From Paremcibacter congregatus (lineage in GTDB: Bacteria > Pseudomonadota > Alphaproteobacteria > Sphingomonadales > Emcibacteraceae): DNA of 64,000 nt. The stretch is from assembly GCF_006385135.1 (NCBI RefSeq), contig NZ_CP041025.1, forward strand, positions 2,077,501 to 2,141,500, given 5' to 3'. Positions 1 to 64,000 of the stretch are shown here, piece after piece (within the stretch, counting starts at the first letter, position 1; every line of letters starts with the position of its first letter). A program made the translations under genes and the position numbers. Below the pieces are notes generated by a model, which saw only the letters and a list, made by a program, of their open reading frames with translations, ran no database searches and was not told where the DNA came from.

Positions 1-1601
1 AAATCCTGGTCGAAGGTGAAGGAGGGTATAAAACCGCCCGAAATTTCATGAAATTGCTGATGCCAAGCCATGCCCGCAAGATCAAACATTACACGGACCC
101 GATCCCGCTGCTGCATCGTTATCAGGTGGAAAGCCAGCTCGATTCCATGTATTCCCCGATCGTACAGCTGAAATCCGGGGGCTATATCGTCATCAACCCG
201 ACGGAAGCCCTGGTCTCGATCGATGTCAACTCTGGCAAGGCGACCAAAGAACATAATATCGAAGAAACCGCCCGCAAAACCAACCTGGAAGCCGCAGAAG
301 AAGTCGCCCGTCAGCTACGTCTTCGCGACATGGCCGGACTGATTGTGATTGATTTCATCGATATGGAAGTCCGCGGCAACAACAGGGCCGTTGAACAGAA
401 GATGAAAGATTGCCTGAAATCCGACCGGGCCCGTATTCAGGTTGGCCGGATCAGCAGCTTTGGACTGATGGAAATGTCCCGCCAGCGTCTACGCGCCGGG
501 GTTCTGGAATCCAGCACAACCGCTTGCCCTCATTGTGAAGGCGCGGGTGTCATTCGTTCTGTTGAATCACAGGTCCTGCATATCCTGCGGGCACTGGAAG
601 AAGAAGGTATTAAAGGCCGTAATAAAAACGCCACCATCTATCTACCGGAAAAAACGGCAATCTATCTGTTGAATAACAAAAAAGCCAAGCTGGTCAGCCT
701 GGAAGAACAATATGATTTCGCCATCGAGGTCGCCATTGACAGCAGCCTGACCGAAGCCGGTTACCGGCTTGAGCTTCCCGTATCCGACAGCAAGAAAAAT
801 GATCGTCGGCCTGTGGCACAGCCGAAGAAATCTTCCGGTCGCGATCATCGCGAACCCCACCAGGGACGGCAGGATCGCGAACAATCCGCCAATGAACGGC
901 GTAACCGTCAACGCAATGAGAACCGCAAAAATCGTGACCGTGGTCCACAAGGTGAAACCGATCAGGAAGATAATGAGTCACCCGACACTGCATCTGACAA
1001 CCGCCCGGAAAATGCCGCTCCTGAAAAACAGGAAAACAAACCACGTCGCCGGCGTCGCCGTTCCCGTCGCGGCGGGAATTCGGATGCACAGGATACGACC
1101 ACCGAAACACCAGAGAACGTAGCTGCAGAGGCGACCGTCACTCCTGACAGCGGTTCCGACAACGAGCCGACTAGCGAAGCCAAACCTGCGGATGCAACGA
1201 CAGAGGAAAAACCCAAACGGCGCAGACGCACCCGCAGCCGTCGCAAGCCGGACTCCGAAGGCGCGACGGAAACGGATTCAGCAGATGCTGGTGCGAAATC
1301 TTCTGATGAAAAAACAGAGCCTGATAGCAAGGTAGACACAGACGCGGCGGAGAAAAAACCCGTTCGACGCCCTTATCCGCCACAGGCCCGCAGCCGTAGA
1401 AAAGCCGCGGAACCTGCTGAAAAGTCAGCTGAAAAACCTTCTGACAAGGCGCCTGAAAAGGAACCAAAGAAAGCGGTCGAAAAACCTGTCCCTGCCCCCG
1501 CGGCTAAGGAAGCGGCACCGAAGCCAGCTCCTGCCAAGGATGTCAGCGACAAACCCGCAGAGCCCAAGAAAAGCGGCTGGTGGCAGCGTACTTTCGGCTG
1601 A
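1..1601 (+). CDS. rne: Ribonuclease E/G, C-terminal part (5' end outside window)
   Basis: Endoribonuclease that starts mRNA decay and processes rRNA and tRNA, usually as the degradosome scaffold. The frame is open from the left edge (first full codon at base 3), so the S1 domain lies upstream. Visible parts are the DNase I-like catalytic domain, with SIDVNSG and IVIDFIDM carrying the two metal-binding aspartates, and the zinc-link motif CPHCEGAG. A long low-complexity tail follows, rich in acidic residues with clusters of six and more arginines, then Ala/Pro/Lys repeats. Such tails bind RNA and partner proteins in RNase E. The tail favours RNase E over the shorter RNase G. A strong terminator follows the stop. 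Confidence 0.95.
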   Translation, partial: ILVEGEGGYKTARNFMKLLMPSHARKIKHYTDPIPLLHRYQVESQLDSMYSPIVQLKSGGYIVINPTEALVSIDVNSGKATKEHNIEETARKTNLEAAEEVARQLRLRDMAGLIVIDFIDMEVRGNNRAVEQKMKDCLKSDRARIQVGRISSFGLMEMSRQRLRAGVLESSTTACPHCEGAGVIRSVESQVLHILRALEEEGIKGRNKNATIYLPEKTAIYLLNNKKAKLVSLEEQYDFAIEVAIDSSLTEAGYRLELPVSDSKKNDRRPVAQPKKSSGRDHREPHQGRQDREQSANERRNRQRNENRKNRDRGPQGETDQEDNESPDTASDNRPENAAPEKQENKPRRRRRRSRRGGNSDAQDTTTETPENVAAEATVTPDSGSDNEPTSEAKPADATTEEKPKRRRRTRSRRKPDSEGATETDSADAGAKSSDEKTEPDSKVDTDAAEKKPVRRPYPPQARSRRKAAEPAEKSAEKPSDKAPEKEPKKAVEKPVPAPAAKEAAPKPAPAKDVSDKPAEPKKSGWWQRTFG

Positions 1602-1625
1602 GCTCAGCGACACCTGCTAAATTAG

Positions 1626-1655
1626 AAAAGGCCCGGCTAACGTCGGGCCTTTTTT
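1626..1655 (+). terminator. Rho-independent terminator of rne
   Basis: The stem AAAAGGCCCG pairs with CGGGCCTTTT around a short GCTAACGT loop, and a run of T follows. It lies 25 bases after the rne stop codon. Confidence 0.85.
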
Positions 1656-1759
1656 GATGATAACCACGTCTCGTTTCCGGCCTTAACTTCACCACAATGT
1701 GACAGCATGCTGTCCTTATTGAATTGACGGAACCTGCAACACAATTTAACGTAGACGCT

Positions 1760-3202
1760 ATGTATATAAATTTGAGAAAATCATTTGCCCATCGGCTGTT
1801 ATGCCTCACCACCATTGTGACATTAGGCTTCAGCAATTTCAGCTATGCCCGCAGCGGCGGCGGCCTTTCAATTCTGCGTGATGCCGAGATCGAGCATACC
1901 ATCCGCATGATGTCCGAACCAATTTTCGATGCGGCAGAGCTCGACAAAAACGCGGTCAGCACTTACCTGATCAATGACGACAGCCTGAATGCTTTTGTCG
2001 CCGGAGGACAGAATATTTTTCTCCACTCCGGATTGTTAATCACGGCAAAGGACGCCAATCAGGTCATCGGCGTGATCGCCCATGAAACCGGTCATATCAC
2101 GGGCGGCCATTTGTCCCGCTTTTCTGACGGCGTCAAAAGCGCAACCGTCATGAGTTTGATTGGCGCAGTCCTGGGCGCCGCCGCCATTGCCGCCGGCGCC
2201 GGTGATGCAGGTATGGCGCTGATCCTCGGCGGACAGCAGGTTGGCACCCGCACTTTCCTGAAATACAGTCGTACGCAGGAATCCGCCGCAGACCAGGCGG
2301 GCCTCACATTTCTTGAAAAATCCGGCCAGTCCGGCGTCGGTCTGATCGACTTCCTGGATTATCTGGGTGATCAGGAACTGATGTCTTCCCGCTACCGCGA
2401 TCCCTACGCCGGTACCCATCCGGTCAGCAGTGAACGGATTTCTAAATTACGTGACCGGGTCGAAACATCTCCTTATTTCAAAAAACCTACCCCGGCCGCG
2501 ATTGAACATGAATTCAAACGTCTGCAAGCCAAGCTTTATGGATACCTCAAGCCCCCTTATGCTACTCTGAATAAATATCCACTGAAAGACCAGAGCCTGT
2601 ACGGCAAATACGCCCGGGCTTTTGCCTATCATCAGAAACATGAACCCGCGAAAGCCTTAAAAGAACTGGAGGATTTGTTGGGCGAATATCCGAATGACCC
2701 CTTTTTCTGGGAAACCAAAGGCCAGATTCTCTATGAGAATGGCAAAGTGCGGGAATCGATTCTCCCTTATCAGAATGCTGTGAAAAACCTGCCCGACGAA
2801 TCCCTGATCCGGGTATCCCTGGCCCAGTCTCTGATCGCCACGGAAGATGACCAGTTCCTGAAGGAAGCAGTACAACATCTTGAATACGCCATATCCCGGG
2901 ATCGTCAAAATGCCTTTGCCTGGCATCAAATGTCCGTGGCACAGCATCGACTGAATCACGAGGCCATGACATACTATGCCACAGCGGAAAGATTTCTTCT
3001 GATTGGCAATCTCCGCGGCGCGATGATCAATGCCCGCCACGCCGTGGACAGTCTACCCAAGAATACCCCCAACTGGTACCGCGCGCAGGATATTCTGGTT
3101 GTCACAGAATCCAACATGTCCGACAAACAGCGCAAGAAAAATGATACCGAACAACGCGAAGAAAATCGTAAATCAGATAAAAAACTGGAAAGTACCTCGT
3201 AA
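1760..3202 (+). CDS. Periplasmic M48 family metalloprotease with TPR repeats (BepA/YfgC-like)
   Basis: Predicted zinc protease of the cell envelope, 480 aa. A signal peptide (residues 1-31, ending near FSYARSGGG) leads into an M48 domain with HETGH at 108-112 and the third zinc ligand in RTQESAADQAG (Glu174). TPR-like helical repeats fill the C-terminal half and a charged Lys/Glu tail ends the protein. BepA-type proteins assist or degrade outer-membrane proteins during assembly. The frame can extend to a TTG at 1724, but the ATG at 1760 opens directly into the signal peptide and is preferred. The thioredoxin-fold gene starts 3 bases after the stop, so the two are probably co-transcribed and both act in the periplasm. 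Confidence 0.9.
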   Translation: MYINLRKSFAHRLLCLTTIVTLGFSNFSYARSGGGLSILRDAEIEHTIRMMSEPIFDAAELDKNAVSTYLINDDSLNAFVAGGQNIFLHSGLLITAKDANQVIGVIAHETGHITGGHLSRFSDGVKSATVMSLIGAVLGAAAIAAGAGDAGMALILGGQQVGTRTFLKYSRTQESAADQAGLTFLEKSGQSGVGLIDFLDYLGDQELMSSRYRDPYAGTHPVSSERISKLRDRVETSPYFKKPTPAAIEHEFKRLQAKLYGYLKPPYATLNKYPLKDQSLYGKYARAFAYHQKHEPAKALKELEDLLGEYPNDPFFWETKGQILYENGKVRESILPYQNAVKNLPDESLIRVSLAQSLIATEDDQFLKEAVQHLEYAISRDRQNAFAWHQMSVAQHRLNHEAMTYYATAERFLLIGNLRGAMINARHAVDSLPKNTPNWYRAQDILVVTESNMSDKQRKKNDTEQREENRKSDKKLESTS

Positions 3203-3205
3203 TTT

Positions 3206-3967
3206 ATGCCTAACCTTATTAAAAAAATATCCGCCGGTTTTATCGGATTTAGCCTAATGACTTCTGCCGCTTTCGCAGAAGAACCTGAGCCTTCCCTGTC
3301 CCCGCAGCAAAAAGCGGAAATTAATAAAATGATCCGGGATTACATTCTCCAGCATCCGGAAATTCTGCCCGAAGCCATTCAAATTCTGCAGAGCCGCACC
3401 AAACGCGCCATGCTGGAAAGCAATTACACCAGACTATATGAAGATGGCTTTAGCTACGTTGGAGGAAATCCGAAGGGCGACGTAGCCATTATCGAATTTT
3501 TTGACTACAACTGTGGTTATTGCAAGAAATCCCTGAAAACAGTGGAACGCCTGAAACGCATGGATGGCAACTTGAAAGTCATTTATAAAGAACTCCCCAT
3601 CCTGAGCGAAACCTCCTATACCGCCGCCAAAGCCGCCATGGCGTCCATGATGCAGGGTAAATACGAGCCATTTCATCAGGCATTGATGCGCAATAGCGGT
3701 ACACTGACCGAAGAGCGAATCTTTCAGATCGCCACCCAGGTCGGCCTTGATGAGCAGCAACTGGCCAAAGATATGACCAACCCTGTTCTGGAACGCAATA
3801 TCAGCATCAACCACAGCATTGCAGAGGCCCTACAGATCACGGGCACCCCTGGATTCGTCATTGGAGAAACCATTGTTCCCGGCGCCCTGCCCTATGAAGA
3901 ACTGGTCAAGGCTGTTGAGCGCACCCGCAGTCTGCAGGAACAGCGGCGCGCCGCCCAGGCTGACTAG
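3206..3967 (+). CDS. DsbA-family thiol:disulfide oxidoreductase, secreted
   Basis: Periplasmic thioredoxin-fold protein of 253 aa. The signal peptide ends at about residue 24 (TSAAFA-EE). An N-terminal helical region (residues 30-75) resembles the extension that makes ScsC/Com1-type proteins oligomeric. The active site is CGYC (Cys103, Cys106) after FFDYN, and the cis-proline loop is ITGTPGF. It probably oxidises or isomerises disulfides of exported proteins. It follows the M48 protease by 3 bases. Oxidase or isomerase activity cannot be settled from sequence, and no DsbB or DsbD partner lies nearby. Confidence 0.9.
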   Translation: MPNLIKKISAGFIGFSLMTSAAFAEEPEPSLSPQQKAEINKMIRDYILQHPEILPEAIQILQSRTKRAMLESNYTRLYEDGFSYVGGNPKGDVAIIEFFDYNCGYCKKSLKTVERLKRMDGNLKVIYKELPILSETSYTAAKAAMASMMQGKYEPFHQALMRNSGTLTEERIFQIATQVGLDEQQLAKDMTNPVLERNISINHSIAEALQITGTPGFVIGETIVPGALPYEELVKAVERTRSLQEQRRAAQAD

Positions 3968-4002
3968 GAAAATCTGGCCCTAATATTGGCACGTGGACCT
4001 GT

Positions 4003-4785
4003 TTAAATCAGTCCGGCAAGAGGGGAAGACGGGTCGGCATACATTTTTTTCGGCATCCGGCCGGAGAAATAAGCCGCCCGGCCCGCCTCAACCGCGAGCT
4101 TCATCGCCCGGGCCATGAGAATGGGGTTCTTGGCGTCGGCAATCGCGGTATTCATCAATACGCCGTCACAGCCAATTTCCATGGCAACCGCTGCATCAGA
4201 TGCGGTTCCCACTCCGGCGTCCACAAGGACAGGTACCTTGGCTTGTTCGACAATAAGACGAATTTGTACCGGATTCTGAATGCCAAGACCGGAACCAATC
4301 GGCGCCCCCAGCGGCATGATCGCACAGCAGCCCATATCTTCCAGCCGTTGAGCCATAATCGGATCGTCGCTGCAATAAACCATGACCTCAAAGCCTTCTT
4401 TCAGAAGAACTTCCGCCGCCTGCAAAGTTTCCACCATATTGGGATACAGGGTTTTCTGATCACCGAGAACTTCCAGTTTCACCAAGTTCCAGCCACCGGC
4501 TTCCCGGGCCAGACGAAGCGTGCGCACGGCATCATCAGCCGTGAAACAACCTGCTGTATTCGGCAGATAGGTATATTTCTTCGGATCAAGGTAATCCACC
4601 AACATGGGCTGATTAGGGTCGGTAACATTGACACGCCGCACCGCAACCGTGACAATTTCCGCGCCGGAAGCTTCCACAGCCAGTTTGGTTTCCTCGAAAT
4701 CCTTATATTTTCCGGTGCCGACAATCAAGCGCGAGTTATACTCTTTTCCGGCAATATTAAAGGTATCATTTAAAGATTTCGTCAT
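4003..4785 (-). CDS. thiG: Thiazole synthase ThiG
   Basis: Forms the thiazole phosphate of thiamine from 1-deoxyxylulose 5-phosphate, dehydroglycine and the ThiS thiocarboxylate. The protein is 260 aa from [17 protein letters not shown] contains the Schiff-base lysine (Lys103), and the phosphate-binding loops include [12 protein letters not shown] and [11 protein letters not shown]. The ATG at 4785 sits one base after the thiS stop, so the genes are translationally coupled. A longer in-frame start at 4800 would overlap thiS. It converges on the DsbA-like gene. No thiE, thiO or thiF is present here. Confidence 0.95.
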
Positions 4786-4786
4786 A

Positions 4787-5002
4787 TTATTTCCCACCAC
4801 CTATGAAATGTACAATTTCGAGTCTGTCGCCATTCTCGACGGTGACATTTTGATAAGTTGTTTTAGGTACGATTTCAAGATTTCTTTCAACTGCGACCTT
4901 AAGCGGGTCGAGCTGCAACCCTTCGAGAAGTTGCGCCAGATTCTGGCCAGCCTCGGTCTTATGAATATCTCCGTTTATGGTAACCTCAATCACACTCTTC
5001 AT
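4787..5002 (-). CDS. thiS: Sulfur carrier protein ThiS
   Basis: Ubiquitin-like sulfur carrier of thiazole synthesis, 71 aa, first gene of a thiS-thiG pair. It has a beta-grasp pattern with NGD near the N-terminus and a C-terminal tail reading HFIGGGK. ThiS proteins normally end in the Gly-Gly that ThiF adenylates and converts to a thiocarboxylate. Here a lysine follows three glycines, which would have to be removed or tolerated. Size, position and the remaining sequence are typical. No thiamine-pyrophosphate riboswitch was recognised in the 150 bases upstream. Confidence 0.9.
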
Positions 5003-5153
5003 TCCCGGTTTTAACTATGCAGATTTAATTCAATCCTTTATAGTCCGCAAATATAGCAGGTCAAATGTATATTCTGGTTTTCAAACTGTCTGTAAAACAT
5101 TATACAGGTCAATCATTATACATTCGACCGGAAAAGAATAAACACGGGTTGGC

Positions 5154-5603
5154 ATGACAAACGTCGTACAAAAAAACATTTTGGTTCTCAATGGCCCTAA
5201 TCTCAATATGCTGGGCAGTCGAGAGCCTGAGATATATGGCACGGAAACCCTGGCCGATATCAAGGATATCCTGGTAAACCGGGCCAGCGACTATGACTGC
5301 GTGATTGACTTTCGCCAGAGCAACAGCGAAGGCGAACTGGTTAGCTGGATACAGGAAGCCCGCGGAACAGCATCCGCCATCATCCTAAATGCCGGCGCCT
5401 ATACTCATACGTCTATTGCGTTGCTGGACGCTCTGCAAACCGCGGAGCTTCCCGTGATAGAAGTGCATCTTTCCAATGTGTTTAAAAGGGAAAAATTTCG
5501 TCACACCTCCTATATCTCCCCGGCGGCTGTCGGTGTGATTTGCGGGTTTGGCGCAAAAAGTTATTGTTTGGCGCTCGACGCGCTGCAGGACATATTAAGT
5601 TAA
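5154..5603 (+). CDS. aroQ: 3-dehydroquinate dehydratase, type II
   Basis: Third step of the shikimate pathway, dehydration of 3-dehydroquinate. It is 149 aa, the normal size of type II enzymes. The signature LVLNGPNLNMLGSREPEIYG holds the catalytic tyrosine, and NAGAYTHTS and VIEVHLSN form the substrate pocket with the catalytic histidine. It is the first gene of an aroQ-accB-accC run, and 21 bases separate it from accB. It diverges from thiS across about 150 bases that should hold both promoters. Confidence 0.95.
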   Translation: MTNVVQKNILVLNGPNLNMLGSREPEIYGTETLADIKDILVNRASDYDCVIDFRQSNSEGELVSWIQEARGTASAIILNAGAYTHTSIALLDALQTAELPVIEVHLSNVFKREKFRHTSYISPAAVGVICGFGAKSYCLALDALQDILS

Positions 5604-5624
5604 AAAGTAAAAGGACTGTTATAA

Positions 5625-6080
5625 ATGTCAAAAATGTTTGTGGATCGGGATATTATTAAGGATTTGGCGACATTGCTCAATGATACGGATCTCAGCGAAA
5701 TCGAGGTTCAGGATGGCGAACGCAAAATCCGGGTAGCCCGCAATGTAACGGTTACCGCCGTGGCTCCCGTGGCCGCAGCCGCCCCTGTTGCTCCCGTGGC
5801 CGCCGCGGAAGCCGTGGCCCCCGTTGCCGCAGCTGACAAAGATCACCCCGGAGCCGTGACATCCCCGATGGTGGGCACCGCCTATACCGCACCTGACCCC
5901 GACAGTCCTGATTTTATCAAGGTTGGCGACAAGGTTACCGCCGGTCAGACGCTTCTCATTGTAGAAGCCATGAAAGTCATGAACCAGATTCACGCCCCTA
6001 AAGGCGGCATTGTCACAAAACTGCTGGTTGAAAATTCCCAACCGGTTGAGTTCGGCGAAGTTCTGGTCATTATCGAGTAA
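5625..6080 (+). CDS. accB: Biotin carboxyl carrier protein of acetyl-CoA carboxylase
   Basis: Carries CO2 on biotin between the AccC and AccAD active sites in malonyl-CoA formation. The 151-aa protein has a short N-terminal helix, an Ala/Pro/Val-rich flexible linker (about residues 42-70) and a biotinyl domain ending at the C-terminus. The biotinylated lysine is Lys117 in [10 protein letters not shown]. The second methionine of the classic EAMKM motif is valine here. A Shine-Dalgarno-like AAAAGGA precedes the ATG. accC follows 13 bases after the stop. Confidence 0.95.
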
Positions 6081-6093
6081 CGGATGTCTGTAT

Positions 6094-7437
6094 ATGTTTG
6101 ACAAAGTATTAATAGCGAACCGGGGCGAAATTGCCCTCCGTATTCACCGGGCCTGTCAGGAAATGGGGATCGCCACCGTGGCGGTTCATTCCACAGCCGA
6201 TGAAGACGCCATGCATGTGCGGCTCGCCAACGAAAGCGTCTGTATCGGACCACCAGCGTCCAAAGACAGCTATCTGAACATCCCGGCAATCATTGCCGCC
6301 GCCGAAATTACCGGCGCCGATGCGATCCATCCGGGATATGGCTTTTTGTCTGAAAATGATAAATTTTCCGAGATTATCGCCGAACATAATATCGAATTTA
6401 TCGGCCCGTCCGCCGATCATATTCGTCTGATGGGCGACAAGATTTCAGCAAAAGAGACCGTCAAAAAACTCGGCATCCCCGTGGTTCCCGGTTCAGACGG
6501 CGAAGTCCATGAAATCAAGGAAGCCATAAAGATTGCCAAAAGCATCGGTTTCCCCGTGATCGTCAAGGCGGCCTCTGGCGGCGGCGGACGCGGCATGAAG
6601 GTCGTGCACAGTCAGAATGAACTGGAAAACGCCATCATGTCCTGTAAGAAGGAAGCAGGCGTTTCCTTCGGTGACGATGCGGTTTATCTGGAAAAATACC
6701 TTACCTTGCCACGCCATATCGAATTTCAGATCATTGCCGACAAACACGGTAATGTCTGTCATCTTGGCGAACGCGACTGTTCCCTGCAACGGCGTCACCA
6801 AAAGGTGCTTGAAGAAGCCCCTTCTCCGGCGCTCAATGAAGAAGAACAGGCAAGAATGGGCGAAGTGGTGCGTAAAGCCATTCAGGGCCTTGGGTATGTC
6901 GGCGCGGGTACAATCGAATTTCTCTATGAAAACGGGGAATTCTTTTTCATTGAAATGAATACCCGTCTTCAGGTCGAACATCCCATCACCGAAATGATCA
7001 CCGGCATTGATCTGGTGCGTGAACAAATTCGTGTTGCCGCCGGAATGCCGCTGTCTTTCAGTCAGGAAGATGTCAAATTCTCCGGCCATGCCATTGAATG
7101 CCGCATCAATGCGGAAGACCCGTTCACCTTTATGCCAAGCCCCGGTCGAATTGGCGACTACCATACCCCGGGCGGGCTCGGGGTACGGGTGGATTCAGGC
7201 ATCTATTCCGGTTATAATATTCCCCCTTATTACGACAGCATGATCGCCAAGCTGATCGTACATGGTAAAACCCGCAATGAATGTCTGATGCGGTTACGCC
7301 GGGCGCTGGGTGAATATGTCATTGATGGCATTAAAACCACTATTCCCCTGCATCAGGCCCTGATCCGCGAGACGGATTTCATCAACGGCGCCTATGATAT
7401 TCACTGGTTGGAAAACTATTTGAATAACCTGGACTAA
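6094..7437 (+). CDS. accC: Biotin carboxylase subunit of acetyl-CoA carboxylase
   Basis: ATP-dependent carboxylation of biotin on AccB, first half-reaction of fatty-acid synthesis. It is 447 aa, the usual length. It begins [16 protein letters not shown], contains the ATP-grasp glycine loop [13 protein letters not shown], and the catalytic segment [14 protein letters not shown]. The frame is open further upstream into accB, but the ATG at 6094 gives the canonical N-terminus and lies 13 bases after the accB stop. aat follows after 45 bases in the same orientation. Confidence 0.97.
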
Positions 7438-7482
7438 CCAGATCGACAGATCAACGAAAAATGCTGCGCGTGGACATGACAC

Positions 7483-8148
7483 ATGAGCTCAGAGACTGAA
7501 ATTTCAGCCGAACTTTTGCTTCATGCCTACGCGCAGGGCATTTTTCCCATGGCGGAGACCGCCCTGTCCAAGGACATTTACTGGGTTGACCCTGAATTAC
7601 GCGGCGTCATCCCGCTCGATGATTTCCATATCCCCCGTAAGCTGGCCCGCAAAATTCGCCAGCAGCCCTTCGACGTTAAGGTCGATACCGCTTTTGATCA
7701 GGTGATCGCCGCCTGTGCCACGTCCAACGCCGCCCAAAACCGCGCAGAAACCTGGATTAATGAACAGATCACCGCGCTTTATAGTGAATTATTTGAGGCC
7801 GGTTGGGTCCATACGGTGGAATGTTGGCAGGAAGACAAGCTTGTCGGCGGCCTTTACGGCGTTTCCATCGGTGGCGCCTTTTGCGGTGAAAGCATGTTCC
7901 ATACTGTGACAGACGCCAGCAAAATCGCCCTGGTTTATCTGGTGGGGCGCCTGAAAGCCGGGGGCTATCGCTTGCTCGACACCCAATTCATTACCCCTCA
8001 TCTGGCCCAGTTTGGCGCACAGGAAATCCCGCGGGCGATCTATAAAGAATTACTGGAAAAGGCTTTGGAAGTGGAAGGCGACTATTATTCGTTATCCGGC
8101 CGGGCAGGACCGGAAACCATTTTACAGTCTTTCACCCAAACATCATAA
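7483..8148 (+). CDS. aat: Leucyl/phenylalanyl-tRNA-protein transferase
   Basis: Adds Leu or Phe to proteins with N-terminal Lys or Arg, marking them for ClpAP under the N-end rule. The 221-aa product shows the family features YAQGIFPMAE, YWVDPELRGVIPLD and VECWQ...LVGGLYGVSIGGAFCGESMF. The ATG at 7483 places the conserved ELLLHAYAQG near the N-terminus. Its 3' end overlaps the convergent DUF2155 gene by 64 bases. The accC-aat and DUF2155-mlaD-NDUFA12 juxtaposition is common in Alphaproteobacteria. Confidence 0.95.
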   Translation: MSSETEISAELLLHAYAQGIFPMAETALSKDIYWVDPELRGVIPLDDFHIPRKLARKIRQQPFDVKVDTAFDQVIAACATSNAAQNRAETWINEQITALYSELFEAGWVHTVECWQEDKLVGGLYGVSIGGAFCGESMFHTVTDASKIALVYLVGRLKAGGYRLLDTQFITPHLAQFGAQEIPRAIYKELLEKALEVEGDYYSLSGRAGPETILQSFTQTS

Positions 8149-8510
8149 ACCGGGTGTTCCAGGGGTGACAGGGCTGGACTGGAAGCAAACATCCAGCCGG
8201 AAAAGACTTTTCTGGTTTGCTTGTTATGTCCCACATCAATGATTTCGAGAAACGCCACACTCTCCGGGGCTTCTTCCGGCGGGTTGGAACGACAGGTCCG
8301 CAAGGTAATGTCCAATGTGCCAAAATGCACAGTTTGATCCTGCCGGATTTCGATGGTGGTCAGTTGAGTTGTGATTTTATCCAGGGCCGCCAGCACCACG
8401 GTTGGCACCTCTTGCGTGCTGCTATAGGTTTCCTGCGCCAACAGTCCGGGGGGCAGAGACAAACTCCCCAGAAGCATTATTGCATATGCTATAGGACTGC
8501 AGCGTTTCAT
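8085..8510 (-). CDS. DUF2155 domain-containing secreted protein
   Basis: Small exported protein of unknown function, 141 aa, with a signal peptide ending near PPGLLAQ. The DUF2155 core has the pattern LDKIT followed by FGTL, TCRSNPPEE, FSGWMFASSP and EHPVYDVWVKDC, including the two cysteines expected for this family. It starts 2 bases after the mlaD stop in an NDUFA12-mlaD-DUF2155 operon. Its 3' end runs 64 bases into the end of aat on the other strand. A periplasmic or lipid-linked role is suggested only by the neighbour mlaD. Confidence 0.85.
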   Translation of the reverse strand: MKRCSPIAYAIMLLGSLSLPPGLLAQETYSSTQEVPTVVLAALDKITTQLTTIEIRQDQTVHFGTLDITLRTCRSNPPEEAPESVAFLEIIDVGHNKQTRKVFSGWMFASSPALSPLEHPVYDVWVKDCKMVSGPARPDNE

Positions 8511-8512
8511 GA

Positions 8513-8965
8513 TTACTCTTTGCCTTTGTCGGACCCGGCGAACTTGTCCAGAAGATTCAGCAGGTCCACAGACCCTTGAGTGTTAGGAATTTCATCACCC
8601 TCTTCCAGCATGATATCATCTTCCGATCCTGGATCAAGAACCAGATAATTGCCGCCAAGCAGCCCCTCAGAGGTAATTTTGGCGAACGTGCTTTCGGTCA
8701 ATTTAATCTTGGGGTCAATGCTGATCTGCACCACGGCATAAAAAGTTTCTGTATCCAGATACTGATCCACGATTGTACCAACTTTGATGCCACTGATTTT
8801 GACATCACTGCCCACAGACAGGCCATCAATTTTATCAAACTTGGCGATATAGACCTTGCCGCCATTTGTTGACACGCCGGAATGACTGAAGGCGAAATAA
8901 AGAAAACTGCTGGCAATAACCAATACAATCGCCCCCATCAAGGTTTCTACCAGATTATTCCTCAT
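8513..8965 (-). CDS. mlaD: MlaD-like lipid-transport substrate-binding protein
   Basis: Inner-membrane-anchored periplasmic component of the Mla ABC system, which moves phospholipids between the outer and inner membranes. The 150-aa product has one N-terminal membrane anchor (about residues 8-27) followed by one MCE domain with VYIAKFDKIDGLSVGSDV, ISGIKVG and a conserved GLLGGNYL segment. The C-terminus is short and acidic. It is the middle gene between NDUFA12 and DUF2155. mlaE, mlaF, mlaB and mlaC are not in the window. Confidence 0.92.
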   Translation of the reverse strand: MRNNLVETLMGAIVLVIASSFLYFAFSHSGVSTNGGKVYIAKFDKIDGLSVGSDVKISGIKVGTIVDQYLDTETFYAVVQISIDPKIKLTESTFAKITSEGLLGGNYLVLDPGSEDDIMLEEGDEIPNTQGSVDLLNLLDKFAGSDKGKE

Positions 8966-9014
8966 AACACTCCGCCTCTTTTATTATATCGCATGCACCA
9001 GATTATACGGTCCC

Positions 9015-9401
9015 TCAGGACCCTGGTGTCCAGGCTTCATAGTCGCCTGTCGTTTTTTTACGCTTACCGCCTTCATTAAGGCTGCCGGTGGGGTAGTAAG
9101 CATGTACCGTGCCTGTCATATTAGGCTCCAGTTCCTTTTCCCATTCTTTCCGCACCGGCTTTTTCTCAGCCGGGGTATAATCTACCGTATGATGCAACCA
9201 CATATGCCACTCCGGTGGAATTTTAGAGGCTTCGACATCCGTTTTGAAAATCACCCAACGTTTGGAGCCCTTTTTTTCCTTATAATAGACATTCCCCTGA
9301 ACATCTTCGCCGACTTTCTCACCGTTGAAGAAAGTGTGAACCAATGTTCCGATCGTGGCCCCGTACCACCATCCACAAATGCGTCTGATTAAAGCAATCA
9401 T
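9015..9401 (-). CDS. NDUFA12-type accessory subunit of NADH:ubiquinone oxidoreductase
   Basis: Alphaproteobacterial homologue of the mitochondrial complex I subunit B17.2. The 128-aa product has the expected N-terminal segment WWYGATIGTLVHTFFNGEKVGED, the NVYYKEKKGSKRWVIF strand and the PPEWHMWLHHTVDYTP motif that defines the family. The ATG at 9401 fits homologue length better than an upstream in-frame start at 9467. It is the first gene of the NDUFA12-mlaD-DUF2155 operon. The nuo genes themselves are elsewhere. Its presence supports an alphaproteobacterial source. Confidence 0.93.
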   Translation of the reverse strand: MIALIRRICGWWYGATIGTLVHTFFNGEKVGEDVQGNVYYKEKKGSKRWVIFKTDVEASKIPPEWHMWLHHTVDYTPAEKKPVRKEWEKELEPNMTGTVHAYYPTGSLNEGGKRKKTTGDYEAWTPGS

Positions 9402-9713
9402 CGTTATTTCCCGACTAAAATAAACATATTTATCCTGCCTTCTATACCTTGTGGGTTCCCTGACCACAACCCTAAAAGATTTTCGGGCGATATTAAGGCT
9501 GTTAAGAAATATTTATAAGAAAAATCGGTTAATTTATTAACAATAGCCCGAGCACAGGCAATCCCTCACCCGACTCATCCAGCGGCACCACATATAGCTA
9601 AAGTCAACCTTGATGAGCACAATATATGTGAAAAAAAGCCTATTTTTAAACAAACTTTTATATTACTCTTTTTTCAATCAAAAAAATCAAAATGGATATG
9701 TCGAGGACCCAAA
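9402..9713. other. Divergent intergenic region between NDUFA12 and nrdJ
   Basis: This AT-rich region of about 312 bases must contain the promoters of both flanking transcription units. Apart from the NrdR-like element listed separately I see no hairpin, riboswitch or small gene. A cobalamin riboswitch was looked for and not found. Confidence 0.5.
9617..9630 (+). promoter_or_regulatory. Possible NrdR box upstream of nrdJ
   Basis: GCACAATATATGTG contains a near-palindrome resembling the NrdR-box core CACWATATATWGTG, shorter by one base. A weaker CACATATAG copy lies about 30 bases upstream (near 9588-9598), close to the multiple-helical-turn spacing of paired NrdR boxes. It is 84 bases before the nrdJ ATG. 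The assignment is inference from pattern and position. Confidence 0.35.
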
Positions 9714-12700
9714 ATGAAGATCAACCGCCGTTTTACTTCTGCCGACCAATCACCCTACCACGGAATCGATTTCAGAACCGCGGACAGCGAGATTCGAAAT
9801 CCTGACGGGACGACGGTTTTTGAGTTAAAGGGCTTTGAAGTTCCGGCTGACTGGAGCCAGGTGGCGGCCGATATCCTGGCACAGAAATACTTCCGCAAGT
9901 CCGGCGTGCCTCAGTGCCTGAAAAAGGTTGAAGAAAATGACGTGCCAAGCTGGCTGTGGCGTCACAAGACAGACGAAACGGCAATGAAGAAAGTTGCCAC
10001 CGAGGACCGCTATGGCCCGGAAAAAAGCGCCAAACAGATTTTCGACAGATTGGCCGGCACCTGGACCTATTGGGGCTGGAAAGGTGGCTATTTCACCGCA
10101 GAAGAAGATGCCCGCACCTATTTCGACGAACTGCGCTACATGCTGGCCCGTCAGATGTGCGCGCCTAATTCGCCGCAATGGTTCAATACCGGTCTGCATT
10201 GGGCGTATGGCATCGATGGCCCGGCGCAAGGACATTATTATGTTGACCATGAAACCGGCAAGCTGACCAAATCCAAGACAGCCTACGAACACCCGCAACC
10301 CCATGCCTGCTTTATTCAGGGCGTCAGCGACGATCTGGTCAATGAGGGAGGCATCATGGATCTCTGGACCCGCGAAGCCCGCCTGTTTAAATATGGTTCC
10401 GGCACCGGCAGCAACTTTTCCAACATCCGCGGCACCGGCGAACCTCTGTCAGGCGGCGGCAGTTCTTCCGGCCTGATGAGTTTCCTGAAAATTGGTGACC
10501 GGGCGGCCGGCGCGATCAAGTCCGGCGGCACCACACGACGGGCCGCCAAGATGGTGATCGTTGATGTGGATCACCCTGATGTATCAGAATTCGTCAAATG
10601 GAAAGTGACCGAGGAACAAAAGGTTGCTTCCCTCGTCGTCGGATCCAAGATCACCAAACAACATATGAAAGATATCCTGAAGGCCTGCCATTCAAAAGAG
10701 GTCGATGAAGAGGATCGCCTGAGCCCGAAAACCAATCCGGCGCTGAAAACCGCCCTGATTGCAGCCCGCAACTCTCTTGTCCCCGATGCCGTCAGTCAGC
10801 GGGTTATTCAATTCGCCCAGCAGGGTTTCACCCAGATCGAATTCGACACCTATGATACAGATTGGGATTCAGAGGCCTATGTCACCGTTTCCGGGCAAAA
10901 TTCCAACAACACCGTACGGGTAACCGACGATTTCATGGAAGCTGTTCTGAATGACAGCGACTGGAACCTGATCAGTCGTCGCGACGGCAGCACCACCAAA
11001 ACCCTCGCCGCCCGTGAACTCTGGGATGATATCGCCCTTGCCGCCTGGCAGTGCGCCGACCCCGGCCTGCAATATCACACCACCATCAATGACTGGCATA
11101 CCTGTCCGGAATCCGGTGAAATCCGTGCGTCTAACCCCTGTTCGGAATATATGTTCCTGGATGACACCGCCTGCAATCTCGCCTCCCTCAATCTGATGAA
11201 ATTCCGCTCACAGGACGGCGAATTCATGATTGATGACTTTGAACATGCTGTGCGTCTATGGACCGTGGTGCTCGAAGTGTCCGTGATGATGGCCCAGTTT
11301 CCGTCAAAAGAAATCGCCCAACTGAGTTACGACTATCGCACCCTGGGTCTCGGATTCGCCAATATCGGCAGCTTTATCATGGCGTCCAGCCTGTCCTATG
11401 ACAGCGACGAAGGCCGGGCGCTCTGTGGTGCCATATCCGCCCTGATGACCGGTGTTTGTTACGCCACATCTGCGGAAATGGCGTCTGAACTCGGCGCTTT
11501 TGCCGGATATGAGAAAAACAAAGACCATATGCTGCGGGTTATCCGTAATCACCGTACGGCCGCACTCGGCGAGACGCAGGGCTATGAACAGCTTTCCACC
11601 CTGCCCCTGCCTCTGAATATTGTCAATTGTCCACAGCCAAAGCTTTCTGTTGCCGCCGGGATGGCCTGGGACCGGGCGCTGGAACTTGGCAACTTGCATG
11701 GCTATCGCAACGCCCAGACAACCGTAATTGCCCCCACCGGCACCATCGGCCTGGTGATGGATTGCGACACCACCGGCATCGAGCCTGACTTCGCGCTGGT
11801 GAAATTCAAAAAACTTGCCGGCGGCGGCTATTTCAAGATCATCAACCGCATGGTGCCGGAAGCCCTGAAAAATCTTGGCTATACCCCTAAACAGATCGAT
11901 GAAATTGCAAAATATGCCGTGGGGCATGGCACTTTGGAAGATGCTCCAGGCATCAACCACGATATCCTGCGCAACAAAGGTTTTGGTCGGGTACAACTTG
12001 ATACGCTCGAACAATCGCTCGAAAGCGCCTATGACATCACTTTCGTTTTCAACCAATGGACATTGGGCAAGGAATTTTGCATTGATGTCCTCGGCTGTAC
12101 GGAAGAACAGCTTGCCGACATGAACTTCAATATGCTGACCCATATGGGATTCAACAAATCGGCGATTGATGAAGCCAATGAATATTGTACCGGAACCATG
12201 ACCTTGGAAGGCGCACCTCATCTAAAGGATGAGCATCTCGCCATCTTCGATTGTGCGAACCCCTGTGGCAAGAAAGGCACCCGTTTCCTCTCTGTCGACA
12301 GCCACATCATGATGATGGCCGCCGCACAGCCGTTTATTTCCGGCGCCATTTCCAAGACCATCAATATGCCGGCCTCGGCCACGACGGAAGATTGCAAGGA
12401 AGCCTATCTCAAGTCATGGAAACTGGGTCTGAAAGCCAATGCATTATACCGTGACGGCTCTAAACTCAGCCAGCCGCTAAGTTCTGCCCTGCTGGATGTG
12501 GAAGATCTGGAAGAAGATCTGCCGTTGCCAGAAAAAGTTCAGGTTTATGCCGAGAAAATTGTCGAAAAGATCGTTATGCAGTCCGACCGCCGCAAGATGC
12601 CGGGCCGCCGCAAGGGCTATACCCAAAAGGCCTCCGTTGGCGGGCATAAGATCTACCTGCGCACCGGCGAGTATGACGACGGCACATTGGGTGAAATATT

Positions 12701-13349
12701 CCTCGACATGCATAAAGAAGGCGCCGCTTTCCGCAGTTTGATGAATAATTTTGCAATTGCCCTCTCTATCGGGCTGCAATATGGCGTGCCGCTAGAAGAA
12801 TTTGTCGACGCCTTCACCTTCACCAAGTTTGAGCCGTCAGGCCAGGTGGTCGGTAACGACGCCATTAAAATGGCGACGTCTGTCCTTGATTATATCTTCC
12901 GGGAACTGGCGGTCTCTTATCTGGGGCGTCGGGATCTGGCTCACGTCAACACGGACGACCTTACACCGGACACCATTGGCCGCGGTGATCAGAGCCTCGG
13001 GAGTGATCCGGCGACTAATGAGGCGCTTGATCGGGTGATCTCCTACGCCAGCACCGGCTATGTGCGGCGGAATAATCTTTATGTCCTGAATACCGCCGGA
13101 GAGGATAAAACCCAGGTGGAAGCCCGCGATGTAAACCAGGAACAGGTTTATGAAACCAAGAAAATGGCTTCTGGCAGTACCGGCGGCAACATCAGCAGTA
13201 AAGCAGATATTCGGGCGTCCCGCGCCATGGAAGCCCGCATCAAGGGATATGAAGGCGACGCCTGCACCGAATGTGGGAATTTCACCATGGTGCGCAATGG
13301 TACCTGTTTGAAATGTGACACTTGTGGCACCACCAGTGGCTGTTCTTAA
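9714..13349 (+). CDS. nrdJ: Adenosylcobalamin-dependent ribonucleoside-diphosphate reductase (class II)
   Basis: Reduces ribonucleotides to deoxyribonucleotides with a B12-generated thiyl radical, so no oxygen or diiron cofactor is needed. The 1211-aa length fits the large alphaproteobacterial NrdJ. Visible motifs include [56 protein letters not shown] and [20 protein letters not shown]. The extreme C-terminus carries a cysteine-rich ECGN...[14 protein letters not shown] tail, consistent with the redox and zinc-binding end of the family. It is a single-gene unit. The gene implies that the host makes or imports cobalamin. Confidence 0.97.
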
Positions 13350-13460
13350 CAGGAATTAAACATTTATTTTATATATACGAATATAAACCAGAATGTGAAC
13401 ATCATAAACGTCAATGCCGGGGATACATCCCGGCGCTGACAGGTTGGATATTTTCAAGTT

Positions 13461-15209
13461 ATGCCGCGCATTAAACCTGCCCCTTTTTTATTCCGGGACT
13501 CAACCCCTAGATTCCTGCCGGAAAGTTTTAATATCCGTCACCACCACGGGGTCGCAAATTTTACGATTTGCCCGGAACAAAAAATTACCCTCACCAGCAT
13601 AAGCGCCGAGTTTATCAAACTCGCCGGCATGAAGGCCCCTTTGCCCATCGGGGAAACCATACAGAATATTTCCTGCTGGAACGATAAAGGTCAACTCGAA
13701 GCCGCCGTTCTGGAATGTTTCAACGACCAGTCGACACAAAGCCTGACCTGGGTACTTGATCAGGAGAACGGGGAACCCGCTCTGACCATGCACTGCAGTG
13801 TGGTCCCCGCGTTTGGTCATTCAGGCACCCTGGATACCATCATCGTTATTGTCAATAGCAATGCCGCCGATGAGGCCTTCGCCAATCATCTCAAGGGGCT
13901 TAATTTTTATGATGAGCTGACCGGCCTGCCGAACAAAAATTATCTGCTCAAAGTCTTGAACGAAGAACACAGCCAAAGCAGTTTCAGCGATCAAGTCGCT
14001 ATTCTTCTGATCAACATTCTCCAGTTCCAGCGGGTAAATGAAAGCTTTGGTTATGAATTCGGCGATAAGATTCTCAAGAAAATCGCCATGAAGCTGGAAA
14101 CCTGTCTACCCCAACTGGCGTTTCTATCCCGGTTCGATGCCGATAAATTTTCCATTCTGGTTCGGGATGAAGACATTAGCGCGGTCCTGACGGATGCAGA
14201 GGCACTGGCCCAATTTATCCACCATGAAATGAAACAGCCCATTCTGGTCGACGGTCAGCATATCCACCTAGAGCTTTCCATTGGCATTGCCGTCGGGTTA
14301 TCGGCACAAAAAGACGCCAATCTTCTGCTGCAACAGGCCCATATCGCCATGCGACGCCAGAAAAGAACCAGTCAGAACCGAACCCTCGTCTATCAACCGG
14401 ATCTACAAACCCGCGCCAGTTCCCGGTTATTGCTCGAAAACGAGTTACGCGACGCCCTGAAGAACAAAGAACTCAGCCTGCATTATCAACCCATTATCAG
14501 CATGCAGAATGGCAGCCTGCTGGGTTTTGAAGCGCTCTGTCGGTGGGAACATAAAGAACGGGGTCAGATTTCTCCCATTGAATTTATCCCCTTGGCAGAA
14601 GAATCCGGGCTGATCGTCCCTCTTGGCCACTGGGCCCTGCGGGAAGCCTGCACCAGCCTTAAGAACTGGATTGAAAAATACCCGCATTTTTCCAATTTGA
14701 TTATGAACGTCAATGTATCAAGTTTGCAGCTTCTACAGGATAATTTCGCCACATCGGTAAATGAAATTCTGCTCAATGCCGGTATCAAAGGTTCTCAGCT
14801 CAAACTTGAAATCACCGAAACCACATTGATCGAAAATGCCGAACTGGTGCGCGATGTATTGCTGGACCTTAAAACACTCGACATTTCCCTGGCGATCGAC
14901 GATTTCGGAACAGGCTATTCCTCATTGAGTTACCTCAACCAGTTTCCAATCGACACACTGAAAATTGACAAGAGTTTCGTCAACCATATGAATTCCAGTG
15001 AAGACAGTTATAAGATTATCCATGTGATCTCGACCCTGGCCCATACCCTGGGTATGACACTTGTGGCGGAAGGTATCGAAGAAGAAGAACAAATGACGGC
15101 TTTGCAGAAGCTCGGCTGCCATACCGGACAAGGCTATCTTTTCTCCAAACCCTTGGCCAATGACGCCGCAGAAGAATATATTCGAAAAGAAGGCCCTCCA
15201 CTTGTTTAA
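13461..15209 (+). CDS. PAS / degenerate GGDEF / EAL cyclic-di-GMP protein
   Basis: Putative cyclic-di-GMP phosphodiesterase, 582 aa, with no membrane segment. A PAS-like N-terminal region (about 25-140) is followed by a GGDEF domain (about 145-310) entered by FYDELTGLPNKNYL, then an EAL domain (about 320-575). The GGDEF signature is replaced by RFDADKF (225-229), so cyclase activity is unlikely, although the domain may bind GTP and regulate. The EAL domain keeps FEALCRW (EAL 357-359), the IDDFGTGYSSL metal-binding segment and LVAEGIEEEEQ. It lies 111 bases after nrdJ and its target process is unknown. Confidence 0.9.
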   Translation: MPRIKPAPFLFRDSTPRFLPESFNIRHHHGVANFTICPEQKITLTSISAEFIKLAGMKAPLPIGETIQNISCWNDKGQLEAAVLECFNDQSTQSLTWVLDQENGEPALTMHCSVVPAFGHSGTLDTIIVIVNSNAADEAFANHLKGLNFYDELTGLPNKNYLLKVLNEEHSQSSFSDQVAILLINILQFQRVNESFGYEFGDKILKKIAMKLETCLPQLAFLSRFDADKFSILVRDEDISAVLTDAEALAQFIHHEMKQPILVDGQHIHLELSIGIAVGLSAQKDANLLLQQAHIAMRRQKRTSQNRTLVYQPDLQTRASSRLLLENELRDALKNKELSLHYQPIISMQNGSLLGFEALCRWEHKERGQISPIEFIPLAEESGLIVPLGHWALREACTSLKNWIEKYPHFSNLIMNVNVSSLQLLQDNFATSVNEILLNAGIKGSQLKLEITETTLIENAELVRDVLLDLKTLDISLAIDDFGTGYSSLSYLNQFPIDTLKIDKSFVNHMNSSEDSYKIIHVISTLAHTLGMTLVAEGIEEEEQMTALQKLGCHTGQGYLFSKPLANDAAEEYIRKEGPPLV

Positions 15210-15299
15210 CAGGCTGAAGCCATGCTATAGTCCTATTTAAACTTATTGTGGGATTTAAAGACAGCCCCACCCTTACTTTTACCTATAGCGGAGTTCCCT

Positions 15300-15995
15300 G
15301 TGGATTATAACCGGTATTACATTCAACTGCGGCAAAAGCTGGATCATCTTATCCGGTCAAGTTCCCATGACGATTACGCTTCCGTCTCCGCTCTGATCGG
15401 CCGCAATCATGCCTATATGCAACAATTCATCAAACGCGGCGTACCCAAATGCCTCCGTGATGAAGATATGCAAAGAATCACGGATCATTTCGGAATCCGT
15501 CCGGATTATTTCGGCGCGCCAGAAGATTTCCCGACCCCGGGCCAGCAAACAAACAGCGCGCCAGACAGTTCTTTTGAACAGGATTATATTCAGGTCAATG
15601 TCTATGATATCGAAGCCGCCGCCGGCGCAGGCTCTCTGGTTGACAGCAACGAAGTATCCAATAAACTGGCCTTCAAGAAAAGCTGGATTCGAAACAGTTC
15701 CAATGCAACTGCCGACGATTTGGCTGTTATTACAGTATCCGGTGATTCCATGACCCCTACATTGAATAATGGGGATCGAATTCTGGTTGATATGGCCCAG
15801 AAAACCATTCGCAATGACGGTATCTATGTCCTGCGCAATGACAATATGATTCTCGTCAAGCGCATTTCACTCAACCCGATCACCAAGCTATGCACCATTA
15901 AAAGCGACAACCATTTCTATCAAAGCTGGGATGATTGCGAACCGGATAAACTTGATATTCTCGGGCGCGTGATCTGGATGGGACGCAATATTTAA
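15300..15995 (+). CDS. LexA-like S24 transcriptional repressor
   Basis: Repressor of 231 aa with an N-terminal helix-turn-helix-like region (about residues 5-65) and a C-terminal S24 self-cleavage domain. The Ala-Gly cleavage site appears as EAAAGAG (105-111), the nucleophile is Ser150 in SGDSMTPTL and the general base is Lys187 in ILVKRIS. This is the architecture of phage C1/C2-type and SOS-responsive repressors. I chose the GTG at 15300 because GCGGAG lies just ahead of it. A TTG at 15246 would add 18 residues with no domain. No other phage genes are nearby, so it is either a chromosomal stress regulator or a prophage leftover. Confidence 0.85.
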   Translation: MDYNRYYIQLRQKLDHLIRSSSHDDYASVSALIGRNHAYMQQFIKRGVPKCLRDEDMQRITDHFGIRPDYFGAPEDFPTPGQQTNSAPDSSFEQDYIQVNVYDIEAAAGAGSLVDSNEVSNKLAFKKSWIRNSSNATADDLAVITVSGDSMTPTLNNGDRILVDMAQKTIRNDGIYVLRNDNMILVKRISLNPITKLCTIKSDNHFYQSWDDCEPDKLDILGRVIWMGRNI

Positions 15996-16036
15996 CCTTC
16001 TTCCACTGATACAACCATATATGAAGCGAAATAATT

Positions 16037-16429
16037 ATGAATACTCTTGTTGAAAAATGCGGCCGCCAACCGTCCATCAGAACGGTCCCTATGCCGTCAG
16101 ATCTAAATGCCAATGGTCATATCTTTGGCGGATGGATTTTATCACAAATGGATCTCGCCGCGGGGGGAGAAGCCATCAGCTACTGTAACGGCCCCGTCGC
16201 CACCGTCGCCATCACTGGCATGCAGTTCCATCAACCGGTTCTCCCCGGCGACCTTCTTAGTGTGTACACCGATGTCGTCAAGGTGGGTACGACGTCCATC
16301 ACCATACATATCGAGGTAATGGTGCTACGGCGCGGCAATGATAAGGAGATCAAAGTGACCGAAGGAGATTTCGTCTTTGTTTCCCTGGATGAAGCCCATC
16401 GTCCCAAGAAAATTGATAAAGAGGCATAA
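16037..16429 (+). CDS. Acyl-CoA thioesterase, YciA type
   Basis: Hotdog-fold thioesterase of 130 aa that hydrolyses acyl-CoA to free acid and CoA. The start of the domain reads MPSDLNANGHIFGGWILSQMD, the classic YciA segment with the catalytic Asn, Gly and Asp residues. GMQFHQPVLPGD and a terminal EGDFVFVSLDE strand follow. It lies 41 bases after the S24 repressor on the same strand. It probably controls acyl-CoA pools, and chain-length preference cannot be told. Confidence 0.9.
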   Translation: MNTLVEKCGRQPSIRTVPMPSDLNANGHIFGGWILSQMDLAAGGEAISYCNGPVATVAITGMQFHQPVLPGDLLSVYTDVVKVGTTSITIHIEVMVLRRGNDKEIKVTEGDFVFVSLDEAHRPKKIDKEA

Positions 16430-16693
16430 TCTCATTAGTTTAGCCTTTCTAATGACGGCCTGTCCTGACATTCACCTGTTTTTTGAATAAGAACTTATAA
16501 GTTACTGAAAATAAATAAAATACGCTGTGAGCTATCTACAAAAGACACTCTCTTCCCGGCTCACAGCGCATTCCCTTAAAAACATAATTAAGAGCCGCTA
16601 TTATCGTTCACCCAATCCTGCTCCTGAGTGATAACAGCGACAACGCCCCGTCGAGAAAACAGAATCACGCGGTAATTTCTTTTGGATCAATAC
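16430..16693. other. Intergenic region between thioesterase gene and tRNA-Lys
   Basis: These 264 bases hold a 10-bp inverted repeat CGCTGTGAGC / GCTCACAGCG (about 16523-16567, loop about 24 bases). On the minus strand a T-rich tract follows it, so it could terminate the tRNA-Lys(CTT) transcript. On the minus strand at about 16593-16675 a short reading frame lacks a convincing ribosome-binding site. No other feature is supported. Confidence 0.4.
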
Positions 16694-16769
16694 TGGTGAG
16701 CCCGACAGGGATCGAACCTGTGACAAGCTGATTAAGAGTCAGCTGCTCTACCAACTGAGCTACGGGCCC
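16694..16769 (-). tRNA. tRNA-Lys (anticodon CTT)
   Basis: A 76-nt cloverleaf read on the minus strand. The acceptor stem GGGCCCG pairs with CGGGCTC, the D arm is GCTCAGTTGGTAGAGC and the anticodon stem GCTGA/TCAGC encloses CTCTTAA with anticodon CTT. The T arm contains GGTTCGATCCC and CCA is encoded. It reads AAG codons. Confidence 0.96.
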
Positions 16770-16852
16770 TATAAGATAGGATGCGTAACCATATCGCGCT
16801 GCCCTATGGGGGTCAACAAAATTTACCAATCAAGAAGTCTTCTCCAAAACAA

Positions 16853-16890
16853 GAAAAACCGCCTTGCCCAAAGGACAAAACGGTTTTTTC
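16853..16890 (-). terminator. Terminator between the two tRNA-Lys genes
   Basis: The stem GAAAAACCG...CGGTTTTTTC has an inner CCTT/AAGG pairing and ends in T on both strands. It lies 24 bases downstream of tRNA-Lys(TTT), implying that the CTT gene has its own promoter. Confidence 0.7.
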
Positions 16891-16913
16891 TTCACAGTTT
16901 CCTGTTATCTTTT

Positions 16914-16989
16914 TGGTGAGCCCGACGGGGTTCGAACCTGTGACCTACTGATTAAAAGTCAGTTGCTCTACCAGCTGAGCTACGGGCCC
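16914..16989 (-). tRNA. tRNA-Lys (anticodon TTT)
   Basis: A 76-nt cloverleaf on the minus strand with the same acceptor stem (GGGCCCG/CGGGCTC) as the neighbouring CTT gene. The anticodon stem ACTGA/TCAGT encloses CTTTTAA with anticodon TTT, and CCA is encoded. Similarity to the CTT gene suggests an old local duplication. It lies 76 bases downstream of tgt on the same strand. Confidence 0.96.
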
Positions 16990-17065
16990 TCCCGAAAAGA
17001 TGAGCGGAACATAGTGTGCTATTTGCTGTGGGTCAACAGGAAAAACACACTATTCTGAAAAAAAA

Positions 17066-18220
17066 TTATCCGATCGGTTCAACGTCACCATTTGCGCGCT
17101 TTTCATGAAAATCTTTTATAAAGATTTGCAATTTTTCCGCCGCAATAGCCCCTCTTAATCCCGCCATAAGATCTTGATAATACGTCAGATTATGTTCAGT
17201 GAGTAACATCAACCCCAGAACCTCTCCACAGCGGAATAAATGTGAAATATAAGCCCGACTATAATTCGTACAGGCGGAGCAACCACAGTCCTCGTCAATG
17301 GGACGCGGATCATCCACATGCCGCGCATTTTTCATATTCAATGTCCCGCGCCGGGTGAAGGCCTGACCCGTGCGACCCGACCGCGACGGCATCACACAAT
17401 CAAACATGTCGATCCCCCGCTCAACCGCGCCGACAATATCATCCGGTTTTCCGACGCCCATAAGATAACGCGGTTTGTTTTTCAGCATCATCGGCATGGT
17501 ATAGTCAAGCACCTCGAACATCACCTCCTGGCCCTCACCAACCGCGAGACCGCCAACCGCGTAGCCTTCACAATCGATCTCTTTCAGGGCCTCGACCGAA
17601 TGACGCCGCAGATGCTCATAGACCCCGCCCTGCACAATCCCGAACAAGGCGTTTTTCTCGGCATGTTCCGAGCCATCATGAAAGGCATCATAGGATCGTT
17701 TTGCCCAGCGCATCGACATCATCATCGATTTCTCGGTTTCCTTCTCGGTCGCCGGGAAAGGCGTGCATTCGTCAAAGGCCATCACAATGTTGGAGCCCAG
17801 CAGGCGTTGAATCTCCATACTGCGTTCCGGCGTCAACATGTGCTTCTTGCCGTCGATATGGGATTGGAAAGCGACGCCCTCTTCCGTGATCTTGCGCAGT
17901 TTCGCCAGCGACATTACCTGAAAGCCACCCGAATCTGTCAGAATCGGACGCTGCCAGTTCATAAATTTATGCAAACCGCCCAATCGGTTGATTCGTTCCG
18001 CCGTCGGCCGCAACATCAAATGATACGTATTGCCCAACAGGATATCCGCCCCCGTCTCGCGCACAGTTTCGGGCTTCAGGGTTTTCACCGTCGCCGCTGT
18101 CCCCACCGGCATAAAGGCCGGAGTTCTGATCTCGCCACGACAGGTCTGGATGACCCCGGTACGGGCGTTGCCGTCGGTGGCGGTGATGGTCATCCCGAAA
18201 GGGGTATTTGTTTCTGTCAT
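17066..18220 (-). CDS. tgt: tRNA-guanine transglycosylase
   Basis: Exchanges guanine-34 for preQ1 in tRNAs with GUN anticodons, a step toward queuosine. The 384-aa product shows the nucleophile regions [12 protein letters not shown] and [15 protein letters not shown], the substrate loop [12 protein letters not shown] and [10 protein letters not shown], and the zinc site CGCSAC...H near the C-terminus. Its start overlaps the queA stop by 4 bases (ATGA), so translation is coupled. It is the last protein gene of the gyrA-coaD-ppi-ppi-queA-tgt run. Confidence 0.97.
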
Positions 18221-19257
18221 AACTTATCTTCTCGAAAGAGCAAACTGCTGTCACCGTAGGAATAAAAGCGGTAACCCGATGCGATGGCATGGGCGTAGGC
18301 CGCTTTCATGGGCGCATAGCCCGCAAAGGCGCTGACCAGCATAAAAAGGGTTGATTTGGGCAGATGAAAATTGGTCATCAGCATATCCACGGCGCGAAAT
18401 TGATAGCCGGGCGTGATAAAAATATCGGTGGCCGCGGCAAAGGGGTGTACGATCCCCGACTCATCCGCCGCCGATTCCAGCAGTCTTAAAGAGGTCGTCC
18501 CGACCGCCACCACATTGCGCCCTGCCAGATGCGCGGCATTAATGATTTCAGCAGTCTCTGCATCGATTTCGCCCCATTCCGAATGCATTTTATGATCCTC
18601 AGTGTCCTCGACCTTGACCGGCAGGAACGTCCCCGCCCCCACATGCAGGGTGACATGCACGATCTTGACGCCCAGAGACGCAATCTCTTCGATCAAACGG
18701 TCCGTGAAATGCAGGCCCGCTGTCGGGGCCGCTACAGCGCCGTCCTTGCGGCTGTAAACTGTCTGGTAGTCCACCAGATCCTGATCATCCACCGGCCGCT
18801 GAGACGCAATATAGGGGGGCAACGGCATAACACCAGCCCGATCCAGAGCCTCGCGCAACGCATCCCCTGCATAGTTGAATTGCAAGCTCACTTCCCCGGC
18901 ATCGCCCTTTTCAAGGACGGTGGCTTCAAGCCCGCCCTCAAACAGGATCACGTCGTCGGTTTTCAGTTTTTTCGCCGGTTTGGCAAAGGCGCGCCACAGC
19001 CCCTCGCCCTCATTCATATGCAGGGTGATCTGAATCTTCGCCAGGCCACGTTTACCGGTGAGACGCGCCGGAATTACCCGTGTGTCATTAAACACAAGCA
19101 CATCTCCGGCCTGCAGATAGTCCGGCAGATCAGTGACGGCTTTGTCGCTACGTTCATTCCCTTTGACCACAAGAAACCGCGCCCCGTCGCGGGTGGCAAC
19201 GGGGCGGAGGGCAATGGACTCTCTCGGGAGTTCAAAATCGAACAGATCTACTTTCAT
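18217..19257 (-). CDS. queA: tRNA preQ1(34) S-adenosylmethionine ribosyltransferase-isomerase
   Basis: Transfers and isomerises the ribose of SAM onto preQ1-tRNA to give epoxyqueuosine. The protein is 346 aa, the family length. Markers are [19 protein letters not shown] at the start, [23 protein letters not shown] and [20 protein letters not shown]. It precedes tgt with a 4-base overlap and follows the cytoplasmic cyclophilin by 38 bases. Confidence 0.97.
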
Positions 19258-19295
19258 GAGACCATATTATCACATAACCTAACTATTTTACATGG

Positions 19296-19757
19296 TTAGG
19301 CCGCGTCGACCGCGACCTGCATTTTAATGATCTGGTCCGGGTTGGCGCCGCCTTCCCCCGGGTTCAATGCATCGATATGTTCCATGCCTTCTGTCACCTG
19401 ACCCCAGACGGAATATTGACCGTTCAGATGAGGCGCTGCGTCAAAGCAGATAAAGAACTGACTGTCCGCACTGTCCGGCATGGCGGAACGGGCCATGGAG
19501 GCCGTGCCGCGCACATGAGGCTTGTCGGAAAATTCAGCTGGGATATTTTGACCAGATCCGCCGGTGCCGTTGCCCTTTGGATCGCCGCCCTGAGCCATAA
19601 AACCGGGGATTACCCGGTGAAAGTTAAGGCCATCATAAAAGCCGTCACGGGAAAGCTCCTTGATGCGGGCCACATGCTTGGGCGCCACGTCCGGGTACAA
19701 TTCAATTGTCACCCGTCCGCCTTTGACATCGAGGTAAAGTGTGTTTTCCAAATCCAT
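19296..19757 (-). CDS. Cytoplasmic cyclophilin-type peptidyl-prolyl isomerase
   Basis: Catalyses cis-trans isomerisation of Xaa-Pro bonds. From the ATG at 19757 it is 153 aa with no signal peptide, so it is likely cytosolic. Active-site features are FHRVIPGFMAQGGDP, the Q-and-F segment DSADSQFFICF and the substrate loop SVWGQVTEG. AAGGAAATC precedes this ATG, while the longer in-frame start at 19859 lies inside the neighbouring gene and is rejected. It is a tandem paralogue of the exported cyclophilin that ends 10 bases upstream. Confidence 0.93.
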   Translation of the reverse strand: MDLENTLYLDVKGGRVTIELYPDVAPKHVARIKELSRDGFYDGLNFHRVIPGFMAQGGDPKGNGTGGSGQNIPAEFSDKPHVRGTASMARSAMPDSADSQFFICFDAAPHLNGQYSVWGQVTEGMEHIDALNPGEGGANPDQIIKMQVAVDAA

Positions 19758-19767
19758 AGTGATTTCC

Positions 19768-20310
19768 TTAAGAGTTCGCGTCTGCAGCAACCTGCATCTT
19801 GATAATTTTATCCGGGTCCTGCAGCTCAGGTACAACACCTTCCTTGATGTGGTCAACATATTTCATGCCACCGATCACCCGACCCCAGATGGTATAGGCT
19901 CCGTCCAGATGCGGCGCCACCCCGAGACAGATAAAAAACTGACTGTCCGCGCTGTCCGGTTCATCGGATCGCGCCATAGACAATGTGCCTTTCAAATGGC
20001 GCATCTCCGAAAATTCAGCCGGGATATTCTGCCCCGATCCTCCGGCACCCGTCCCGTCCGGATCACCACCCTGAGCCATAAAGCCCGGGATAACCCGATG
20101 AAAGGTCAGGCCATCATAGAACCCCTGGCGCACCAGTTCCTTGATCCGTGTTACCGTTTTTGGCGCCAGATCAGGATACATTTCGATCGTTACCCGACCA
20201 TCTTTCAGATCAAGATAAAGGGTATTTTCCAAATCCAGATCCTGGGCAAAGGCGTTCATTGCCCCGACCATCATCACTAAAGCAAAGCATGCCTTGATCA
20301 ACTGTTTCAT
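19768..20310 (-). CDS. Exported cyclophilin-type peptidyl-prolyl isomerase
   Basis: Periplasmic counterpart of the adjacent cyclophilin, 180 aa from the ATG at 20310 (an in-frame ATG at 20322 adds four residues). The signal peptide is MKQLIKACFALVMMVGAMN up to AFAQ, then a cyclophilin domain with FHRVIPGFMAQGGDP, SADSQFFICLG and TIWGRVIGG. It lies 22 bases after coaD. The mature core resembles the next gene closely, pointing to tandem duplication in which one copy gained or kept a signal peptide. Confidence 0.93.
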   Translation of the reverse strand: MKQLIKACFALVMMVGAMNAFAQDLDLENTLYLDLKDGRVTIEMYPDLAPKTVTRIKELVRQGFYDGLTFHRVIPGFMAQGGDPDGTGAGGSGQNIPAEFSEMRHLKGTLSMARSDEPDSADSQFFICLGVAPHLDGAYTIWGRVIGGMKYVDHIKEGVVPELQDPDKIIKMQVAADANS

Positions 20311-20332
20311 AATGTAGTCCATGTCGTTAATT

Positions 20333-20839
20333 TTATTTACCGAGTTTCCGCAACACTTCGGTTGTCACTTGTGCCGGCACGAAGGCTGAAATGTCGCCAT
20401 CAAAACGGGCGATTTCCTTGACCAGGCGTGATGCAATCGGCTGCAGCGCCGGATCCGCCATGAGAAACAGCGTCTCGATATCCGGGTTGAGCTTGTAATT
20501 CATGGCTGTCATTTGAAATTCATATTCAAAGTCTGACACCGCACGAAGCCCCCGAATAATAGCTGTCGCCCCCACTTCTTCCGCATAAGTCATCAGCAGC
20601 GTACTGAAGGATTGAACCTCAATCGTGACACCAGTATCTTTCTCAATAAAGGCGGTTTCACGGCGCACCATTTCCACACGCTCATCAAGATCAAACATCG
20701 CCGATTTGGACGGGTTGGTGGAAATCCCCAGAATGAGATGGTCCACCAGTTTCGCGCCGCGTTTGATGATATCAATATGCCCCAGAGTAATCGGATCAAA
20801 AGTGCCCGGATATAACCCGATACGGTTTTTCATAGCCAT
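20333..20839 (-). CDS. coaD: Phosphopantetheine adenylyltransferase
   Basis: Penultimate step of coenzyme A synthesis, adenylylation of 4'-phosphopantetheine. It is 168 aa. The nucleotidyltransferase motif GLYPGTFDPITLGHIDII is near the N-terminus and IIRGLRAVSDFEYEFQM is the conserved substrate region. The ATG at 20833 (MKNRIG) is a possible alternative two codons downstream. It begins 5 bases after the gyrA stop. Confidence 0.97.
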   Translation of the reverse strand: MAMKNRIGLYPGTFDPITLGHIDIIKRGAKLVDHLILGISTNPSKSAMFDLDERVEMVRRETAFIEKDTGVTIEVQSFSTLLMTYAEEVGATAIIRGLRAVSDFEYEFQMTAMNYKLNPDIETLFLMADPALQPIASRLVKEIARFDGDISAFVPAQVTTEVLRKLGK

Positions 20840-20844
20840 ACCCT

Positions 20845-23607
20845 TTACTCCTCGGTAGGGATTTCTGTATCTGCGTTCTCGTCTACTTCGGGAGTTGATG
20901 CATCTGAAGACGTCTCGGCGGTTACGCCATCTTCTATCTCTTCATCATCGTCAGCGTCACTTTCCTCAACCCGTTCAACGGAAACAATTTTTTCTTCGTC
21001 ACCGACTTTGAACAGGGTCACACCCTGTGTATTACGCCCGGCAATACGAACCCCGTCAACCGGCACCCGGATAAGCCGTCCCTGATCGGTGACCATCATC
21101 AACTGGTCCATTTCATTGATCGGGAAAGCCGCAATGACGTCGCCATTACGGTCAGAGGTTTCAATATTGATGATCCCCTGCCCGCCGCGATTGGTGACGC
21201 GATATTCATAGGCCGATGTGCGTTTCCCGAAACCATTAACCGTTACGCTTAAGACAAACTGTTCGTTTTCTTCGAGCTCGGCAAGACGTTCAGCCGTCAT
21301 ACCTTCCGGCACGTCCGGTGTCTCCTCACGCCGTTTGGCGGCGGCATATTTCAGGTAAGCTGTACGCTCTTCGGTCTCTGCGGCAACATTTCCCAGAATT
21401 GACATGGAAACGACTTCATCGCCTTCCGCCAGTCGAATGCCCCGCACGCCGTCAGAATTGCGGCCCTTGAACAACCGAACTGCCGTCGCGGCAAAACGGA
21501 TACATTTGCCCCCCTTCGCCGCCATCAGAACGTCATCTTCTTCAGCACAGGACGCCACCCCGATCAGACTATCGCCTTCCGACAGACGAATAGCGATCTT
21601 GCCGTTAGCTCTCACGTTGGAGAAATCCGACAACAGGTTACGGCGAATATTGCCCATCTTCGTGGCGAAGATCGCATGCAAATCGCCCCAGCTATCCTCA
21701 TCTTCCGGCAAGGGGAGAATAGTCGATATGGTCTCGCCCTGCGCCAATGGCAGGATATTGATCAGGGCCTTGCCTTTAGATTGCGGAGAACCCAGCGGCA
21801 GTTTCCATACTTTCAATTTATAAACCTGACCCAGATTACTGAAAAACAGGATCGGGGTATGGGTATTGGCGACAAACACATTCTGGAGGAAATCCTCGTC
21901 TTTCGTGCTCATGCCTGACCGGCCTTTACCGCCACGCCGTTGCGCCCGATATGTGGTCAGAGGCACCCGTTTGATATAACCGGTATTGGTTACGGTAACC
22001 ACCATGTCTTCCCGTTGGATCAGGTCTTCATCTTCAAACCCGAAGGCGTCCATGGCGAATTCACTGCGCCGCGGCGTCGCATAAGTATCGCGATATTCAA
22101 TGAATTCTTCCCGCATGATGCCATACAGGCGTTCACGGCTGCGCAGGATATCAATATAATCTTCGATTTCGACCGCCAGTTCCTTCAATTCAGTTCCAAT
22201 GTCGTCCCGGCCCAGTGCCGTCAGGCGATGCAGGCGCAGTTCAAGAATGGCGCGGACCTGTTTTTCTGACAGTTTATATTTACCGTCGACCACTTCACGA
22301 CCAGGTTCGCTGATCAGTTCAATATACCCCTGAACATCTACTGCATCCCAGGCTTCCGCCATCAAACGCACACGCGCCTCAGTCGGGTTCGGAGCGCTGC
22401 GGATCATGGCGACGATCTTGTCAAGGTTATTTACCGCGATCACCAGACCTACCAGGATATGGGCCCGGTCACGGGCCTTGCTCAGTTTATATTTGGTCCG
22501 GCGCGTAATAACCTCTTCACGGAACTTGATAAAACATTCGATAATCCGGCGCAGATTAAGCACCTCCGGACGTCCGCCATTAAGAGCCAGGATATTAGCG
22601 CCAAAACTGGTCTGCAGAGGAGAATAACGGAACAGTTGATTGAGAATGACATCCCCGACACCGTCACGTTTCAATTCCACCACAACCCGAACGCCGGTCC
22701 GGTCAGATTCGTCACGAATATCGGAAATGCCCTCGATCTTCTTGCTGCGCACCAGATCGGCAATCTGCTCAACCATCCGGGCTTTATTGACCTGGAAAGG
22801 AACTTCCGTGATAACAATAGCTTCACGCCCCTGCCGCACTTCTTCAAAATGCGTTTTCCCGCGCATAATGATTGAGCCACGACCGGTGCTCAGAGCGGAT
22901 TTCGCCCCCGCAGATCCCATGATCAGACCGCCGGTGGGAAAGTCAGGCCCTGGTACGATCTCGATCAGTTCTTCCATGGTAATTTCCGGATTATCCACGA
23001 AAGCGCAACAGGCGGTTAATACTTCGCCCAGATTATGGGGCGGAATATTGGTTGCCATACCGACCGCAATCCCGCCAGCCCCGTTGATCAATAGGTTGGG
23101 AAAACGGGCCGGAAGAACGGTTGGCTCGGATTCAGATTCGTCATAGTTGGGCTGAAAATTGACTGTATCCTTGTCAATATCTTCCAACAGGCCACTCGCC
23201 GCCTTGTCCATACGGGCTTCCGTATAGCGCATGGCCGCCGCCTTGTCCCCGTCCATCGACCCAAAGTTCCCCTGACCATCGATCAAGGGCAGGCGCAGTG
23301 AGAAATTCTGCGACATCCGCACCATGGATTCATAAATGGCGCTATCCCCATGCGGGTGATACTTACCCATGACATCCCCGACGATACGCGCAGATTTGCG
23401 GTATGGCTTGGTCCAGTCATAGTTGTTTTCATACATGGAATAAAGAATGCGGCGATGAACCGGTTTCAGACCATCCCGCACATCAGGTAAGGCGCGCGAC
23501 ACGATCACGCTCATGGCGTAATCGAGATAAGAGGTTTTCATTTCCTCTTCAATGGTGATGGATGAAATCGTTGGGTCTAGAACATCAGAAAGACTGTTAT
23601 CGGTCAA
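20845..23607 (-). CDS. gyrA: DNA gyrase subunit A
   Basis: Breakage-reunion subunit of gyrase, which introduces negative supercoils. The 920-aa product has the catalytic tyrosine in [10 protein letters not shown] (Tyr128), the quinolone-resistance region [11 protein letters not shown] (Ser89 and Glu93, the drug-susceptible-type residues) and the GyrA box QRRGGKG at the start of the C-terminal beta-pinwheel. A long acidic tail rich in Asp and Glu ends the protein. It heads the gyrA-coaD-ppi-ppi-queA-tgt operon. Confidence 0.98.
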
Positions 23608-23700
23608 AGAATTGGCCCTTTTTTATATACGCGACATAATAATTTTGTCCAGTTTTCCACTCCCCGAAAGACCTGACAAAAATCAAAGGATTTTTATACT

Positions 23701-23735
23701 AAATCCCGCCCTCCTTAGCAAGGAAAACGGGATTT
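23701..23735 (-). terminator. Probable terminator downstream of the YbjQ-like gene
   Basis: AAATCCCG pairs with CGGGATTT and an inner CCTT/AAGG pairing closes the loop. It lies about 70 bases after the YbjQ-like stop and ahead of gyrA, so it could separate the two units. The T tract on the minus strand is short. Confidence 0.5.
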
Positions 23736-23805
23736 ATTTATGTCTTTTAGAACCAATCAAAACGGCATCGCCGCCAAGCCGCCAAAAGCCCTTATATACC
23801 CTGAC

Positions 23806-24120
23806 CTAGGCAAGCTTGACTGCTGTGCCATACGCCAGGATTTCCGACGCATTCGTGGCGATTGTTGATGTGGTAAACCGCAAGTTGACAACCGCATCGG
23901 CGCCAACGGCCCGGGCATTATCCTCCAGACGCCGCAAGGCCGTCTCCCGGGCGTCTTCCAGTAACTCCGTGTACCCCCGCAATTCGCCGCCCACAATTGT
24001 TTTCAAACCGGCCATAATATCACGGCCAATATGTTTGGATTGTACCGTACTCCCCCTCACCAGCCCCAGACTTTCCACAATCTCCTGCGCCGCAATTTCT
24101 TCTGTGGTAACCATCAACAT
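23806..24120 (-). CDS. YbjQ/UPF0145 family heavy-metal-binding-domain-like protein
   Basis: Small 104-aa cytosolic protein of the YbjQ family, which forms pentamers in solved structures and has no firm function. Family features are an N-terminal VTTEEI strand, GLVRGSTVQSKHIGRDIMAGLK, GGELRGYTELLEDARETAL and ARAVGADAVVNLRF, with AYGTAVKL at the end. The frame is open upstream to 24234, but the ATG at 24120 has AGGGACAG ahead of it and gives the normal family length. It diverges from the truncated AHSA1 remnant. Confidence 0.85.
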   Translation of the reverse strand: MLMVTTEEIAAQEIVESLGLVRGSTVQSKHIGRDIMAGLKTIVGGELRGYTELLEDARETALRRLEDNARAVGADAVVNLRFTTSTIATNASEILAYGTAVKLA

Positions 24121-24239
24121 AATCTGTCCCTTTCCTAGGTTATTTTCTCCATCTTCGACAATAGAATATAACTTACCCGAACCAGTACCATTTGTCTTGC
24201 GGATCGCCTCTTCGCCAATCCACCCGCCCATCATAACAC

Positions 24240-24559
24240 TTAGCCATTGGCACTACGCCATGATCTGCCCAGATGGTCAGGCCTATTGGGGATACACCGA
24301 ATATCTCACTATCACCCCCATTGATCATTACACCGCCCTGGACGGCTTCTCTGACGAAACCGGCGCGATCAATCAGGCACTGCCCAGAGCAAACTGGGAC
24401 GTTACATTCAAGGATGTATCCGAGAAGACCTCCGTGGAGACCATCATCGCCTATCAATCGTCAGAAGACCTCGATACGGTTATTCAGATGGGCATGAAAG
24501 AGGGAATGACCTCTACTCTTGAACGGCTGGATGAATTTCTTCTCACACTGAATAAATAG
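24240..24559 (+). pseudogene. 5'-truncated SRPBCC / AHSA1-like gene
   Basis: The reading frame encodes only the second half of an AHSA1-like START-fold protein. Recognisable homology begins near HWHYAMICPDGQAYWGYTEY and runs through the FSDETG loop, the VTFKDVSEKTSVETIIAY strand and the closing helix MGMKEGMTSTLERLDEFLL. Intact relatives are about 140-160 aa and start with a beta strand and two helices, roughly 60 residues absent here. The first in-frame ATG (24260) has no good ribosome-binding site. The missing part would have lain toward the YbjQ gene, so a deletion or rearrangement near 24240 is likely. It could still be a short expressed protein of 99 aa. Confidence 0.6.
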
Positions 24560-24587
24560 GCTTCAGCGCCTTTTCACAGCACATCAC

Positions 24588-24620
24588 AAAAAAGCCGGAC
24601 CACAAGGCCCGGCTTTTTTT
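24588..24620. terminator. Bidirectional rho-independent terminator
   Basis: AAAAAAGCCGGACC and GGCCCGGCTTTTTTT form a long GC-rich stem around ACAA with A and T flanks, so it can work on both strands. It serves the AHSA1 remnant (plus) and tRNA-Ser (minus), which ends 6 bases away. Confidence 0.85.
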
Positions 24621-24625
24621 GGTAA

Positions 24626-24715
24626 TGGTAGAGAGGAAGGGATTCGAACCCTCGATACCCGTGAAGGTATACTCCCTTAGCAGGGGAGCGCTTTCGACCA
24701 CTCAGCCACCTCTCC
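24626..24715 (-). tRNA. tRNA-Ser (anticodon GCT)
   Basis: A 90-nt class II tRNA on the minus strand. The acceptor stem GGAGAGG pairs with CCTCTCT, the anticodon loop CTGCTAA sits between CTCCC and GGGAG, and a long variable arm TATACCTTCACGGGTAT follows. The T loop is GGTTCGAATCC and CCA is encoded. It reads AGC and AGT codons. Confidence 0.96.
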
Positions 24716-24891
24716 GCCGCCGTTTTTAGTTACAGACGCCGGATAAGTCAAAGGGTTTTTCAATTAAATTTTTAAAACTGACAAATCCCCGTGTACAACA
24801 CCAAAAATCATAAAGAAAACATATAATTCCCACATAAGCCTTCCATCAAATCACAATGAGAACAAAAAAAGAACATTGACTATTTCAAAAG

Positions 24892-25215
24892 ATGCTTCAT
24901 TATAAAGAAATGACACAGCATATAGACAGTATTTCTCCACCCCCGGGGCATCATCACGTCCCAGATTTCAGTACGCCGGACACAACCAGCGTCCACTTGG
25001 CGGCTCTGCGTAAGATTTGCGCACAATGTCAGGTGAGAGACGTCTATCCAGAGGAAATCCTACCTCACCTTACCGCTTTAAGCGCCCATAAGACAGACGT
25101 CAGGACTTTAAGCGACTCTCTTTTACGTCACCTTCGGGTTAAAAATCCAACATTGCGCCACGATTCTGTTATGGGCTGCCTGGAGGCCATCTGTATGCAC
25201 TTTGGCCAGCGATAA
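24892..25215 (+). CDS. Hypothetical protein, 107 aa
   Basis: I do not recognise this protein. The N-terminus is Ser/Pro/His-rich (SISPPPGHHHVPD) and the rest looks helical, with CAQCQV, LPHLTALSAHKTDVRTLSD and a cysteine-containing end. No signal peptide or membrane segment is visible. Start choice is weak: ATG at 24892 or 24910, neither with a strong Shine-Dalgarno sequence. It lies 44 bases before the acetyltransferase in the same direction. Codon usage looks ordinary, which is the main argument that it is real. Confidence 0.5.
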   Translation: MLHYKEMTQHIDSISPPPGHHHVPDFSTPDTTSVHLAALRKICAQCQVRDVYPEEILPHLTALSAHKTDVRTLSDSLLRHLRVKNPTLRHDSVMGCLEAICMHFGQR

Positions 25216-25258
25216 TTGTATCCGGGCGTAAACCGCCCCCACCAGGAGGACACATTTT

Positions 25259-25798
25259 ATGTCAAAAAAATATGAAACCGACCGCCTCACCTATGCGATG
25301 ATGACTGCTGAAGACGGGGACTTGATGCTGGATCTCGACAGTGACCCCGAAGTCATGCGCTATATCACTAATGGCAAATGCACCACGCCGGAGGACATGC
25401 GGGACGTGTATATCCCCCGCATGTTAAGTTATACGAATAAAACATGCGGCTGGGGTCTATGGAAGACTTTTCGTAAGGAAGACGGTGACTTTATCGGCTG
25501 GTTTCTACTGCGCCCCAACAAGGACGCCCCCCGTGAAGTGGAAATCGGCTGGCGGTTCAAACAAAAATACTGGGGTATGGGATACGGCACCGAAGGCGCA
25601 ACCCTGTTCCGTGATCACAGCTTCGCCCAAGCCAATGTCGAGAAGCTCTACGCCATCGCCCTGCCGGGAAATATTGGCTCAATCGGTATCATGAAAAAGA
25701 TTGGCATGACATTTATCAAAAGATACATCCATGAAGATACCATATTTGATCCAGAAGAAGTCGTGCATTATGAAATGAAAGCGCCCACAACCAGATAG
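25259..25798 (+). CDS. GNAT family N-acetyltransferase (RimJ/RimL-like)
   Basis: Acetyl-CoA-dependent acetyltransferase of 179 aa. It begins with the RimJ/L-type strand TDRLTYAMMTAEDGDLMLDL, then VEIGWRFKQKYWGMGYGTEGA, which carries the acetyl-CoA pyrophosphate loop in degenerate form, and ends with the NIGSIGIMKKIGM alpha4 segment typical of the family. CCAGGAGGACA provides a strong ribosome-binding site ahead of the ATG. The substrate may be a small amine or a ribosomal protein N-terminus and cannot be told from sequence. Confidence 0.85.
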   Translation: MSKKYETDRLTYAMMTAEDGDLMLDLDSDPEVMRYITNGKCTTPEDMRDVYIPRMLSYTNKTCGWGLWKTFRKEDGDFIGWFLLRPNKDAPREVEIGWRFKQKYWGMGYGTEGATLFRDHSFAQANVEKLYAIALPGNIGSIGIMKKIGMTFIKRYIHEDTIFDPEEVVHYEMKAPTTR

Positions 25799-25841
25799 GC
25801 TGTCGGCGCGTTTAAAAATTGATAAAGAAGGGACAGAGACC

Positions 25842-26111
25842 TTAGTGGGTCGCCAACCATTCACGGGCCATGCGCTGCGCACGGGCAATGTCACTGTTGG
25901 TCATATCTTCAGCAACTTCGGCCCGGTCAATCTGTGCACTCTTCATGCCACGGATCGCCGCCAGGTTGAACCATTTATGCGCCTCGATAAAATCCTGGTC
26001 GACACCCTGGCCAATAGAATAAAGCAACCCGAGGTCATAAAAAGCTTCTGCCGTACCGATTTCCGCTTGCGCCATACGCTCTGCTACATATGAATAATCT
26101 ACTTGTCCCAT
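25842..26111 (-). CDS. Small Sel1-like repeat protein
   Basis: An 89-aa protein with one recognisable Sel1-type helical pair: AEAFYDLGLLYSIGQGVDQD followed by FIEAHKWFNLAAIRG. A second partial helix precedes AQRMAREWLATH. There is no signal peptide, so it is probably a cytosolic protein-interaction module. The ATG at 26111 (MGQVDYSY) is preferred to one at 26126. It stands alone, convergent with the acetyltransferase gene. Confidence 0.75.
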   Translation of the reverse strand: MGQVDYSYVAERMAQAEIGTAEAFYDLGLLYSIGQGVDQDFIEAHKWFNLAAIRGMKSAQIDRAEVAEDMTNSDIARAQRMAREWLATH

Positions 26112-26263
26112 TCCTAAACTCCACATCCCATTCTAATAAATTTAGCTGGCCCCATCGGCCTCTGATTTCTTTTGTTAGAAACAGGTTGCCTTTATTCTGG
26201 TAAAGATTTAGTTAAAGACATTTAAAATATGATAAGTATTTGATTTAAAAAGATTATAAAAAT

Positions 26264-26296
26264 AAAAAAAGCGAACCTTAACAAGGCTCGCTTTTT
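26264..26296 (-). terminator. Rho-independent terminator of the lipoprotein gene
   Basis: The stem AAAAAGCGA-CCTT / AAGG-TCGCTTTTT, with one mismatch, is followed by T on the minus strand. It lies 22 bases after the lipoprotein stop. Confidence 0.8.
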
Positions 26297-26317
26297 AAAA
26301 TTAACCATTCAAGACCG

Positions 26318-26692
26318 TTATTCCGGCTTATCTTCCTTAGGCTTGTCCGCGTCTCCAACCTTCTTTTTCATCGCGTCCATGGCGTCAGTGGCCTCTTCCT
26401 TGACATCTTTCATAACTTCTTTGGCCTCTTCAGTACCTTCTTCCACCATGGTATCCGCTTTTTCCTCAGCCTCATCCATCATGGTTCCTGCTTTTTGTTT
26501 AGCATCTTCCATCATATCGTCAGCTTTTTTCTGGGCGTCATCCAACGTGGATGAAGAGGCGTCCTCTGCCGCTTCTGTTTTTGCTGCAGACGTCTTGTCT
26601 TTGTTGTCATCACCACAGGCTGACAGCCCCAACGTTGCAATCACGGCAACAGAGGAGACAAGCAGTATTTTCTTTAATTCAGTTAGTGTCAT
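26318..26692 (-). CDS. Small coiled-coil lipoprotein
   Basis: A 124-aa predicted lipoprotein. The signal peptide ends in the lipobox LSAC, with Cys26 as the lipidation site. The mature part is almost entirely charged Ala/Glu/Lys/Asp helix with repeated units such as AKQKAGTMMDEAEEKADTM, the amphipathic pattern of apolipoprotein- or LEA-like coiled coils. I assign no specific function; a structural or envelope-stress role would be a guess. It has its own terminator and is a single-gene unit. Confidence 0.75.
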   Translation of the reverse strand: MTLTELKKILLVSSVAVIATLGLSACGDDNKDKTSAAKTEAAEDASSSTLDDAQKKADDMMEDAKQKAGTMMDEAEEKADTMVEEGTEEAKEVMKDVKEEATDAMDAMKKKVGDADKPKEDKPE

Positions 26693-26780
26693 GATATTCC
26701 CCTACCATAAAATTTCAATAGATGCCTCGTGCATCCACTTCAGGAACTTACAGTATATGGTTAATTGTGGCAACTCTGTG

Positions 26781-26809
26781 AAAAAGGCCGCACAAAAGGC
26801 GGCCTTTTT
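26781..26809 (-). terminator. Rho-independent terminator of gatCAB
   Basis: AAAAAGGCCGC pairs with GCGGCCTTTTT around a short A-rich loop. It lies 22 bases after the gatB stop on the minus strand. Confidence 0.85.
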
Positions 26810-26830
26810 ACAAAGAATATCAAAGCGATA

Positions 26831-28315
26831 TCAACCATCGAGTTTCGGCCGCAGCAGTTCATTCACCACCTGCGGGTTGGCCTTGCCCTGGGTCTTTTTC
26901 ATCACCTGGCCGACGAAGAAACCAAATAATTTATCTTTCCCGCCACGGTATTGTTCGACCTTATCCTGATTGGCGCTGAGCACCTCATCAATCATCGCCT
27001 CAATCGCGCCGGTGTCGGATACCTGTTTCAGCCCCTTCTCTTCCACGATTGCTTCCGGGCTCTTGCCGCTTTCCAGCATAATTTCGAAAACATCCTTGGC
27101 GATACGACCTGAAATGGTGCCATCAACCTGCAACGCCAGCAGCTCTGCCCCATCCTTAGTGCCGACCGGGCTGTCTGTGATGGATTTTCCGGCTTTCTTC
27201 AGCGCGCCGAACAGATCAACAATCACCCAGTTGGCCGCCTGACTAGCAAGCTCTGCCTTGTCTTTCCCTGTTTTCTGGGAAAAAGCCTCGAGCAAATCTT
27301 CGAAATAGTCAGCATTCTCTTTTTCCGCCACCAGAACCGCGGCATTATATTCGGAAATACCCAGATCCTTCACCAGACGCAAACGCTTGGCGTCGGGTAA
27401 TTCGGGCAAGCCCCGCGCCAGATCATCAACAAATTCCTGACTGAATTCCAACGGCAGTAAATCGGGATCCGGGAAATAACGATAATCATGTGCTTCTTCC
27501 TTGGACCTCAGGCCGCTTGTGGTGCCGGTGGCCGGATCGAATTGACGGGTTTCCTGATCAATTGTCCCGCCCTCTTCCAGAATATCAATCTGACGTTGGA
27601 CTTCATAGTTGATCACCTGAATCATAAAGCGGATCGAGTTGACGTTCTTGGTTTCTGTCCGGGTGCCAAATTCTTCTCCCGGACGACGTACAGATACATT
27701 GACATCGGCACGCATGGACCCCTGATCCATATTGCCATCACAGGTGCCTGCATAGCGAACGATGGTGCGGATCTTGCGGAAATAGGCCGCAGCCTCTTCC
27801 GCACTGCGCATATCAGGCTTGGATACGATTTCCATCAGGGCGACGCCGGACCGGTTCAGGTCAACATAGGTCTCTGACGGATGCTGGTCATGCATGGACT
27901 TTCCCGCATCCTGTTCCAGATGCAGGCGCTCCACACCGATGGTTTTGGTGGAGCCGTCTTCCAGATCAACCACCAACTCACCTTCGCCGACAATCGGATC
28001 CTTGAACTGGGAAATCTGATAGCCCTGCGGCAAATCGGCGTAGAAATAATTCTTACGGTCAAAGACCGAGCGCAGATTGATCTGGCACCCCATGGCAAGA
28101 CCGGTGCGCACGGCCTGACGTACGCATTCTTCGTTGATCACCGGCAGCATGCCGGGCATGGCGCTACAGACGAAACTTACATGAGTATTCGGCTCGCCAC
28201 CAAATTTGGTGGACGCGCCGGAAAACAGCTTTGATTCAGACAGAACCTGTGCATGAATTTCCAGACCGATCACGACTTCCCAATCCCCGGTGGCGCCCTG
28301 TACATATTTATTCAT
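26831..28315 (-). CDS. gatB: Asp-tRNA(Asn)/Glu-tRNA(Gln) amidotransferase subunit B
   Basis: Kinase and transamidation subunit that recognises misacylated Glu-tRNA(Gln) or Asp-tRNA(Asn). It is 494 aa from the ATG at 28315, which overlaps the gatA stop as ATGA; a longer start at 28330 is less likely. Conserved sequences include [51 protein letters not shown] and the [16 protein letters not shown] motif. The YqeY-like C-terminal tail domain is complete. It is the last gene of gatC-gatA-gatB. Confidence 0.97.
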
Positions 28316-29796
28316 GAGTTTTCTCCCCACCAGATTTTCGGTTTCGCCGTAAAGCCTGCAGCATGTTCAAGAACATGTCCCGCGCGGAGCACGGTTTCCT
28401 CGTCAAAGGCCTGACCAATAATTTGCAGACCGAGCGGCATCGCTTCCTTGCTTAAACCCGCCGGAACCGAAATCGCCGGCAGCCCGGCAAGGCTCGCCGG
28501 AACCGTGAAAACATCATTGAGATACATGGCAATCGGATCATCCATTTTCTCGCCCAAGGGGAACGCCGCACTCGGGGCCGTCGGGGTAAGGATGACATCA
28601 ACTTTTTCATAAGCCTTGACGAAGTCCTGAACAATCAGCGTACGGATTTTCTGGGCTTTAAGGTAATATGCATCGTAATAACCGGCGGACAACACATAGG
28701 TTCCAATCATGATACGGCGCTGCACTTCCGGGCCAAAGCCTTCGGCGCGGGTATTTTTATACATCCCGTCCAGACTGTCACCGTCAACCCGCAGGCCGTA
28801 TTTCACGCCGTCATAGCGGGCCAGATTGGACGATGCCTCGGCGGGCGCGACGATATAATAGGTCGGCAACGCATATTTGGTGTGCGGCAGGCTGATATCG
28901 ACGATTTCGGCCCCGGCCGCCTTCATCCAGGCAATGCCTTGCTGCCAGAGTTTCTCGATTTCCTCCCCCATGCCGTCCATGCGATATTCTTTTGGAATAC
29001 CGATTTTCATGCCACGAATATCACCAGTCAACGCATGTTCGTAATTAGGTACGGTGCGTTCGACAGACGTACTGTCCTTAATGTCATAGCTTGCCATGCT
29101 TTCCATCATAATGGCGGCGTCCTGCACCGTCTTCGTGATCGGCCCCGCCTGGTCCAGAGAGGATGCAAACGCAATCATGCCCCAACGGGAACAACGTCCA
29201 TAGGTCGGTTTCAGGCCGACAAGGCCAGTAAAGGCCGCCGGCTGGCGAATGGAGCCACCGGTATCTGTTCCGGTCGCCGCAATTGCCATGTGACCGGCAA
29301 CGGCCGCCACGGAACCCCCGGATGATCCTCCGGGAACATAGTCCTTCGTCTCCCCTTCAGCCCGCCACGGGTTCTTCACCGGGCCGTAATAACTGGTTTC
29401 ATTGGACGACCCCATGGCGAACTCATCCATATTGGTTTTGCCCAGCATCACTGCGCCATCCTGCCACAAATTGCCAGATACGGTGGATTCATACTCTGGT
29501 TTGAAACCATTAAGGATATGGCTGGCAGAACAACTGTGAACTCCCTTGGTGCAGAACAGGTCTTTCATGGCAATCGGAATACCGGTCATGCCGGTGGCAT
29601 TACCCGCCTTGATGCGCTCATCGGCCTTATCAGCCATATCCAGCGCCAGATCCGGTGTCTCCACAATATAACTGTTCAGCTCTTTCCCTGCTTCCATGGC
29701 GGACAGATGTTGCTCGGTCAGTTCCCGGGAGGTAAAATCACCTTTGGCAAGACCATCCCGCGCCGCGGCCAGGGTCAGTTTTGTAAAATCACTCAT
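28312..29796 (-). CDS. gatA: Asp-tRNA(Asn)/Glu-tRNA(Gln) amidotransferase subunit A
   Basis: Glutaminase subunit that releases ammonia from glutamine for GatB. The protein is 494 aa. The amidase-signature Ser-cisSer-Lys triad is visible as the Lys in [11 protein letters not shown], the cis-Ser region [14 protein letters not shown] and the nucleophile in [17 protein letters not shown]. It starts 9 bases after gatC and overlaps gatB by 4 bases. Confidence 0.97.
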
Positions 29797-29805
29797 ATCC
29801 TGGTC

Positions 29806-30093
29806 CTATTCAATCACTTTGGGCACACTGAAAAAGCCGTGGGCGGCTTTGGGCGCATTGGCGAGAATTTTGTCGCGATAGCCGCCATCGGTGACCTTGT
29901 CGGTCCGCCAGGGCAGAGACATATCAACCGCACTTGTCATGGGTTGGACGCCGTCCGTATTCACTTCCGATAATTGCTCAATCCAGTCGAGGATATTGTT
30001 CAACTCCCCCGCCAGGGGTTCCAGCTCGTCTTCCTTGACCGCAATCCGGGCCAAATTCGCGATTTTCGCGACGGTTGCTTTATCTACAGACAT
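29806..30093 (-). CDS. gatC: Asp-tRNA(Asn)/Glu-tRNA(Gln) amidotransferase subunit C
   Basis: Small 95-aa stabilising subunit of GatCAB. It begins MSVDKATVAKIANLARIAV and contains LNNILDWIEQLSEVNTDGV and MSLPWRTDKV, the standard GatC landmarks. The frame is open upstream to 30186, but the ATG at 30093 gives the family length and has GGAAAG ahead of it. It is the first gene of the operon. Confidence 0.95.
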   Translation of the reverse strand: MSVDKATVAKIANLARIAVKEDELEPLAGELNNILDWIEQLSEVNTDGVQPMTSAVDMSLPWRTDKVTDGGYRDKILANAPKAAHGFFSVPKVIE

Positions 30094-30358
30094 ATCATTC
30101 CGCTCTTTCCTGCTCTGTTCTTTCAAGAGATAATAATTCAGAGAAACTTTACGGCGGAAATTAACACCGCACCCCGCCTTCTGCAAGTGTTATGACAGTC
30201 TGTTTTAAAGGAAATACGGAAAAGTCATAAAGTGCTGCAAACAGGACCTTCCATGCAAATCATCCTGAATGTGCTACTTAACCCCATATACAAACAGGCG
30301 GCCGAATTATCTCCGGTCGCCTGAAAATCGAATAGATATTTGATATGAAGCATGCGTC
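30094..30358. other. Intergenic region between gatC and the first DUF1194 gene
   Basis: This 265-base region should hold the gatCAB promoter. It also contains the hairpin listed at 30295-30323. No small gene or RNA is recognised. Confidence 0.4.
30295..30323 (-). terminator. Probable terminator of DUF1194/PEP-CTERM gene 1
   Basis: CAGGCGGCCG pairs with CGGTCGCCTG (one G-T pair) around an AT-rich loop, and TTTGTAT follows on the minus strand. It lies 36 bases after the stop. The T tract is imperfect. Confidence 0.6.
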
Positions 30359-31117
30359 CTAGGCAAAATGCTTTCTACGCCGTGCCATCACCCCTGCTAA
30401 AACAAGCCCAAATCCGAGAAGACCAAGCGTCCCTGGCTCAGGGACCCTTCTAATCTCACGCTCCAGTTTATTCTGAATAGCGGCGGCAAAGGTGCTAAAA
30501 CCAGTTGCATGCAAATGAAAGGCGTTTGTCCCCCCAACAACATTAGCCTGATACCAAGCCTGCAAGCCAGCTACATTCCCAATCGTCAAACCGTTAATCG
30601 CATCGATCCCACTGGCAAGCGCCGCATCTCTGGCATTACTTGTGTTGGCGCCATCATTTTGTATACCGTCACCAGAAACATCAATCACTAACCGGGTGCC
30701 CTCAAAACCATTATTGGCAAACAGGGGAGCGCCGAAATTAATTGCAGAACCCGGAGCCGTACTCCCCCCAAAAGCCCGTACGGTACCCGCAATTGCATTC
30801 CCGAAAGCATTCATTTCCGCAGCCGTCGTTAATTGCGTCCAGCCCAGTGAAATTGCCTGTTGTGCTGCTCCGGACCATTGTATCAATTGCACAGCGATTG
30901 ACCCCAAGGCCCCCGAAGCAACAGCGCTTTGAACCGCCGCACTCTGGAATGCATCCCGGTAGCCGTTCATTTGAAGCGTATATTCACCGGCATCAACAGA
31001 ACCAGACACGTCGATCAGAAGCTGAAGTTCCAGATCGACGGGGACGGCCATTGAAGAATTTGAACTAAACCCCAAAAAGAACACACTGACGACAGTCATC
31101 ATTAGTTTCTTTAACAT
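30359..31117 (-). CDS. DUF1194 (vWA-like) protein with PEP-CTERM sorting signal, copy 1
   Basis: Secreted 252-aa protein. A signal peptide (residues 1-24, SSMA-VP) leads into a DUF1194 von Willebrand A-like domain with the metal-site motif LLIDVSGSVD, the threonine loop GGSTAPGSAINFG and VIDVSGDGIQNDG. The C-terminus is a PEP-CTERM signal: VPEPGTLGLLG, a hydrophobic stretch, then RRRK. Such proteins are sorted by exosortase, usually in exopolysaccharide-producing bacteria. It is a close paralogue of the next gene upstream and shares its sigma-54-type promoter layout. No exosortase gene is in the window. Confidence 0.92.
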   Translation of the reverse strand: MLKKLMMTVVSVFFLGFSSNSSMAVPVDLELQLLIDVSGSVDAGEYTLQMNGYRDAFQSAAVQSAVASGALGSIAVQLIQWSGAAQQAISLGWTQLTTAAEMNAFGNAIAGTVRAFGGSTAPGSAINFGAPLFANNGFEGTRLVIDVSGDGIQNDGANTSNARDAALASGIDAINGLTIGNVAGLQAWYQANVVGGTNAFHLHATGFSTFAAAIQNKLEREIRRVPEPGTLGLLGFGLVLAGVMARRRKHFA

Positions 31118-31210
31118 GTTTTATTCCTCGTTTTGTTTTATCCTATATAAGTAATCGCAAACTTTACAAAAACTCATCAAGCAAAACTCAACAAACAACA
31201 TGCTTTTCCT

Positions 31211-31226
31211 TGCATAAATCATGCCA
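31211..31226 (-). promoter_or_regulatory. Sigma-54-type -24/-12 promoter of DUF1194 copy 1
   Basis: On the minus strand TGGCATGATTTATGCA has the invariant GG and GC with the required 10-base spacing, with two deviations from TGGCACGNNNNTTGCW. It lies 93 bases before the ATG. The same arrangement stands before copy 2. Confidence 0.65.
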
Positions 31227-31308
31227 AAACAACCCCGTGCCGTAAGCGATTGTATTTACATGAATTTATTAAAAACGACTATATTCCGGCAAGAAACCTG
31301 ATTATAAA

Positions 31309-31333
31309 CTGTAAAGAATCTTGACACTTTAGC
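31309..31333 (-). promoter_or_regulatory. Conserved upstream box of DUF1194 copy 1
   Basis: Plus-strand pattern TGTAAA-N6-TGACA followed by CTTTAGC. The central 17 bases form a near-perfect palindrome (TGTAAAGAATCTTGACA). It lies about 83 bases beyond the -24 element, a normal position for a sigma-54 activator site. The same box occurs 84 bases from the promoter of copy 2. Confidence 0.7.
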
Positions 31334-31402
31334 CGTACAAAAAGCCTGAATTTTACATTTAATATTATTCTTATATTCTTATTAAGCGCCTGCAAAAATT
31401 AT

Positions 31403-31433
31403 AGAACCGGCCAGAAGATTTCTGACCGGTTCT
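31403..31433 (-). terminator. Probable terminator of DUF1194/PEP-CTERM gene 2
   Basis: AGAACCGGYCAGAA-type arms pair around a short loop (one mismatch), followed on the minus strand by ATAATTTTTG. It lies 22 bases after the stop of copy 2. Confidence 0.65.
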
Positions 31434-31454
31434 GTTTCTGTCCAGACAATCGTA

Positions 31455-32216
31455 CTATGGCAATTGCCGGCGCCGTCGGGTCGCCGCCATCCCCATCATG
31501 ACCAGGCCGATTCCCATCAAACCCAGTGCGCCAGGTGCCGGCACACCAGTAATATCACGCTCCAATTTGGTTTTCACCGCACCGGCAAATGTAGCAAAGT
31601 CAGTTGCATGCATTTGGAAAGCACCGGCCCCGCCCACGACATTAGCCTGATACCAGGCTTGCAGCCCCGGCACATCACCAATGGTCAGGCCATTAATCTG
31701 ATCAATACCGTTGGCAAGGGCATTGTCCCTGGCGATCATGGTATCCGTGCCTGAATTCTGGATGCCGTCACCTGAAACATCCATTACTTTCTTTGTTCCT
31801 TCGAACCCATTGCCAAAGAACTCCGGCAAGCCAAAGGTAATCGCCGACCCTGGTGCGGTTGAACCGGCAAATATGCGGGCCGTCGCCGCGATGGCGTTAC
31901 CAAAGGCGTTCATTTCCGCAGCTGTCGTCAATTGCGTCCAGCCCAGTGAAACAAACTGCTCCGCAGCACCGGACCATTGGATTAATTGCACCGCAATGGT
32001 CCCAAGAACACCATTGGCAACTGCGTTTTGAACCGCCGCACTCTGAAATGCATCCCGATAGCCATTCATTTGCAGGGTAAATTCGCTGGCGTCAATGGAA
32101 CCGGACACATCAACAAGTAGCTGAAGCTCCACATCAACCGGCACCGCCAGGGCGGTATTTGAACCAAATCCCATCATCAGCACCCCAACCAGGGTCATAA
32201 GTTTTTTCTTAAACAT
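31455..32216 (-). CDS. DUF1194 (vWA-like) protein with PEP-CTERM-like sorting signal, copy 2
   Basis: Secreted 253-aa paralogue of the neighbouring gene. A signal peptide ends at TALA-VP, the vWA-like domain begins LLVDVSGSID and retains AGSTAPGSAITFG and VMDVSGDGIQNSG. The C-terminal signal reads VPAPGALGLMG with a hydrophobic helix and RRRR, so alanine replaces glutamate in the PEP box, a common variant. Long identical segments with copy 1 show tandem duplication. Its promoter has a perfect sigma-54 consensus. The partner exosortase and polysaccharide genes are elsewhere. Confidence 0.92.
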   Translation of the reverse strand: MFKKKLMTLVGVLMMGFGSNTALAVPVDVELQLLVDVSGSIDASEFTLQMNGYRDAFQSAAVQNAVANGVLGTIAVQLIQWSGAAEQFVSLGWTQLTTAAEMNAFGNAIAATARIFAGSTAPGSAITFGLPEFFGNGFEGTKKVMDVSGDGIQNSGTDTMIARDNALANGIDQINGLTIGDVPGLQAWYQANVVGGAGAFQMHATDFATFAGAVKTKLERDITGVPAPGALGLMGIGLVMMGMAATRRRRQLP

Positions 32217-32298
32217 CTTTCATTCCTCATATCATTTGTTGATCGCAAAAATATTGCTCTATATACAACTTATACGCGAAACTATCAATTTACACTAA

Positions 32299-32314
32299 AG
32301 CAATAATCGTGCCA
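32299..32314 (-). promoter_or_regulatory. Sigma-54-type -24/-12 promoter of DUF1194 copy 2
   Basis: On the minus strand TGGCACGATTATTGCT matches the sigma-54 consensus TGGCACGNNNNTTGCW at every defined position. It is 82 bases before the ATG. Confidence 0.8.
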
Positions 32315-32397
32315 GATTCAAAAAGACGAGATTTAACAATTATTTTCAATTGCTTGGGAAAAAAGTCGGGAATACCGGGAAAAGATCAGACAAGAAA

Positions 32398-32423
32398 CTG
32401 TAAAAAATACTGACACTTTTAGC
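32398..32423 (-). promoter_or_regulatory. Conserved upstream box of DUF1194 copy 2
   Basis: TGTAAA-N6-TGACA followed by CTTTTAGC, matching the box of copy 1. Both are preceded by CAAGAAAC. It starts 84 bases beyond the -24 element, against 83 at copy 1. The likely role is a binding site for a sigma-54 activator. Confidence 0.7.
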
Positions 32424-32488
32424 ATGTTTTTATGTATTTTTTTACACTTTTTAGGATACTTAAAAAATTATAAGTAACGGCAGAAATT

Positions 32489-32517
32489 AAAAAAGCCGGC
32501 CCAGTGGCCAGCCTTTT
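32489..32517 (-). terminator. Terminator of the Lrp-family gene
   Basis: The stem formed by AAAAGGCTGGCC and GGCCGGCTTTT around ACTG, followed by T on the minus strand. It lies about 43 bases after the lrp-type stop. Confidence 0.7.
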
Positions 32518-32559
32518 AGATGCATTCTTAAAAATGTAGGGGGAGATTTTACTTCTAAT

Positions 32560-33045
32560 TCAATCCACAAGTTTATCCAGGGCGTAACCCTTAAAACTCT
32601 TACTGGTTGCCAGCGCCACGTGACTGCTGATATTGGCAACGCCTTCCATACTTTCAATAAGCTTGTCATTCAGTTCCAGATACCGGTCCATATCCGGACA
32701 AACGATGCGTAGAAAATAATCAAAATTGCCGCTCACTGTAAAGCACTCCACAATTTCAGGGAATTCATTGATCACCTTCTCAAATGTCTTGAAATTGGCA
32801 TTGGTATGATCATGTAAGCTTACCGTCAAAAGCACCGTTACCGTACGACATATTTTATTGAGATTGATCACTGCCATGTAGGATTCAAGGTATCCTTCAT
32901 CTTCGAGTCGCCTGACCCGCTGCAGACAGGAGCTTGGTGAAAGATTCACCTTGCTTGATAATTCATGATTGGTAATTCGCGCATCATTTTGTAAAATCGA
33001 AAGAATATTCAAATCAATACGATCTATGGCACGTTTTTTCGTCAT
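32560..33045 (-). CDS. Lrp/AsnC family regulator, probably of arginine/ornithine catabolism
   Basis: Feast/famine-type regulator of 161 aa. The helix-turn-helix (residues 8-60) includes LDRIDLNILSILQNDARITN-type spacing and SPSSCLQRVRRLEDEGYL, and a RAM ligand-binding domain follows with VLLTVSLHDH and ECFTVSGNFDYFLRIVCPD. It is divergent from arginase and ornithine aminotransferase across 191 bases holding a 15-bp palindrome, so it likely controls them in response to arginine or ornithine. The ligand is inferred from context only. Confidence 0.92.
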   Translation of the reverse strand: MTKKRAIDRIDLNILSILQNDARITNHELSSKVNLSPSSCLQRVRRLEDEGYLESYMAVINLNKICRTVTVLLTVSLHDHTNANFKTFEKVINEFPEIVECFTVSGNFDYFLRIVCPDMDRYLELNDKLIESMEGVANISSHVALATSKSFKGYALDKLVD

Positions 33046-33129
33046 TTACACTTCCTCCGAGATAGTAGCCTTGTCAAAACACATTGTTTTCTAACAATTT
33101 AAAACATTCTATCACATTACTTCAGCTTC

Positions 33130-33144
33130 CCGAATAATATTCGG
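33130..33144. promoter_or_regulatory. Palindromic operator candidate between lrp-type gene and rocF
   Basis: CCGAATA-A-TATTCGG is a perfect 7+1+7 inverted repeat, 93 bases before the arginase ATG and 85 before the regulator ATG. Lrp-family regulators bind about 15-bp palindromes of this kind. Confidence 0.6.
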
Positions 33145-33236
33145 CGCATATGAAAAAATTGATATTTCATTTTCCGCTTTCCATGTCAAACTAATAGAAT
33201 AGTACCCATTTTAGGCGATAGAAGGTTTTTTATTTC

Positions 33237-34172
33237 ATGAGCAAGAATATTTCTCTTATTGGTGTCCCCAGTGACATTGGCGCAAGTGACCGCGGTGCAT
33301 GCATGGGCCCCGAGGCGTTACGGGTCGCGGGCCTTGCCGAGGAACTTATGGACCTTGGATTCGCGGTCAAGGACACCGGCAACCTCTATGGCCCAAAAAA
33401 TCCGGAAAATCCGCCTGAAAACGGTTACCGCCACCTGAAAGAAAATGTCATCTGGAGCAAGAATATTCAGGAAGCCGTCTTTAGCGAAATACATGACGGC
33501 AACCTGCCCATCACGCTTGGCGGGGATCATGCCATGTCGATCGGCTCCATTGCCGCCATCGCCCGTCATTGCGCCGATCAAAAGAAAAAACTGTGTGTGA
33601 TCTGGATTGACGCCCATGCAGATTTCAACACCTGTGACACCAGCCCGTCCGGCAACATCCACGGCATGCCCGTTGCGGTCGCCGCCGGGTATGGACCGAA
33701 AGAACTGCTGGCCATCGGGCACAAGGTTCCCATGGTGGACGCCCCTGATATCTATCAGGTCGGTATTCGTTCCGTTGACAAGCATGAAAAAGAACTGGTG
33801 GTGGAAGCTGGTGTGGTTGTGTATGACATGCGCTGCATCGACGAAATCGGCATGCGCGAAACCATGCACCAGATCCTGAAAGAAGTAGAAGAAAAAGACG
33901 CCTGCCTGCATGTCAGTTTTGACGTGGACAGCCTCGACCCCACAATTGCCCCCGGCGTTGCCACCACAATTCCCGGTGGCCTGACGTATCGTGAAGCCCA
34001 GTTGTGCATGGAAATGATTCACGATTCAGGTCGCATGATCTCTCTCGATATTATGGAAATCAACCCGGCGCTTGATAAACAAAATGGAACGGCAAAACTC
34101 GCCGTAGACCTGACCACCAGTCTGTTTGGTCGCCAGATCTTCCAGCCCAACCGCCATAACCGGAAAAAATAA
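33237..34172 (+). CDS. rocF: Arginase
   Basis: Hydrolyses arginine to ornithine and urea with a binuclear manganese centre. The 311-aa product has the three metal motifs: [33 protein letters not shown] and SFDVDSLDP. The opening [25 protein letters not shown] is also typical. It is followed by ornithine aminotransferase after 5 bases, giving a two-step path from arginine to glutamate semialdehyde. Transcription is probably governed by the divergent Lrp-type gene. Confidence 0.96.
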
Positions 34173-34177
34173 TCCCC

Positions 34178-35383
34178 ATGCCAACACAACAGCAGATCAT
34201 TGATCAGACGGATCGCCGCAGCGCCCATAATTATCATCCGTTGCCGCTTGTGTTGGAAAAAGGTGAAGGCGTTTGGGTCTGGGACACGGAGGGCACGAGA
34301 TATATGGATTGTCTCAGCGCCTATTCCGCCGTGAACCAGGGCCATCGCCACCCAAAGATCATCGCCGCCATGATCGCGCAGGCGCAAAAAATAACCCTGA
34401 CGTCCCGGGCCTTCCATAACGACAAAATGGGCCCCTTCCTCGACAAATTGTGTCAGATGACCCATATGGACCGGGCTTTGCCCATGAACACCGGAGCCGA
34501 GGCCGTTGAAACCGCAGTCAAGGCGGTTCGCAAATGGGGCTATGAAGTCAAAGGCGTCCCGGAAAACCAGGCCGAGGTCATTGTCGTTCGTGACAATTTT
34601 CATGGCCGCACCATCACCACTGTCAGCATGTCGTCCGAAGAAGAATACCGCCATCATTTCGGCCCCTTTACCCCGGGCTTCACGCTCATTGATTATAATG
34701 ACATTGATGCCCTCAAAGCCGCGATTACCCCAAACACGGTAGCTCTAATTCTGGAACCAATACAGGGGGAGGCCGGCATTATTATTCCGGATCAGGGCTA
34801 CCTCAGTAAAGCCCGCGCCATCTGCAAACGTCATAATGTATTATTTGTTCTGGATGAAATTCAGACGGGGCTAGGCCGTACCGGCAAACTGTTTTGTTTC
34901 CAGCATGAAGAGAATGCCACCCCGGATGTGCTGATTGTCGGAAAGGCCCTGAGCGGCGGGGTCTACCCCGTATCCGCCATCTTGGCCTCCAATGAGGTAA
35001 TGGATGTCTTCACCCCTGGCATCCACGGAAGTACATTTGGCGGCAACCCGCTTGGCGCCGCGATTGGCCTGGCGGCGCTTGAGGTGATCGAAGAGGAGAA
35101 ACTGCCGGAACGTTCCCGGATGCTTGGCGATTATCTGGTGCGGAAACTGCAAACCATTCAAAGCAATAAAATCGTCGACATTCGCGGTAAAGGTCTTTTT
35201 GTCGGACTGGAACTCGATCACACCCTCGGCGGAGCCCGGTCTTATTGCGAAGCTCTCATGAAAAAGGGCCTCCTCTGCAAGGAGACCCATGATCATGTTA
35301 TCCGCCTCGCCCCGCCATTGATCATTGAAAAAGACCAGATCGACTGGATGGTCGAACGTATTGCCGACGTACTAAGGGACTAA
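34178..35383 (+). CDS. rocD: Ornithine aminotransferase
   Basis: PLP enzyme that moves the delta-amino group of ornithine to 2-oxoglutarate, giving glutamate semialdehyde. The 401-aa length fits RocD. Features are [34 protein letters not shown], the PLP aspartate in [16 protein letters not shown] and the Schiff-base lysine in [18 protein letters not shown]. It begins 5 bases after rocF and converges on era with only 4 bases between stops. Acetylornithine aminotransferase is a relative, but the arginase neighbour favours RocD. Confidence 0.95.
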
Positions 35384-35387
35384 CGGA

Positions 35388-36290
35388 TTACTCGACCCAG
35401 TCCAGCCCCATATTCTCGTACCGTTCCTTATCATCTGACCAGTTGCGGCGCACCTTCACAAAAATGAACAGATGGACACGGCGGTCCAGCATTTCTTCCA
35501 GCTCTTCCCGCGCCTGCTTGCCGATTTCTTTCAGACTGGCTCCGCCCTTGCCAATCACGATGGCTTTCTGCGTATCCCGTTCCACATAGATAATCTGTTC
35601 GATGCGAACGCTGCCATCTTTCTTTTCCTGCCAGCTCTCGGTCTCCACCGTCGCCGCATAGGGCAGTTCTTCATGCAGCCGCAGGAAAAACTTCTCCCGC
35701 GTCACTTCCGCCGCCAACATACGTTCGGTAATGTCAGTCATCTGATCTTCAGGATAGAGCCAAGGCCCCTTAGGCAAGCGCGTGGCAATCACCTCCATCA
35801 GATCGTCAAGACCATCCCCCTTCAGGGCGGAAATCATCATGGTGTCTGTGAAATCGCCCATCTCGTTCAGTTCCTGTGTCAATCCCAGCAACTTATCCCG
35901 ACGCAGACCATCAATTTTATTAAGCGCCAGAATGGCCTTCTGTCCAGCCTCTTTCAGGCTCGCAATAATGCGCTTGGTATTTTCATCTATCTTGCGGGCG
36001 GCATCCACCAGCAGCACGACGGCATCGGCATCACTGGCGCCGGCCCAGGCCGCAGAAACCATGGCCCGCTCCAAACGTTTCTTGGGCTCGAAGATTCCCG
36101 GCGTATCGACAAAAATCATCTGACTTTCCTTATGCAGGGCAATGCCGACAAATCGCGTCCGCGTTGTCTGCACTTTATGCGTCACAATGGAAATTTTGCT
36201 GCCGACCAGGGAATTAATCAGGGTCGATTTTCCGGCATTTGGGGCACCAATCAAGGCGACAAAACCGCAACGGCTTTTACTCTCATTCAT
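35388..36290 (-). CDS. era: GTPase Era
   Basis: Essential GTPase for 16S rRNA maturation and 30S assembly. The 300-aa product has G1 GAPNAGKST, G3 DTPG in FVDTPGIFEPKK, G4 NKID and a C-terminal KH domain with VIGKGGASLKEIGKQAR. It is downstream of rnc by 27 bases in the lepB-rnc-era operon. The recO gene that often follows era is absent, replaced by convergent rocD. Confidence 0.97.
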   Translation of the reverse strand: MNESKSRCGFVALIGAPNAGKSTLINSLVGSKISIVTHKVQTTRTRFVGIALHKESQMIFVDTPGIFEPKKRLERAMVSAAWAGASDADAVVLLVDAARKIDENTKRIIASLKEAGQKAILALNKIDGLRRDKLLGLTQELNEMGDFTDTMMISALKGDGLDDLMEVIATRLPKGPWLYPEDQMTDITERMLAAEVTREKFFLRLHEELPYAATVETESWQEKKDGSVRIEQIIYVERDTQKAIVIGKGGASLKEIGKQAREELEEMLDRRVHLFIFVKVRRNWSDDKERYENMGLDWVE

Positions 36291-36317
36291 GTGTAAATCA
36301 CTTCACTCTTGGGTGGC

Positions 36318-37010
36318 TCAGCTTTCCAGCCGGCGTAATAATTTAGCAGCTGCATCCTGCTCTGCTTCGCGTTTCGATGTGCCCTTGCCGACTTCCGGCT
36401 CCCAGTCCTTTACCCTGACTTCGATGGTAAAGAAGGGCGCATGGGCGGGACCGGTTCGGTCAGTCATTACATATTTAGGCGTCTGCATCTGACGTCCCTG
36501 CACCCATTCCTGAAGCCGGGTCTTGGCGTCTCTCTGGGCGATGGCGTCCTGATCAATATAACGTGTCCAGAATTTCCGGACAAGCTTTTGCGCGTTAAGA
36601 TAACCGCCATCCTGATTCACGGCCCCGATCACCGCCTCACAGACGTCTGCCAAAATAGAGGATTTTTTCAACCCACCATTATCTTCGGCGCTTTTCGCCA
36701 TATGAATGAAATCGGGCAATTTCATATCGCGCGCGACTTCGGCCAGCGCTTCTTTTCGCACCATGTTGGTATGACGACTGGCCAGCCCCCCCTCATCAAG
36801 GGACGGATAATAATCATGCAGCCACTCGGCAATCACCAATCCCAGAACCCGATCACCAACAAATTCCAGTCGCTGGTAATGCTTGCCGCCTTCCAGGCTT
36901 GGGTGGGTCAGTGCCTCACGCAGTAACGCATCATTCGTGAATTCATACTCCAGGATGTCATATAGCCGTCCGTATTGGCCGGTCTTGCGAGGCTTCTGGT
37001 GCGATGACAT
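36318..37010 (-). CDS. rnc: Ribonuclease III
   Basis: Double-strand-specific endonuclease that processes rRNA precursors and structured mRNAs. The 230-aa product has the catalytic signature RLEFVGDRVLGLVIAEWL, the second acidic site SSILADVCEAVIGAV and a C-terminal double-stranded RNA-binding domain. The typical EFLGDAVL motif reads EFVGDRVL here, with the catalytic Glu and Asp kept. Its ATG overlaps the lepB stop by one base (TAATG). Confidence 0.96.
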   Translation of the reverse strand: MSSHQKPRKTGQYGRLYDILEYEFTNDALLREALTHPSLEGGKHYQRLEFVGDRVLGLVIAEWLHDYYPSLDEGGLASRHTNMVRKEALAEVARDMKLPDFIHMAKSAEDNGGLKKSSILADVCEAVIGAVNQDGGYLNAQKLVRKFWTRYIDQDAIAQRDAKTRLQEWVQGRQMQTPKYVMTDRTGPAHAPFFTIEVRVKDWEPEVGKGTSKREAEQDAAAKLLRRLES

Positions 37011-37795
37011 TATTTGATACCCGTAAAGATACGCTCACGGCGCTGTTCTGGGAACCATTTCCAGAATTCCCACAATTTGGCATTGTCATCAAAGGAAATC
37101 CAGATTACCTCGGCTCGCCCCACAATGTTTTCCTCCGGGACATAGCCCACACCTTCACTACGTTTCCAGCGGCTGTCCTGAGAATTGTCCCGGTTATCGC
37201 CCATGGCGAAATAATGCCCTTCCGGCACTTTGAATACCGGCGTATCATCGCCGTAGCCGCCAACATTCCAGCGCTCGTCCAACGTCATGTAAGACCGGCC
37301 ACTGGGCAGCGTTTCCTTATATTTCGGATAAGTTTCTTCCCGGCCCATTTCATTGATAACCTTAAAGTCGCCTACCCGTTCCCGCGGCACAATTTTGCCG
37401 TTGAGGTAAAGACGGCTTTTCTTCATCTGAATGGTATCCCCGGGCAGGCCCACTATACGTTTGATATAATAAATATCCGGGTCGCGCGGCAGACGAAAAA
37501 CCACCACATCACCGCGTTCGACCGGACTTGAAAATATCCGGCCGGAAAAAATCTCTGGACTCCAGGGTAAAGAATGGTGGCTATAGCCATAGGACATTTT
37601 AGACACCAGCAGGTAATCGCCCACCAGCAGGTTATCCATCATTGACTTGGATGGAATCTTAAACGGCTGAAAAAAGAAGCTCCTGAAGATCATGGCAATT
37701 ACCAACGCCCAGATCAGAACACTGAGCCAGCCTTCTTCTTTCTTTTCCTTTTCAACCGCCTTGCTGACGACGTCTTCGCTTTTGATATCAGACAT
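37010..37795 (-). CDS. lepB: Signal peptidase I
   Basis: Inner-membrane protease that removes signal peptides from exported proteins. The 261-aa product has one N-terminal membrane segment (about residues 24-42), the nucleophile in IPSKSMMDNLLVGDYLLVSK and the general-base lysine in YYIKRIVGLPGD. GHYFAMGDNRDNSQDSR is the conserved box E. It heads lepB-rnc-era, 83 bases downstream of acpS. Confidence 0.96.
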   Translation of the reverse strand: MSDIKSEDVVSKAVEKEKKEEGWLSVLIWALVIAMIFRSFFFQPFKIPSKSMMDNLLVGDYLLVSKMSYGYSHHSLPWSPEIFSGRIFSSPVERGDVVVFRLPRDPDIYYIKRIVGLPGDTIQMKKSRLYLNGKIVPRERVGDFKVINEMGREETYPKYKETLPSGRSYMTLDERWNVGGYGDDTPVFKVPEGHYFAMGDNRDNSQDSRWKRSEGVGYVPEENIVGRAEVIWISFDDNAKLWEFWKWFPEQRRERIFTGIK

Positions 37796-37878
37796 ATATT
37801 CCGTTCGCTATTCCATAAACCAAAAATGGTATTTGATGTTCGTTCCCATAAATAGGGCAATTTGTATATATTCGCAAC

Positions 37879-38295
37879 CTAGAGCGCGCTTTTATGCGCC
37901 GGCAGTGCTGTAATCAGGACAACCGCCTGGGCCCAGGGGTGGTCATCGGTCATGGTCAGGTCAAGTTGCGCCACCATACCGTCGGGGGTCATGTCCTGTA
38001 ATCTCTTCAGGGCTCCGCCGGTTAATCGCAAAGAAGGCTTGCCATGTTCATCCCGCACTACCCCGACATCTGTCCAGAATACCCCTTGAGCAAATCCCGT
38101 GCCCAATGCCTTGGCGCAGGCCTCTTTCGCGGCGAACCGCTTGGCATAATTAGACGTCCGAACGGCCTTGCCATCACAATAGGCCTGTTCAACTTCAGTG
38201 AATATCCGGTTGACAAAACGGTCGCCATAACGGTTGAGAGAACGCTCGATACGTTCAATATTAACCAGATCGTTGCCAAGCCCAATCACCTGCAT
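37879..38295 (-). CDS. acpS: Holo-[acyl-carrier-protein] synthase
   Basis: Attaches 4'-phosphopantetheine from CoA to acyl carrier proteins. The 138-aa protein opens IGLGNDLVNIERIERSL with the magnesium-binding Asp, and has the second signature KRFAAKEACAKALGTGF. The gene begins one base after the pdxJ stop. It should also activate the dedicated acyl carrier protein of the sphingolipid locus at 60 kb, though that link is inference. Confidence 0.96.
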   Translation of the reverse strand: MQVIGLGNDLVNIERIERSLNRYGDRFVNRIFTEVEQAYCDGKAVRTSNYAKRFAAKEACAKALGTGFAQGVFWTDVGVVRDEHGKPSLRLTGGALKRLQDMTPDGMVAQLDLTMTDDHPWAQAVVLITALPAHKSAL

Positions 38296-38296
38296 G

Positions 38297-39043
38297 CTAT
38301 TGTCCCGCCCGGGCCCGGCCCTGATCCATCAAGCGCTTCATTTCCGCAATACTCCGGGGCAACCCGATAAAAATCGCCTCCCCGATCAGGAAATGACCAA
38401 TGTTGAATTCAGTAAAAGGCGTAATCGTGGAGATGTCCTCGATGGTATCATAATTCAACCCGTGTCCGGCATGCACTTCAAGCGCCAGACTTTCACAGAG
38501 CGCTGCACAGCGCCGCAATCGGTCAAGTTCCGCCGCCCGCGCCGCGCCAGTATGTTCAGCATAAAGACCGGTATGAAGTTCGACCTTATCGGCGCCAATT
38601 TTCTTCGATGCCATAATTTGTGCCTCATCCGGATCGATAAACAGGCTGACGCTAATATCAGCCGTCCGCAACTGCTCCACAAATGGGGCCAGATGGTCAT
38701 ACCCGCCAACCACATCCAGACCGCCTTCGGTCGTCAGTTCCTGACGCTTTTCCGGTACAATACAGGCCGAAGCCGGCTTATGTTTCACGGCTATCGCCAA
38801 CATTTCATCCGTTGCAGCCATTTCAAGATTAAGCGGGACTTCCAGTTTGGCCATCAGCATATCAATATCCCGATCGGAAATATGACGCCGGTCTTCACGC
38901 AAATGCGCCGTAATGCCGTCCGCCCCGGCCTCAACGGCAATCAATGCCGCCTTCACCGGATCTGGATGAATGCCCCCCCGGGCATTGCGGATGGTCGCCA
39001 CATGATCGATATTAACGCCTAACCGAATTTTATTCTGCGCCAT
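38297..39043 (-). CDS. pdxJ: Pyridoxine 5'-phosphate synthase
   Basis: Condenses 1-deoxyxylulose 5-phosphate with 3-amino-2-oxopropyl phosphate in vitamin B6 synthesis. The 248-aa product begins IRLGVNIDHVATIRNARGG and has the ADGITAHLREDRRHI, SLFIDPDE and HAGHGLNYDT segments of the TIM-barrel active site. It overlaps the DUF2062 gene by 14 bases and is followed at once by acpS, the classic pdxJ-acpS pair. Confidence 0.97.
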   Translation of the reverse strand: MAQNKIRLGVNIDHVATIRNARGGIHPDPVKAALIAVEAGADGITAHLREDRRHISDRDIDMLMAKLEVPLNLEMAATDEMLAIAVKHKPASACIVPEKRQELTTEGGLDVVGGYDHLAPFVEQLRTADISVSLFIDPDEAQIMASKKIGADKVELHTGLYAEHTGAARAAELDRLRRCAALCESLALEVHAGHGLNYDTIEDISTITPFTEFNIGHFLIGEAIFIGLPRSIAEMKRLMDQGRARAGQ

Positions 39044-39650
39044 CTTGATTACTTCCTTTTTTTATCTCCCGCCTCATCAGCGCGGCGGCGGACCGTTTGA
39101 GATACCGGTTATGTTTATATTCCCGGACAATTTTTTCTAAAACCCAGTAAAACACAATCCACACCATAGAGCCAATAATAAGCCCCCCGACAAACATCGG
39201 CAAAATGATACTCTGCAGGAAAGGCCCCAGGGTCATCATGGGTGCCGAGAGAATTTCCATCAGACTGTAATCATCCAAAGTCTGATAAATCTGCCCCAGC
39301 AAATCGTCAGTTGTCGGCATGCCGAGCAACCAGCAGCCAACATGATATATGGCGATCCAGATAAAGGGAAATGTCCAGGGGTTTCCAACGACAGTTCCCA
39401 TGGCGGAGGTTAAAATATTACCCCCGATAATCCAGGCCAGCAGCGCCGCCAGCAAAAAGTGAAGCCCAATGAAAGGCGTAAAGGATACCGCCGCCCCACA
39501 GGCAAACCCCGCGGCAATGGCGTAAGGTGTTCCCGGTATCCTCGCCAGCCGATGTCGCAAGTAACTAAAGACCCGTGACCAGCCGGCGGCTGGCCAGATA
39601 TATTCACGCCCGACGGCCAGAATATGTTTCTTCTTGCGACGCTTAAACAG
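39030..39650 (-). CDS. DUF2062 membrane protein, probably starting at CTG
   Basis: Inner-membrane protein of unknown function, 206 aa. The DUF2062 core has GTPYAIAAGFACGAAVSFTPF, GNPWTFPFIWIAIYHVG and a later hydrophobic segment, giving about three to four membrane helices. No ATG or GTG gives a full-length product. The frame reads back through KRRKKKHILAVGREYIWP, matching the usual family N-terminus MFKRRKK, to a CTG at 39650 preceded by AAGGAAGAG at good spacing. An internal TTG at 39560 would delete 30 conserved residues. It lies between pyrE and pdxJ and overlaps pdxJ by 14 bases. Confidence 0.85.
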   Translation of the reverse strand: MFKRRKKKHILAVGREYIWPAAGWSRVFSYLRHRLARIPGTPYAIAAGFACGAAVSFTPFIGLHFLLAALLAWIIGGNILTSAMGTVVGNPWTFPFIWIAIYHVGCWLLGMPTTDDLLGQIYQTLDDYSLMEILSAPMMTLGPFLQSIILPMFVGGLIIGSMVWIVFYWVLEKIVREYKHNRYLKRSAAALMRREIKKGSNQDGAE

Positions 39651-39684
39651 CTTTCTCTTCCTTACATAACCACATTCTGGCGCA

Positions 39685-40281
39685 TTATTTCAATCCACGG
39701 CTTCCCGGTTTAATCGCCGGTGTACTGGCCAGTTCCGGGGGCAAATTATCGGCGTCATATGCCGGAATTTCCAGGCCCGCCAACGATACCAGTGGCACGC
39801 CAACGTCCGCTGTCCCGTTGCTGCGATCAATCAGGCAACTTGCCGCCACGACGTCACCGCCATATTCTGTAATAACCTTGATGCACTCCCGGGAGGACAA
39901 GCCCGTCGTGACGATATCCTCCGCCATCAACACCTTGGCGCCTTTCGGGATTTCAAAACCCCGCCGCAGGGTCAATTCGCCCTCTACCCGTTCCGTGAAA
40001 ACAGCTTTCACACCCAGCTGCCGCCCCATTTCATAGCCGACAACCACACCGCCCATGGCAGGGGATACAACCATGTCTATTGTGACATCCAATGTTGTTT
40101 TAATTTTGTCCGCCAGAGCCCGACACAAGGTTCCGCCGACAACAGGGTCCATCATGACGCGGGCGCATTGTAAGTAACGGGCCGCGTGCAACCCTGAAGA
40201 CAGAACGAAGTGTCCCTCCAATAAAGCATCTGCATCTCTAAAATACTGGAGAACTTCTTCCCGATCCATCATGTTACTCAT
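39685..40281 (-). CDS. pyrE: Orotate phosphoribosyltransferase
   Basis: Joins orotate to PRPP, making orotidine 5'-phosphate for pyrimidines. The 198-aa product has the PRPP-binding motif VLMAEDIVTTGLSS, the FVLSSGLHAARY region and VVSPAMGGVVVGYEMGR. MSNMMDREE offers two near-equivalent starts. It lies 12 bases after the Rsh gene and 34 before the CTG start of the DUF2062 gene. Confidence 0.96.
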   Translation of the reverse strand: MSNMMDREEVLQYFRDADALLEGHFVLSSGLHAARYLQCARVMMDPVVGGTLCRALADKIKTTLDVTIDMVVSPAMGGVVVGYEMGRQLGVKAVFTERVEGELTLRRGFEIPKGAKVLMAEDIVTTGLSSRECIKVITEYGGDVVAASCLIDRSNGTADVGVPLVSLAGLEIPAYDADNLPPELASTPAIKPGSRGLK

Positions 40282-40293
40282 TCCTGTCTCATA

Positions 40294-42441
40294 TTATCTA
40301 AAGGACCGCTCGACCGAACTCACCCGGTCACTCACCCGCAGGGCGGCCACTATGCTGGTGAGATGTTTAACATCTCTTACTTCAATATCAAGACTAATCC
40401 GGAACAATTCAGTTGCTCTTTCAATAAACTTGATGTTGCTGATATTACCCTTTTCCTGTGCCACCACAGACAACACCGCCGCCAACGCACCGGGCACATG
40501 CTCGAGCAGAACCTCGATGCGACTGACGAAAACAGTATTTTCTTCCTCCACCGCCGTCCAGGACAGATCAAGCCAGGCTTCCGGCGCATCGCTGTAAGCA
40601 TCCAGAGCCTCGCAGTCTATGGTATGAACCATAATACCTTTTCCGGTCGCGACGATCCCAACGATGCGGTCGCCGAGAATAGGATGGCAACATTCCGACA
40701 TATGCACTGACAGACCAGGTGTTAACCCCCGAATAGGAATCGAGTTGTCGCCGCCTTTCAAATCTTTATAGGTATCCAGCATCTTGGTGGGCACCAGAGA
40801 ATGAGCGCTGTTGACCTTGATGCCCGGGAAAATTGTTTCCAGAACTTTACGGTCCGCCAGTTCACCCTTCCCCACCAATTCATAAATATCGGCTATGTTG
40901 TGCAATTTCAGTTTATCGGCGCAAATCTGTATCGCCTTGTCGTTAAAGTCACGTTCTTCAAGTTTAAAGGCCCGTTCCAGCAATTTTTTACCCAAGGCCT
41001 GATATTCATCTTTTTTCTTGTGGCTGATAAAACGCCGGATAGCCGCTTTGGCCTTCCCCGTCACCACAAAGCTTAACCAGTTCGGTGAAGGCTGCTGGGC
41101 TTTTGACCGTAAAATTTCTACCTGGTCGCCATTGACCAGACGAGTGCGCAACTGAACCGGATTGCCATTAACCTTGCCCCCGACACAGCTGTCGCCCACA
41201 TCCGTATGCACCGCATAAGCGAAGTCAACGACTGTTGATCCCTGCGGCAGATTGACCAGCTTACCTTTCGGTGTAAAACAAAAGACCTGATTCTGATACA
41301 TGGCGAGCTTGGTATGTTCGAGAAATTCATCAGGGCTTTCCGCATGCTCCATGATTTCCAGAAGATCTTTCAACCATTTATATTGCTCGCCCTCTTTATC
41401 AGAGGACTGCTGCTTATACTGCCAGTGGGCCGCCACGCCCTGTTCCGCCACGGCGTCCATTTTGGAAGACCGTATCTGAATTTCGATGCGTTTCTTCTGT
41501 GGTCCCAAAACCGCGGTATGAATCGACCGATAACCGTTCGGCTTCGGCATGGAAATATAATCCTTGATCAACCCCGGCAGGGCCTGCCACTTACGGTGCA
41601 CGACACCAAGTGCCCGGTAACAGGTTGCCGTATCATCAACGATAATCCGGAACGCGACAATATCCGCCTGATCATCCAGCGCCACATGGCGATAAGTCAT
41701 TTTGCGCCAGATGGAATAGAGCTGCTTTTCCCGGCCAAAGACCTCGGCCTCAATACCCGCCTCACTCAGCAGGCGTTCCAGTTCAGAAATGACCTTATCC
41801 TTGATGTCCGCCGTATTGGCGTGCAACTGGTCCATGCGCTTCGTAATGGATTCATAAGCCTCTGGGTAAACATGGGGAAAAGCCAGGCTTTCCAGTTCTT
41901 CCTTAATCGCCTGCATGCCAATCCGTTCGGCGAGCGGGGCATAAATATCCAGCGTCTCCCTCGAAATACGGGCTCTCTTTTCCGGCTTGCCGATATGATG
42001 CAAGGTCCGCATGTTGTGCAACCGGTCGGCCAGCTTGACCAGCAACACCCGGATATCATGGGACATGGCGAGCAGGAATTTACGAAAATTATCCGCCTGC
42101 TTGGCGCTTTCAGAGGAATAGGTCAACTTGGACAGTTTGGTCACGCCATCGACCATTTTTGCAACATTGGTGCCGAACAGTTCTTCGATCTGTTCATGGG
42201 TGGCAATGGTGTCCTCGATCGTATCATGCAGCAGCGCCGTGATGATCGTATCGCTGTCCATTTTCATACCCGTCAGGATACCTGCGACTTCCAAAGGATG
42301 GGAGAAATAGGGATCGCCGCTGGCCCGCATCTGCTTGCCATGCATTTTCATGGAGAAAACATAGGCCCTGTTGAGCAGATTTTCATCCGCATCTGGGGCA
42401 TATTCCCTCACCCGTTCCACCAATTCATATTGTCTGATCAA
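40294..42441 (-). CDS. spoT: Bifunctional (p)ppGpp synthetase/hydrolase (Rsh/SpoT)
   Basis: Makes and degrades the stringent-response alarmone. The 715-aa product runs HD hydrolase (with HPLEVAG and ALLHDTIEDT), synthetase (YISMPKPNGYRSIHTAV), TGS (CFTPKGKLVNLPQGSTVVDFAY) and C-terminal ACT domain. Both catalytic halves look intact, as expected for the sole long Rsh of Alphaproteobacteria. The frame begins at TTG (42441), because an in-frame stop lies just upstream and no ATG fits the conserved N-terminus MIRQYELVERV. A terminator at 42517-42555 separates it from rpoZ, so it needs its own promoter in the 75 bases between. Confidence 0.96.
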   Translation of the reverse strand: MIRQYELVERVREYAPDADENLLNRAYVFSMKMHGKQMRASGDPYFSHPLEVAGILTGMKMDSDTIITALLHDTIEDTIATHEQIEELFGTNVAKMVDGVTKLSKLTYSSESAKQADNFRKFLLAMSHDIRVLLVKLADRLHNMRTLHHIGKPEKRARISRETLDIYAPLAERIGMQAIKEELESLAFPHVYPEAYESITKRMDQLHANTADIKDKVISELERLLSEAGIEAEVFGREKQLYSIWRKMTYRHVALDDQADIVAFRIIVDDTATCYRALGVVHRKWQALPGLIKDYISMPKPNGYRSIHTAVLGPQKKRIEIQIRSSKMDAVAEQGVAAHWQYKQQSSDKEGEQYKWLKDLLEIMEHAESPDEFLEHTKLAMYQNQVFCFTPKGKLVNLPQGSTVVDFAYAVHTDVGDSCVGGKVNGNPVQLRTRLVNGDQVEILRSKAQQPSPNWLSFVVTGKAKAAIRRFISHKKKDEYQALGKKLLERAFKLEERDFNDKAIQICADKLKLHNIADIYELVGKGELADRKVLETIFPGIKVNSAHSLVPTKMLDTYKDLKGGDNSIPIRGLTPGLSVHMSECCHPILGDRIVGIVATGKGIMVHTIDCEALDAYSDAPEAWLDLSWTAVEEENTVFVSRIEVLLEHVPGALAAVLSVVAQEKGNISNIKFIERATELFRISLDIEVRDVKHLTSIVAALRVSDRVSSVERSFR

Positions 42442-42516
42442 GGTAACTCATCCGCTTTTGAACAGAAAACCAATTCGTTCCCTGTTTACTCCCTCATATA
42501 TAACCGGAAATGAATA

Positions 42517-42555
42517 AAAAAAAAGACCTACAATGGTCACATTGCAGGTCTTTTT
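42517..42555 (-). terminator. Rho-independent terminator of rpoZ
   Basis: AAAAAGACCT-CAATG pairs with CATTG-AGGTCTTTTT with one mismatch around GTCA, with long A and T flanks. It lies 26 bases after the rpoZ stop on the minus strand and could also act on plus-strand transcripts. Confidence 0.88.
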
Positions 42556-42580
42556 GTTTTTTTCGCGATGACCGGTCGGA

Positions 42581-42982
42581 TTATTCCGATTTATCACCTT
42601 CTGTAGACTGTGACGTCGCCGCGGCGAACATGGCTTCCGCTTTCATTTCAGCTGAAACCTTGGCCAGGCTCTCGGTCGTGACTTCTTGCTCGTTTTCTTC
42701 CAGTTTCTTACCGGCCAGAAGCAGAGAGATATCATCTTCTTCAGGTTCGTCGACTTCGACATTTTTTTGCAGGCCGTGAACTAGGGATTCACGCAGCGTC
42801 TCTGCTGACAATTCTTCTTCCGCAAGTTCCCGCAAGGCAACTACAGGGTTTTTGTCGTTATCCCGCTCCACCAAAGTTGGTGCACCGGAAGAAATCTGCC
42901 GCGCCCTCTGGGCCGCCAGAAGAACCAGTTCGAACCGGTTCGGGACTTTATCTACGCAATCTTCAACGGTAACGCGTGCCAT
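42581..42982 (-). CDS. rpoZ: RNA polymerase omega subunit
   Basis: Small subunit that helps assemble beta-prime and forms part of a ppGpp site in Proteobacteria. The 133-aa product begins [29 protein letters not shown], diagnostic for RpoZ, and has a long acidic C-terminal extension usual in Alphaproteobacteria. The frame is open to 43048 but the ATG at 42982 gives the canonical start. It lies next to the Rsh gene, as in many relatives. Confidence 0.96.
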
Positions 42983-43086
42983 GCCGCTCATTCTCCAATA
43001 CAATAGCGTCCGCAAATGCAGACATAATTCCAAACCCGGCTTATACAACTCAAATGACCGGCTGTCAAAGACTTCAAGCGGTAATT

Positions 43087-43647
43087 TTATCGCTTTTCCG
43101 GATTTGGCACATCAAGTTTTCGAATAGCCCCGGGACTTCCCTGTGCTTCAATTGTTGCAATATAGCAATCCACGGTATCGCCGAAGACCGGATGCCGCCA
43201 CATCGGCGCAAGATCAGAAAGCGGTTTCAGGACAAATAATCTTTCATGCAGACGCGGATGAGGAATGATAATGTCATCTGGCAAAAGGGCTTCGGCTTTT
43301 TCACTCCAGACATCCTCCGACGGCAGGATTTTGTCATCATAGGCCAGAATATCCAGATCAATGATCCGCGCTTCCCAACGAATGCGCCGCGACCGCCCCA
43401 GGTTTTCCTCAATATCATGCAGAGTTTTCAACAGTGACCGGGGGGCAAGGTCTGTCGTTACTGCCGCGACCGCATTGACAAACCACGGCTGATCCGACTT
43501 TGGCACCGGCTCGGTTTCATAAAACGGCGACAGCTTCTCCACATGAATTCCCCTGTCAGCCATCTGCGCCAGGGCCGCCATAAGGACAGCCTGCGGACTG
43601 TCATAGACACCGCCAGTTAAATTACTGCCCAATCCTAGTAAAATCAT
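43087..43647 (-). CDS. folK: 2-amino-4-hydroxy-6-hydroxymethyldihydropteridine diphosphokinase
   Basis: Pyrophosphorylates the pterin precursor of folate. The 186-aa product starts [13 protein letters not shown] and contains [41 protein letters not shown] with the catalytic aspartates, and [17 protein letters not shown]. It lies 104 bases upstream of rpoZ on the same strand and is divergent from the NYN-domain gene. Confidence 0.96.
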
Positions 43648-43813
43648 ATGTTTTTCTACCTAAACTGTGGTTTTTATCGTTATATGCTCAAAATTCCAAA
43701 GATAAAGCTGTTTTTGACGTCATTTTATTAAGCCTTTGAATAGATTGATGTTTTACCTAAACAATAATTATGCTATAATATTCTTATATTTAATTTATTT
43801 ATGGACAATTCTT

Positions 43814-44428
43814 ATGTATTTTCACCCCAATGAAAAGCTGGCTCTGTTTATTGATGGCTCCAATCTCTTTGCCACGGCAAAAGCCCTGAATTTTGACATT
43901 GACTATAAACGTCTGCGTAATTTCTTTGCTGAAAAAGGCATCCTTCTGCGGGCCAATTATTATACCGCCCTTCTTGAGGATCAGGAATATTCCCCCCTTC
44001 GCCCGTTAGTCGATTGGCTGGATTACAATGGCTACACCTTGGTCACCAAACCAACAAAAGAATTCACCGATGCCAAAGGCGAGCGCAAGATCAAGGGCAA
44101 TATGGATATGGAACTTGCCATTGACATGATGGGCATGGCCGAGCATGTCGACCATATGGTATTATTTTCAGGCGATGGTGATTTTCGCCGCCTGGTCGAA
44201 GCCGTACAGCGCCGGGGAGTCCGGGTTACTGTTGTCAGCAGCACCAAAACCAACCCGCCCATGATCGCAGACGAGTTGCGCCGCCAGGCTGATAACTTCA
44301 TTGAAATATCGACCATGCACGCCGATTTTGGCCGCTGCTCAACAACCCCTGACTTCCTCAAAGACAATGATGTGGATTCCACATTTCATGACGGTCATCA
44401 TGAACACGAACCGACCCAAGGAAAATAA
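43814..44428 (+). CDS. NYN domain (LabA/DUF88-type) putative ribonuclease
   Basis: PIN-like nuclease-fold protein of 204 aa. The NYN pattern of acidic residues is visible: LALFIDGSNLFATAK, KGNMDMELAIDMM and MVLFSGDGDFRRLVEAVQRRG, followed by VSSTKTNPPMIADELRRQADNFIEI. The C-terminus is His/Asp/Glu-rich. The ATG at 43814 gives the family start; an upstream in-frame ATG at 43736 would add an unrelated hydrophobic stretch. It is followed by the uracil-DNA glycosylase after 13 bases, a pairing also seen near smpB-dapA in other Alphaproteobacteria. Confidence 0.88.
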   Translation: MYFHPNEKLALFIDGSNLFATAKALNFDIDYKRLRNFFAEKGILLRANYYTALLEDQEYSPLRPLVDWLDYNGYTLVTKPTKEFTDAKGERKIKGNMDMELAIDMMGMAEHVDHMVLFSGDGDFRRLVEAVQRRGVRVTVVSSTKTNPPMIADELRRQADNFIEISTMHADFGRCSTTPDFLKDNDVDSTFHDGHHEHEPTQGK

Positions 44429-44441
44429 GAGGTAACATCTG

Positions 44442-45125
44442 ATGACACCAGCCCCCGTCAAGGCGTCTTTTTCGCCTGTCGACGTCCCGGAGAACTGCGC
44501 CCTATGTCCCCGTCTCGTCGCTTTTCGCCATCAGAATCAGGAAAAATATCCTACGTTTTTCAATAAACCCGTACCATCCTTTGGCGATCCTGACCCTGAA
44601 CTGTTGATTGTCGGCCTTGCACCAGGCTTGCAGGGCGCCAATAAAACCGGGCGGCCTTTTACCGGGGATGCATCAGGGGACCTGCTGTTCGCCACGCTGG
44701 AAAAATACGGGTATATGGAAGGCACGTTTCTATCCCGCGCAGATGATAACGTGAAACTGCATAATGCCCTGATCACCAATGCGGTCCGCTGTGTCCCGCC
44801 ACAAAATAAAACCACCGCCGCAGAGGAAGCCAACTGCCGCCCCTTCCTGATCAACCAGATCAGCCGCCCAGAAAAACTGAAAATCATTCTCGCCCTGGGT
44901 CTGGTCGCCCATAATTCGGTACTCAGCACTTTCGGCAAGACCCGCGCACCGTATAAATTCGCCCATGGCGCCCTGCATGATATGGGGGATTGCGTCAGCG
45001 GCACCCCCATTACCCTCATCGACAGCTATCACTGTTCACGGTATAATACCAACACAGGCCGCCTGACGGAACAGATGTTTGAGCAGGTATTTCAAACAAT
45101 TGGCGACTTGCTTGCGACGCGCTAG
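44442..45125 (+). CDS. Family 5 uracil-DNA glycosylase (UdgB type), Fe-S
   Basis: Base-excision repair glycosylase, 227 aa. CALCPRL supplies two of the iron-sulfur cysteines, with further cysteines at AVRCVPP and EANCRPF. Motif A reads GLAPGLQGANKTGRPFTGDASG; family 5 lacks the polar catalytic residue of family 1, as here. The second motif is SYHCSRYNTNTGRLT. It is 13 bases after the NYN gene in the same operon. Family 5 enzymes act on uracil, hypoxanthine and some oxidised bases; exact specificity is not visible. Confidence 0.9.
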   Translation: MTPAPVKASFSPVDVPENCALCPRLVAFRHQNQEKYPTFFNKPVPSFGDPDPELLIVGLAPGLQGANKTGRPFTGDASGDLLFATLEKYGYMEGTFLSRADDNVKLHNALITNAVRCVPPQNKTTAAEEANCRPFLINQISRPEKLKIILALGLVAHNSVLSTFGKTRAPYKFAHGALHDMGDCVSGTPITLIDSYHCSRYNTNTGRLTEQMFEQVFQTIGDLLATR

Positions 45126-45198
45126 CTAAAAAGTAACGGGACTTACGCCGCTTGCTTGTGATAATATCCAACGAAACCTAATTTGGAGGAACTTTTCT

Positions 45199-46116
45199 AT
45201 GCTACGCAAACTTACTCTGACCGCTCTTGCGGTAGCTGCCATAACTGGCATCACCCCATCCGCCGCACTGGCCCAGGACAATCAATATGACACAGTCAAT
45301 ATCACTACCACAAAGGTCGGTGATGGAGTCTATATGCTGCAAGGTGCGGGCGGAAATATTGGCGTTTCAGCAGGTGAAGACGGCGTCTTTATGATCGACG
45401 ATCAATACAGTCCCCTGACCCCTAAAATCCTGGCGGCCATTTCTGCCATTTCCAAAAAACCGGTCAAATTCATGATTAATACCCATTGGCATTATGATCA
45501 TACAGGCGGGAATGAAAATCTTGGCAAGCAAGGGGTTGTAATCGTCGCCCATGACAATGTGTACAAGCGTATGAGTACTGATCAGATGATGGAAGCTTTC
45601 AACAAGGAAATTCCAGCCTCCCCAAAAGCCGCCCTGCCCGTGGTGTCATTTAATGACGAGGTAACCTTTCACCTGAACGATCTGCATATCAAGGCCCGCC
45701 ATTTTAGTCACGCCCATACCGACGGCGACAGCGTGATACTATTTCAGGACCGCAACATCATTCATATGGGCGACCTGTTCTTTAACGGCATGTATCCTTT
45801 TGTCGATCGCAGTTCCGGGGGATCTCTGGCTGGCGTCATTGCCGCGGTGGGAAAAATTATCGAACTCTGTGATGAAAATACAAAGATTATTCCCGGACAT
45901 GGCCCCCTGGCCACGACGCAGGATCTCAAAGATTATCATGCCATGATGCAGAAAGCGGTAAGCATTCTCACCCCTCTGGCTCAAAAAGGCCTTTCAACGG
46001 AAGAGGTCATTAAACTGAACCCCTTAAAGGAACTCAATGATAAATGGGGCGGCGGCTTTATGAAACCTGAAGTATTTATCACCATTAACTACCCCGGTAT
46101 TGCTGACGTTTCTTAG
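45199..46116 (+). CDS. Secreted MBL-fold metallo-hydrolase
   Basis: Metallo-beta-lactamase superfamily protein of 305 aa with a signal peptide ending SAALAQDN. Zinc motifs are HWHYDHTGG, HAHTDGD, IHMGDLFF and PGHGPL. The set matches periplasmic MBL hydrolases related to subclass B proteins and quinohemoprotein-linked hydrolases, and no close functional assignment is safe. AATTTGGAGGAAC is a strong ribosome-binding site. It is a single-gene unit sharing a bidirectional terminator with the convergent S9 peptidase gene. Confidence 0.88.
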   Translation: MLRKLTLTALAVAAITGITPSAALAQDNQYDTVNITTTKVGDGVYMLQGAGGNIGVSAGEDGVFMIDDQYSPLTPKILAAISAISKKPVKFMINTHWHYDHTGGNENLGKQGVVIVAHDNVYKRMSTDQMMEAFNKEIPASPKAALPVVSFNDEVTFHLNDLHIKARHFSHAHTDGDSVILFQDRNIIHMGDLFFNGMYPFVDRSSGGSLAGVIAAVGKIIELCDENTKIIPGHGPLATTQDLKDYHAMMQKAVSILTPLAQKGLSTEEVIKLNPLKELNDKWGGGFMKPEVFITINYPGIADVS

Positions 46117-46138
46117 AAAATCAGATCATACACCTGTT

Positions 46139-46166
46139 AAAAAGCCCTCTTGCGAGGGCTTCTTTT
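46139..46166. terminator. Terminator between MBL hydrolase and S9 peptidase genes
   Basis: AAAAAGCCCTC pairs with GAGGGCTTCTTTT around TTGC. It sits between two convergent stops, so it may serve both strands. Confidence 0.82.
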
Positions 46167-46186
46167 ATGAAAACAATGCTGCGGCG

Positions 46187-48268
46187 CTATTCCTGTCCCT
46201 CATCAGGGGAGGGTTCTTCCGGTTTGTATTTTTCAAACCATGCCAAGACATTCCCGATCTTCTGGATCAGGTTGCTCGGCTTTGCCGCAATGCCATGATT
46301 TGCGCCCTGAATACGGACCATGGCGGCATCAATTTTTTGCAGTTTCAACGCCTGATAATATTGTTCTGTTTCACTCATGGGGGTACGGTAATCCACCTCC
46401 CCGGTCAGCAACATGGTCGGCGTCTTGACATTTCCCACCAATGACAGCGGCGAATGTTTCCACAGGTGATCTACATTTTCCCAAGGCATCCCCGGCATCC
46501 AGTACTGGCTGGCATAAACCGACATGTCGGCTGTCAGGGCAAAGCTCAGCCAGTTAATCACCGGCTTGGCCACCACCGCCGCCCGGAAGCGGTCAGTCTT
46601 GCCAACGATCCAGGCGGTCAGCACACCGCCACCAGACCCACCAGTGACGAACAGCTGATCGGGGTCAACATACCCTTTGGCAATCACACCATCGACCACA
46701 TCCATCAGGTCGTCATAATCGTGAGACGGGTAATCATGATGGATCAAGTTGGCAAATTCCTCACCATAAGACGTGCTGCCCCGTGGGTTGGCCCATACGA
46801 CAACATAGCCGTTGGCGGCATACATCTGTATCTCCGTACTGTACGCAGCGCTATAGGCAGCATGGGGGCCACCGTGAATTTCCAGAATCAAGGGATATTT
46901 TTTCGACTGATCGAACCCCGGCGGTGTCGCGATCCAGGCTTCGACCTCCCGCTGGTCAACAGAAGACTTCACCGTCATACGCGAAACAGCTGCCAAATTC
47001 TTATGCTCCAACAGATCCTCATTCAATGCCGTGAGCTGCCTGACCGCACCTTTGCCATCGACCAGCGCCAGATCAGCCGGGCGGTCAGTCTTGCCAAGCG
47101 TAAAGACCACCTGCTCTTTTCCGGCAACCGTATAATCGCCAGAGGTGTAAGGCCGTCCAAGCGATTGCCCGCCCACGTCATCTGTCAGAACTTTCATTTT
47201 TCCCTTCAGATTGACATAACCAACTTTCGTATGGCTGTGATCATCATAAAGGAAATAAACCCCCTTGCCGTCTTTGGCCCATTGAATATTGCTGATGGAA
47301 CGATCAAGGTCCGGCGTTAAATTGCGTGGGTTACCACCATCACGGTCCATCACGAACAAATCGGCATTCTGACTTGCCAGTTTGCGATCATCAAACCGGG
47401 CATAAGCAATATACTTGCCGGTCGGGCTGACCACCGGCTGACTGTCCGGTCCCGGCCGGTTTGTCAGATTACTGATTTCTCCATCCGCCAGTCTGATCTG
47501 ATAAATATCGGATTCCAGGGGGCGATATTCCCAATCGTCATGCCTGTCTGCAGAAACATACAAATTCTGGCTATCATTTGACCAGCTGATTGAACCACCA
47601 TGATTATAATTGCCTGTCGTGATTTGACGCGCTGTGCCCCCATCGGCCGGCACAACAAAAATATGCCGGTAACCGTGAGGCAGGAAACCCGCACCGTTGG
47701 AGCGATATTGCACCCGATCAATATATTTCGCGGGTTCCGCCCAGGTTGCCCCTTCTGGTTTCGCAGGCATATCCTTGAACAGGCTGCTGCCCTTGTCTTT
47801 GACCAGCATGGAAAAAGCGATCCATTTCCCATCCGGCGACCAGCTTATATTTCCGAAACCAGTCTGCAGATCCGTCAGACGCGCAGTCTGCCCCGTGTCC
47901 ATCCATCGCACATAAAGCTGCTGACTGCCTTCGACAGAGGATACATAAGCCAGACGTTTGCCATCTCTGGAAAAGCGGGGCATTGAAAAATTAGCTTTAC
48001 CCGACAACAGGGGACGATGGTCTTTACCGTCCAGTCCCACCTGCCAGATGTTTGATCGCGAGCTGTCTTTCATAATATCGGCAGAGCGGCGCACATAAAC
48101 AATCGATGCGCCATCCGGCGCCAATTGTGGCGATGCGGCATACTCGAGCTCGAAAATATCATTATAATCAAATGTATTCAGCTTATCTTCTGCACGGACA
48201 ACAGGTGAAACCGCGAAAGCCCCCCCAACGGCAGCCATCATCAGCCATGATTTTATTTGTTTCGACAT
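46187..48268 (-). CDS. Secreted S9 family peptidase (acylaminoacyl-peptidase/DPP-like)
   Basis: Serine peptidase of 693 aa. A signal peptide ends near VVRAEDK. A WD-like beta-propeller (about residues 35-420) shows repeated motifs such as ISWSPDGKWIAF and VVSPTGKYIAYARF, and an alpha/beta-hydrolase domain follows. The catalytic triad is Ser in TGGSGGGVLTAW, Asp in GEVDYRTPMSE and His in GANHGIA. Such enzymes trim short peptides outside the cytoplasm, aiding scavenging. It is a single gene, divergent from the His-rich protein gene. Confidence 0.92.
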   Translation of the reverse strand: MSKQIKSWLMMAAVGGAFAVSPVVRAEDKLNTFDYNDIFELEYAASPQLAPDGASIVYVRRSADIMKDSSRSNIWQVGLDGKDHRPLLSGKANFSMPRFSRDGKRLAYVSSVEGSQQLYVRWMDTGQTARLTDLQTGFGNISWSPDGKWIAFSMLVKDKGSSLFKDMPAKPEGATWAEPAKYIDRVQYRSNGAGFLPHGYRHIFVVPADGGTARQITTGNYNHGGSISWSNDSQNLYVSADRHDDWEYRPLESDIYQIRLADGEISNLTNRPGPDSQPVVSPTGKYIAYARFDDRKLASQNADLFVMDRDGGNPRNLTPDLDRSISNIQWAKDGKGVYFLYDDHSHTKVGYVNLKGKMKVLTDDVGGQSLGRPYTSGDYTVAGKEQVVFTLGKTDRPADLALVDGKGAVRQLTALNEDLLEHKNLAAVSRMTVKSSVDQREVEAWIATPPGFDQSKKYPLILEIHGGPHAAYSAAYSTEIQMYAANGYVVVWANPRGSTSYGEEFANLIHHDYPSHDYDDLMDVVDGVIAKGYVDPDQLFVTGGSGGGVLTAWIVGKTDRFRAAVVAKPVINWLSFALTADMSVYASQYWMPGMPWENVDHLWKHSPLSLVGNVKTPTMLLTGEVDYRTPMSETEQYYQALKLQKIDAAMVRIQGANHGIAAKPSNLIQKIGNVLAWFEKYKPEEPSPDEGQE

Positions 48269-48514
48269 ATATTATCCTCTCTTTTTGGAAACAGACTAAC
48301 AGATACGGGAAAAAATGAACAGTATCTCCCGCAATTGTGCCAGGATGCATAACCATCACTGTGATAAAGTCATAAACTCCCAAAGAATATCTATCTTAAC
48401 TATTTGTTTTTATGAGATTTCTTTACCTGAAGACCCTGTTCATTTCTCATTCAGTTCTGCTGATATATTATAAAAATCAGATTGTAGGTGAGGCTACACA
48501 ACAGAAGGAACAGT

Positions 48515-49102
48515 ATGATGAACAGATTTGTTAAAGTTAGCGTATGTGCCCTTAGTATGGCCGCCTTTGGCTTAGCTCCCATATCACAGGCTTTTGCCGA
48601 TAACCGGGATCGTGGCCATCAGAAGAATTATGTTGGTCATCACAAAAATTATAAAAATAATGGAAGACACCATAACAAGTCTTATCGCAAACACCATAAG
48701 AAGAACCACTATAGAAATAATCGCCACTACAGCAGCCGGCATTACTACGGAGGTCACAATTACCGGCATGGCTATCGTCATCACCGGAGCCACGGCGGCG
48801 AAGTCGCCCTGGGTGTATTGACAGGTGGCCTGTTGTTCTATGCCCTGACCGCCAACGACAGAAGAAATGACCGTGAAACGGTTTATGTACAGCAGCAGCC
48901 TGTCTATGTGCAGCCACCGGAACAAAAGTGGGTAAACCAACGCCCTGCCCAGCCAAAAGATTACAGCTGCCTGCAGGTTCGGGAATACCAGACCACCATC
49001 ACAGTTGGTGGACAATCCGTTCCCGCTTATGGCCAATCCTGTCTACAAGAAGACGGCTCATGGAAATTAGGGCCCGCCACGCCGGAACCGACTTTTGACT
49101 AA
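48515..49102 (+). CDS. Exported His/Asn/Tyr-rich protein with surface-antigen-like C-terminus
   Basis: A 195-aa secreted protein. The signal peptide ends at SQAFA-DNR. Residues 30-95 are extremely rich in His, Asn, Arg, Lys and Tyr (for example GRHHNKSYRKHHKKNHYR), a composition seen in metal- or polyanion-binding proteins. A short Gly/Ala/Leu segment (VALGVLTGGLLFYAL) may insert in a membrane. The C-terminal part, CLQVREYQTTITVGGQSV and SCLQEDGSWKLGP, resembles the end of 17-kDa surface-antigen-type proteins. The ATG at 48515 follows AGAAGGA. It lies ahead of a CDF metal transporter, but a terminator stands between them. Confidence 0.75.
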   Translation: MMNRFVKVSVCALSMAAFGLAPISQAFADNRDRGHQKNYVGHHKNYKNNGRHHNKSYRKHHKKNHYRNNRHYSSRHYYGGHNYRHGYRHHRSHGGEVALGVLTGGLLFYALTANDRRNDRETVYVQQQPVYVQPPEQKWVNQRPAQPKDYSCLQVREYQTTITVGGQSVPAYGQSCLQEDGSWKLGPATPEPTFD

Positions 49103-49138
49103 ACACTGCAATCCCCCCCCTCTGGGGCTTTTGCCCCG

Positions 49139-49164
49139 GCCCCCTCAATGGGGGCTTTTTTTTT
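49139..49164 (+). terminator. Rho-independent terminator of the His-rich protein gene
   Basis: GCCCC and GGGGC form the stem around TCAAT, followed by nine T. A second C-rich and G-rich pairing lies just upstream. It ends 53 bases before the CDF gene. Confidence 0.75.
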
Positions 49165-49216
49165 GCAGAAAACCCGTTATACAAGAAGATACAAAACAAT
49201 AAATCCAGGACACTTT

Positions 49217-50167
49217 ATGTCTGCCCACGCATCCAAAAAAGTTATTTTCGCGGCCCTGGCCGGCAACTTTCTCATTGCGGTTACAAAATTTTTTGGCGCC
49301 GCCTATACCAATTCCTCCGCCATGCTGTCAGAAGCCATCCACAGTATGGTCGATTGCGGCAATCAGGGTTTATTGCTTTATGGAATAAAAAAGGCCAAAA
49401 AGCCTGCCGACAAGGCCCACCCTTTTGGCTATGGTATGGAACTCTACTTCTGGACTTTCGTTGTCGCCATCCTGATTTTTGCCGTCGGCGCCGGGGTATC
49501 CCTTTATGAAGGCATCATCAAGGTCATTAGCCCCCACCCCGTCACCGACGTTTACATCAACTACATTATTCTCAGCGTTGCCATTGTGTTCGAAGGCGCC
49601 GCCTGGATTGTCGCCTATCGGGAATTCAAACGCAGCCAGACCCACCCAAGCCTGCTCACCTCTATTCTGAAAAGCAAAGATCCCACCATATTCACCGTTC
49701 TGTTTGAGGATACGGCAGCTATGCTCGGCCTTATCGTCGCCATGGGAGGGTTGTTTATCGGACAATGGCTCGGCATCCCGGAAATGGACGGCGTCGCGTC
49801 TATCCTGATCGGGGTTATTCTCGCCGGGACCGCTGTTTTACTGGCCTATGAATCAAAAGGACTCCTGATCGGTGAAGCCGCCAGCAAAGCAGTCGTTACC
49901 GCCATTGAAGAAATCGTTACCGCACAGCCAGACATCGTCGCCGTCAACGAAATTCTCACCATGCACATGGGGCCTCACGATATCCTGTTGAATCTATCGC
50001 TGGATTTTGATGACGCCATAACGTCTGCTGATGTGGAACGTGCGGTAACCAGAATGGAACAGGATATCAAGGCGCGCCTGCCTGCCATCAAACGAATATT
50101 CATTGAAGCCCAGAGTTTGTTAGACAATCCGCCCAGGAGAGACGATTTCGGCCAGGAACCCGCTTAA
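49217..50167 (+). CDS. Cation diffusion facilitator family transporter
   Basis: Proton-coupled exporter of divalent metal such as zinc or manganese, 316 aa. About five to six membrane helices are visible. The first metal motif is [12 protein letters not shown] (HxxxD). The second lies in [13 protein letters not shown], with Glu-Asp in place of His-xxx-Asp, as in the ZnT9-like subgroup, so the metal preference may differ from FieF. A cytosolic C-terminal domain follows ([25 protein letters not shown]). The ATG at 49217 follows CCAGGAC. Its 3' end overlaps smpB by 4 bases, convergent. Confidence 0.9.
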
Positions 50168-50658
50168 CGGCTGTCTTTCAGCAGACGGCCCTTTTCCCGG
50201 TTCCAGTCCCGTTCCTTTTCCGTGGCGCGTTTGTCATGGGCCTTTTTCCCCGAAGCCAGACCGATTTTGACCTTAACCCGGTTCTTGTCATTGAAATAAA
50301 GTGACAACGGCACCAGTGTTTTGCCTTTGCGCTGAATAGCGGCAGCAATACGATTAACTTCCCGGCGGTGCATCAGCAATTTACGCGGGCGGCGCGCTTC
50401 ATGATTGAAGCGGTTCCCCATTTCGTATTCCTTGATATAACCGTTCACCAAGAACAGCTCGCCCATTTTCGCCTCGGCATAGGATTCACTGATGTTAGCC
50501 TCACCGGCGCGCAGGGATTTGACTTCCGTTCCCGTCAGAACAATCCCGGCTTCAAAATCTTCTTCGATATGATAATTGTACCGCGCCTTGCGATTCTGCG
50601 CAATTGTGCGGCTGCCGCCCTTGGATTTATCTTTGGATTTTGCTTTCGCTTTAGCCAT
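50164..50658 (-). CDS. smpB: SsrA-binding protein SmpB
   Basis: Partner of tmRNA in rescue of stalled ribosomes. The 164-aa product has [51 protein letters not shown] and the basic C-terminal tail [19 protein letters not shown] Lys-rich N-terminal extension of about 20 residues is common in this class. It starts 3 bases after dapA. The ssrA gene is not in the window. Confidence 0.96.
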
Positions 50659-50661
50659 AAA

Positions 50662-51540
50662 TCAATCCAGAAGCTCCGCTTTCACCAAAGCCGCCTCAAT
50701 CAGCACCTTGGCTTCATCCGTAATCGGCGTCATAGGAAGACGCATATCTGCAGAACATATGCCGAGCAATTCCATCGCATATTTCACAGGCCCCGGATTA
50801 GGTTCGACAAACAGCGCATGATGCAAGTCGGTAAATTTATCCTGAATGGCAAGAGCGGCGATAAAATCACCTGCCAGGCAGAGATTCTGGAACTCGGACA
50901 TCATCTTCGGCGCCACGTTTGACGCCACAGAAATACACCCAACCCCGCCATGCACATTAAAGCCCAAGGCTGTCTGGTCTTCACCTGATAATTGAATGAA
51001 GTCAGGCCCCATGGCCATGCGTTGCAACGGAACACGCGCCACATTGCCCGTGGCATCCTTCACACCAATGACGTTTTTCAACTCATCAAAACAACGGCTC
51101 ATGGTGGACACCGACATATCAACCACGGAACGTCCCGGAATATTGTAAATCACCAGCGGCAGATCCACCGCATCGTTCAACGCCTTGAAATGCTGAAACA
51201 ACCCTTCCTGGCTCGGTTTGTTATAATAAGGCATCGCGATCAGAGCGGCATCCGCACCGGCTTCTTTCGCATGGGACAAAAGACTGATGGCTTCGCGGGT
51301 GGAGTTCGATCCACATCCCGCGACAACAGGTACCCGACCCGCCGCTTCTTCGATACAAATCTCGGTCACCCGATTATGTTCCGCATGGGTCAGGGTCGGC
51401 GATTCACCGGTTGTACCACAGGGCACCAGGCCGTGAATACCTTCTTCGATTTGCCAGTTTACCAGCTTTCGGAACGCCTTCTCATCAACCTGTCCATTCA
51501 AGAACGGGGTCACAAGCGCGGTAATCGATCCTCTCAGCAT
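50662..51540 (-). CDS. dapA: 4-hydroxy-tetrahydrodipicolinate synthase
   Basis: First committed step of lysine and diaminopimelate synthesis, condensing pyruvate with aspartate semialdehyde. The 292-aa product has [14 protein letters not shown], the tyrosine region [26 protein letters not shown] and the Schiff-base lysine in [10 protein letters not shown]. The ATG at 51540 gives the canonical [13 protein letters not shown]; upstream in-frame sequence to 51690 is not homologous. It forms a dapA-smpB operon. Confidence 0.97.
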
Positions 51541-51664
51541 AGGAAAACTCCTTAAAATTACATTGTTGAGCAGGCAAAATAGTCTGCCTTTGCCCGGACT
51601 GCAAGCGATATATAACGGTTTAACAGAGATATATGAGGATGTGGTATAATCGGGGTTTGTGACG

Positions 51665-51696
51665 AAAAAAGGGTGGAGAAAAACCTCCACCCTTTT
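51665..51696 (-). terminator. Rho-independent terminator of the EF-hand protein gene
   Basis: AAAAGGGTGGAG pairs with CTCCACCCTTTT around AAAAAC, followed on the minus strand by six T. It lies 93 bases after the EF-hand stop and ahead of dapA. Confidence 0.82.
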
Positions 51697-51789
51697 GCCC
51701 CGTCATTCAGTTGTCGGCAGATGTTGAGAGAAATCAGGACGGCACGACAAAATTTCTCTCCCTTTCCGGGAACCAAAGACTATTTATGA

Positions 51790-52296
51790 CTATTTATCGT
51801 CCTTGCTGTCCTTGTTTTTTTTCTTGTTTTTTCTTTTGCGGTCCCCCTCATTCAGAACCCCGTCATCATTGCGGTCCATACGGCTGAATTTCTTGTCGCC
51901 CATGGCGTCAAATTCCTGTTTGCTGATGACACCGTCGCCATTCGCATCCATCTTGCTGTATGATTTCTCCATTCTTTTTTTCCGGGATTCTTGCCGGGCC
52001 CTCTCCCGCTTTTCCATCATCATCTTCTGATGGGCGGTAAATTCCTCCATGGACATCTTTCCATCGCCGTTTGTATCCGCTTCAGAAAAATGCATGTCGT
52101 GCATTGCCTTGAATTCTTCCTTGCTGACTTTTCCGTCCTTGTTCGTATCAGCCATCTCATGCATATGATTCATCTTCTGCATTTTGTGATGTTTACCTTC
52201 CCAGTTCTTTTTATCCTGCTTGTCACCCGCATAAACCGGTGATGTCAGACAAAAAGCTGCGATAGACGTTAACGTGATTATGGATAGTTTTCTCAT
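51790..52296 (-). CDS. Secreted EF-hand calcium-binding protein
   Basis: Exported calmodulin-like protein of 168 aa. After a signal peptide ending SPVYA-GDK come four EF-hand loops: DTNKDGKVSKEE, DTNGDGKMSMEE, DANGDGVISKQE and DRNDDGVLNEGD, each with the 1-3-5-12 acidic pattern at least partly kept. Met- and His-rich linkers and a Lys/Asp-rich tail are also present. TTTTTGGAGAAT precedes the ATG. It may sense or buffer periplasmic calcium; no partner is evident nearby. Confidence 0.88.
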   Translation of the reverse strand: MRKLSIITLTSIAAFCLTSPVYAGDKQDKKNWEGKHHKMQKMNHMHEMADTNKDGKVSKEEFKAMHDMHFSEADTNGDGKMSMEEFTAHQKMMMEKRERARQESRKKRMEKSYSKMDANGDGVISKQEFDAMGDKKFSRMDRNDDGVLNEGDRKRKNKKKNKDSKDDK

Positions 52297-52382
52297 TTCA
52301 TTCTCCAAAAATTTCTTAATCACAAGCCCCTCTCCAGGCATGCTCAAAAGGTAATACGGAAAATATCACATAAACCCTGCGC

Positions 52383-53594
52383 CTAATTTGATTCTGACCC
52401 GTCTTTTGCGACACGACGTACAAATCTTGCGATGAACAGCACAGAAAGGCAGAAAAAAGCCATCACATAATAGCCCTGCCCTTCGAAGCGCGCGTATAAA
52501 GGCCCCGCCAAAAGCATCACTGATCCTTGCGCCAATCCCAACGGGACAGAACTATACAAGGACTGCGCTGTGGTGAAATATCGATCTGGAACCCGGCTGG
52601 AGAGATAATACATCGCCACAAGATGCGCCGCTCCATACGTCAAGCCATGCATGGTCTGCGCCAACGCCAGCAGCGGCACCGACGCCGTCATAGCCAGGAC
52701 ACCCCAGCGCACCGCCCCCAACACCCCAATGGTGGCCAGCACATACATCGGACGGAAACGCCGTATAAAACTGCCACAAAAAATAAAAACCACAATCTCC
52801 GCCACCACCCCCAGGCTCCATAACAGACCAATTGTCTGGTTATTAATGCCCTGGCGTTCCCAATGGAGACTCCCCATGACATAGACCAGACCATGGCTCA
52901 TCTGGATCAAACTGAGCACCACTAGAAACATGATAAATTCACGACTGGTCAACAGGAAACGCAACGCCGGTTCGTGATCGGCATCCTCTTCTTCTGTTGC
53001 TGTGACCTTGGGCTTCTGTTCTTTCGGCAGCAGGACTACAGCAAAGAAAGTCGTAACCAGTGCGCCCAGGCAAAAATACAGAAAATGATCATATCCAAAA
53101 TAATCAAGATAATAGCCAAACGCCACGGATGTCAGAACAAATACAATCGAGCCCACCGCGCGCAGACGTCCATATTGCAAATCATACCTGTCTGCCGCCC
53201 GCACGGCGAAACTTTCCAGCAACGGCAGAAAACCGGTAAAGGCGGCAGCAAAAATAATCGTCACCACCGCATAAGCCCAAAAGCTTGAAAAAACAAAATA
53301 TCCACAAAAACTCAGGGCGGCAATCGCCATTAAAGCCAGCATAGGGCGGCGTACCATCCCCCATTTATCACAGAGCTGAGCAATAAACGGCGATGACATG
53401 ACCTTAAGAAAAGACGGAAACCCGATCAAAAAACTGATCTCGCCAGGTGTCATTCCCACCTTTGCCAGCCACAAGGCCCAGAAAGGCATGATAATGCCGA
53501 TATAAAGAAACACACCACCATAGACTCCCCCCACCTGATAGGCGATCGGTTTGCGAAATCCATTAATGTGATTATCTGTCGGCATATAAAGCAC
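52383..53594 (-). CDS. MFS transporter, HcaT/MFS_1-like
   Basis: Major facilitator of 403 aa with about 12 membrane helices and a short loop of charged residues (KVTATEEEDADHE) between the halves. Its sequence pattern (FWALWLAKVGMTPGEISFLIG, FLPLLESFAVRAADRYDLQYGRLRAVGSIVF, LHWERQGINNQTIGLLWSLGVV) fits the MFS_1-like group that includes the phenylpropionate permease HcaT and LacY-type symporters. The ATG at 53585 (MPTDNHI) is a likely alternative. It lies 62 bases downstream of the RdhA-like gene, in the same direction, suggesting uptake or export of that enzyme's substrate or product. Confidence 0.88.
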   Translation of the reverse strand: MLYMPTDNHINGFRKPIAYQVGGVYGGVFLYIGIIMPFWALWLAKVGMTPGEISFLIGFPSFLKVMSSPFIAQLCDKWGMVRRPMLALMAIAALSFCGYFVFSSFWAYAVVTIIFAAAFTGFLPLLESFAVRAADRYDLQYGRLRAVGSIVFVLTSVAFGYYLDYFGYDHFLYFCLGALVTTFFAVVLLPKEQKPKVTATEEEDADHEPALRFLLTSREFIMFLVVLSLIQMSHGLVYVMGSLHWERQGINNQTIGLLWSLGVVAEIVVFIFCGSFIRRFRPMYVLATIGVLGAVRWGVLAMTASVPLLALAQTMHGLTYGAAHLVAMYYLSSRVPDRYFTTAQSLYSSVPLGLAQGSVMLLAGPLYARFEGQGYYVMAFFCLSVLFIARFVRRVAKDGSESN

Positions 53595-53656
53595 TTACCC
53601 TGAACTTTTAAATTCAAATACTAAGCACCTTTTCCAACCGGTTCGTCAAGTCTTTC

Positions 53657-54850
53657 TTAGTTGCCCCACCAGCCCGCCGATTTCTCTCTCGGACGGGGAT
53701 GAAATCGGTCATCCAGCCATAAGGCGAACCGACGAAACCGGCTCCCCGCCAACTTCTGCCATACCCGGTTAACCCATTTCGTATAATCACGGTTATAAGG
53801 GCAGACACGGATACAAATCGAACAATCTGTATTCTGGTTAACCCAGAACCTGAAGCATTTTTCGGCATCTGTCGTCCATTTAACCACCCCTTTCAGGTTC
53901 GACCGGTTAAAAATCTTGTCCGATGGAGGATCAAAACTGATCGCCTTGGGCGGGCAGCCCTTGGCACACCTGTTGCAAACATCACAGAACTCTTTAACGC
54001 CAAAGCTTTTAGGTGCGTCATGCACAAGAGACATATCAGTAAAAATCTTACCCAGCCGCAACCGCGCGCCATATTCTTCAGTGATTAACAGACTGTGACG
54101 ACCTCCCTCCCCAAGCCCCGCCTGCACCGCCAGAGGCACCGCCAGCGCAGAATCATTCATCGTCGCATAAGCGCGATAGCCAAGATTACGGATATACTGA
54201 GTTATGGTTAGCAATGTGACACAATCGTTTGTGTAGCCCATACCCGTCGCCGACCCCGCAAGCGCCGACGGTACCGTAGAGGTCAATTCCTTGTCCATTG
54301 ACTCCCCGGTGACAATCACATGTGGCAAATCATCCGGAATGCCCGAGGGTTTGGACTTGCCCTCCCCGTCATAAACGCCTTCATACATCCATCTGGCATC
54401 ATAAGCACAAATTCCCACCAAATCAGCCCCGGCAAAAGCCGATACCTTCCGGATATCATCACTCGCCTGCTGAGCAGATTCAAAAGCATAAGGTTCCGGC
54501 CAGCCTTCTTCATGGGAGGTAAAATGATCGTGAAAGCCTTCCCGTCGACCTTCCTTCTGCTCCCGCAGCACATTACAGACATGCCAGGCCGCATTGCGCA
54601 ATGCATAGTCACGTTGACTGAAACCATCTGACTTGCGCGCCTTGGCATGGGGCATATAATACCCCTGATAAAAGTCGATAACCTTCTGACTGCTCACCCC
54701 TTCATCCCATAGGGCCCGGCAGAACACGTCGTCGCGCTGGTTAAATTTTTCGAAGGTCTCTAACACCTCTACTCCGGTAAGCTCATCTATCTCTCTACGA
54801 TGATCAAAATAATTCTGGCGTTGTGTATTCTCTGTTTTTGAAGAGGACAT
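53657..54850 (-). CDS. Short cytosolic reductive-dehalogenase-like Fe-S corrinoid protein
   Basis: Protein of 397 aa resembling RdhA reductive dehalogenases. The family core is visible as LGYRAYATMNDSALAVPLAV, QAGLGEGGRHSLLITEEYGAR and LRLGKIFTDMSL, followed by two ferredoxin-type sites. Cluster 1 ligands are Cys289, 292, 295 and 299 (CDVCNRCAKGCP). Cluster 2 uses Cys332, 343, 346 and 350 (CX10CX2CX3CP), the RdhA spacing. There is no Tat signal and no RdhB anchor gene, unlike respiratory enzymes, so it is likely cytosolic. Unlike NpRdhA-type catabolic enzymes it has no fused reductase domain. Epoxyqueuosine reductase (QueG) is a distant relative but fits less well. It is divergent from a MarR gene. 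Confidence 0.8.
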   Translation of the reverse strand: MSSSKTENTQRQNYFDHRREIDELTGVEVLETFEKFNQRDDVFCRALWDEGVSSQKVIDFYQGYYMPHAKARKSDGFSQRDYALRNAAWHVCNVLREQKEGRREGFHDHFTSHEEGWPEPYAFESAQQASDDIRKVSAFAGADLVGICAYDARWMYEGVYDGEGKSKPSGIPDDLPHVIVTGESMDKELTSTVPSALAGSATGMGYTNDCVTLLTITQYIRNLGYRAYATMNDSALAVPLAVQAGLGEGGRHSLLITEEYGARLRLGKIFTDMSLVHDAPKSFGVKEFCDVCNRCAKGCPPKAISFDPPSDKIFNRSNLKGVVKWTTDAEKCFRFWVNQNTDCSICIRVCPYNRDYTKWVNRVWQKLAGSRFRRFALWLDDRFHPRPREKSAGWWGN

Positions 54851-54893
54851 TCTGTTATCTCAATTGTCAGGTGGGTTAATATCCCAAGCCTAT

Positions 54894-54925
54894 CACATTA
54901 TTGTTTGATATCAAACAATAATGTG
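54894..54925. promoter_or_regulatory. Perfect 32-bp palindrome, likely MarR operator
   Basis: The half-site CACATTATTGTTTGAT is followed directly by its exact reverse complement. It lies 43 bases before the RdhA-like ATG and 46 before the MarR ATG, where a bound dimer could block both promoters. A perfect repeat of this length is very unlikely by chance. Confidence 0.85.
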
Positions 54926-54971
54926 CAACACTATATATAATAACAATATTATCGATATTTTGGAAATAAAT

Positions 54972-55427
54972 ATGACGAACACAGATTTTGATTATGGGAT
55001 ATTGCATCATATGGTTGGCTTGGAACTGCGCAAAGCCCAGGCTCTGGCCAACCAGACCTTTCTCTCCGCCCTCGAAGGCCAGCTCCTGCCCGGACATTAT
55101 ACAGTTCTGGTTCTCATCGCTAAAAACCCGAACCAGTCCCAAAGCCGCATCGCCGAGGCCGCGGGCCTCGATCGTTCATCCCTGGTTCCCATCTTAAAAC
55201 AATTTGAGAAAGATGATTTAATCAAACGTTACCCTGCACGTCATGACCGGCGCGCCAAAATCATGACCATCACACCCAAGGGGACGGGCCTCATCACAAA
55301 ATATGAAAAACAGATCAAGGCGCTCGAGCAAACCGTATTATCCGGTCTCGGGCCAGAGAACCATGCCAAACTGGTGGAACTTCTGCTGGCTTTTCAAGAG
55401 GTCCTCAAGACCCGGCTTGATACATAA
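54972..55427 (+). CDS. MarR family transcriptional regulator
   Basis: Winged-helix repressor of 152 aa. The DNA-binding part reads SQSRIAEAAGLDRSSLVPILKQFEKDDLIKRYPARHDRRAKIMTIT in overlapping segments with the DRR wing, flanked by helical dimerisation regions. MarR proteins are usually released from DNA by small aromatic ligands. It is divergent from the RdhA-like gene with a 32-bp palindrome between them, so it probably represses itself and that operon. The ATG at 54972 is preferred over 54921, which would overlap the palindrome. Its 3' end overlaps convergent recX by 23 bases. Confidence 0.9.
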   Translation: MTNTDFDYGILHHMVGLELRKAQALANQTFLSALEGQLLPGHYTVLVLIAKNPNQSQSRIAEAAGLDRSSLVPILKQFEKDDLIKRYPARHDRRAKIMTITPKGTGLITKYEKQIKALEQTVLSGLGPENHAKLVELLLAFQEVLKTRLDT

Positions 55428-55995
55428 CCTCTTCCAGTTCGTCACGAGGCATCTTCAGAACCTTGAGCGCCATCTGATAGGAAAAGCCCGCACGGCACAG
55501 GCTCGCCAGCTCCTTTTCTATAATATCAACCCCGTCATGACGTAAACTGAACGCGCCGAAACGTCGCTTGCGCAAATATTTCACAGCCGCCATATAATCC
55601 AGGTCCAGATCATCCATTTCTTCCGCCAGATCATGAAGCACTTCATCAACCACATTCGGCGCCACCCCTTTGGCCTGAAGTTTCTGGCTAATCGTACGCC
55701 GTGAATTGCCGTTTCTGTTCAGGGACGCTGATTTCGCGGCAGCAAAAGACCGATCATTGACAAGATTTTGTTCCATGGCACGGGTGACAATTTCCTCAAT
55801 CCACGTCTGCGCCTCTTCGTACAGGCTATCCGCATTCTCTTCTTCCCCCGACAGCATAAGACGCCGCCTGACTTTACGGTCCAGCACATCACGTAGATTT
55901 TTTTCTGTCGTTGCAAAGCGCTGCAGGTAACTATAAGTTGCTCTTATCAGGTAATCCCTGGTCAACCGCTTCTTTTTATGTGGTTTCTTATCCAT
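55405..55995 (-). CDS. recX: Regulatory protein RecX
   Basis: Modulator of RecA filaments. The 196-aa product has the three-helix RecX repeats: YLQRFATTEKNLRDVLDRKVRRR, NDRSFAAAKSASLNRNGNSRRTISQKLQAKGV and the C-terminal FGAFS...LCRAGFSYQMALKVL. A basic N-terminus (KKPHKKKRLTRDYL) is usual in Alphaproteobacteria. recA is not adjacent. Its end overlaps the MarR gene by 23 bases; its start lies 23 bases from the divergent DMT transporter gene. Confidence 0.9.
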   Translation of the reverse strand: MDKKPHKKKRLTRDYLIRATYSYLQRFATTEKNLRDVLDRKVRRRLMLSGEEENADSLYEEAQTWIEEIVTRAMEQNLVNDRSFAAAKSASLNRNGNSRRTISQKLQAKGVAPNVVDEVLHDLAEEMDDLDLDYMAAVKYLRKRRFGAFSLRHDGVDIIEKELASLCRAGFSYQMALKVLKMPRDELEEVMYQAGS

Positions 55996-56018
55996 AATAT
56001 GAATAGTATCAGACGCTC

Positions 56019-56924
56019 ATGACCGATAACAGATCCCCTTTGCATTTTTTTTACCTCTTCCTGCTCGCCCTGTTCTGGGGCAGCGCCTTTATGTTTAATA
56101 AGGTCGCGGTGGATAGCATTCCTCCCCTGACCATAGCCGCCGGGCGCATATTTATCGGGGCGCTGATCGTCACGGGGCTCGCCCTGAAGATGGGAGCAAA
56201 ACTTCCCCGTGGCCGCGATCAATGGGTTCAGTGTCTGGTTATCGGCATCTTAGGGAACGTCATTCCCTTCTTTCTCGTCAGTTGGGCTGTCCAACATGTC
56301 CAGAGCGCACTGGCCGCCATCTGTATGTCCTTGATGCCTCTGTTTACGCTGGCCCTGGCCCATGTCATGACCCATGATGAAAAATTCAGCGTCCAGAAAC
56401 TGATTGGCGTGATATTTGGTGTTCTCGGCATTGTCAGCCTGTTTTATGGCACCATACGGGAAGTAACCCCAAGCCTAACCCTCTATCTCGCGCTATTCGG
56501 ATTGCTCGCCACCTCCTTTTTCTATGCCTTGTGTGGTGTCCTGATCAAGAATTTGAAGAACAAAAACCCCTTAAGCACATCCGCCGCCATGCTGATCATG
56601 GCCTCGGTGGTGATTATTCCTTTGGCTCTGATGCTCGAGCGGCCCTGGACAGCCACACCGACGGTGGATGCGCTGGTCGCTACTGTGATGCTGGGAGTAT
56701 TTTCAACAGGTCTTGCCGCCTACGTCTTATTCCACCTGACCCATATTACGGGCGCTGTTTTTGTGTCCTACAATACCTATCTTATTCCTCTGGTCGGCAT
56801 GGCGGCGGGTTATATCTGGCTCGACGAGGCGCTCAAATCGACCTATTTTATTTCGATCTGTTTTATTTTTACCGGCATTTATCTTGCGGAACGACGAAAA
56901 TCAGTACCGCACCCCGTTTCTTGA
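56019..56924 (+). CDS. EamA/DMT family transporter
   Basis: Drug/metabolite exporter of 301 aa with ten predicted membrane helices in two EamA repeats. The first repeat begins LLALFWGSAFMFNKVAVDSIPPLTIAAGRIF and the second covers ATSFFYALCGVLIKNL up to WLDEALKSTYFISICFIFTGIYLAERR. Members export amino acids, nucleobases or other metabolites; the substrate cannot be assigned. It is a single-gene unit divergent from recX. Confidence 0.9.
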   Translation: MTDNRSPLHFFYLFLLALFWGSAFMFNKVAVDSIPPLTIAAGRIFIGALIVTGLALKMGAKLPRGRDQWVQCLVIGILGNVIPFFLVSWAVQHVQSALAAICMSLMPLFTLALAHVMTHDEKFSVQKLIGVIFGVLGIVSLFYGTIREVTPSLTLYLALFGLLATSFFYALCGVLIKNLKNKNPLSTSAAMLIMASVVIIPLALMLERPWTATPTVDALVATVMLGVFSTGLAAYVLFHLTHITGAVFVSYNTYLIPLVGMAAGYIWLDEALKSTYFISICFIFTGIYLAERRKSVPHPVS

Positions 56925-57139
56925 TTTAAGCTAACCAAAAAGCAACAAAGAAGAATTTGTTTGGAAACTTATCGAACAAGGGATAAAATACTCTGTACTA
57001 AAAATAAAATCCTTGCGATACATGTCGACAAAATGTATCGAAGGTAAAAGAAATATGACAGCCGGCCCTATAATTGAGATGCCCTGTTATGACAGAAGTG
57101 GATTTTTCCACAGGAAAATGTGAGTGAATTTAGACATAA

Positions 57140-58879
57140 ATGCTTGAACCTACACCTACACAAGATCCGAGCCTTTCCCGCCGGTTAGCTGACTTTGGCA
57201 CGCTCCAGGAAGCTATTGAATATGCCGCCGAAGGTGCCCGTGGTTTGAATTTCTATTCGCCACGCGGTGAGCTGGAAAACACCGTGACTTTCGCAGAAAT
57301 CAGAGACAAAGCGCAGGAGGTGGGCCGGCGCTTTATTCAGTTTGGCGTGAAAAAAGGCTCTCGTGTCGCCTTGATCGCAGAAACCAGCGATGAATTCGTC
57401 TGTTATTTCCTTGGCTGTCAATATGCCGGTCTGTTGCCTGTACCGCTGCCCCTCCCGACCTCTTTCGGTGGGCGTGAAGGCTATACCAGCCAGCTTAATC
57501 AACAAATGAGCAGTTGTGGCGCCATCGTCGCCATCTCGGCTTCTTACATGTTGCCCCTGCTGGATGAAGCCACATCAAATCTGAAAATGAAATTCGTCGG
57601 TACATCAACAACGTTTGAAGCCCAGGCCTCCATGAAAGACCTGAAAAACGTCGAACTTCCCACATCCAAGCCGGAAGACCTGGCCTATTTGCAATATTCA
57701 TCCGGAAGCACCCGCTTTCCTCATGGTGTTGCCGTGACCCACAGGTCATTGATGGCCAATTGCCGGGGTATTGGCAATGAGGGCATGGACCTCAACGAAG
57801 ATGACCGATGCATTTCCTGGTTACCCTTCTATCACGACATGGGGCTGGTTGGCACGCTTCTCGCCCCGATCGCAAATCAGGTTTCCACCGATTATCTCGC
57901 GACAGAGGCCTTTGCCCGTCGTCCGCTCCAATGGCTGAAACTGATTTCAAAGAACAAAGGCACTCTGGCATACAGCCCGACCTTCGGCTATGACATCTGT
58001 GCCCGTCGCGCCAGTCCGAACAAAATAGCGGACCTCGACCTGTCCAGTTGGCGCATTGCCGGAATCGGCGGCGACATGATCCGTGCCGATGTCCTGACAA
58101 ATTTCCAGGAAACTTTCGCCCATGTCGGTTTCCGCTCCACCACTTTTGTACCGAGCTATGGCCTGGCGGAATGTACGCTGGCGGTAAGTTTCGCCCGGAA
58201 GAATACCGGTTTTGAAATTGACCTGGTTGACGAACGGGTTCTGTCCGGCGAAGAAAACTGCCTGAAGGAATTTAAAGTCAACGGCAATGGCGCCAATTAC
58301 CGCGGCGTTGTCAATTGCGGCATCCCCATCAACGAATATGAGCTTGAAATTCGTGACGACGACAACAATGATCTTGGCGAATATAAAATTGGCCGGGTTT
58401 GCGTACGCGGCGAAAGCGTTATGGTGGGATACTTTCAGGATCAGGAAGCTACAGACGCCTGCCTTTCTGCCGATGGCTGGCTCGACACCGGTGATATCGG
58501 TTACATGAAAGAAGGCTCGCTCTATATTATTGGCCGGATCAAGGATCTGATCATCATCAATGGTAAAAACCACTGGCCCCAGGATATCGAATGGGCTGTG
58601 GAACAACTGGGCGATTTACGGTCCGGCGACACAGCCGCCGTATCAATTCCTGGTGAACGGGATGAAGAAATCCCCGCCATTCTGGTTCAGTGCCGCACCC
58701 GTGATGAAGAAGAACGGCTGGCCATGGAAAATACCATCAAGGACAAGGTTCATTCCCTGATCGGCATTTCCCCCGTTGTCGCCCTTATTCCGCCGCGCTC
58801 CCTGCCGCGCACCTCTTCCGGCAAATTAAGCCGGGTGAAGGCGCGTAAACAGTATCTTGCCGGCGAACTGATGATTTAG
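57140..58879 (+). CDS. Fatty acyl-AMP/acyl-ACP ligase of sphingolipid synthesis
   Basis: AMP-forming ligase of 579 aa, FAAL type. The P-loop reads YLQYSSGSTRFPHGVAVTHR, the second motif PSYGLAECTLAVSFAR, then DGWLDTGDIGYMKEG and a terminal RTSSGKLSRVKAR lysine. The start of the operon, followed by an SDR, an acyl carrier protein and serine palmitoyltransferase, matches the Caulobacter locus. There the equivalent enzyme (AasR) loads fatty acid on the dedicated carrier protein for serine palmitoyltransferase. Unlike acyl-CoA ligases, FAALs hand acyl groups to a carrier protein. A 215-base upstream region probably holds the operon promoter. Confidence 0.88.
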   Translation: MLEPTPTQDPSLSRRLADFGTLQEAIEYAAEGARGLNFYSPRGELENTVTFAEIRDKAQEVGRRFIQFGVKKGSRVALIAETSDEFVCYFLGCQYAGLLPVPLPLPTSFGGREGYTSQLNQQMSSCGAIVAISASYMLPLLDEATSNLKMKFVGTSTTFEAQASMKDLKNVELPTSKPEDLAYLQYSSGSTRFPHGVAVTHRSLMANCRGIGNEGMDLNEDDRCISWLPFYHDMGLVGTLLAPIANQVSTDYLATEAFARRPLQWLKLISKNKGTLAYSPTFGYDICARRASPNKIADLDLSSWRIAGIGGDMIRADVLTNFQETFAHVGFRSTTFVPSYGLAECTLAVSFARKNTGFEIDLVDERVLSGEENCLKEFKVNGNGANYRGVVNCGIPINEYELEIRDDDNNDLGEYKIGRVCVRGESVMVGYFQDQEATDACLSADGWLDTGDIGYMKEGSLYIIGRIKDLIIINGKNHWPQDIEWAVEQLGDLRSGDTAAVSIPGERDEEIPAILVQCRTRDEEERLAMENTIKDKVHSLIGISPVVALIPPRSLPRTSSGKLSRVKARKQYLAGELMI

Positions 58880-58920
58880 ATTTTAATCTATAGAATTTAT
58901 TGACCCCAAAGACATTATGG

Positions 58921-58955
58921 CGGTAATCTCTGACGAAAAGGGATTACCGTTTTTC
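58921..58955 (+). terminator. Hairpin with T tract between ligase and SDR genes
   Basis: CGGTAATC pairs with GATTACCG around a 13-base loop and is followed by TTTTT. It ends 3 bases before the ATG at 58959, so it could attenuate transcription inside the operon or hide the ribosome-binding site. If the SDR starts at 58917 the hairpin is coding. Confidence 0.55.
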
Positions 58956-58958
58956 ATT

Positions 58959-59903
58959 ATGACCACAGCTCCTCAAATTGCCGCTGTCACAGGCGCAACA
59001 GGTTTCGTCGGCAAGCATCTCGTCCGGGAACTCGTCGCCCAAGGCATTCAGGTCAGGGCATTGACCCGACGACCTCAGGAAGATAACGACAACGTCACCT
59101 GGGTCAACGGAGACCTGGACAATATCGCGGCCCTTGAAAGTCTTATTTCCGGCGCCGACATTGTCTATCATCTGGCTGGCCTGGTCAAAGCCAGGACAAA
59201 ACAGGATTTTTTCAGGGTCAACAGCGAGAGCGTCACGACATTGGCGACCTTGGCCGAAAAATCCGGAAAAAAACCTCATTTTATCCTGTTGTCCTCGCTC
59301 GCCGCCCGGGAACGCCATCTTTCCAGTTATGCCGAAAGCAAACGTCAGGGGGAGGAAAACCTGCAGCAATCTGCCGGGGAAATGCCCTGGACCATATTAC
59401 GCCCTCCCGGCATTTACGGACCTGAAGACACTGAAACATTGAAAATTTTCAAAGCCGTGGCGTCGCGTTTTGCCCCGATCCCAGGCGACCCTTTTAACCG
59501 GGCATCCTGGGTTTATGCCCCAGATCTTGTCCAGGCGATGATTGCCGTTGCCGACAATGTGAAATGCCAGGGTAAAATACTGGATGTCGATGATGGCAAG
59601 GATTCCGGCTATTCTTTGCGTGACCTGTATGAAACAGCGGCTCAAGAGCTGCGCGTCAGGCCCCTGCGCGTCACAGTCCCTAAAATTATTTTAAAAACCA
59701 TCGCTTACGGCAACGTCTTATTTTCAACACTATTCAGATATACGCCCATGGTCACGCCTGAAAAAGTCAATGAATTATATCATCCTGACTGGATATGTCA
59801 TGGCACTCATGTTATGAAGCTGACCAATTGGAACCCGGAAACAAATCTTGAAAAAGGCTTTAAAGCAACCCTGAAATGGTACAAGGATAATAACCTGATT
59901 TAA
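58959..59903 (+). CDS. NAD-dependent epimerase/dehydratase, likely ceramide reductase (CerR-like)
   Basis: Extended short-chain dehydrogenase of 314 aa from this ATG, or 328 aa from an ATG at 58917. The nucleotide loop is VTGATGFVGKHLV and the catalytic YxxxK is SSYAESKRQGE, with the serines in LLSSLA. In Caulobacter the SDR encoded beside spt reduces the 3-keto group during ceramide synthesis. The same neighbours here suggest that role, by inference. The start is uncertain because a hairpin precedes the second ATG. Confidence 0.82.
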   Translation: MTTAPQIAAVTGATGFVGKHLVRELVAQGIQVRALTRRPQEDNDNVTWVNGDLDNIAALESLISGADIVYHLAGLVKARTKQDFFRVNSESVTTLATLAEKSGKKPHFILLSSLAARERHLSSYAESKRQGEENLQQSAGEMPWTILRPPGIYGPEDTETLKIFKAVASRFAPIPGDPFNRASWVYAPDLVQAMIAVADNVKCQGKILDVDDGKDSGYSLRDLYETAAQELRVRPLRVTVPKIILKTIAYGNVLFSTLFRYTPMVTPEKVNELYHPDWICHGTHVMKLTNWNPETNLEKGFKATLKWYKDNNLI

Positions 59904-59999
59904 CTACACCAACATATGAGTTTGATTTTCCCCCATATATGTGTAGGTTAGCCCTCTTATTTCTGGTCCGACAAGCGACCAAACTCTGGATGAAATAAT

Positions 60000-60248
60000 A
60001 TGACCCAAAACAATGATGAAATCTTTGAGCAGATCTGTGCGCTGATCAAACCTTTTAACAAAAAAAATGTCACCTTGACCAAAGACACCGTATTCAGTGT
60101 TGATCTGGAACTGGATTCCCTCACTGTCATGGACCTTCTGTCCGAAATCGAAGACGAATTTGACATCACTGTCCCGCTCAACATGCTGCCGGACCTGGAA
60201 ACTGTTGGTCAATTCACCGATGCCGTCGAAAAATTAGTAAGCGAATAA
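60000..60248 (+). CDS. Dedicated acyl carrier protein
   Basis: An 82-aa acidic carrier protein. The phosphopantetheine serine is in LELDSLTVMDLL, and the rest has the usual four-helix pattern with EIEDEFDITVPLNMLPDLETVGQF. It lies 96 bases after the SDR and 4 before serine palmitoyltransferase. In this setting it most likely delivers the fatty acyl group to serine palmitoyltransferase, as AcpR does in Caulobacter. Confidence 0.92.
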   Translation: MTQNNDEIFEQICALIKPFNKKNVTLTKDTVFSVDLELDSLTVMDLLSEIEDEFDITVPLNMLPDLETVGQFTDAVEKLVSE

Positions 60249-60252
60249 ATAA

Positions 60253-61455
60253 ATGACTCTGGACCTTTTTGATAAGTTTGATTCAATTCTCAATGATTTC
60301 AACAGCTTGCCAGATGGAGGAGCCAATCCCTTCACTGTTAGTATGGAGAAAGTACTTTCTCCCACTACTGCCATCATCAATGGCCAGGAGACCATTCTCG
60401 CCGGCACCAACAACTATATGGGCATGACATTCAATGAAGAATGCATGACTGCCGCGAAAAATGCCGTGACGGAACTCGGTACGGGTACCACAGGATCGCG
60501 TGTCCTCAACGGCACCTACAACACTCATAAGCAGCTCGAAGATACCCTGAAAGATTTTTACGGCTGTGCGCATGCCATCGTATTTTCCACCGGGTATCAG
60601 GCCAACCTTGGCGTCATCGCCACCGTGGCCGGCTCGAAAGACTATGTGGTGATTGATGCCGATAGCCACGCCAGTATTTATGACGGTTGCGCCATGGGCA
60701 ATGCGACCGTGGTGCGGTTCAAACATAACGATCCGGAAAACCTTGATAAACGACTGGCCCGCATTCGCCGTACTGACCCGGAAGCCGGTATTCTTGTTGT
60801 ACTCGAAGGCGTGTACAGCATGCTGGGCGATCAGGCCCCCCTGAAAGAACTCACCAAAATTTCCAAAGATCATAAGGCCTATGTACTCGTTGACGAAGCC
60901 CATTCTATTGGGGTATTCGGCGAAACAGGCCGCGGTGTCGCCCAGGCGCAAGGTGTCGAAGACGAAGTTGACTTTATCGTCGGTACCTTCAGCAAGAGCG
61001 TCGGAACCATTGGCGGTTATTGCGTTTCCAACCATCCTAAATTTGAAGCCCTGAGACTGGTGTGTAGGCCATATATGTTTACAGCATCCCTGCCCCCTTC
61101 TGTTGTCGCATCCGCCACAAAGGCCCTGGAACTTATCGCCAACAGCAACCTGCGCAGCAAGTTGCTTGATAACTCCATGAAATTGAACAAGGGTCTGGCC
61201 GACGCCGGATTTGATATGGGCACAACCGGGGAAAGCCCCATTGCCGCCATCAAAGTACCGGCACAGGATCTCGCCATCGCTTTTTGGGGGGAAATGATCA
61301 AGGAAGGCGTCTATGTCAATCTGGCCCTGCCACCGGCAACACCGAATGGCCTGAACCTGATGCGCTGCAGCTTGTCAGCAGCCCATAGCTTTGCCCAGAT
61401 TGATTTTATGCTGGAAAAATTCATTCTTGTCGGGAAACGGCTGGGGTTAATATAA
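60253..61455 (+). CDS. spt: Serine palmitoyltransferase
   Basis: PLP enzyme of the alpha-oxoamine synthase family, which condenses serine with an acyl thioester to make the long-chain base of sphingolipids. The 400-aa product has GTGTTGSRVLNGTYNTHKQLE, DADSHASIYDG, VDEAHSIGVFGETGRG and the lysine motif GTFSKSVGTIGGY. Close family members make 8-amino-7-oxononanoate or 2-amino-3-ketobutyrate, but the adjacent acyl carrier protein (4 bases away), SDR and FAAL favour Spt. It converges on the kinase-like gene. Confidence 0.9.
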   Translation: MTLDLFDKFDSILNDFNSLPDGGANPFTVSMEKVLSPTTAIINGQETILAGTNNYMGMTFNEECMTAAKNAVTELGTGTTGSRVLNGTYNTHKQLEDTLKDFYGCAHAIVFSTGYQANLGVIATVAGSKDYVVIDADSHASIYDGCAMGNATVVRFKHNDPENLDKRLARIRRTDPEAGILVVLEGVYSMLGDQAPLKELTKISKDHKAYVLVDEAHSIGVFGETGRGVAQAQGVEDEVDFIVGTFSKSVGTIGGYCVSNHPKFEALRLVCRPYMFTASLPPSVVASATKALELIANSNLRSKLLDNSMKLNKGLADAGFDMGTTGESPIAAIKVPAQDLAIAFWGEMIKEGVYVNLALPPATPNGLNLMRCSLSAAHSFAQIDFMLEKFILVGKRLGLI

Positions 61456-61476
61456 CTCCGACCTCAATTTCATTAT

Positions 61477-62451
61477 TCAATCAAGGCGGACCAGCTTCAG
61501 ATGGTCCGTCACAGTGACAAAGAGTTCCCCGGAATCATCCACTTCATAGTAGCTGCCATCAAGTACAAAAGGCGTTTGCAGCACAATGCGGGCATGCTGT
61601 ATATCTGTCGCCACATGGCCGGCCACTTCGGCCCGCTCATATTTACCACGCAACATCTGTTTAGCCGTCTGTATCACCGCATTCTTGGTGTTTTCGACGC
61701 TGACAAAATGTGCCGCGCCTGGTTTTATATTCTGCTTCAACGCCACTCCAAGCAGGGATTTTTCCAACGTTGTGATCAACAACATAAAAAAGTGCCCCAC
61801 CACGGCCCCGCGCTGGTTCCGGTTAATACGGATCGCATTTCGCAAGTCAGCCTTGCCGCCCGCGCCCCCATAGGCCGACAGGATCAGCCGAAGAATGTCC
61901 CACCAGGTGCGGAATTTCTGTATCACCCCCCGGCCCGATACGGCCCGATGAAAAATATGGCGTTGTTTGGTAATTTCACCGGCGCAGAGAAACAGGCCGT
62001 ATAGATACCCGACGCCCCGGACCCCTTCAACTTTCAATAAAGAAGAACCAACGACCCCGTTCAACAAACGCCCTGTCTGATGACGGTGAAGGATATCTTC
62101 CAAAGCCCGATGCGGTTCGGAATGGGCGGCCCCCAGGTTTTCCGCGACGATATTGTTGTCACCCGCCGGCAGCACAGCCAAGGGAATATCCATATCCTTG
62201 AAACGTTCATTCTCTACGATATGTTCAAAGGTTGCCGAGCTCAGGGCCCGATCCCCCAAAATGACAATCGCATCGACATGGGCTTGCTTGAACCGCGTCA
62301 GGGCCTCGGAAATATCTTTGTGCTTTTCCACCTCATAGTGAAAAATACCCGACCCCTGAGCAATGACCGCACGGATCTTATCCATTGCGCCCGTCTCGGT
62401 AAAAGAGGACGGGCTGCTCAAAATTGCGATTAATCCCAAACCTGATCCCAC
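61477..62451 (-). CDS. Divergent diacylglycerol/ceramide-kinase-like protein
   Basis: About 324 aa, resembling the DAGK/CERK lipid-kinase fold but with altered motifs. Visible are a first strand LIAILSSPSS, then AIVILGDRALSSA where kinases have GGDGTxxE, LPAGDNNIVAENLG for the PLGTGN segment, and a C-terminal LDGSYYEVDDSGELFVTV substrate region. Context next to spt suggests a ceramide kinase like CpgB of Caulobacter. The start is unclear: GTG 62451 is listed, TTG 62439 has a better GGGA box, ATG 62385 would lose the first strand, and the frame stays open to 62652. It is convergent with spt and divergent from lptF. Confidence 0.65.
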   Translation of the reverse strand: MGSGLGLIAILSSPSSFTETGAMDKIRAVIAQGSGIFHYEVEKHKDISEALTRFKQAHVDAIVILGDRALSSATFEHIVENERFKDMDIPLAVLPAGDNNIVAENLGAAHSEPHRALEDILHRHQTGRLLNGVVGSSLLKVEGVRGVGYLYGLFLCAGEITKQRHIFHRAVSGRGVIQKFRTWWDILRLILSAYGGAGGKADLRNAIRINRNQRGAVVGHFFMLLITTLEKSLLGVALKQNIKPGAAHFVSVENTKNAVIQTAKQMLRGKYERAEVAGHVATDIQHARIVLQTPFVLDGSYYEVDDSGELFVTVTDHLKLVRLD

Positions 62452-62612
62452 TCGTTTTCTGTATTCAAATCTTCTTTTGCCGTAAATAAACCACAAATTA
62501 TTGTGATTTAGCAGAAAATTATGTTCCTTTTGACTATATTCTTCTATACCAAAAGCTATAGGGGGGAAACTAGGCGAAATCCAGACCAAAAGCGACCGAA
62601 TACTAAAAAAGT

Positions 62613-63788
62613 ATGTTAAAAAAGATCGATAAATATATCCTGCGCGAGACAATCGTTCCTCTGCTCGTCACCCTGGGGATCTCGGCTCTCCTGCTTTTGC
62701 TCGAAAAAATGCTCAGCCTGTTTGATTTTGTCATCAATCAGGGCGGTCCGATTGATATTGTCTGGCGCATGCTCGGTAATCTGATGCCGCAATATCTCAC
62801 TCTGGTTCTTCCGCTGTCCATGTTTCTCGGTGTATTACTCGCCGTGCGCAAACTGGCCCTGAACAGTGAACTGGACGCCTTGCTCGCCACTGGCTTCAGT
62901 CTTAACCGGCTGGTGCAACCAACTTTGTATATCGCCCTGTTTCTGCTGGTGGTCAATGTGATCGTTGTTGGTTTCGTGCAGCCGTACAGCCGCTACACCT
63001 ATCAGGAACTGGTCTTTGATATCCGCAGTGGCGCCCTGGGAGCCAGTATTAAAGCCGGAGAATTTAATGACCTTGGCGACGGTTTAACCTTGCGGATCGA
63101 AGAATCCCGGGAGTCAGGCCGCGAGTTGATCGACATTTTCGCCCAGAAGGAATCCGACGACGGCCGAATTCAGTCGATCAGTGCTGAAAAAGGCAATTTC
63201 TTTATCTCGCCCGACAAACGTTTCATGATCCTGCGCCTGCACAATGGCACTCTGATTGACCTGGATATGGTTCAGGGCCGGCCCAATATCGTCCTTTTCG
63301 AGCTTCACGACCTGCCTCTGGATGTGCCCAATTTCGCCCAGTTCCGCGACCGGGGCGAAGAAGCCAAGGAAATGACCATCACAGAACTGTGGAACGCCCG
63401 GAACAGCGACGACCCAGCCGTGATTGCAACTATTCATTCCCGAACCGCCCGCGCCCTGTCCATTTTGATCGTACCTTTTCTGGCTATCCCTTTGGGACTT
63501 GTCGCCAAACGTTCCGGACGAGCGCTAGGTATTACGGTCGGGGTTGTTATCCTGCTGGTTTATCATAAAGTTCTCGAATTTGGGCTTAATTTTTCCTCTA
63601 TGGGAGACGTGTCTTCCTGGCTGGTTATCTGGCTGCCCACGCTATTGTTTATGCTGCTGACGGCGCGGCTCTATTACATCGGCGCTTATAAAGTTGGCGG
63701 AATGCCGCTCAGACGCATTGAAATCATCTATGATGTCACCGTCAGCGCCCTCAAAAGCATGATCACCCGTCTCAAAGCGGTAAGTTAG
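62613..63788 (+). CDS. lptF: LptF/YjgP-type permease
   Basis: Membrane subunit of an Lpt-type ABC transporter which extracts LPS from the inner membrane for transport outward. The 391-aa product has the six-helix layout: three N-terminal helices (from YILRETIVPLLVTLGISALL and MPQYLTLVLPLSMFLGVLLAV), a periplasmic beta-jellyroll, then three C-terminal helices. It is followed by lptG after 9 bases. Because it borders the sphingolipid locus it might be the sphingolipid-dedicated pair known in Caulobacter rather than the LPS one; sequence alone does not decide. Confidence 0.9.
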   Translation: MLKKIDKYILRETIVPLLVTLGISALLLLLEKMLSLFDFVINQGGPIDIVWRMLGNLMPQYLTLVLPLSMFLGVLLAVRKLALNSELDALLATGFSLNRLVQPTLYIALFLLVVNVIVVGFVQPYSRYTYQELVFDIRSGALGASIKAGEFNDLGDGLTLRIEESRESGRELIDIFAQKESDDGRIQSISAEKGNFFISPDKRFMILRLHNGTLIDLDMVQGRPNIVLFELHDLPLDVPNFAQFRDRGEEAKEMTITELWNARNSDDPAVIATIHSRTARALSILIVPFLAIPLGLVAKRSGRALGITVGVVILLVYHKVLEFGLNFSSMGDVSSWLVIWLPTLLFMLLTARLYYIGAYKVGGMPLRRIEIIYDVTVSALKSMITRLKAVS

Positions 63789-63797
63789 GAAAGGCAT

Positions 63798-64000
63798 ATG
63801 GAAAGATTTATCAAATATTCCAATCGCCTCGGCGGCATGCTTAACCCGGGCAGTCTGGATCTTTACCTGGCGAAATCTTTTGCCAGCCGCTACATCATTA
63901 TTTTGCTCGGGCTTGTCGCCACCTTGCAGATGCTGGACCTGTTGTCTGAATCCGACAACATACTCGCCGGCGAAGGCGCCGTCACAGGCGATCTATGGCA
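63798..64000 (+). CDS. lptG: LptG/YjgQ-type permease, N-terminal fragment (runs off window)
   Basis: The first 67 codons are present. The N-terminus reads MERFIKYSNRLGGMLN, then LDLYLAKSFASRYIIILLGLVATLQMLDLLSESDNIL, the typical first amphipathic and membrane helix of LptG, given here in words because it continues past the edge. GTTAGGAAAGGC supplies the ribosome-binding site. It begins 9 bases after lptF and forms an lptFG operon. The rest lies beyond base 64000. Confidence 0.85.
   Translation, partial: MERFIKYSNRLGGMLNPGSLDLYLAKSFASRYIIILLGLVATLQMLDLLSESDNILAGEGAVTGDLW

Follow-up and report, generated by a model that had tools for sequence, protein, structure and literature searches.

The 64,000-nucleotide stretch of Paremcibacter congregatus DNA analysed here (the window) encodes a 397-residue protein, RDH, whose sequence and structural model support its assignment as a cytosolic, stand-alone reductive dehalogenase with an RdhA-type active site. 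There is about an even chance that RDH, with the adjoining MarR-type regulator and MFS permease, forms a regulated catabolic module for imported halogenated aromatics, which we infer to be probably tryptophan-like. This reading is based on the protein family, the conserved residues, the fold of the model, the lack of an export signal or anchor, the conservation of MarR and a palindrome next to it, and the gene context of the relatives. The features of the module are the following:

52383..53594, minus strand: MFS_1_like permease, nearest to the 3-phenylpropionate (HcaT) models (PF12832, 9e-54, 183 bits)
53657..54850, minus strand: RDH, predicted cytosolic single-core reductive dehalogenase of the RdhA family, 397 aa (PF13486, TIGR02486, PDB matches, AlphaFold model)
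53798..53824, minus strand: second 4Fe-4S motif CSICIRVCP, residues 343-351, plus C332 (C332...C343-C346-C350-P)
53843..53845, minus strand: Trp336, equivalent of PceA Trp376 (PceA alignment, by hand)
53951..53986, minus strand: first 4Fe-4S motif CDVCNRCAKGCP, residues 289-300 (C289-C292-C295-C299-P)
54056..54058, minus strand: Arg265, equivalent of PceA Arg305 (PceA alignment, by hand)
54155..54157, minus strand: Asn232, equivalent of PceA Asn272 (PceA alignment, by hand)
54233..54235, minus strand: Tyr206, equivalent of PceA Tyr246, likely proton donor (hand-counted on the ungapped PceA alignment)
54894..54925, no strand: putative operator, a perfect 32-bp palindrome with the core TTTGATATCAAA, between MarR and RDH
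54972..55427, plus strand: divergent MarR-type regulator (PF01047, 44.6 bits)

In profile searches, RDH scores above the cut-offs of both Pfam PF13486 (36.2 versus 24.3 bits) and the NCBIfam "reductive dehalogenase" model TIGR02486 (163.6 versus 160.35 bits), and it carries the two 4Fe-4S motifs and the catalytic Tyr expected of this superfamily. In an alignment of 44 sequences, the four cysteines of the first motif are invariant, the position of Tyr206 is always Tyr, and that of Arg265 is Arg in all but one, the host's fused dehalogenase, which has Lys; Asn232 and Trp336 are each conserved in 39 sequences. The role of the Tyr246-type residue as proton donor is taken from PMC5500849. In the genome collection, 15 loci encode relatives with 65 to 85% identity, which rules out a chance open reading frame.

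An in-frame TGA lies four codons 5' of the RDH start codon, so no Tat signal is hidden upstream, and relatives such as L006, L009, and L011 also start just a few residues ahead of the conserved domain. A simple hydropathy scan detects no transmembrane stretch in RDH and no RdhB-like small ORF with multiple transmembrane segments between 50.5 and 58 kb. RDH thus lacks both hallmarks of respiratory RdhAs, the Tat signal peptide and the linked RdhB anchor. Pfam and NCBIfam profiles reveal no fused PDOR reductase domain of the NpRdhA/BhbA kind, and RDH, with its single core, has no vestigial duplicated core (as defined in PMC10463259). No ferredoxin or reductase is seen among the neighbours, with six proteins scanned with Pfam. 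The GC content of the RDH, MFS, and MarR genes (50 to 51%) equals that of the window (50.5%) and so gives no sign of recent foreign DNA. The first-pass annotation's description of an RdhA-type protein with two 4Fe-4S sites and without Tat signal, RdhB, or fused reductase is therefore upheld by the profiles, motifs, upstream stop, and hydropathy scan, as is its placement of an MFS_1-like gene 62 bases downstream.

The PDB sequence matches of RDH include 8q4h (1.3e-48), PceA (6.3e-44), NpRdhA (3.5e-24), and QueG (2.7e-8). The AlphaFold model (pLDDT 91.4, pTM 0.90) fits the solved dehalogenases across almost its full length, with a Z score of 43.2 to 8q4h (370 aligned residues, 2.0 A), 38 to 40 to PceA, and 33 to 34 to NpRdhA. 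The epoxyqueuosine reductase QueG shares the B12 and Fe-S core fold, and RDH shows a weak match to its equivalog profile TIGR00276, so that a QueG paralogue involved in tRNA modification might be considered. This is extremely improbable and was rejected: the match reaches only 59 bits against a cut-off of 200, a separate QueG is encoded elsewhere in the host genome (439 bits), and the model aligns with QueG over only about 200 to 210 residues (Z score 15 to 16, 16 to 21% identity). In the tree, the RDH group stands apart from QueG, from NpRdhA and the fused enzymes, and from short forms, most of them of ~330 aa. Phylogeny and structure prediction were both proposed earlier as checks; the former places RDH outside QueG and NpRdhA, and the latter, together with the conserved PceA residues, points to an RdhA-type site.

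A Tat-less stand-alone dehalogenase is not unprecedented. Ros_A3X954 from Roseobacter sp. MED193, described in 2026, is an active Tat-less debrominase of 2,6-dibromophenol, with PF13486 at 174-269 and the Fe-S motifs CDICTKCADACP and CAICMRVCP (PMC13101508). RDH is of the same single-core type, judged by motif strings and positions rather than full sequences: it has no Tat signal, its domain and both motifs are at nearly equal positions, and the motifs show the same 54-residue spacing. PMC13101508 also cites A0A2T7UTL8, a Tat-less single-core dehalogenase active on 2,4,6-triiodophenol. The motif strings and spacing of Ros_A3X954 recur unchanged in L105 and L107, outer members of the RDH clade with 46% and 44% identity to RDH, respectively. 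Unlike RDH, Ros_A3X954 likely belongs to this outer subclade, and its known substrate is 2,6-dibromophenol.

PceA of Sulfurospirillum multivorans (4uqu) resembles RDH in its single core, its fold, and the conserved Tyr246, Asn272, Arg305, and Trp376 but is exported and respiratory (PMC10463259). NpRdhA, BhbA, and JtRdhA are, like RDH, cytosolic, catabolic, and devoid of a Tat signal; they differ by a vestigial second core, by a PDOR domain fused in most of them (PMC10463259), and by a Tyr-Lys dyad where RDH has Tyr-Arg. According to the same paper, NpRdhA itself has no fused reductase, which contradicts the first-pass annotation; with this and the two active Tat-less enzymes, the view that RDH fits no known class is not supported.

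The gene neighbourhoods of many RDH relatives point to aromatic amino acids. The examined flanks contain a Trp/Tyr permease, PrnB, tryptophan dioxygenase (TDO), kynureninase, NSS, or HmgA gene in 28 of 40 inner-clade loci, which, being related, represent fewer independent events (about ten lineages). The same set is found in 2 of 18 outer loci (Fisher P 3.9e-5, with kinship of the loci ignored). The neighbours, whose identities were checked by HMM for representatives, are of four kinds: Trp/Tyr permeases, PrnB with a PLP enzyme, TDO with kynureninase, and NSS or homogentisate genes, where the models describe the NSS proteins just as "sodium-dependent transporter". The PLP gene of L006 scores 54 bits as a kynureninase against a cut-off of 246 and was left out of the counts. 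In the genus of the window, a tryptophan-type neighbour is found in only one of eight loci (L004, a permease 4.2 kb away). No TDO match was obtained in the genome of L004 (G014) or in the gammaproteobacterial genomes G424, G427, and G428, which have a tryptophan permease beside RDH; the host genome carries its own TDO and kynureninase.

The pyrrolnitrin enzyme PrnB uses 7-chloro-tryptophan as a substrate and can also take tryptophan (PMC11791213). Genes of its family are close neighbours of the RDH relatives L134, L135, L149, and L152; none is seen near RDH in the window. A search across the whole order around G423 yielded 1 in 390, so searches at family level were used instead. Within one family, PrnB is found in 24 of 140 genomes, only 4 of which encode RDH (P 0.017), so that PrnB is not an obligate partner. 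The association of an RDH-type enzyme with genes for aromatic amino acid import and breakdown, which appears to be new, suggests halogen removal from natural halogenated amino acids.

The divergent MarR gene noted in the first-pass annotation is present; its start is more likely at 54972, giving 151 residues, than at 54921, which falls within the palindrome, as the corresponding ORFs in L003, L005, and L014 have 148 to 149 residues. This MarR groups with RDH- or PrnB-linked gammaproteobacterial MarRs, the contrast consisting of two unrelated MarRs only. With up to two mismatches, and counted relative to estimated true gene starts rather than longest-ORF starts, the 12-bp palindrome core is found at all nine loci that have this MarR, which range from Emcibacter to Halieaceae, and at 1 of the 48 others; L013, without this MarR, also carries it with one mismatch. 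A/T-rich palindromes of this kind are frequent binding sites of MarR proteins. This MarR-linked palindrome with a recurring core likewise appears to be a new candidate operator. A MarR with a similar core also heads PrnB genes in L162 and L166, with no RDH within the 1.5 kb examined. The exact 18-bp site occurs once in the host genome, in the window itself; four other sites have three mismatches, versus two such sites in the reversed control, and a wider regulon was rejected. Promoter-like and terminator-like sites in 52300-55600 were not used as evidence (2 found versus 3.7 expected and 2 versus 4.2, respectively). The proposed MarR-RdhA-MFS linkage stands within the genus, where MFS lies downstream of RDH in 7/7 and MarR adjoins it in 6/7 loci with the respective flank covered. 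Outside the genus, the neighbour survey retrieves the MarR and operator link and none to MFS.

In the proposed mechanism, MarR bound to the palindrome would repress both divergent genes until an aromatic ligand comes, and the permease would import the substrate. RDH, holding a corrinoid and two 4Fe-4S clusters, would take electrons from an unlinked donor and swap an aromatic-ring halogen for hydrogen, with Tyr206 and Arg265 serving as the Tyr-Lys/Arg dyad known from other RdhAs. The product would then pass into the usual catabolism of aromatic amino acids or aromatic acids. The most probable substrate would be a halogenated aromatic amino acid of natural origin or a compound closely derived from one, with the tryptophan type ranked first. 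Somewhat short of an even chance is a broader scheme, a dedicated route for halogenated tryptophan (or tyrosine) in Proteobacteria, many of which are marine: an amino acid permease would import the compound, a cytosolic corrinoid dehalogenase would remove its halogen, and the ring would be opened by TDO and kynureninase or by a heme enzyme of the PrnB family acting with a PLP enzyme. Several lineages would share one alpha-/gammaproteobacterial MarR/operator system, with the window as the Emcibacter branch.

Other substrates are less probable. RDH might be a general bromophenol-type debrominase with the aromatic amino acid genes as mere neighbours sharing no substrate, as the activity of the Tat-less Ros_A3X954 and its exact motifs in L105 and L107 would allow; this is unlikely, since 23 inner and 8 Ros-like outer loci differ at ten nearly fixed positions, including Gly205/Glu beside the catalytic Tyr, and the tryptophan-type neighbours are concentrated in the inner clade. 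A slightly less likely substrate is a halogenated aryl-propionate or hydroxy-aromatic acid imported by the HcaT-like MFS, with the tryptophan link confined to other lineages. The permease, a constant neighbour within the genus, is most similar to 3-phenylpropionate carriers, and MarR is weakly similar to the SlyA and HpaR models, below their cut-offs; however, the permease misses the cut-off of the HcaT equivalog PRK11128 (234 versus 259 bits), and the regulator and palindrome core are common to PrnB loci. Improbable, finally, is the cleavage of a bond other than carbon-halogen in aromatic amino acid catabolism: QueG shows that the fold is capable of other reductions, and the context, while pointing to aromatic amino acids, does not by itself point to halogen, but RDH conserves the Tyr/Asn/Arg/Trp set of PceA, and halide release is documented for proteins built the same way (PMC13101508).

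If correct, the assignment of RDH to halogenated aromatic amino acids would give a clade of still uncharacterised enzymes a substrate to test, would explain what orphan PrnB-PLP gene pairs do, and would supply soluble, self-contained dehalogenases that could be employed in aerobic hosts. Marine natural products commonly contain halogenated tryptophans and tyrosines. Searches of the open-access literature, with subscription papers mostly outside their scope, retrieved no paper joining "reductive dehalogenase" with "bromotryptophan" or "kynureninase" and none joining "halogenated tryptophan," "dehalogenase," and "degradation." The host also encodes a second dehalogenase, a fused one of the NpRdhA/BhbA/JtRdhA kind, which a search with Pfam PF13486 alone misses. 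Both this enzyme and the tryptophan contexts of the relatives lie outside the window and so beyond the reach of the first-pass annotation; the NrdJ gene that it reported is found at 9714-13349 (2148 bits).

RDH, the 397-aa RdhA-type protein of the window, is predicted to be a regulated cytosolic catabolic reductive dehalogenase. The window (C1:2077501-2141500 of a single-contig 4.19-Mb genome) contains the following features, with L numbers used below for loci holding relatives or related genes:

52383-53594, minus strand, MFS permease, starting 62 bases after RDH
53657-54850, minus strand, RDH, RdhA family, 397 aa (profile searches)
54894-54925, putative operator between RDH and MarR, perfect 32-bp palindrome CACATTATTGTTTGATATCAAACAATAATGTG
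start likely at 54972, divergent from RDH, MarR gene

This layout, with the MFS gene 62 bases downstream and a divergent MarR, is the one described in the first-pass annotation, as is the RdhA-family protein with two 4Fe-4S sites; a Tat signal, a transmembrane stretch and an RdhB-like neighbor were looked for at the locus and none was found. The eight 4Fe-4S cysteines are invariant in a 44-sequence alignment. The nearest kin of both RDH and MarR are encoded in MAGs labelled Emcibacter or Alphaproteobacteria. The MarR start as listed (window 54921-54971) would place the palindrome within the gene, and 54972 is the likely start rather than 54921.

By sequence, the closest solved structures are 8q4h and PceA, followed by NpRdhA. 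The AlphaFold model of RDH (pLDDT 91.4) superimposes on 370 residues of 8q4h (Z 43.2), and also on PceA (Z 38-40) and NpRdhA (Z 33-34). Assignment to QueG was rejected (weak sequence match, model Z 15-16), and the host encodes a separate QueG. In a hand-counted sequence alignment, Tyr206, Asn232, Arg265, and Trp336 of RDH correspond to PceA Tyr246, Asn272, Arg305, and Trp376, whose roles are described in the available part of PMC5500849; they are conserved in 44, 39, 43, and 39 of 44 sequences, respectively. A Tyr-Lys dyad is reported for NpRdhA (PMC7565698, in part) and a Tyr-Lys/Arg dyad for RdhAs (PMC10463259, in part).

A tree built from 101 core sequences places RDH among 57 rows that form a group (support 93/97, below full) of proteins about 400 aa long and, inside it, in a 39-row inner clade (99/89). 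NpRdhA, with which the first-pass annotation proposed a phylogenetic comparison, sits in a distinct 15-row group (100/100) that includes the host's own fused dehalogenase. A further 24-row group consists mostly of ~330-aa forms. PceA and 8q4h are adjacent to the 57-row group, a join that is unsure because of their long branches.

The available text of PMC10463259 uses domain layout to sort RdhAs into four subfamilies, gives a vestigial duplicated core as the hallmark of the catabolic enzymes, and states that NpRdhA has no fused reductase, so that the earlier ascription of one to it was wrong. Unlike these catabolic RdhAs with their vestigial second core, RDH has a single core only. The first-pass view that a stand-alone cytosolic form fits neither known class also fails, since Ros_A3X954, a Roseobacter enzyme without a Tat signal, is described in the available part of PMC13101508 as debrominating 2,6-dibromophenol; stand-alone cytosolic members are thus known and active. 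Its PF13486 domain is placed there at 174-269 and its Fe-S motifs at 283-294 and 337-345. Identical motif strings occur in L105 and L107, which belong to the outer part of the 57-row group, and the 54-residue motif spacing is the same in RDH and L105. Tat-less rdhA homologues from sediment metagenomes already appear in PMC3939436, and a marine metagenome has yielded T7RdhA, a further PceA-like protein (PMC10008544; both seen as partial texts).

The regulatory link was examined in 58 rows with a 12-base core of the palindrome, scanned between 350 bases upstream and 60 bases downstream of the estimated start of RDH (L011 and L012 being one genome, and L015, which has no upstream DNA, excluded). 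The core is found with at most 2 mismatches in all nine loci having this MarR beside RDH (window, L002, L003, L005, L006, L010, L014, L134, and L135) and in 1 of the 48 remaining rows, against a chance expectation of 0.03 sites per 320 bases (28 in 294,039). An earlier scan on longest ORFs had the same outcome except at misplaced starts. The exact 18-bp site occurs once in the host genome; four other sites each have 3 mismatches, and a reversed control gives two. The MarRs of alpha- and gammaproteobacterial loci form one group (99/97, the contrast being two unrelated MarRs only). L162 and L166 have a MarR of this group at the head of a pair of genes for PrnB, a heme enzyme family of the pyrrolnitrin pathway, and a PLP enzyme, with no RDH in the 1.5 kb covered and the core directly before MarR (2 and 1 mismatches). 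Five other PrnB loci (L159, L165, L168, L169, and L171) contain 1-2-mismatch sites, none placed before such a MarR. The one row that has the core without this MarR is L013, where a 1-mismatch core lies ~46 bases upstream of the estimated start of RDH and no MarR of this group was found beside RDH; this core is perhaps a remnant, a chance match, or a site for an unlinked regulator. Its sisters L008 and L016 show 4 and 3 mismatches.

Neighbors were named by tblastn in these 58 rows, many of them cut by contig ends, and rows outside the tree were assigned to clades by identity. A Trp/Tyr permease, PrnB, tryptophan dioxygenase (TDO), kynureninase, NSS symporter, or HmgA (homogentisate gene) is found in the flanks of 28 of 40 inner rows and 2 of 18 outer rows (Fisher P 3.9e-5, kinship of rows ignored).

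Neighbors of RDH relatives
NSS: 11/13 rows of one genus in the host's family (inner; the remaining two stop short of that position)
TDO and kynureninase: L097, L123 (inner clade, one genus)
NSS and HmgA: L007, L009, L011, L012 (inner)
Tryptophan permease: L008, L013, L016 (inner)
Trp/Tyr permease: L004, L137, L138, L150, L151 (inner)
MarR, PrnB, PLP enzyme, and permease: L134, L135 (inner)
PrnB and PLP enzyme: L149 (inner)
Kynureninase and TDO: L100 (outer)
PLP enzyme and PrnB: L152 (outer)

Inner rows with no such neighbor in their flanks are seven rows of the window's own genus, L006 (PLP gene only), L082, L091, L136, and L140. HMM scores of representatives are 315 (L097) and 321 bits (L100) for kynureninase, 421 bits (L100) for TDO, with PF03301 at 233 bits in L097, 628 bits for HmgA (L007), 595 bits for PrnB (L134), and 456 (L134) and 280 bits (L138) for Trp_Tyr_perm. 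The L008 permease scores 475 bits against the tryptophan permease model, under its cut-off of 515, and 419 bits against the aromatic amino acid transporter model, over its cut-off of 350. The NSS proteins match only as "sodium-dependent transporter"; bacterial NSS proteins carry amino acids. Adjoining RDH are also an apparent membrane protein (L080:6882-7973, by eye; no Pfam or NCBIfam match), which recurs within one genus (9 of 13 rows), and a secreted-looking protein (L007:9143-10081; no Pfam match), recurring in several gammaproteobacteria.

A tryptophan-type substrate is moderately supported for the inner clade and more weakly for RDH itself. Counting against it in the window's genus, 1 of 8 rows has a tryptophan-type neighbor (L004, 4.2 kb off), and a TDO search of the L004 genome, G014, gave no match. 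The host has its own TDO (C1:1896177-1896965) and kynureninase (C1:1893345-1894505), both >200 kb from RDH; of 13 genomes searched for TDO, 8 have a match, which in 5 is over the cut-off. The steady partners in the genus, in rows where the side concerned is present, are MFS (7/7) and MarR (6/7). L004, a member of the genus without this MarR, has 5 mismatches to the core. In L003, MFS is 2.5 kb from RDH; PAS-domain and chemoreceptor-like genes (L003:9428-11493, by eye) lie between them, as if the substrate were sensed for taxis too.

The PrnB-PLP gene pair, with a class V PLP enzyme, is perhaps tryptophan-related. The two genes adjoin in 15 of 20 gammaproteobacterial PrnB loci read (L157-L176), and the pair therefore looks like a separate pathway, to which the dehalogenase would add an optional first step. 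Also weighing against a tryptophan-type substrate, among 140 genomes of one gammaproteobacterial family, 24 have PrnB, 7 have RDH, and 4 have both (P 0.017); the two are close together in only 2 of these 4 (G1037 and G1099).

RDH is rare in gammaproteobacteria: at E 1e-80, it is found in 1 of 390 genomes of an order sample and in 10 of 206 and 7 of 140 genomes of two families. Among 32 genomes of the host's family, 31 contain a match to the model at E 1e-10 if QueG is counted. A match >400 bits is present in 21 of the 32 and in at least 13 of 385 genomes of a class sample, host included (up to 4 candidates scored per genome).

NrdJ, noted earlier in the host, was confirmed by profile search. 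The second host dehalogenase (L020:10258-13485, C1:1162258-1165485; 1075 aa; 220 bits to TIGR02486, over two stretches) is fused to a reductase-like part, is of the NpRdhA/BhbA kind and has a Tyr-Lys dyad. The 2.4-Mb genome of G002, from the host's family, has 16 model matches and two tandem arrays, each made up of five dehalogenase-like genes for proteins of ~340-390 aa. One array (L121:4454-10545) is close to genes for a PDR-like reductase and a TonB-receptor-like protein, and the other (L122:4052-10358) to meta-cleavage-like genes (names by eye).
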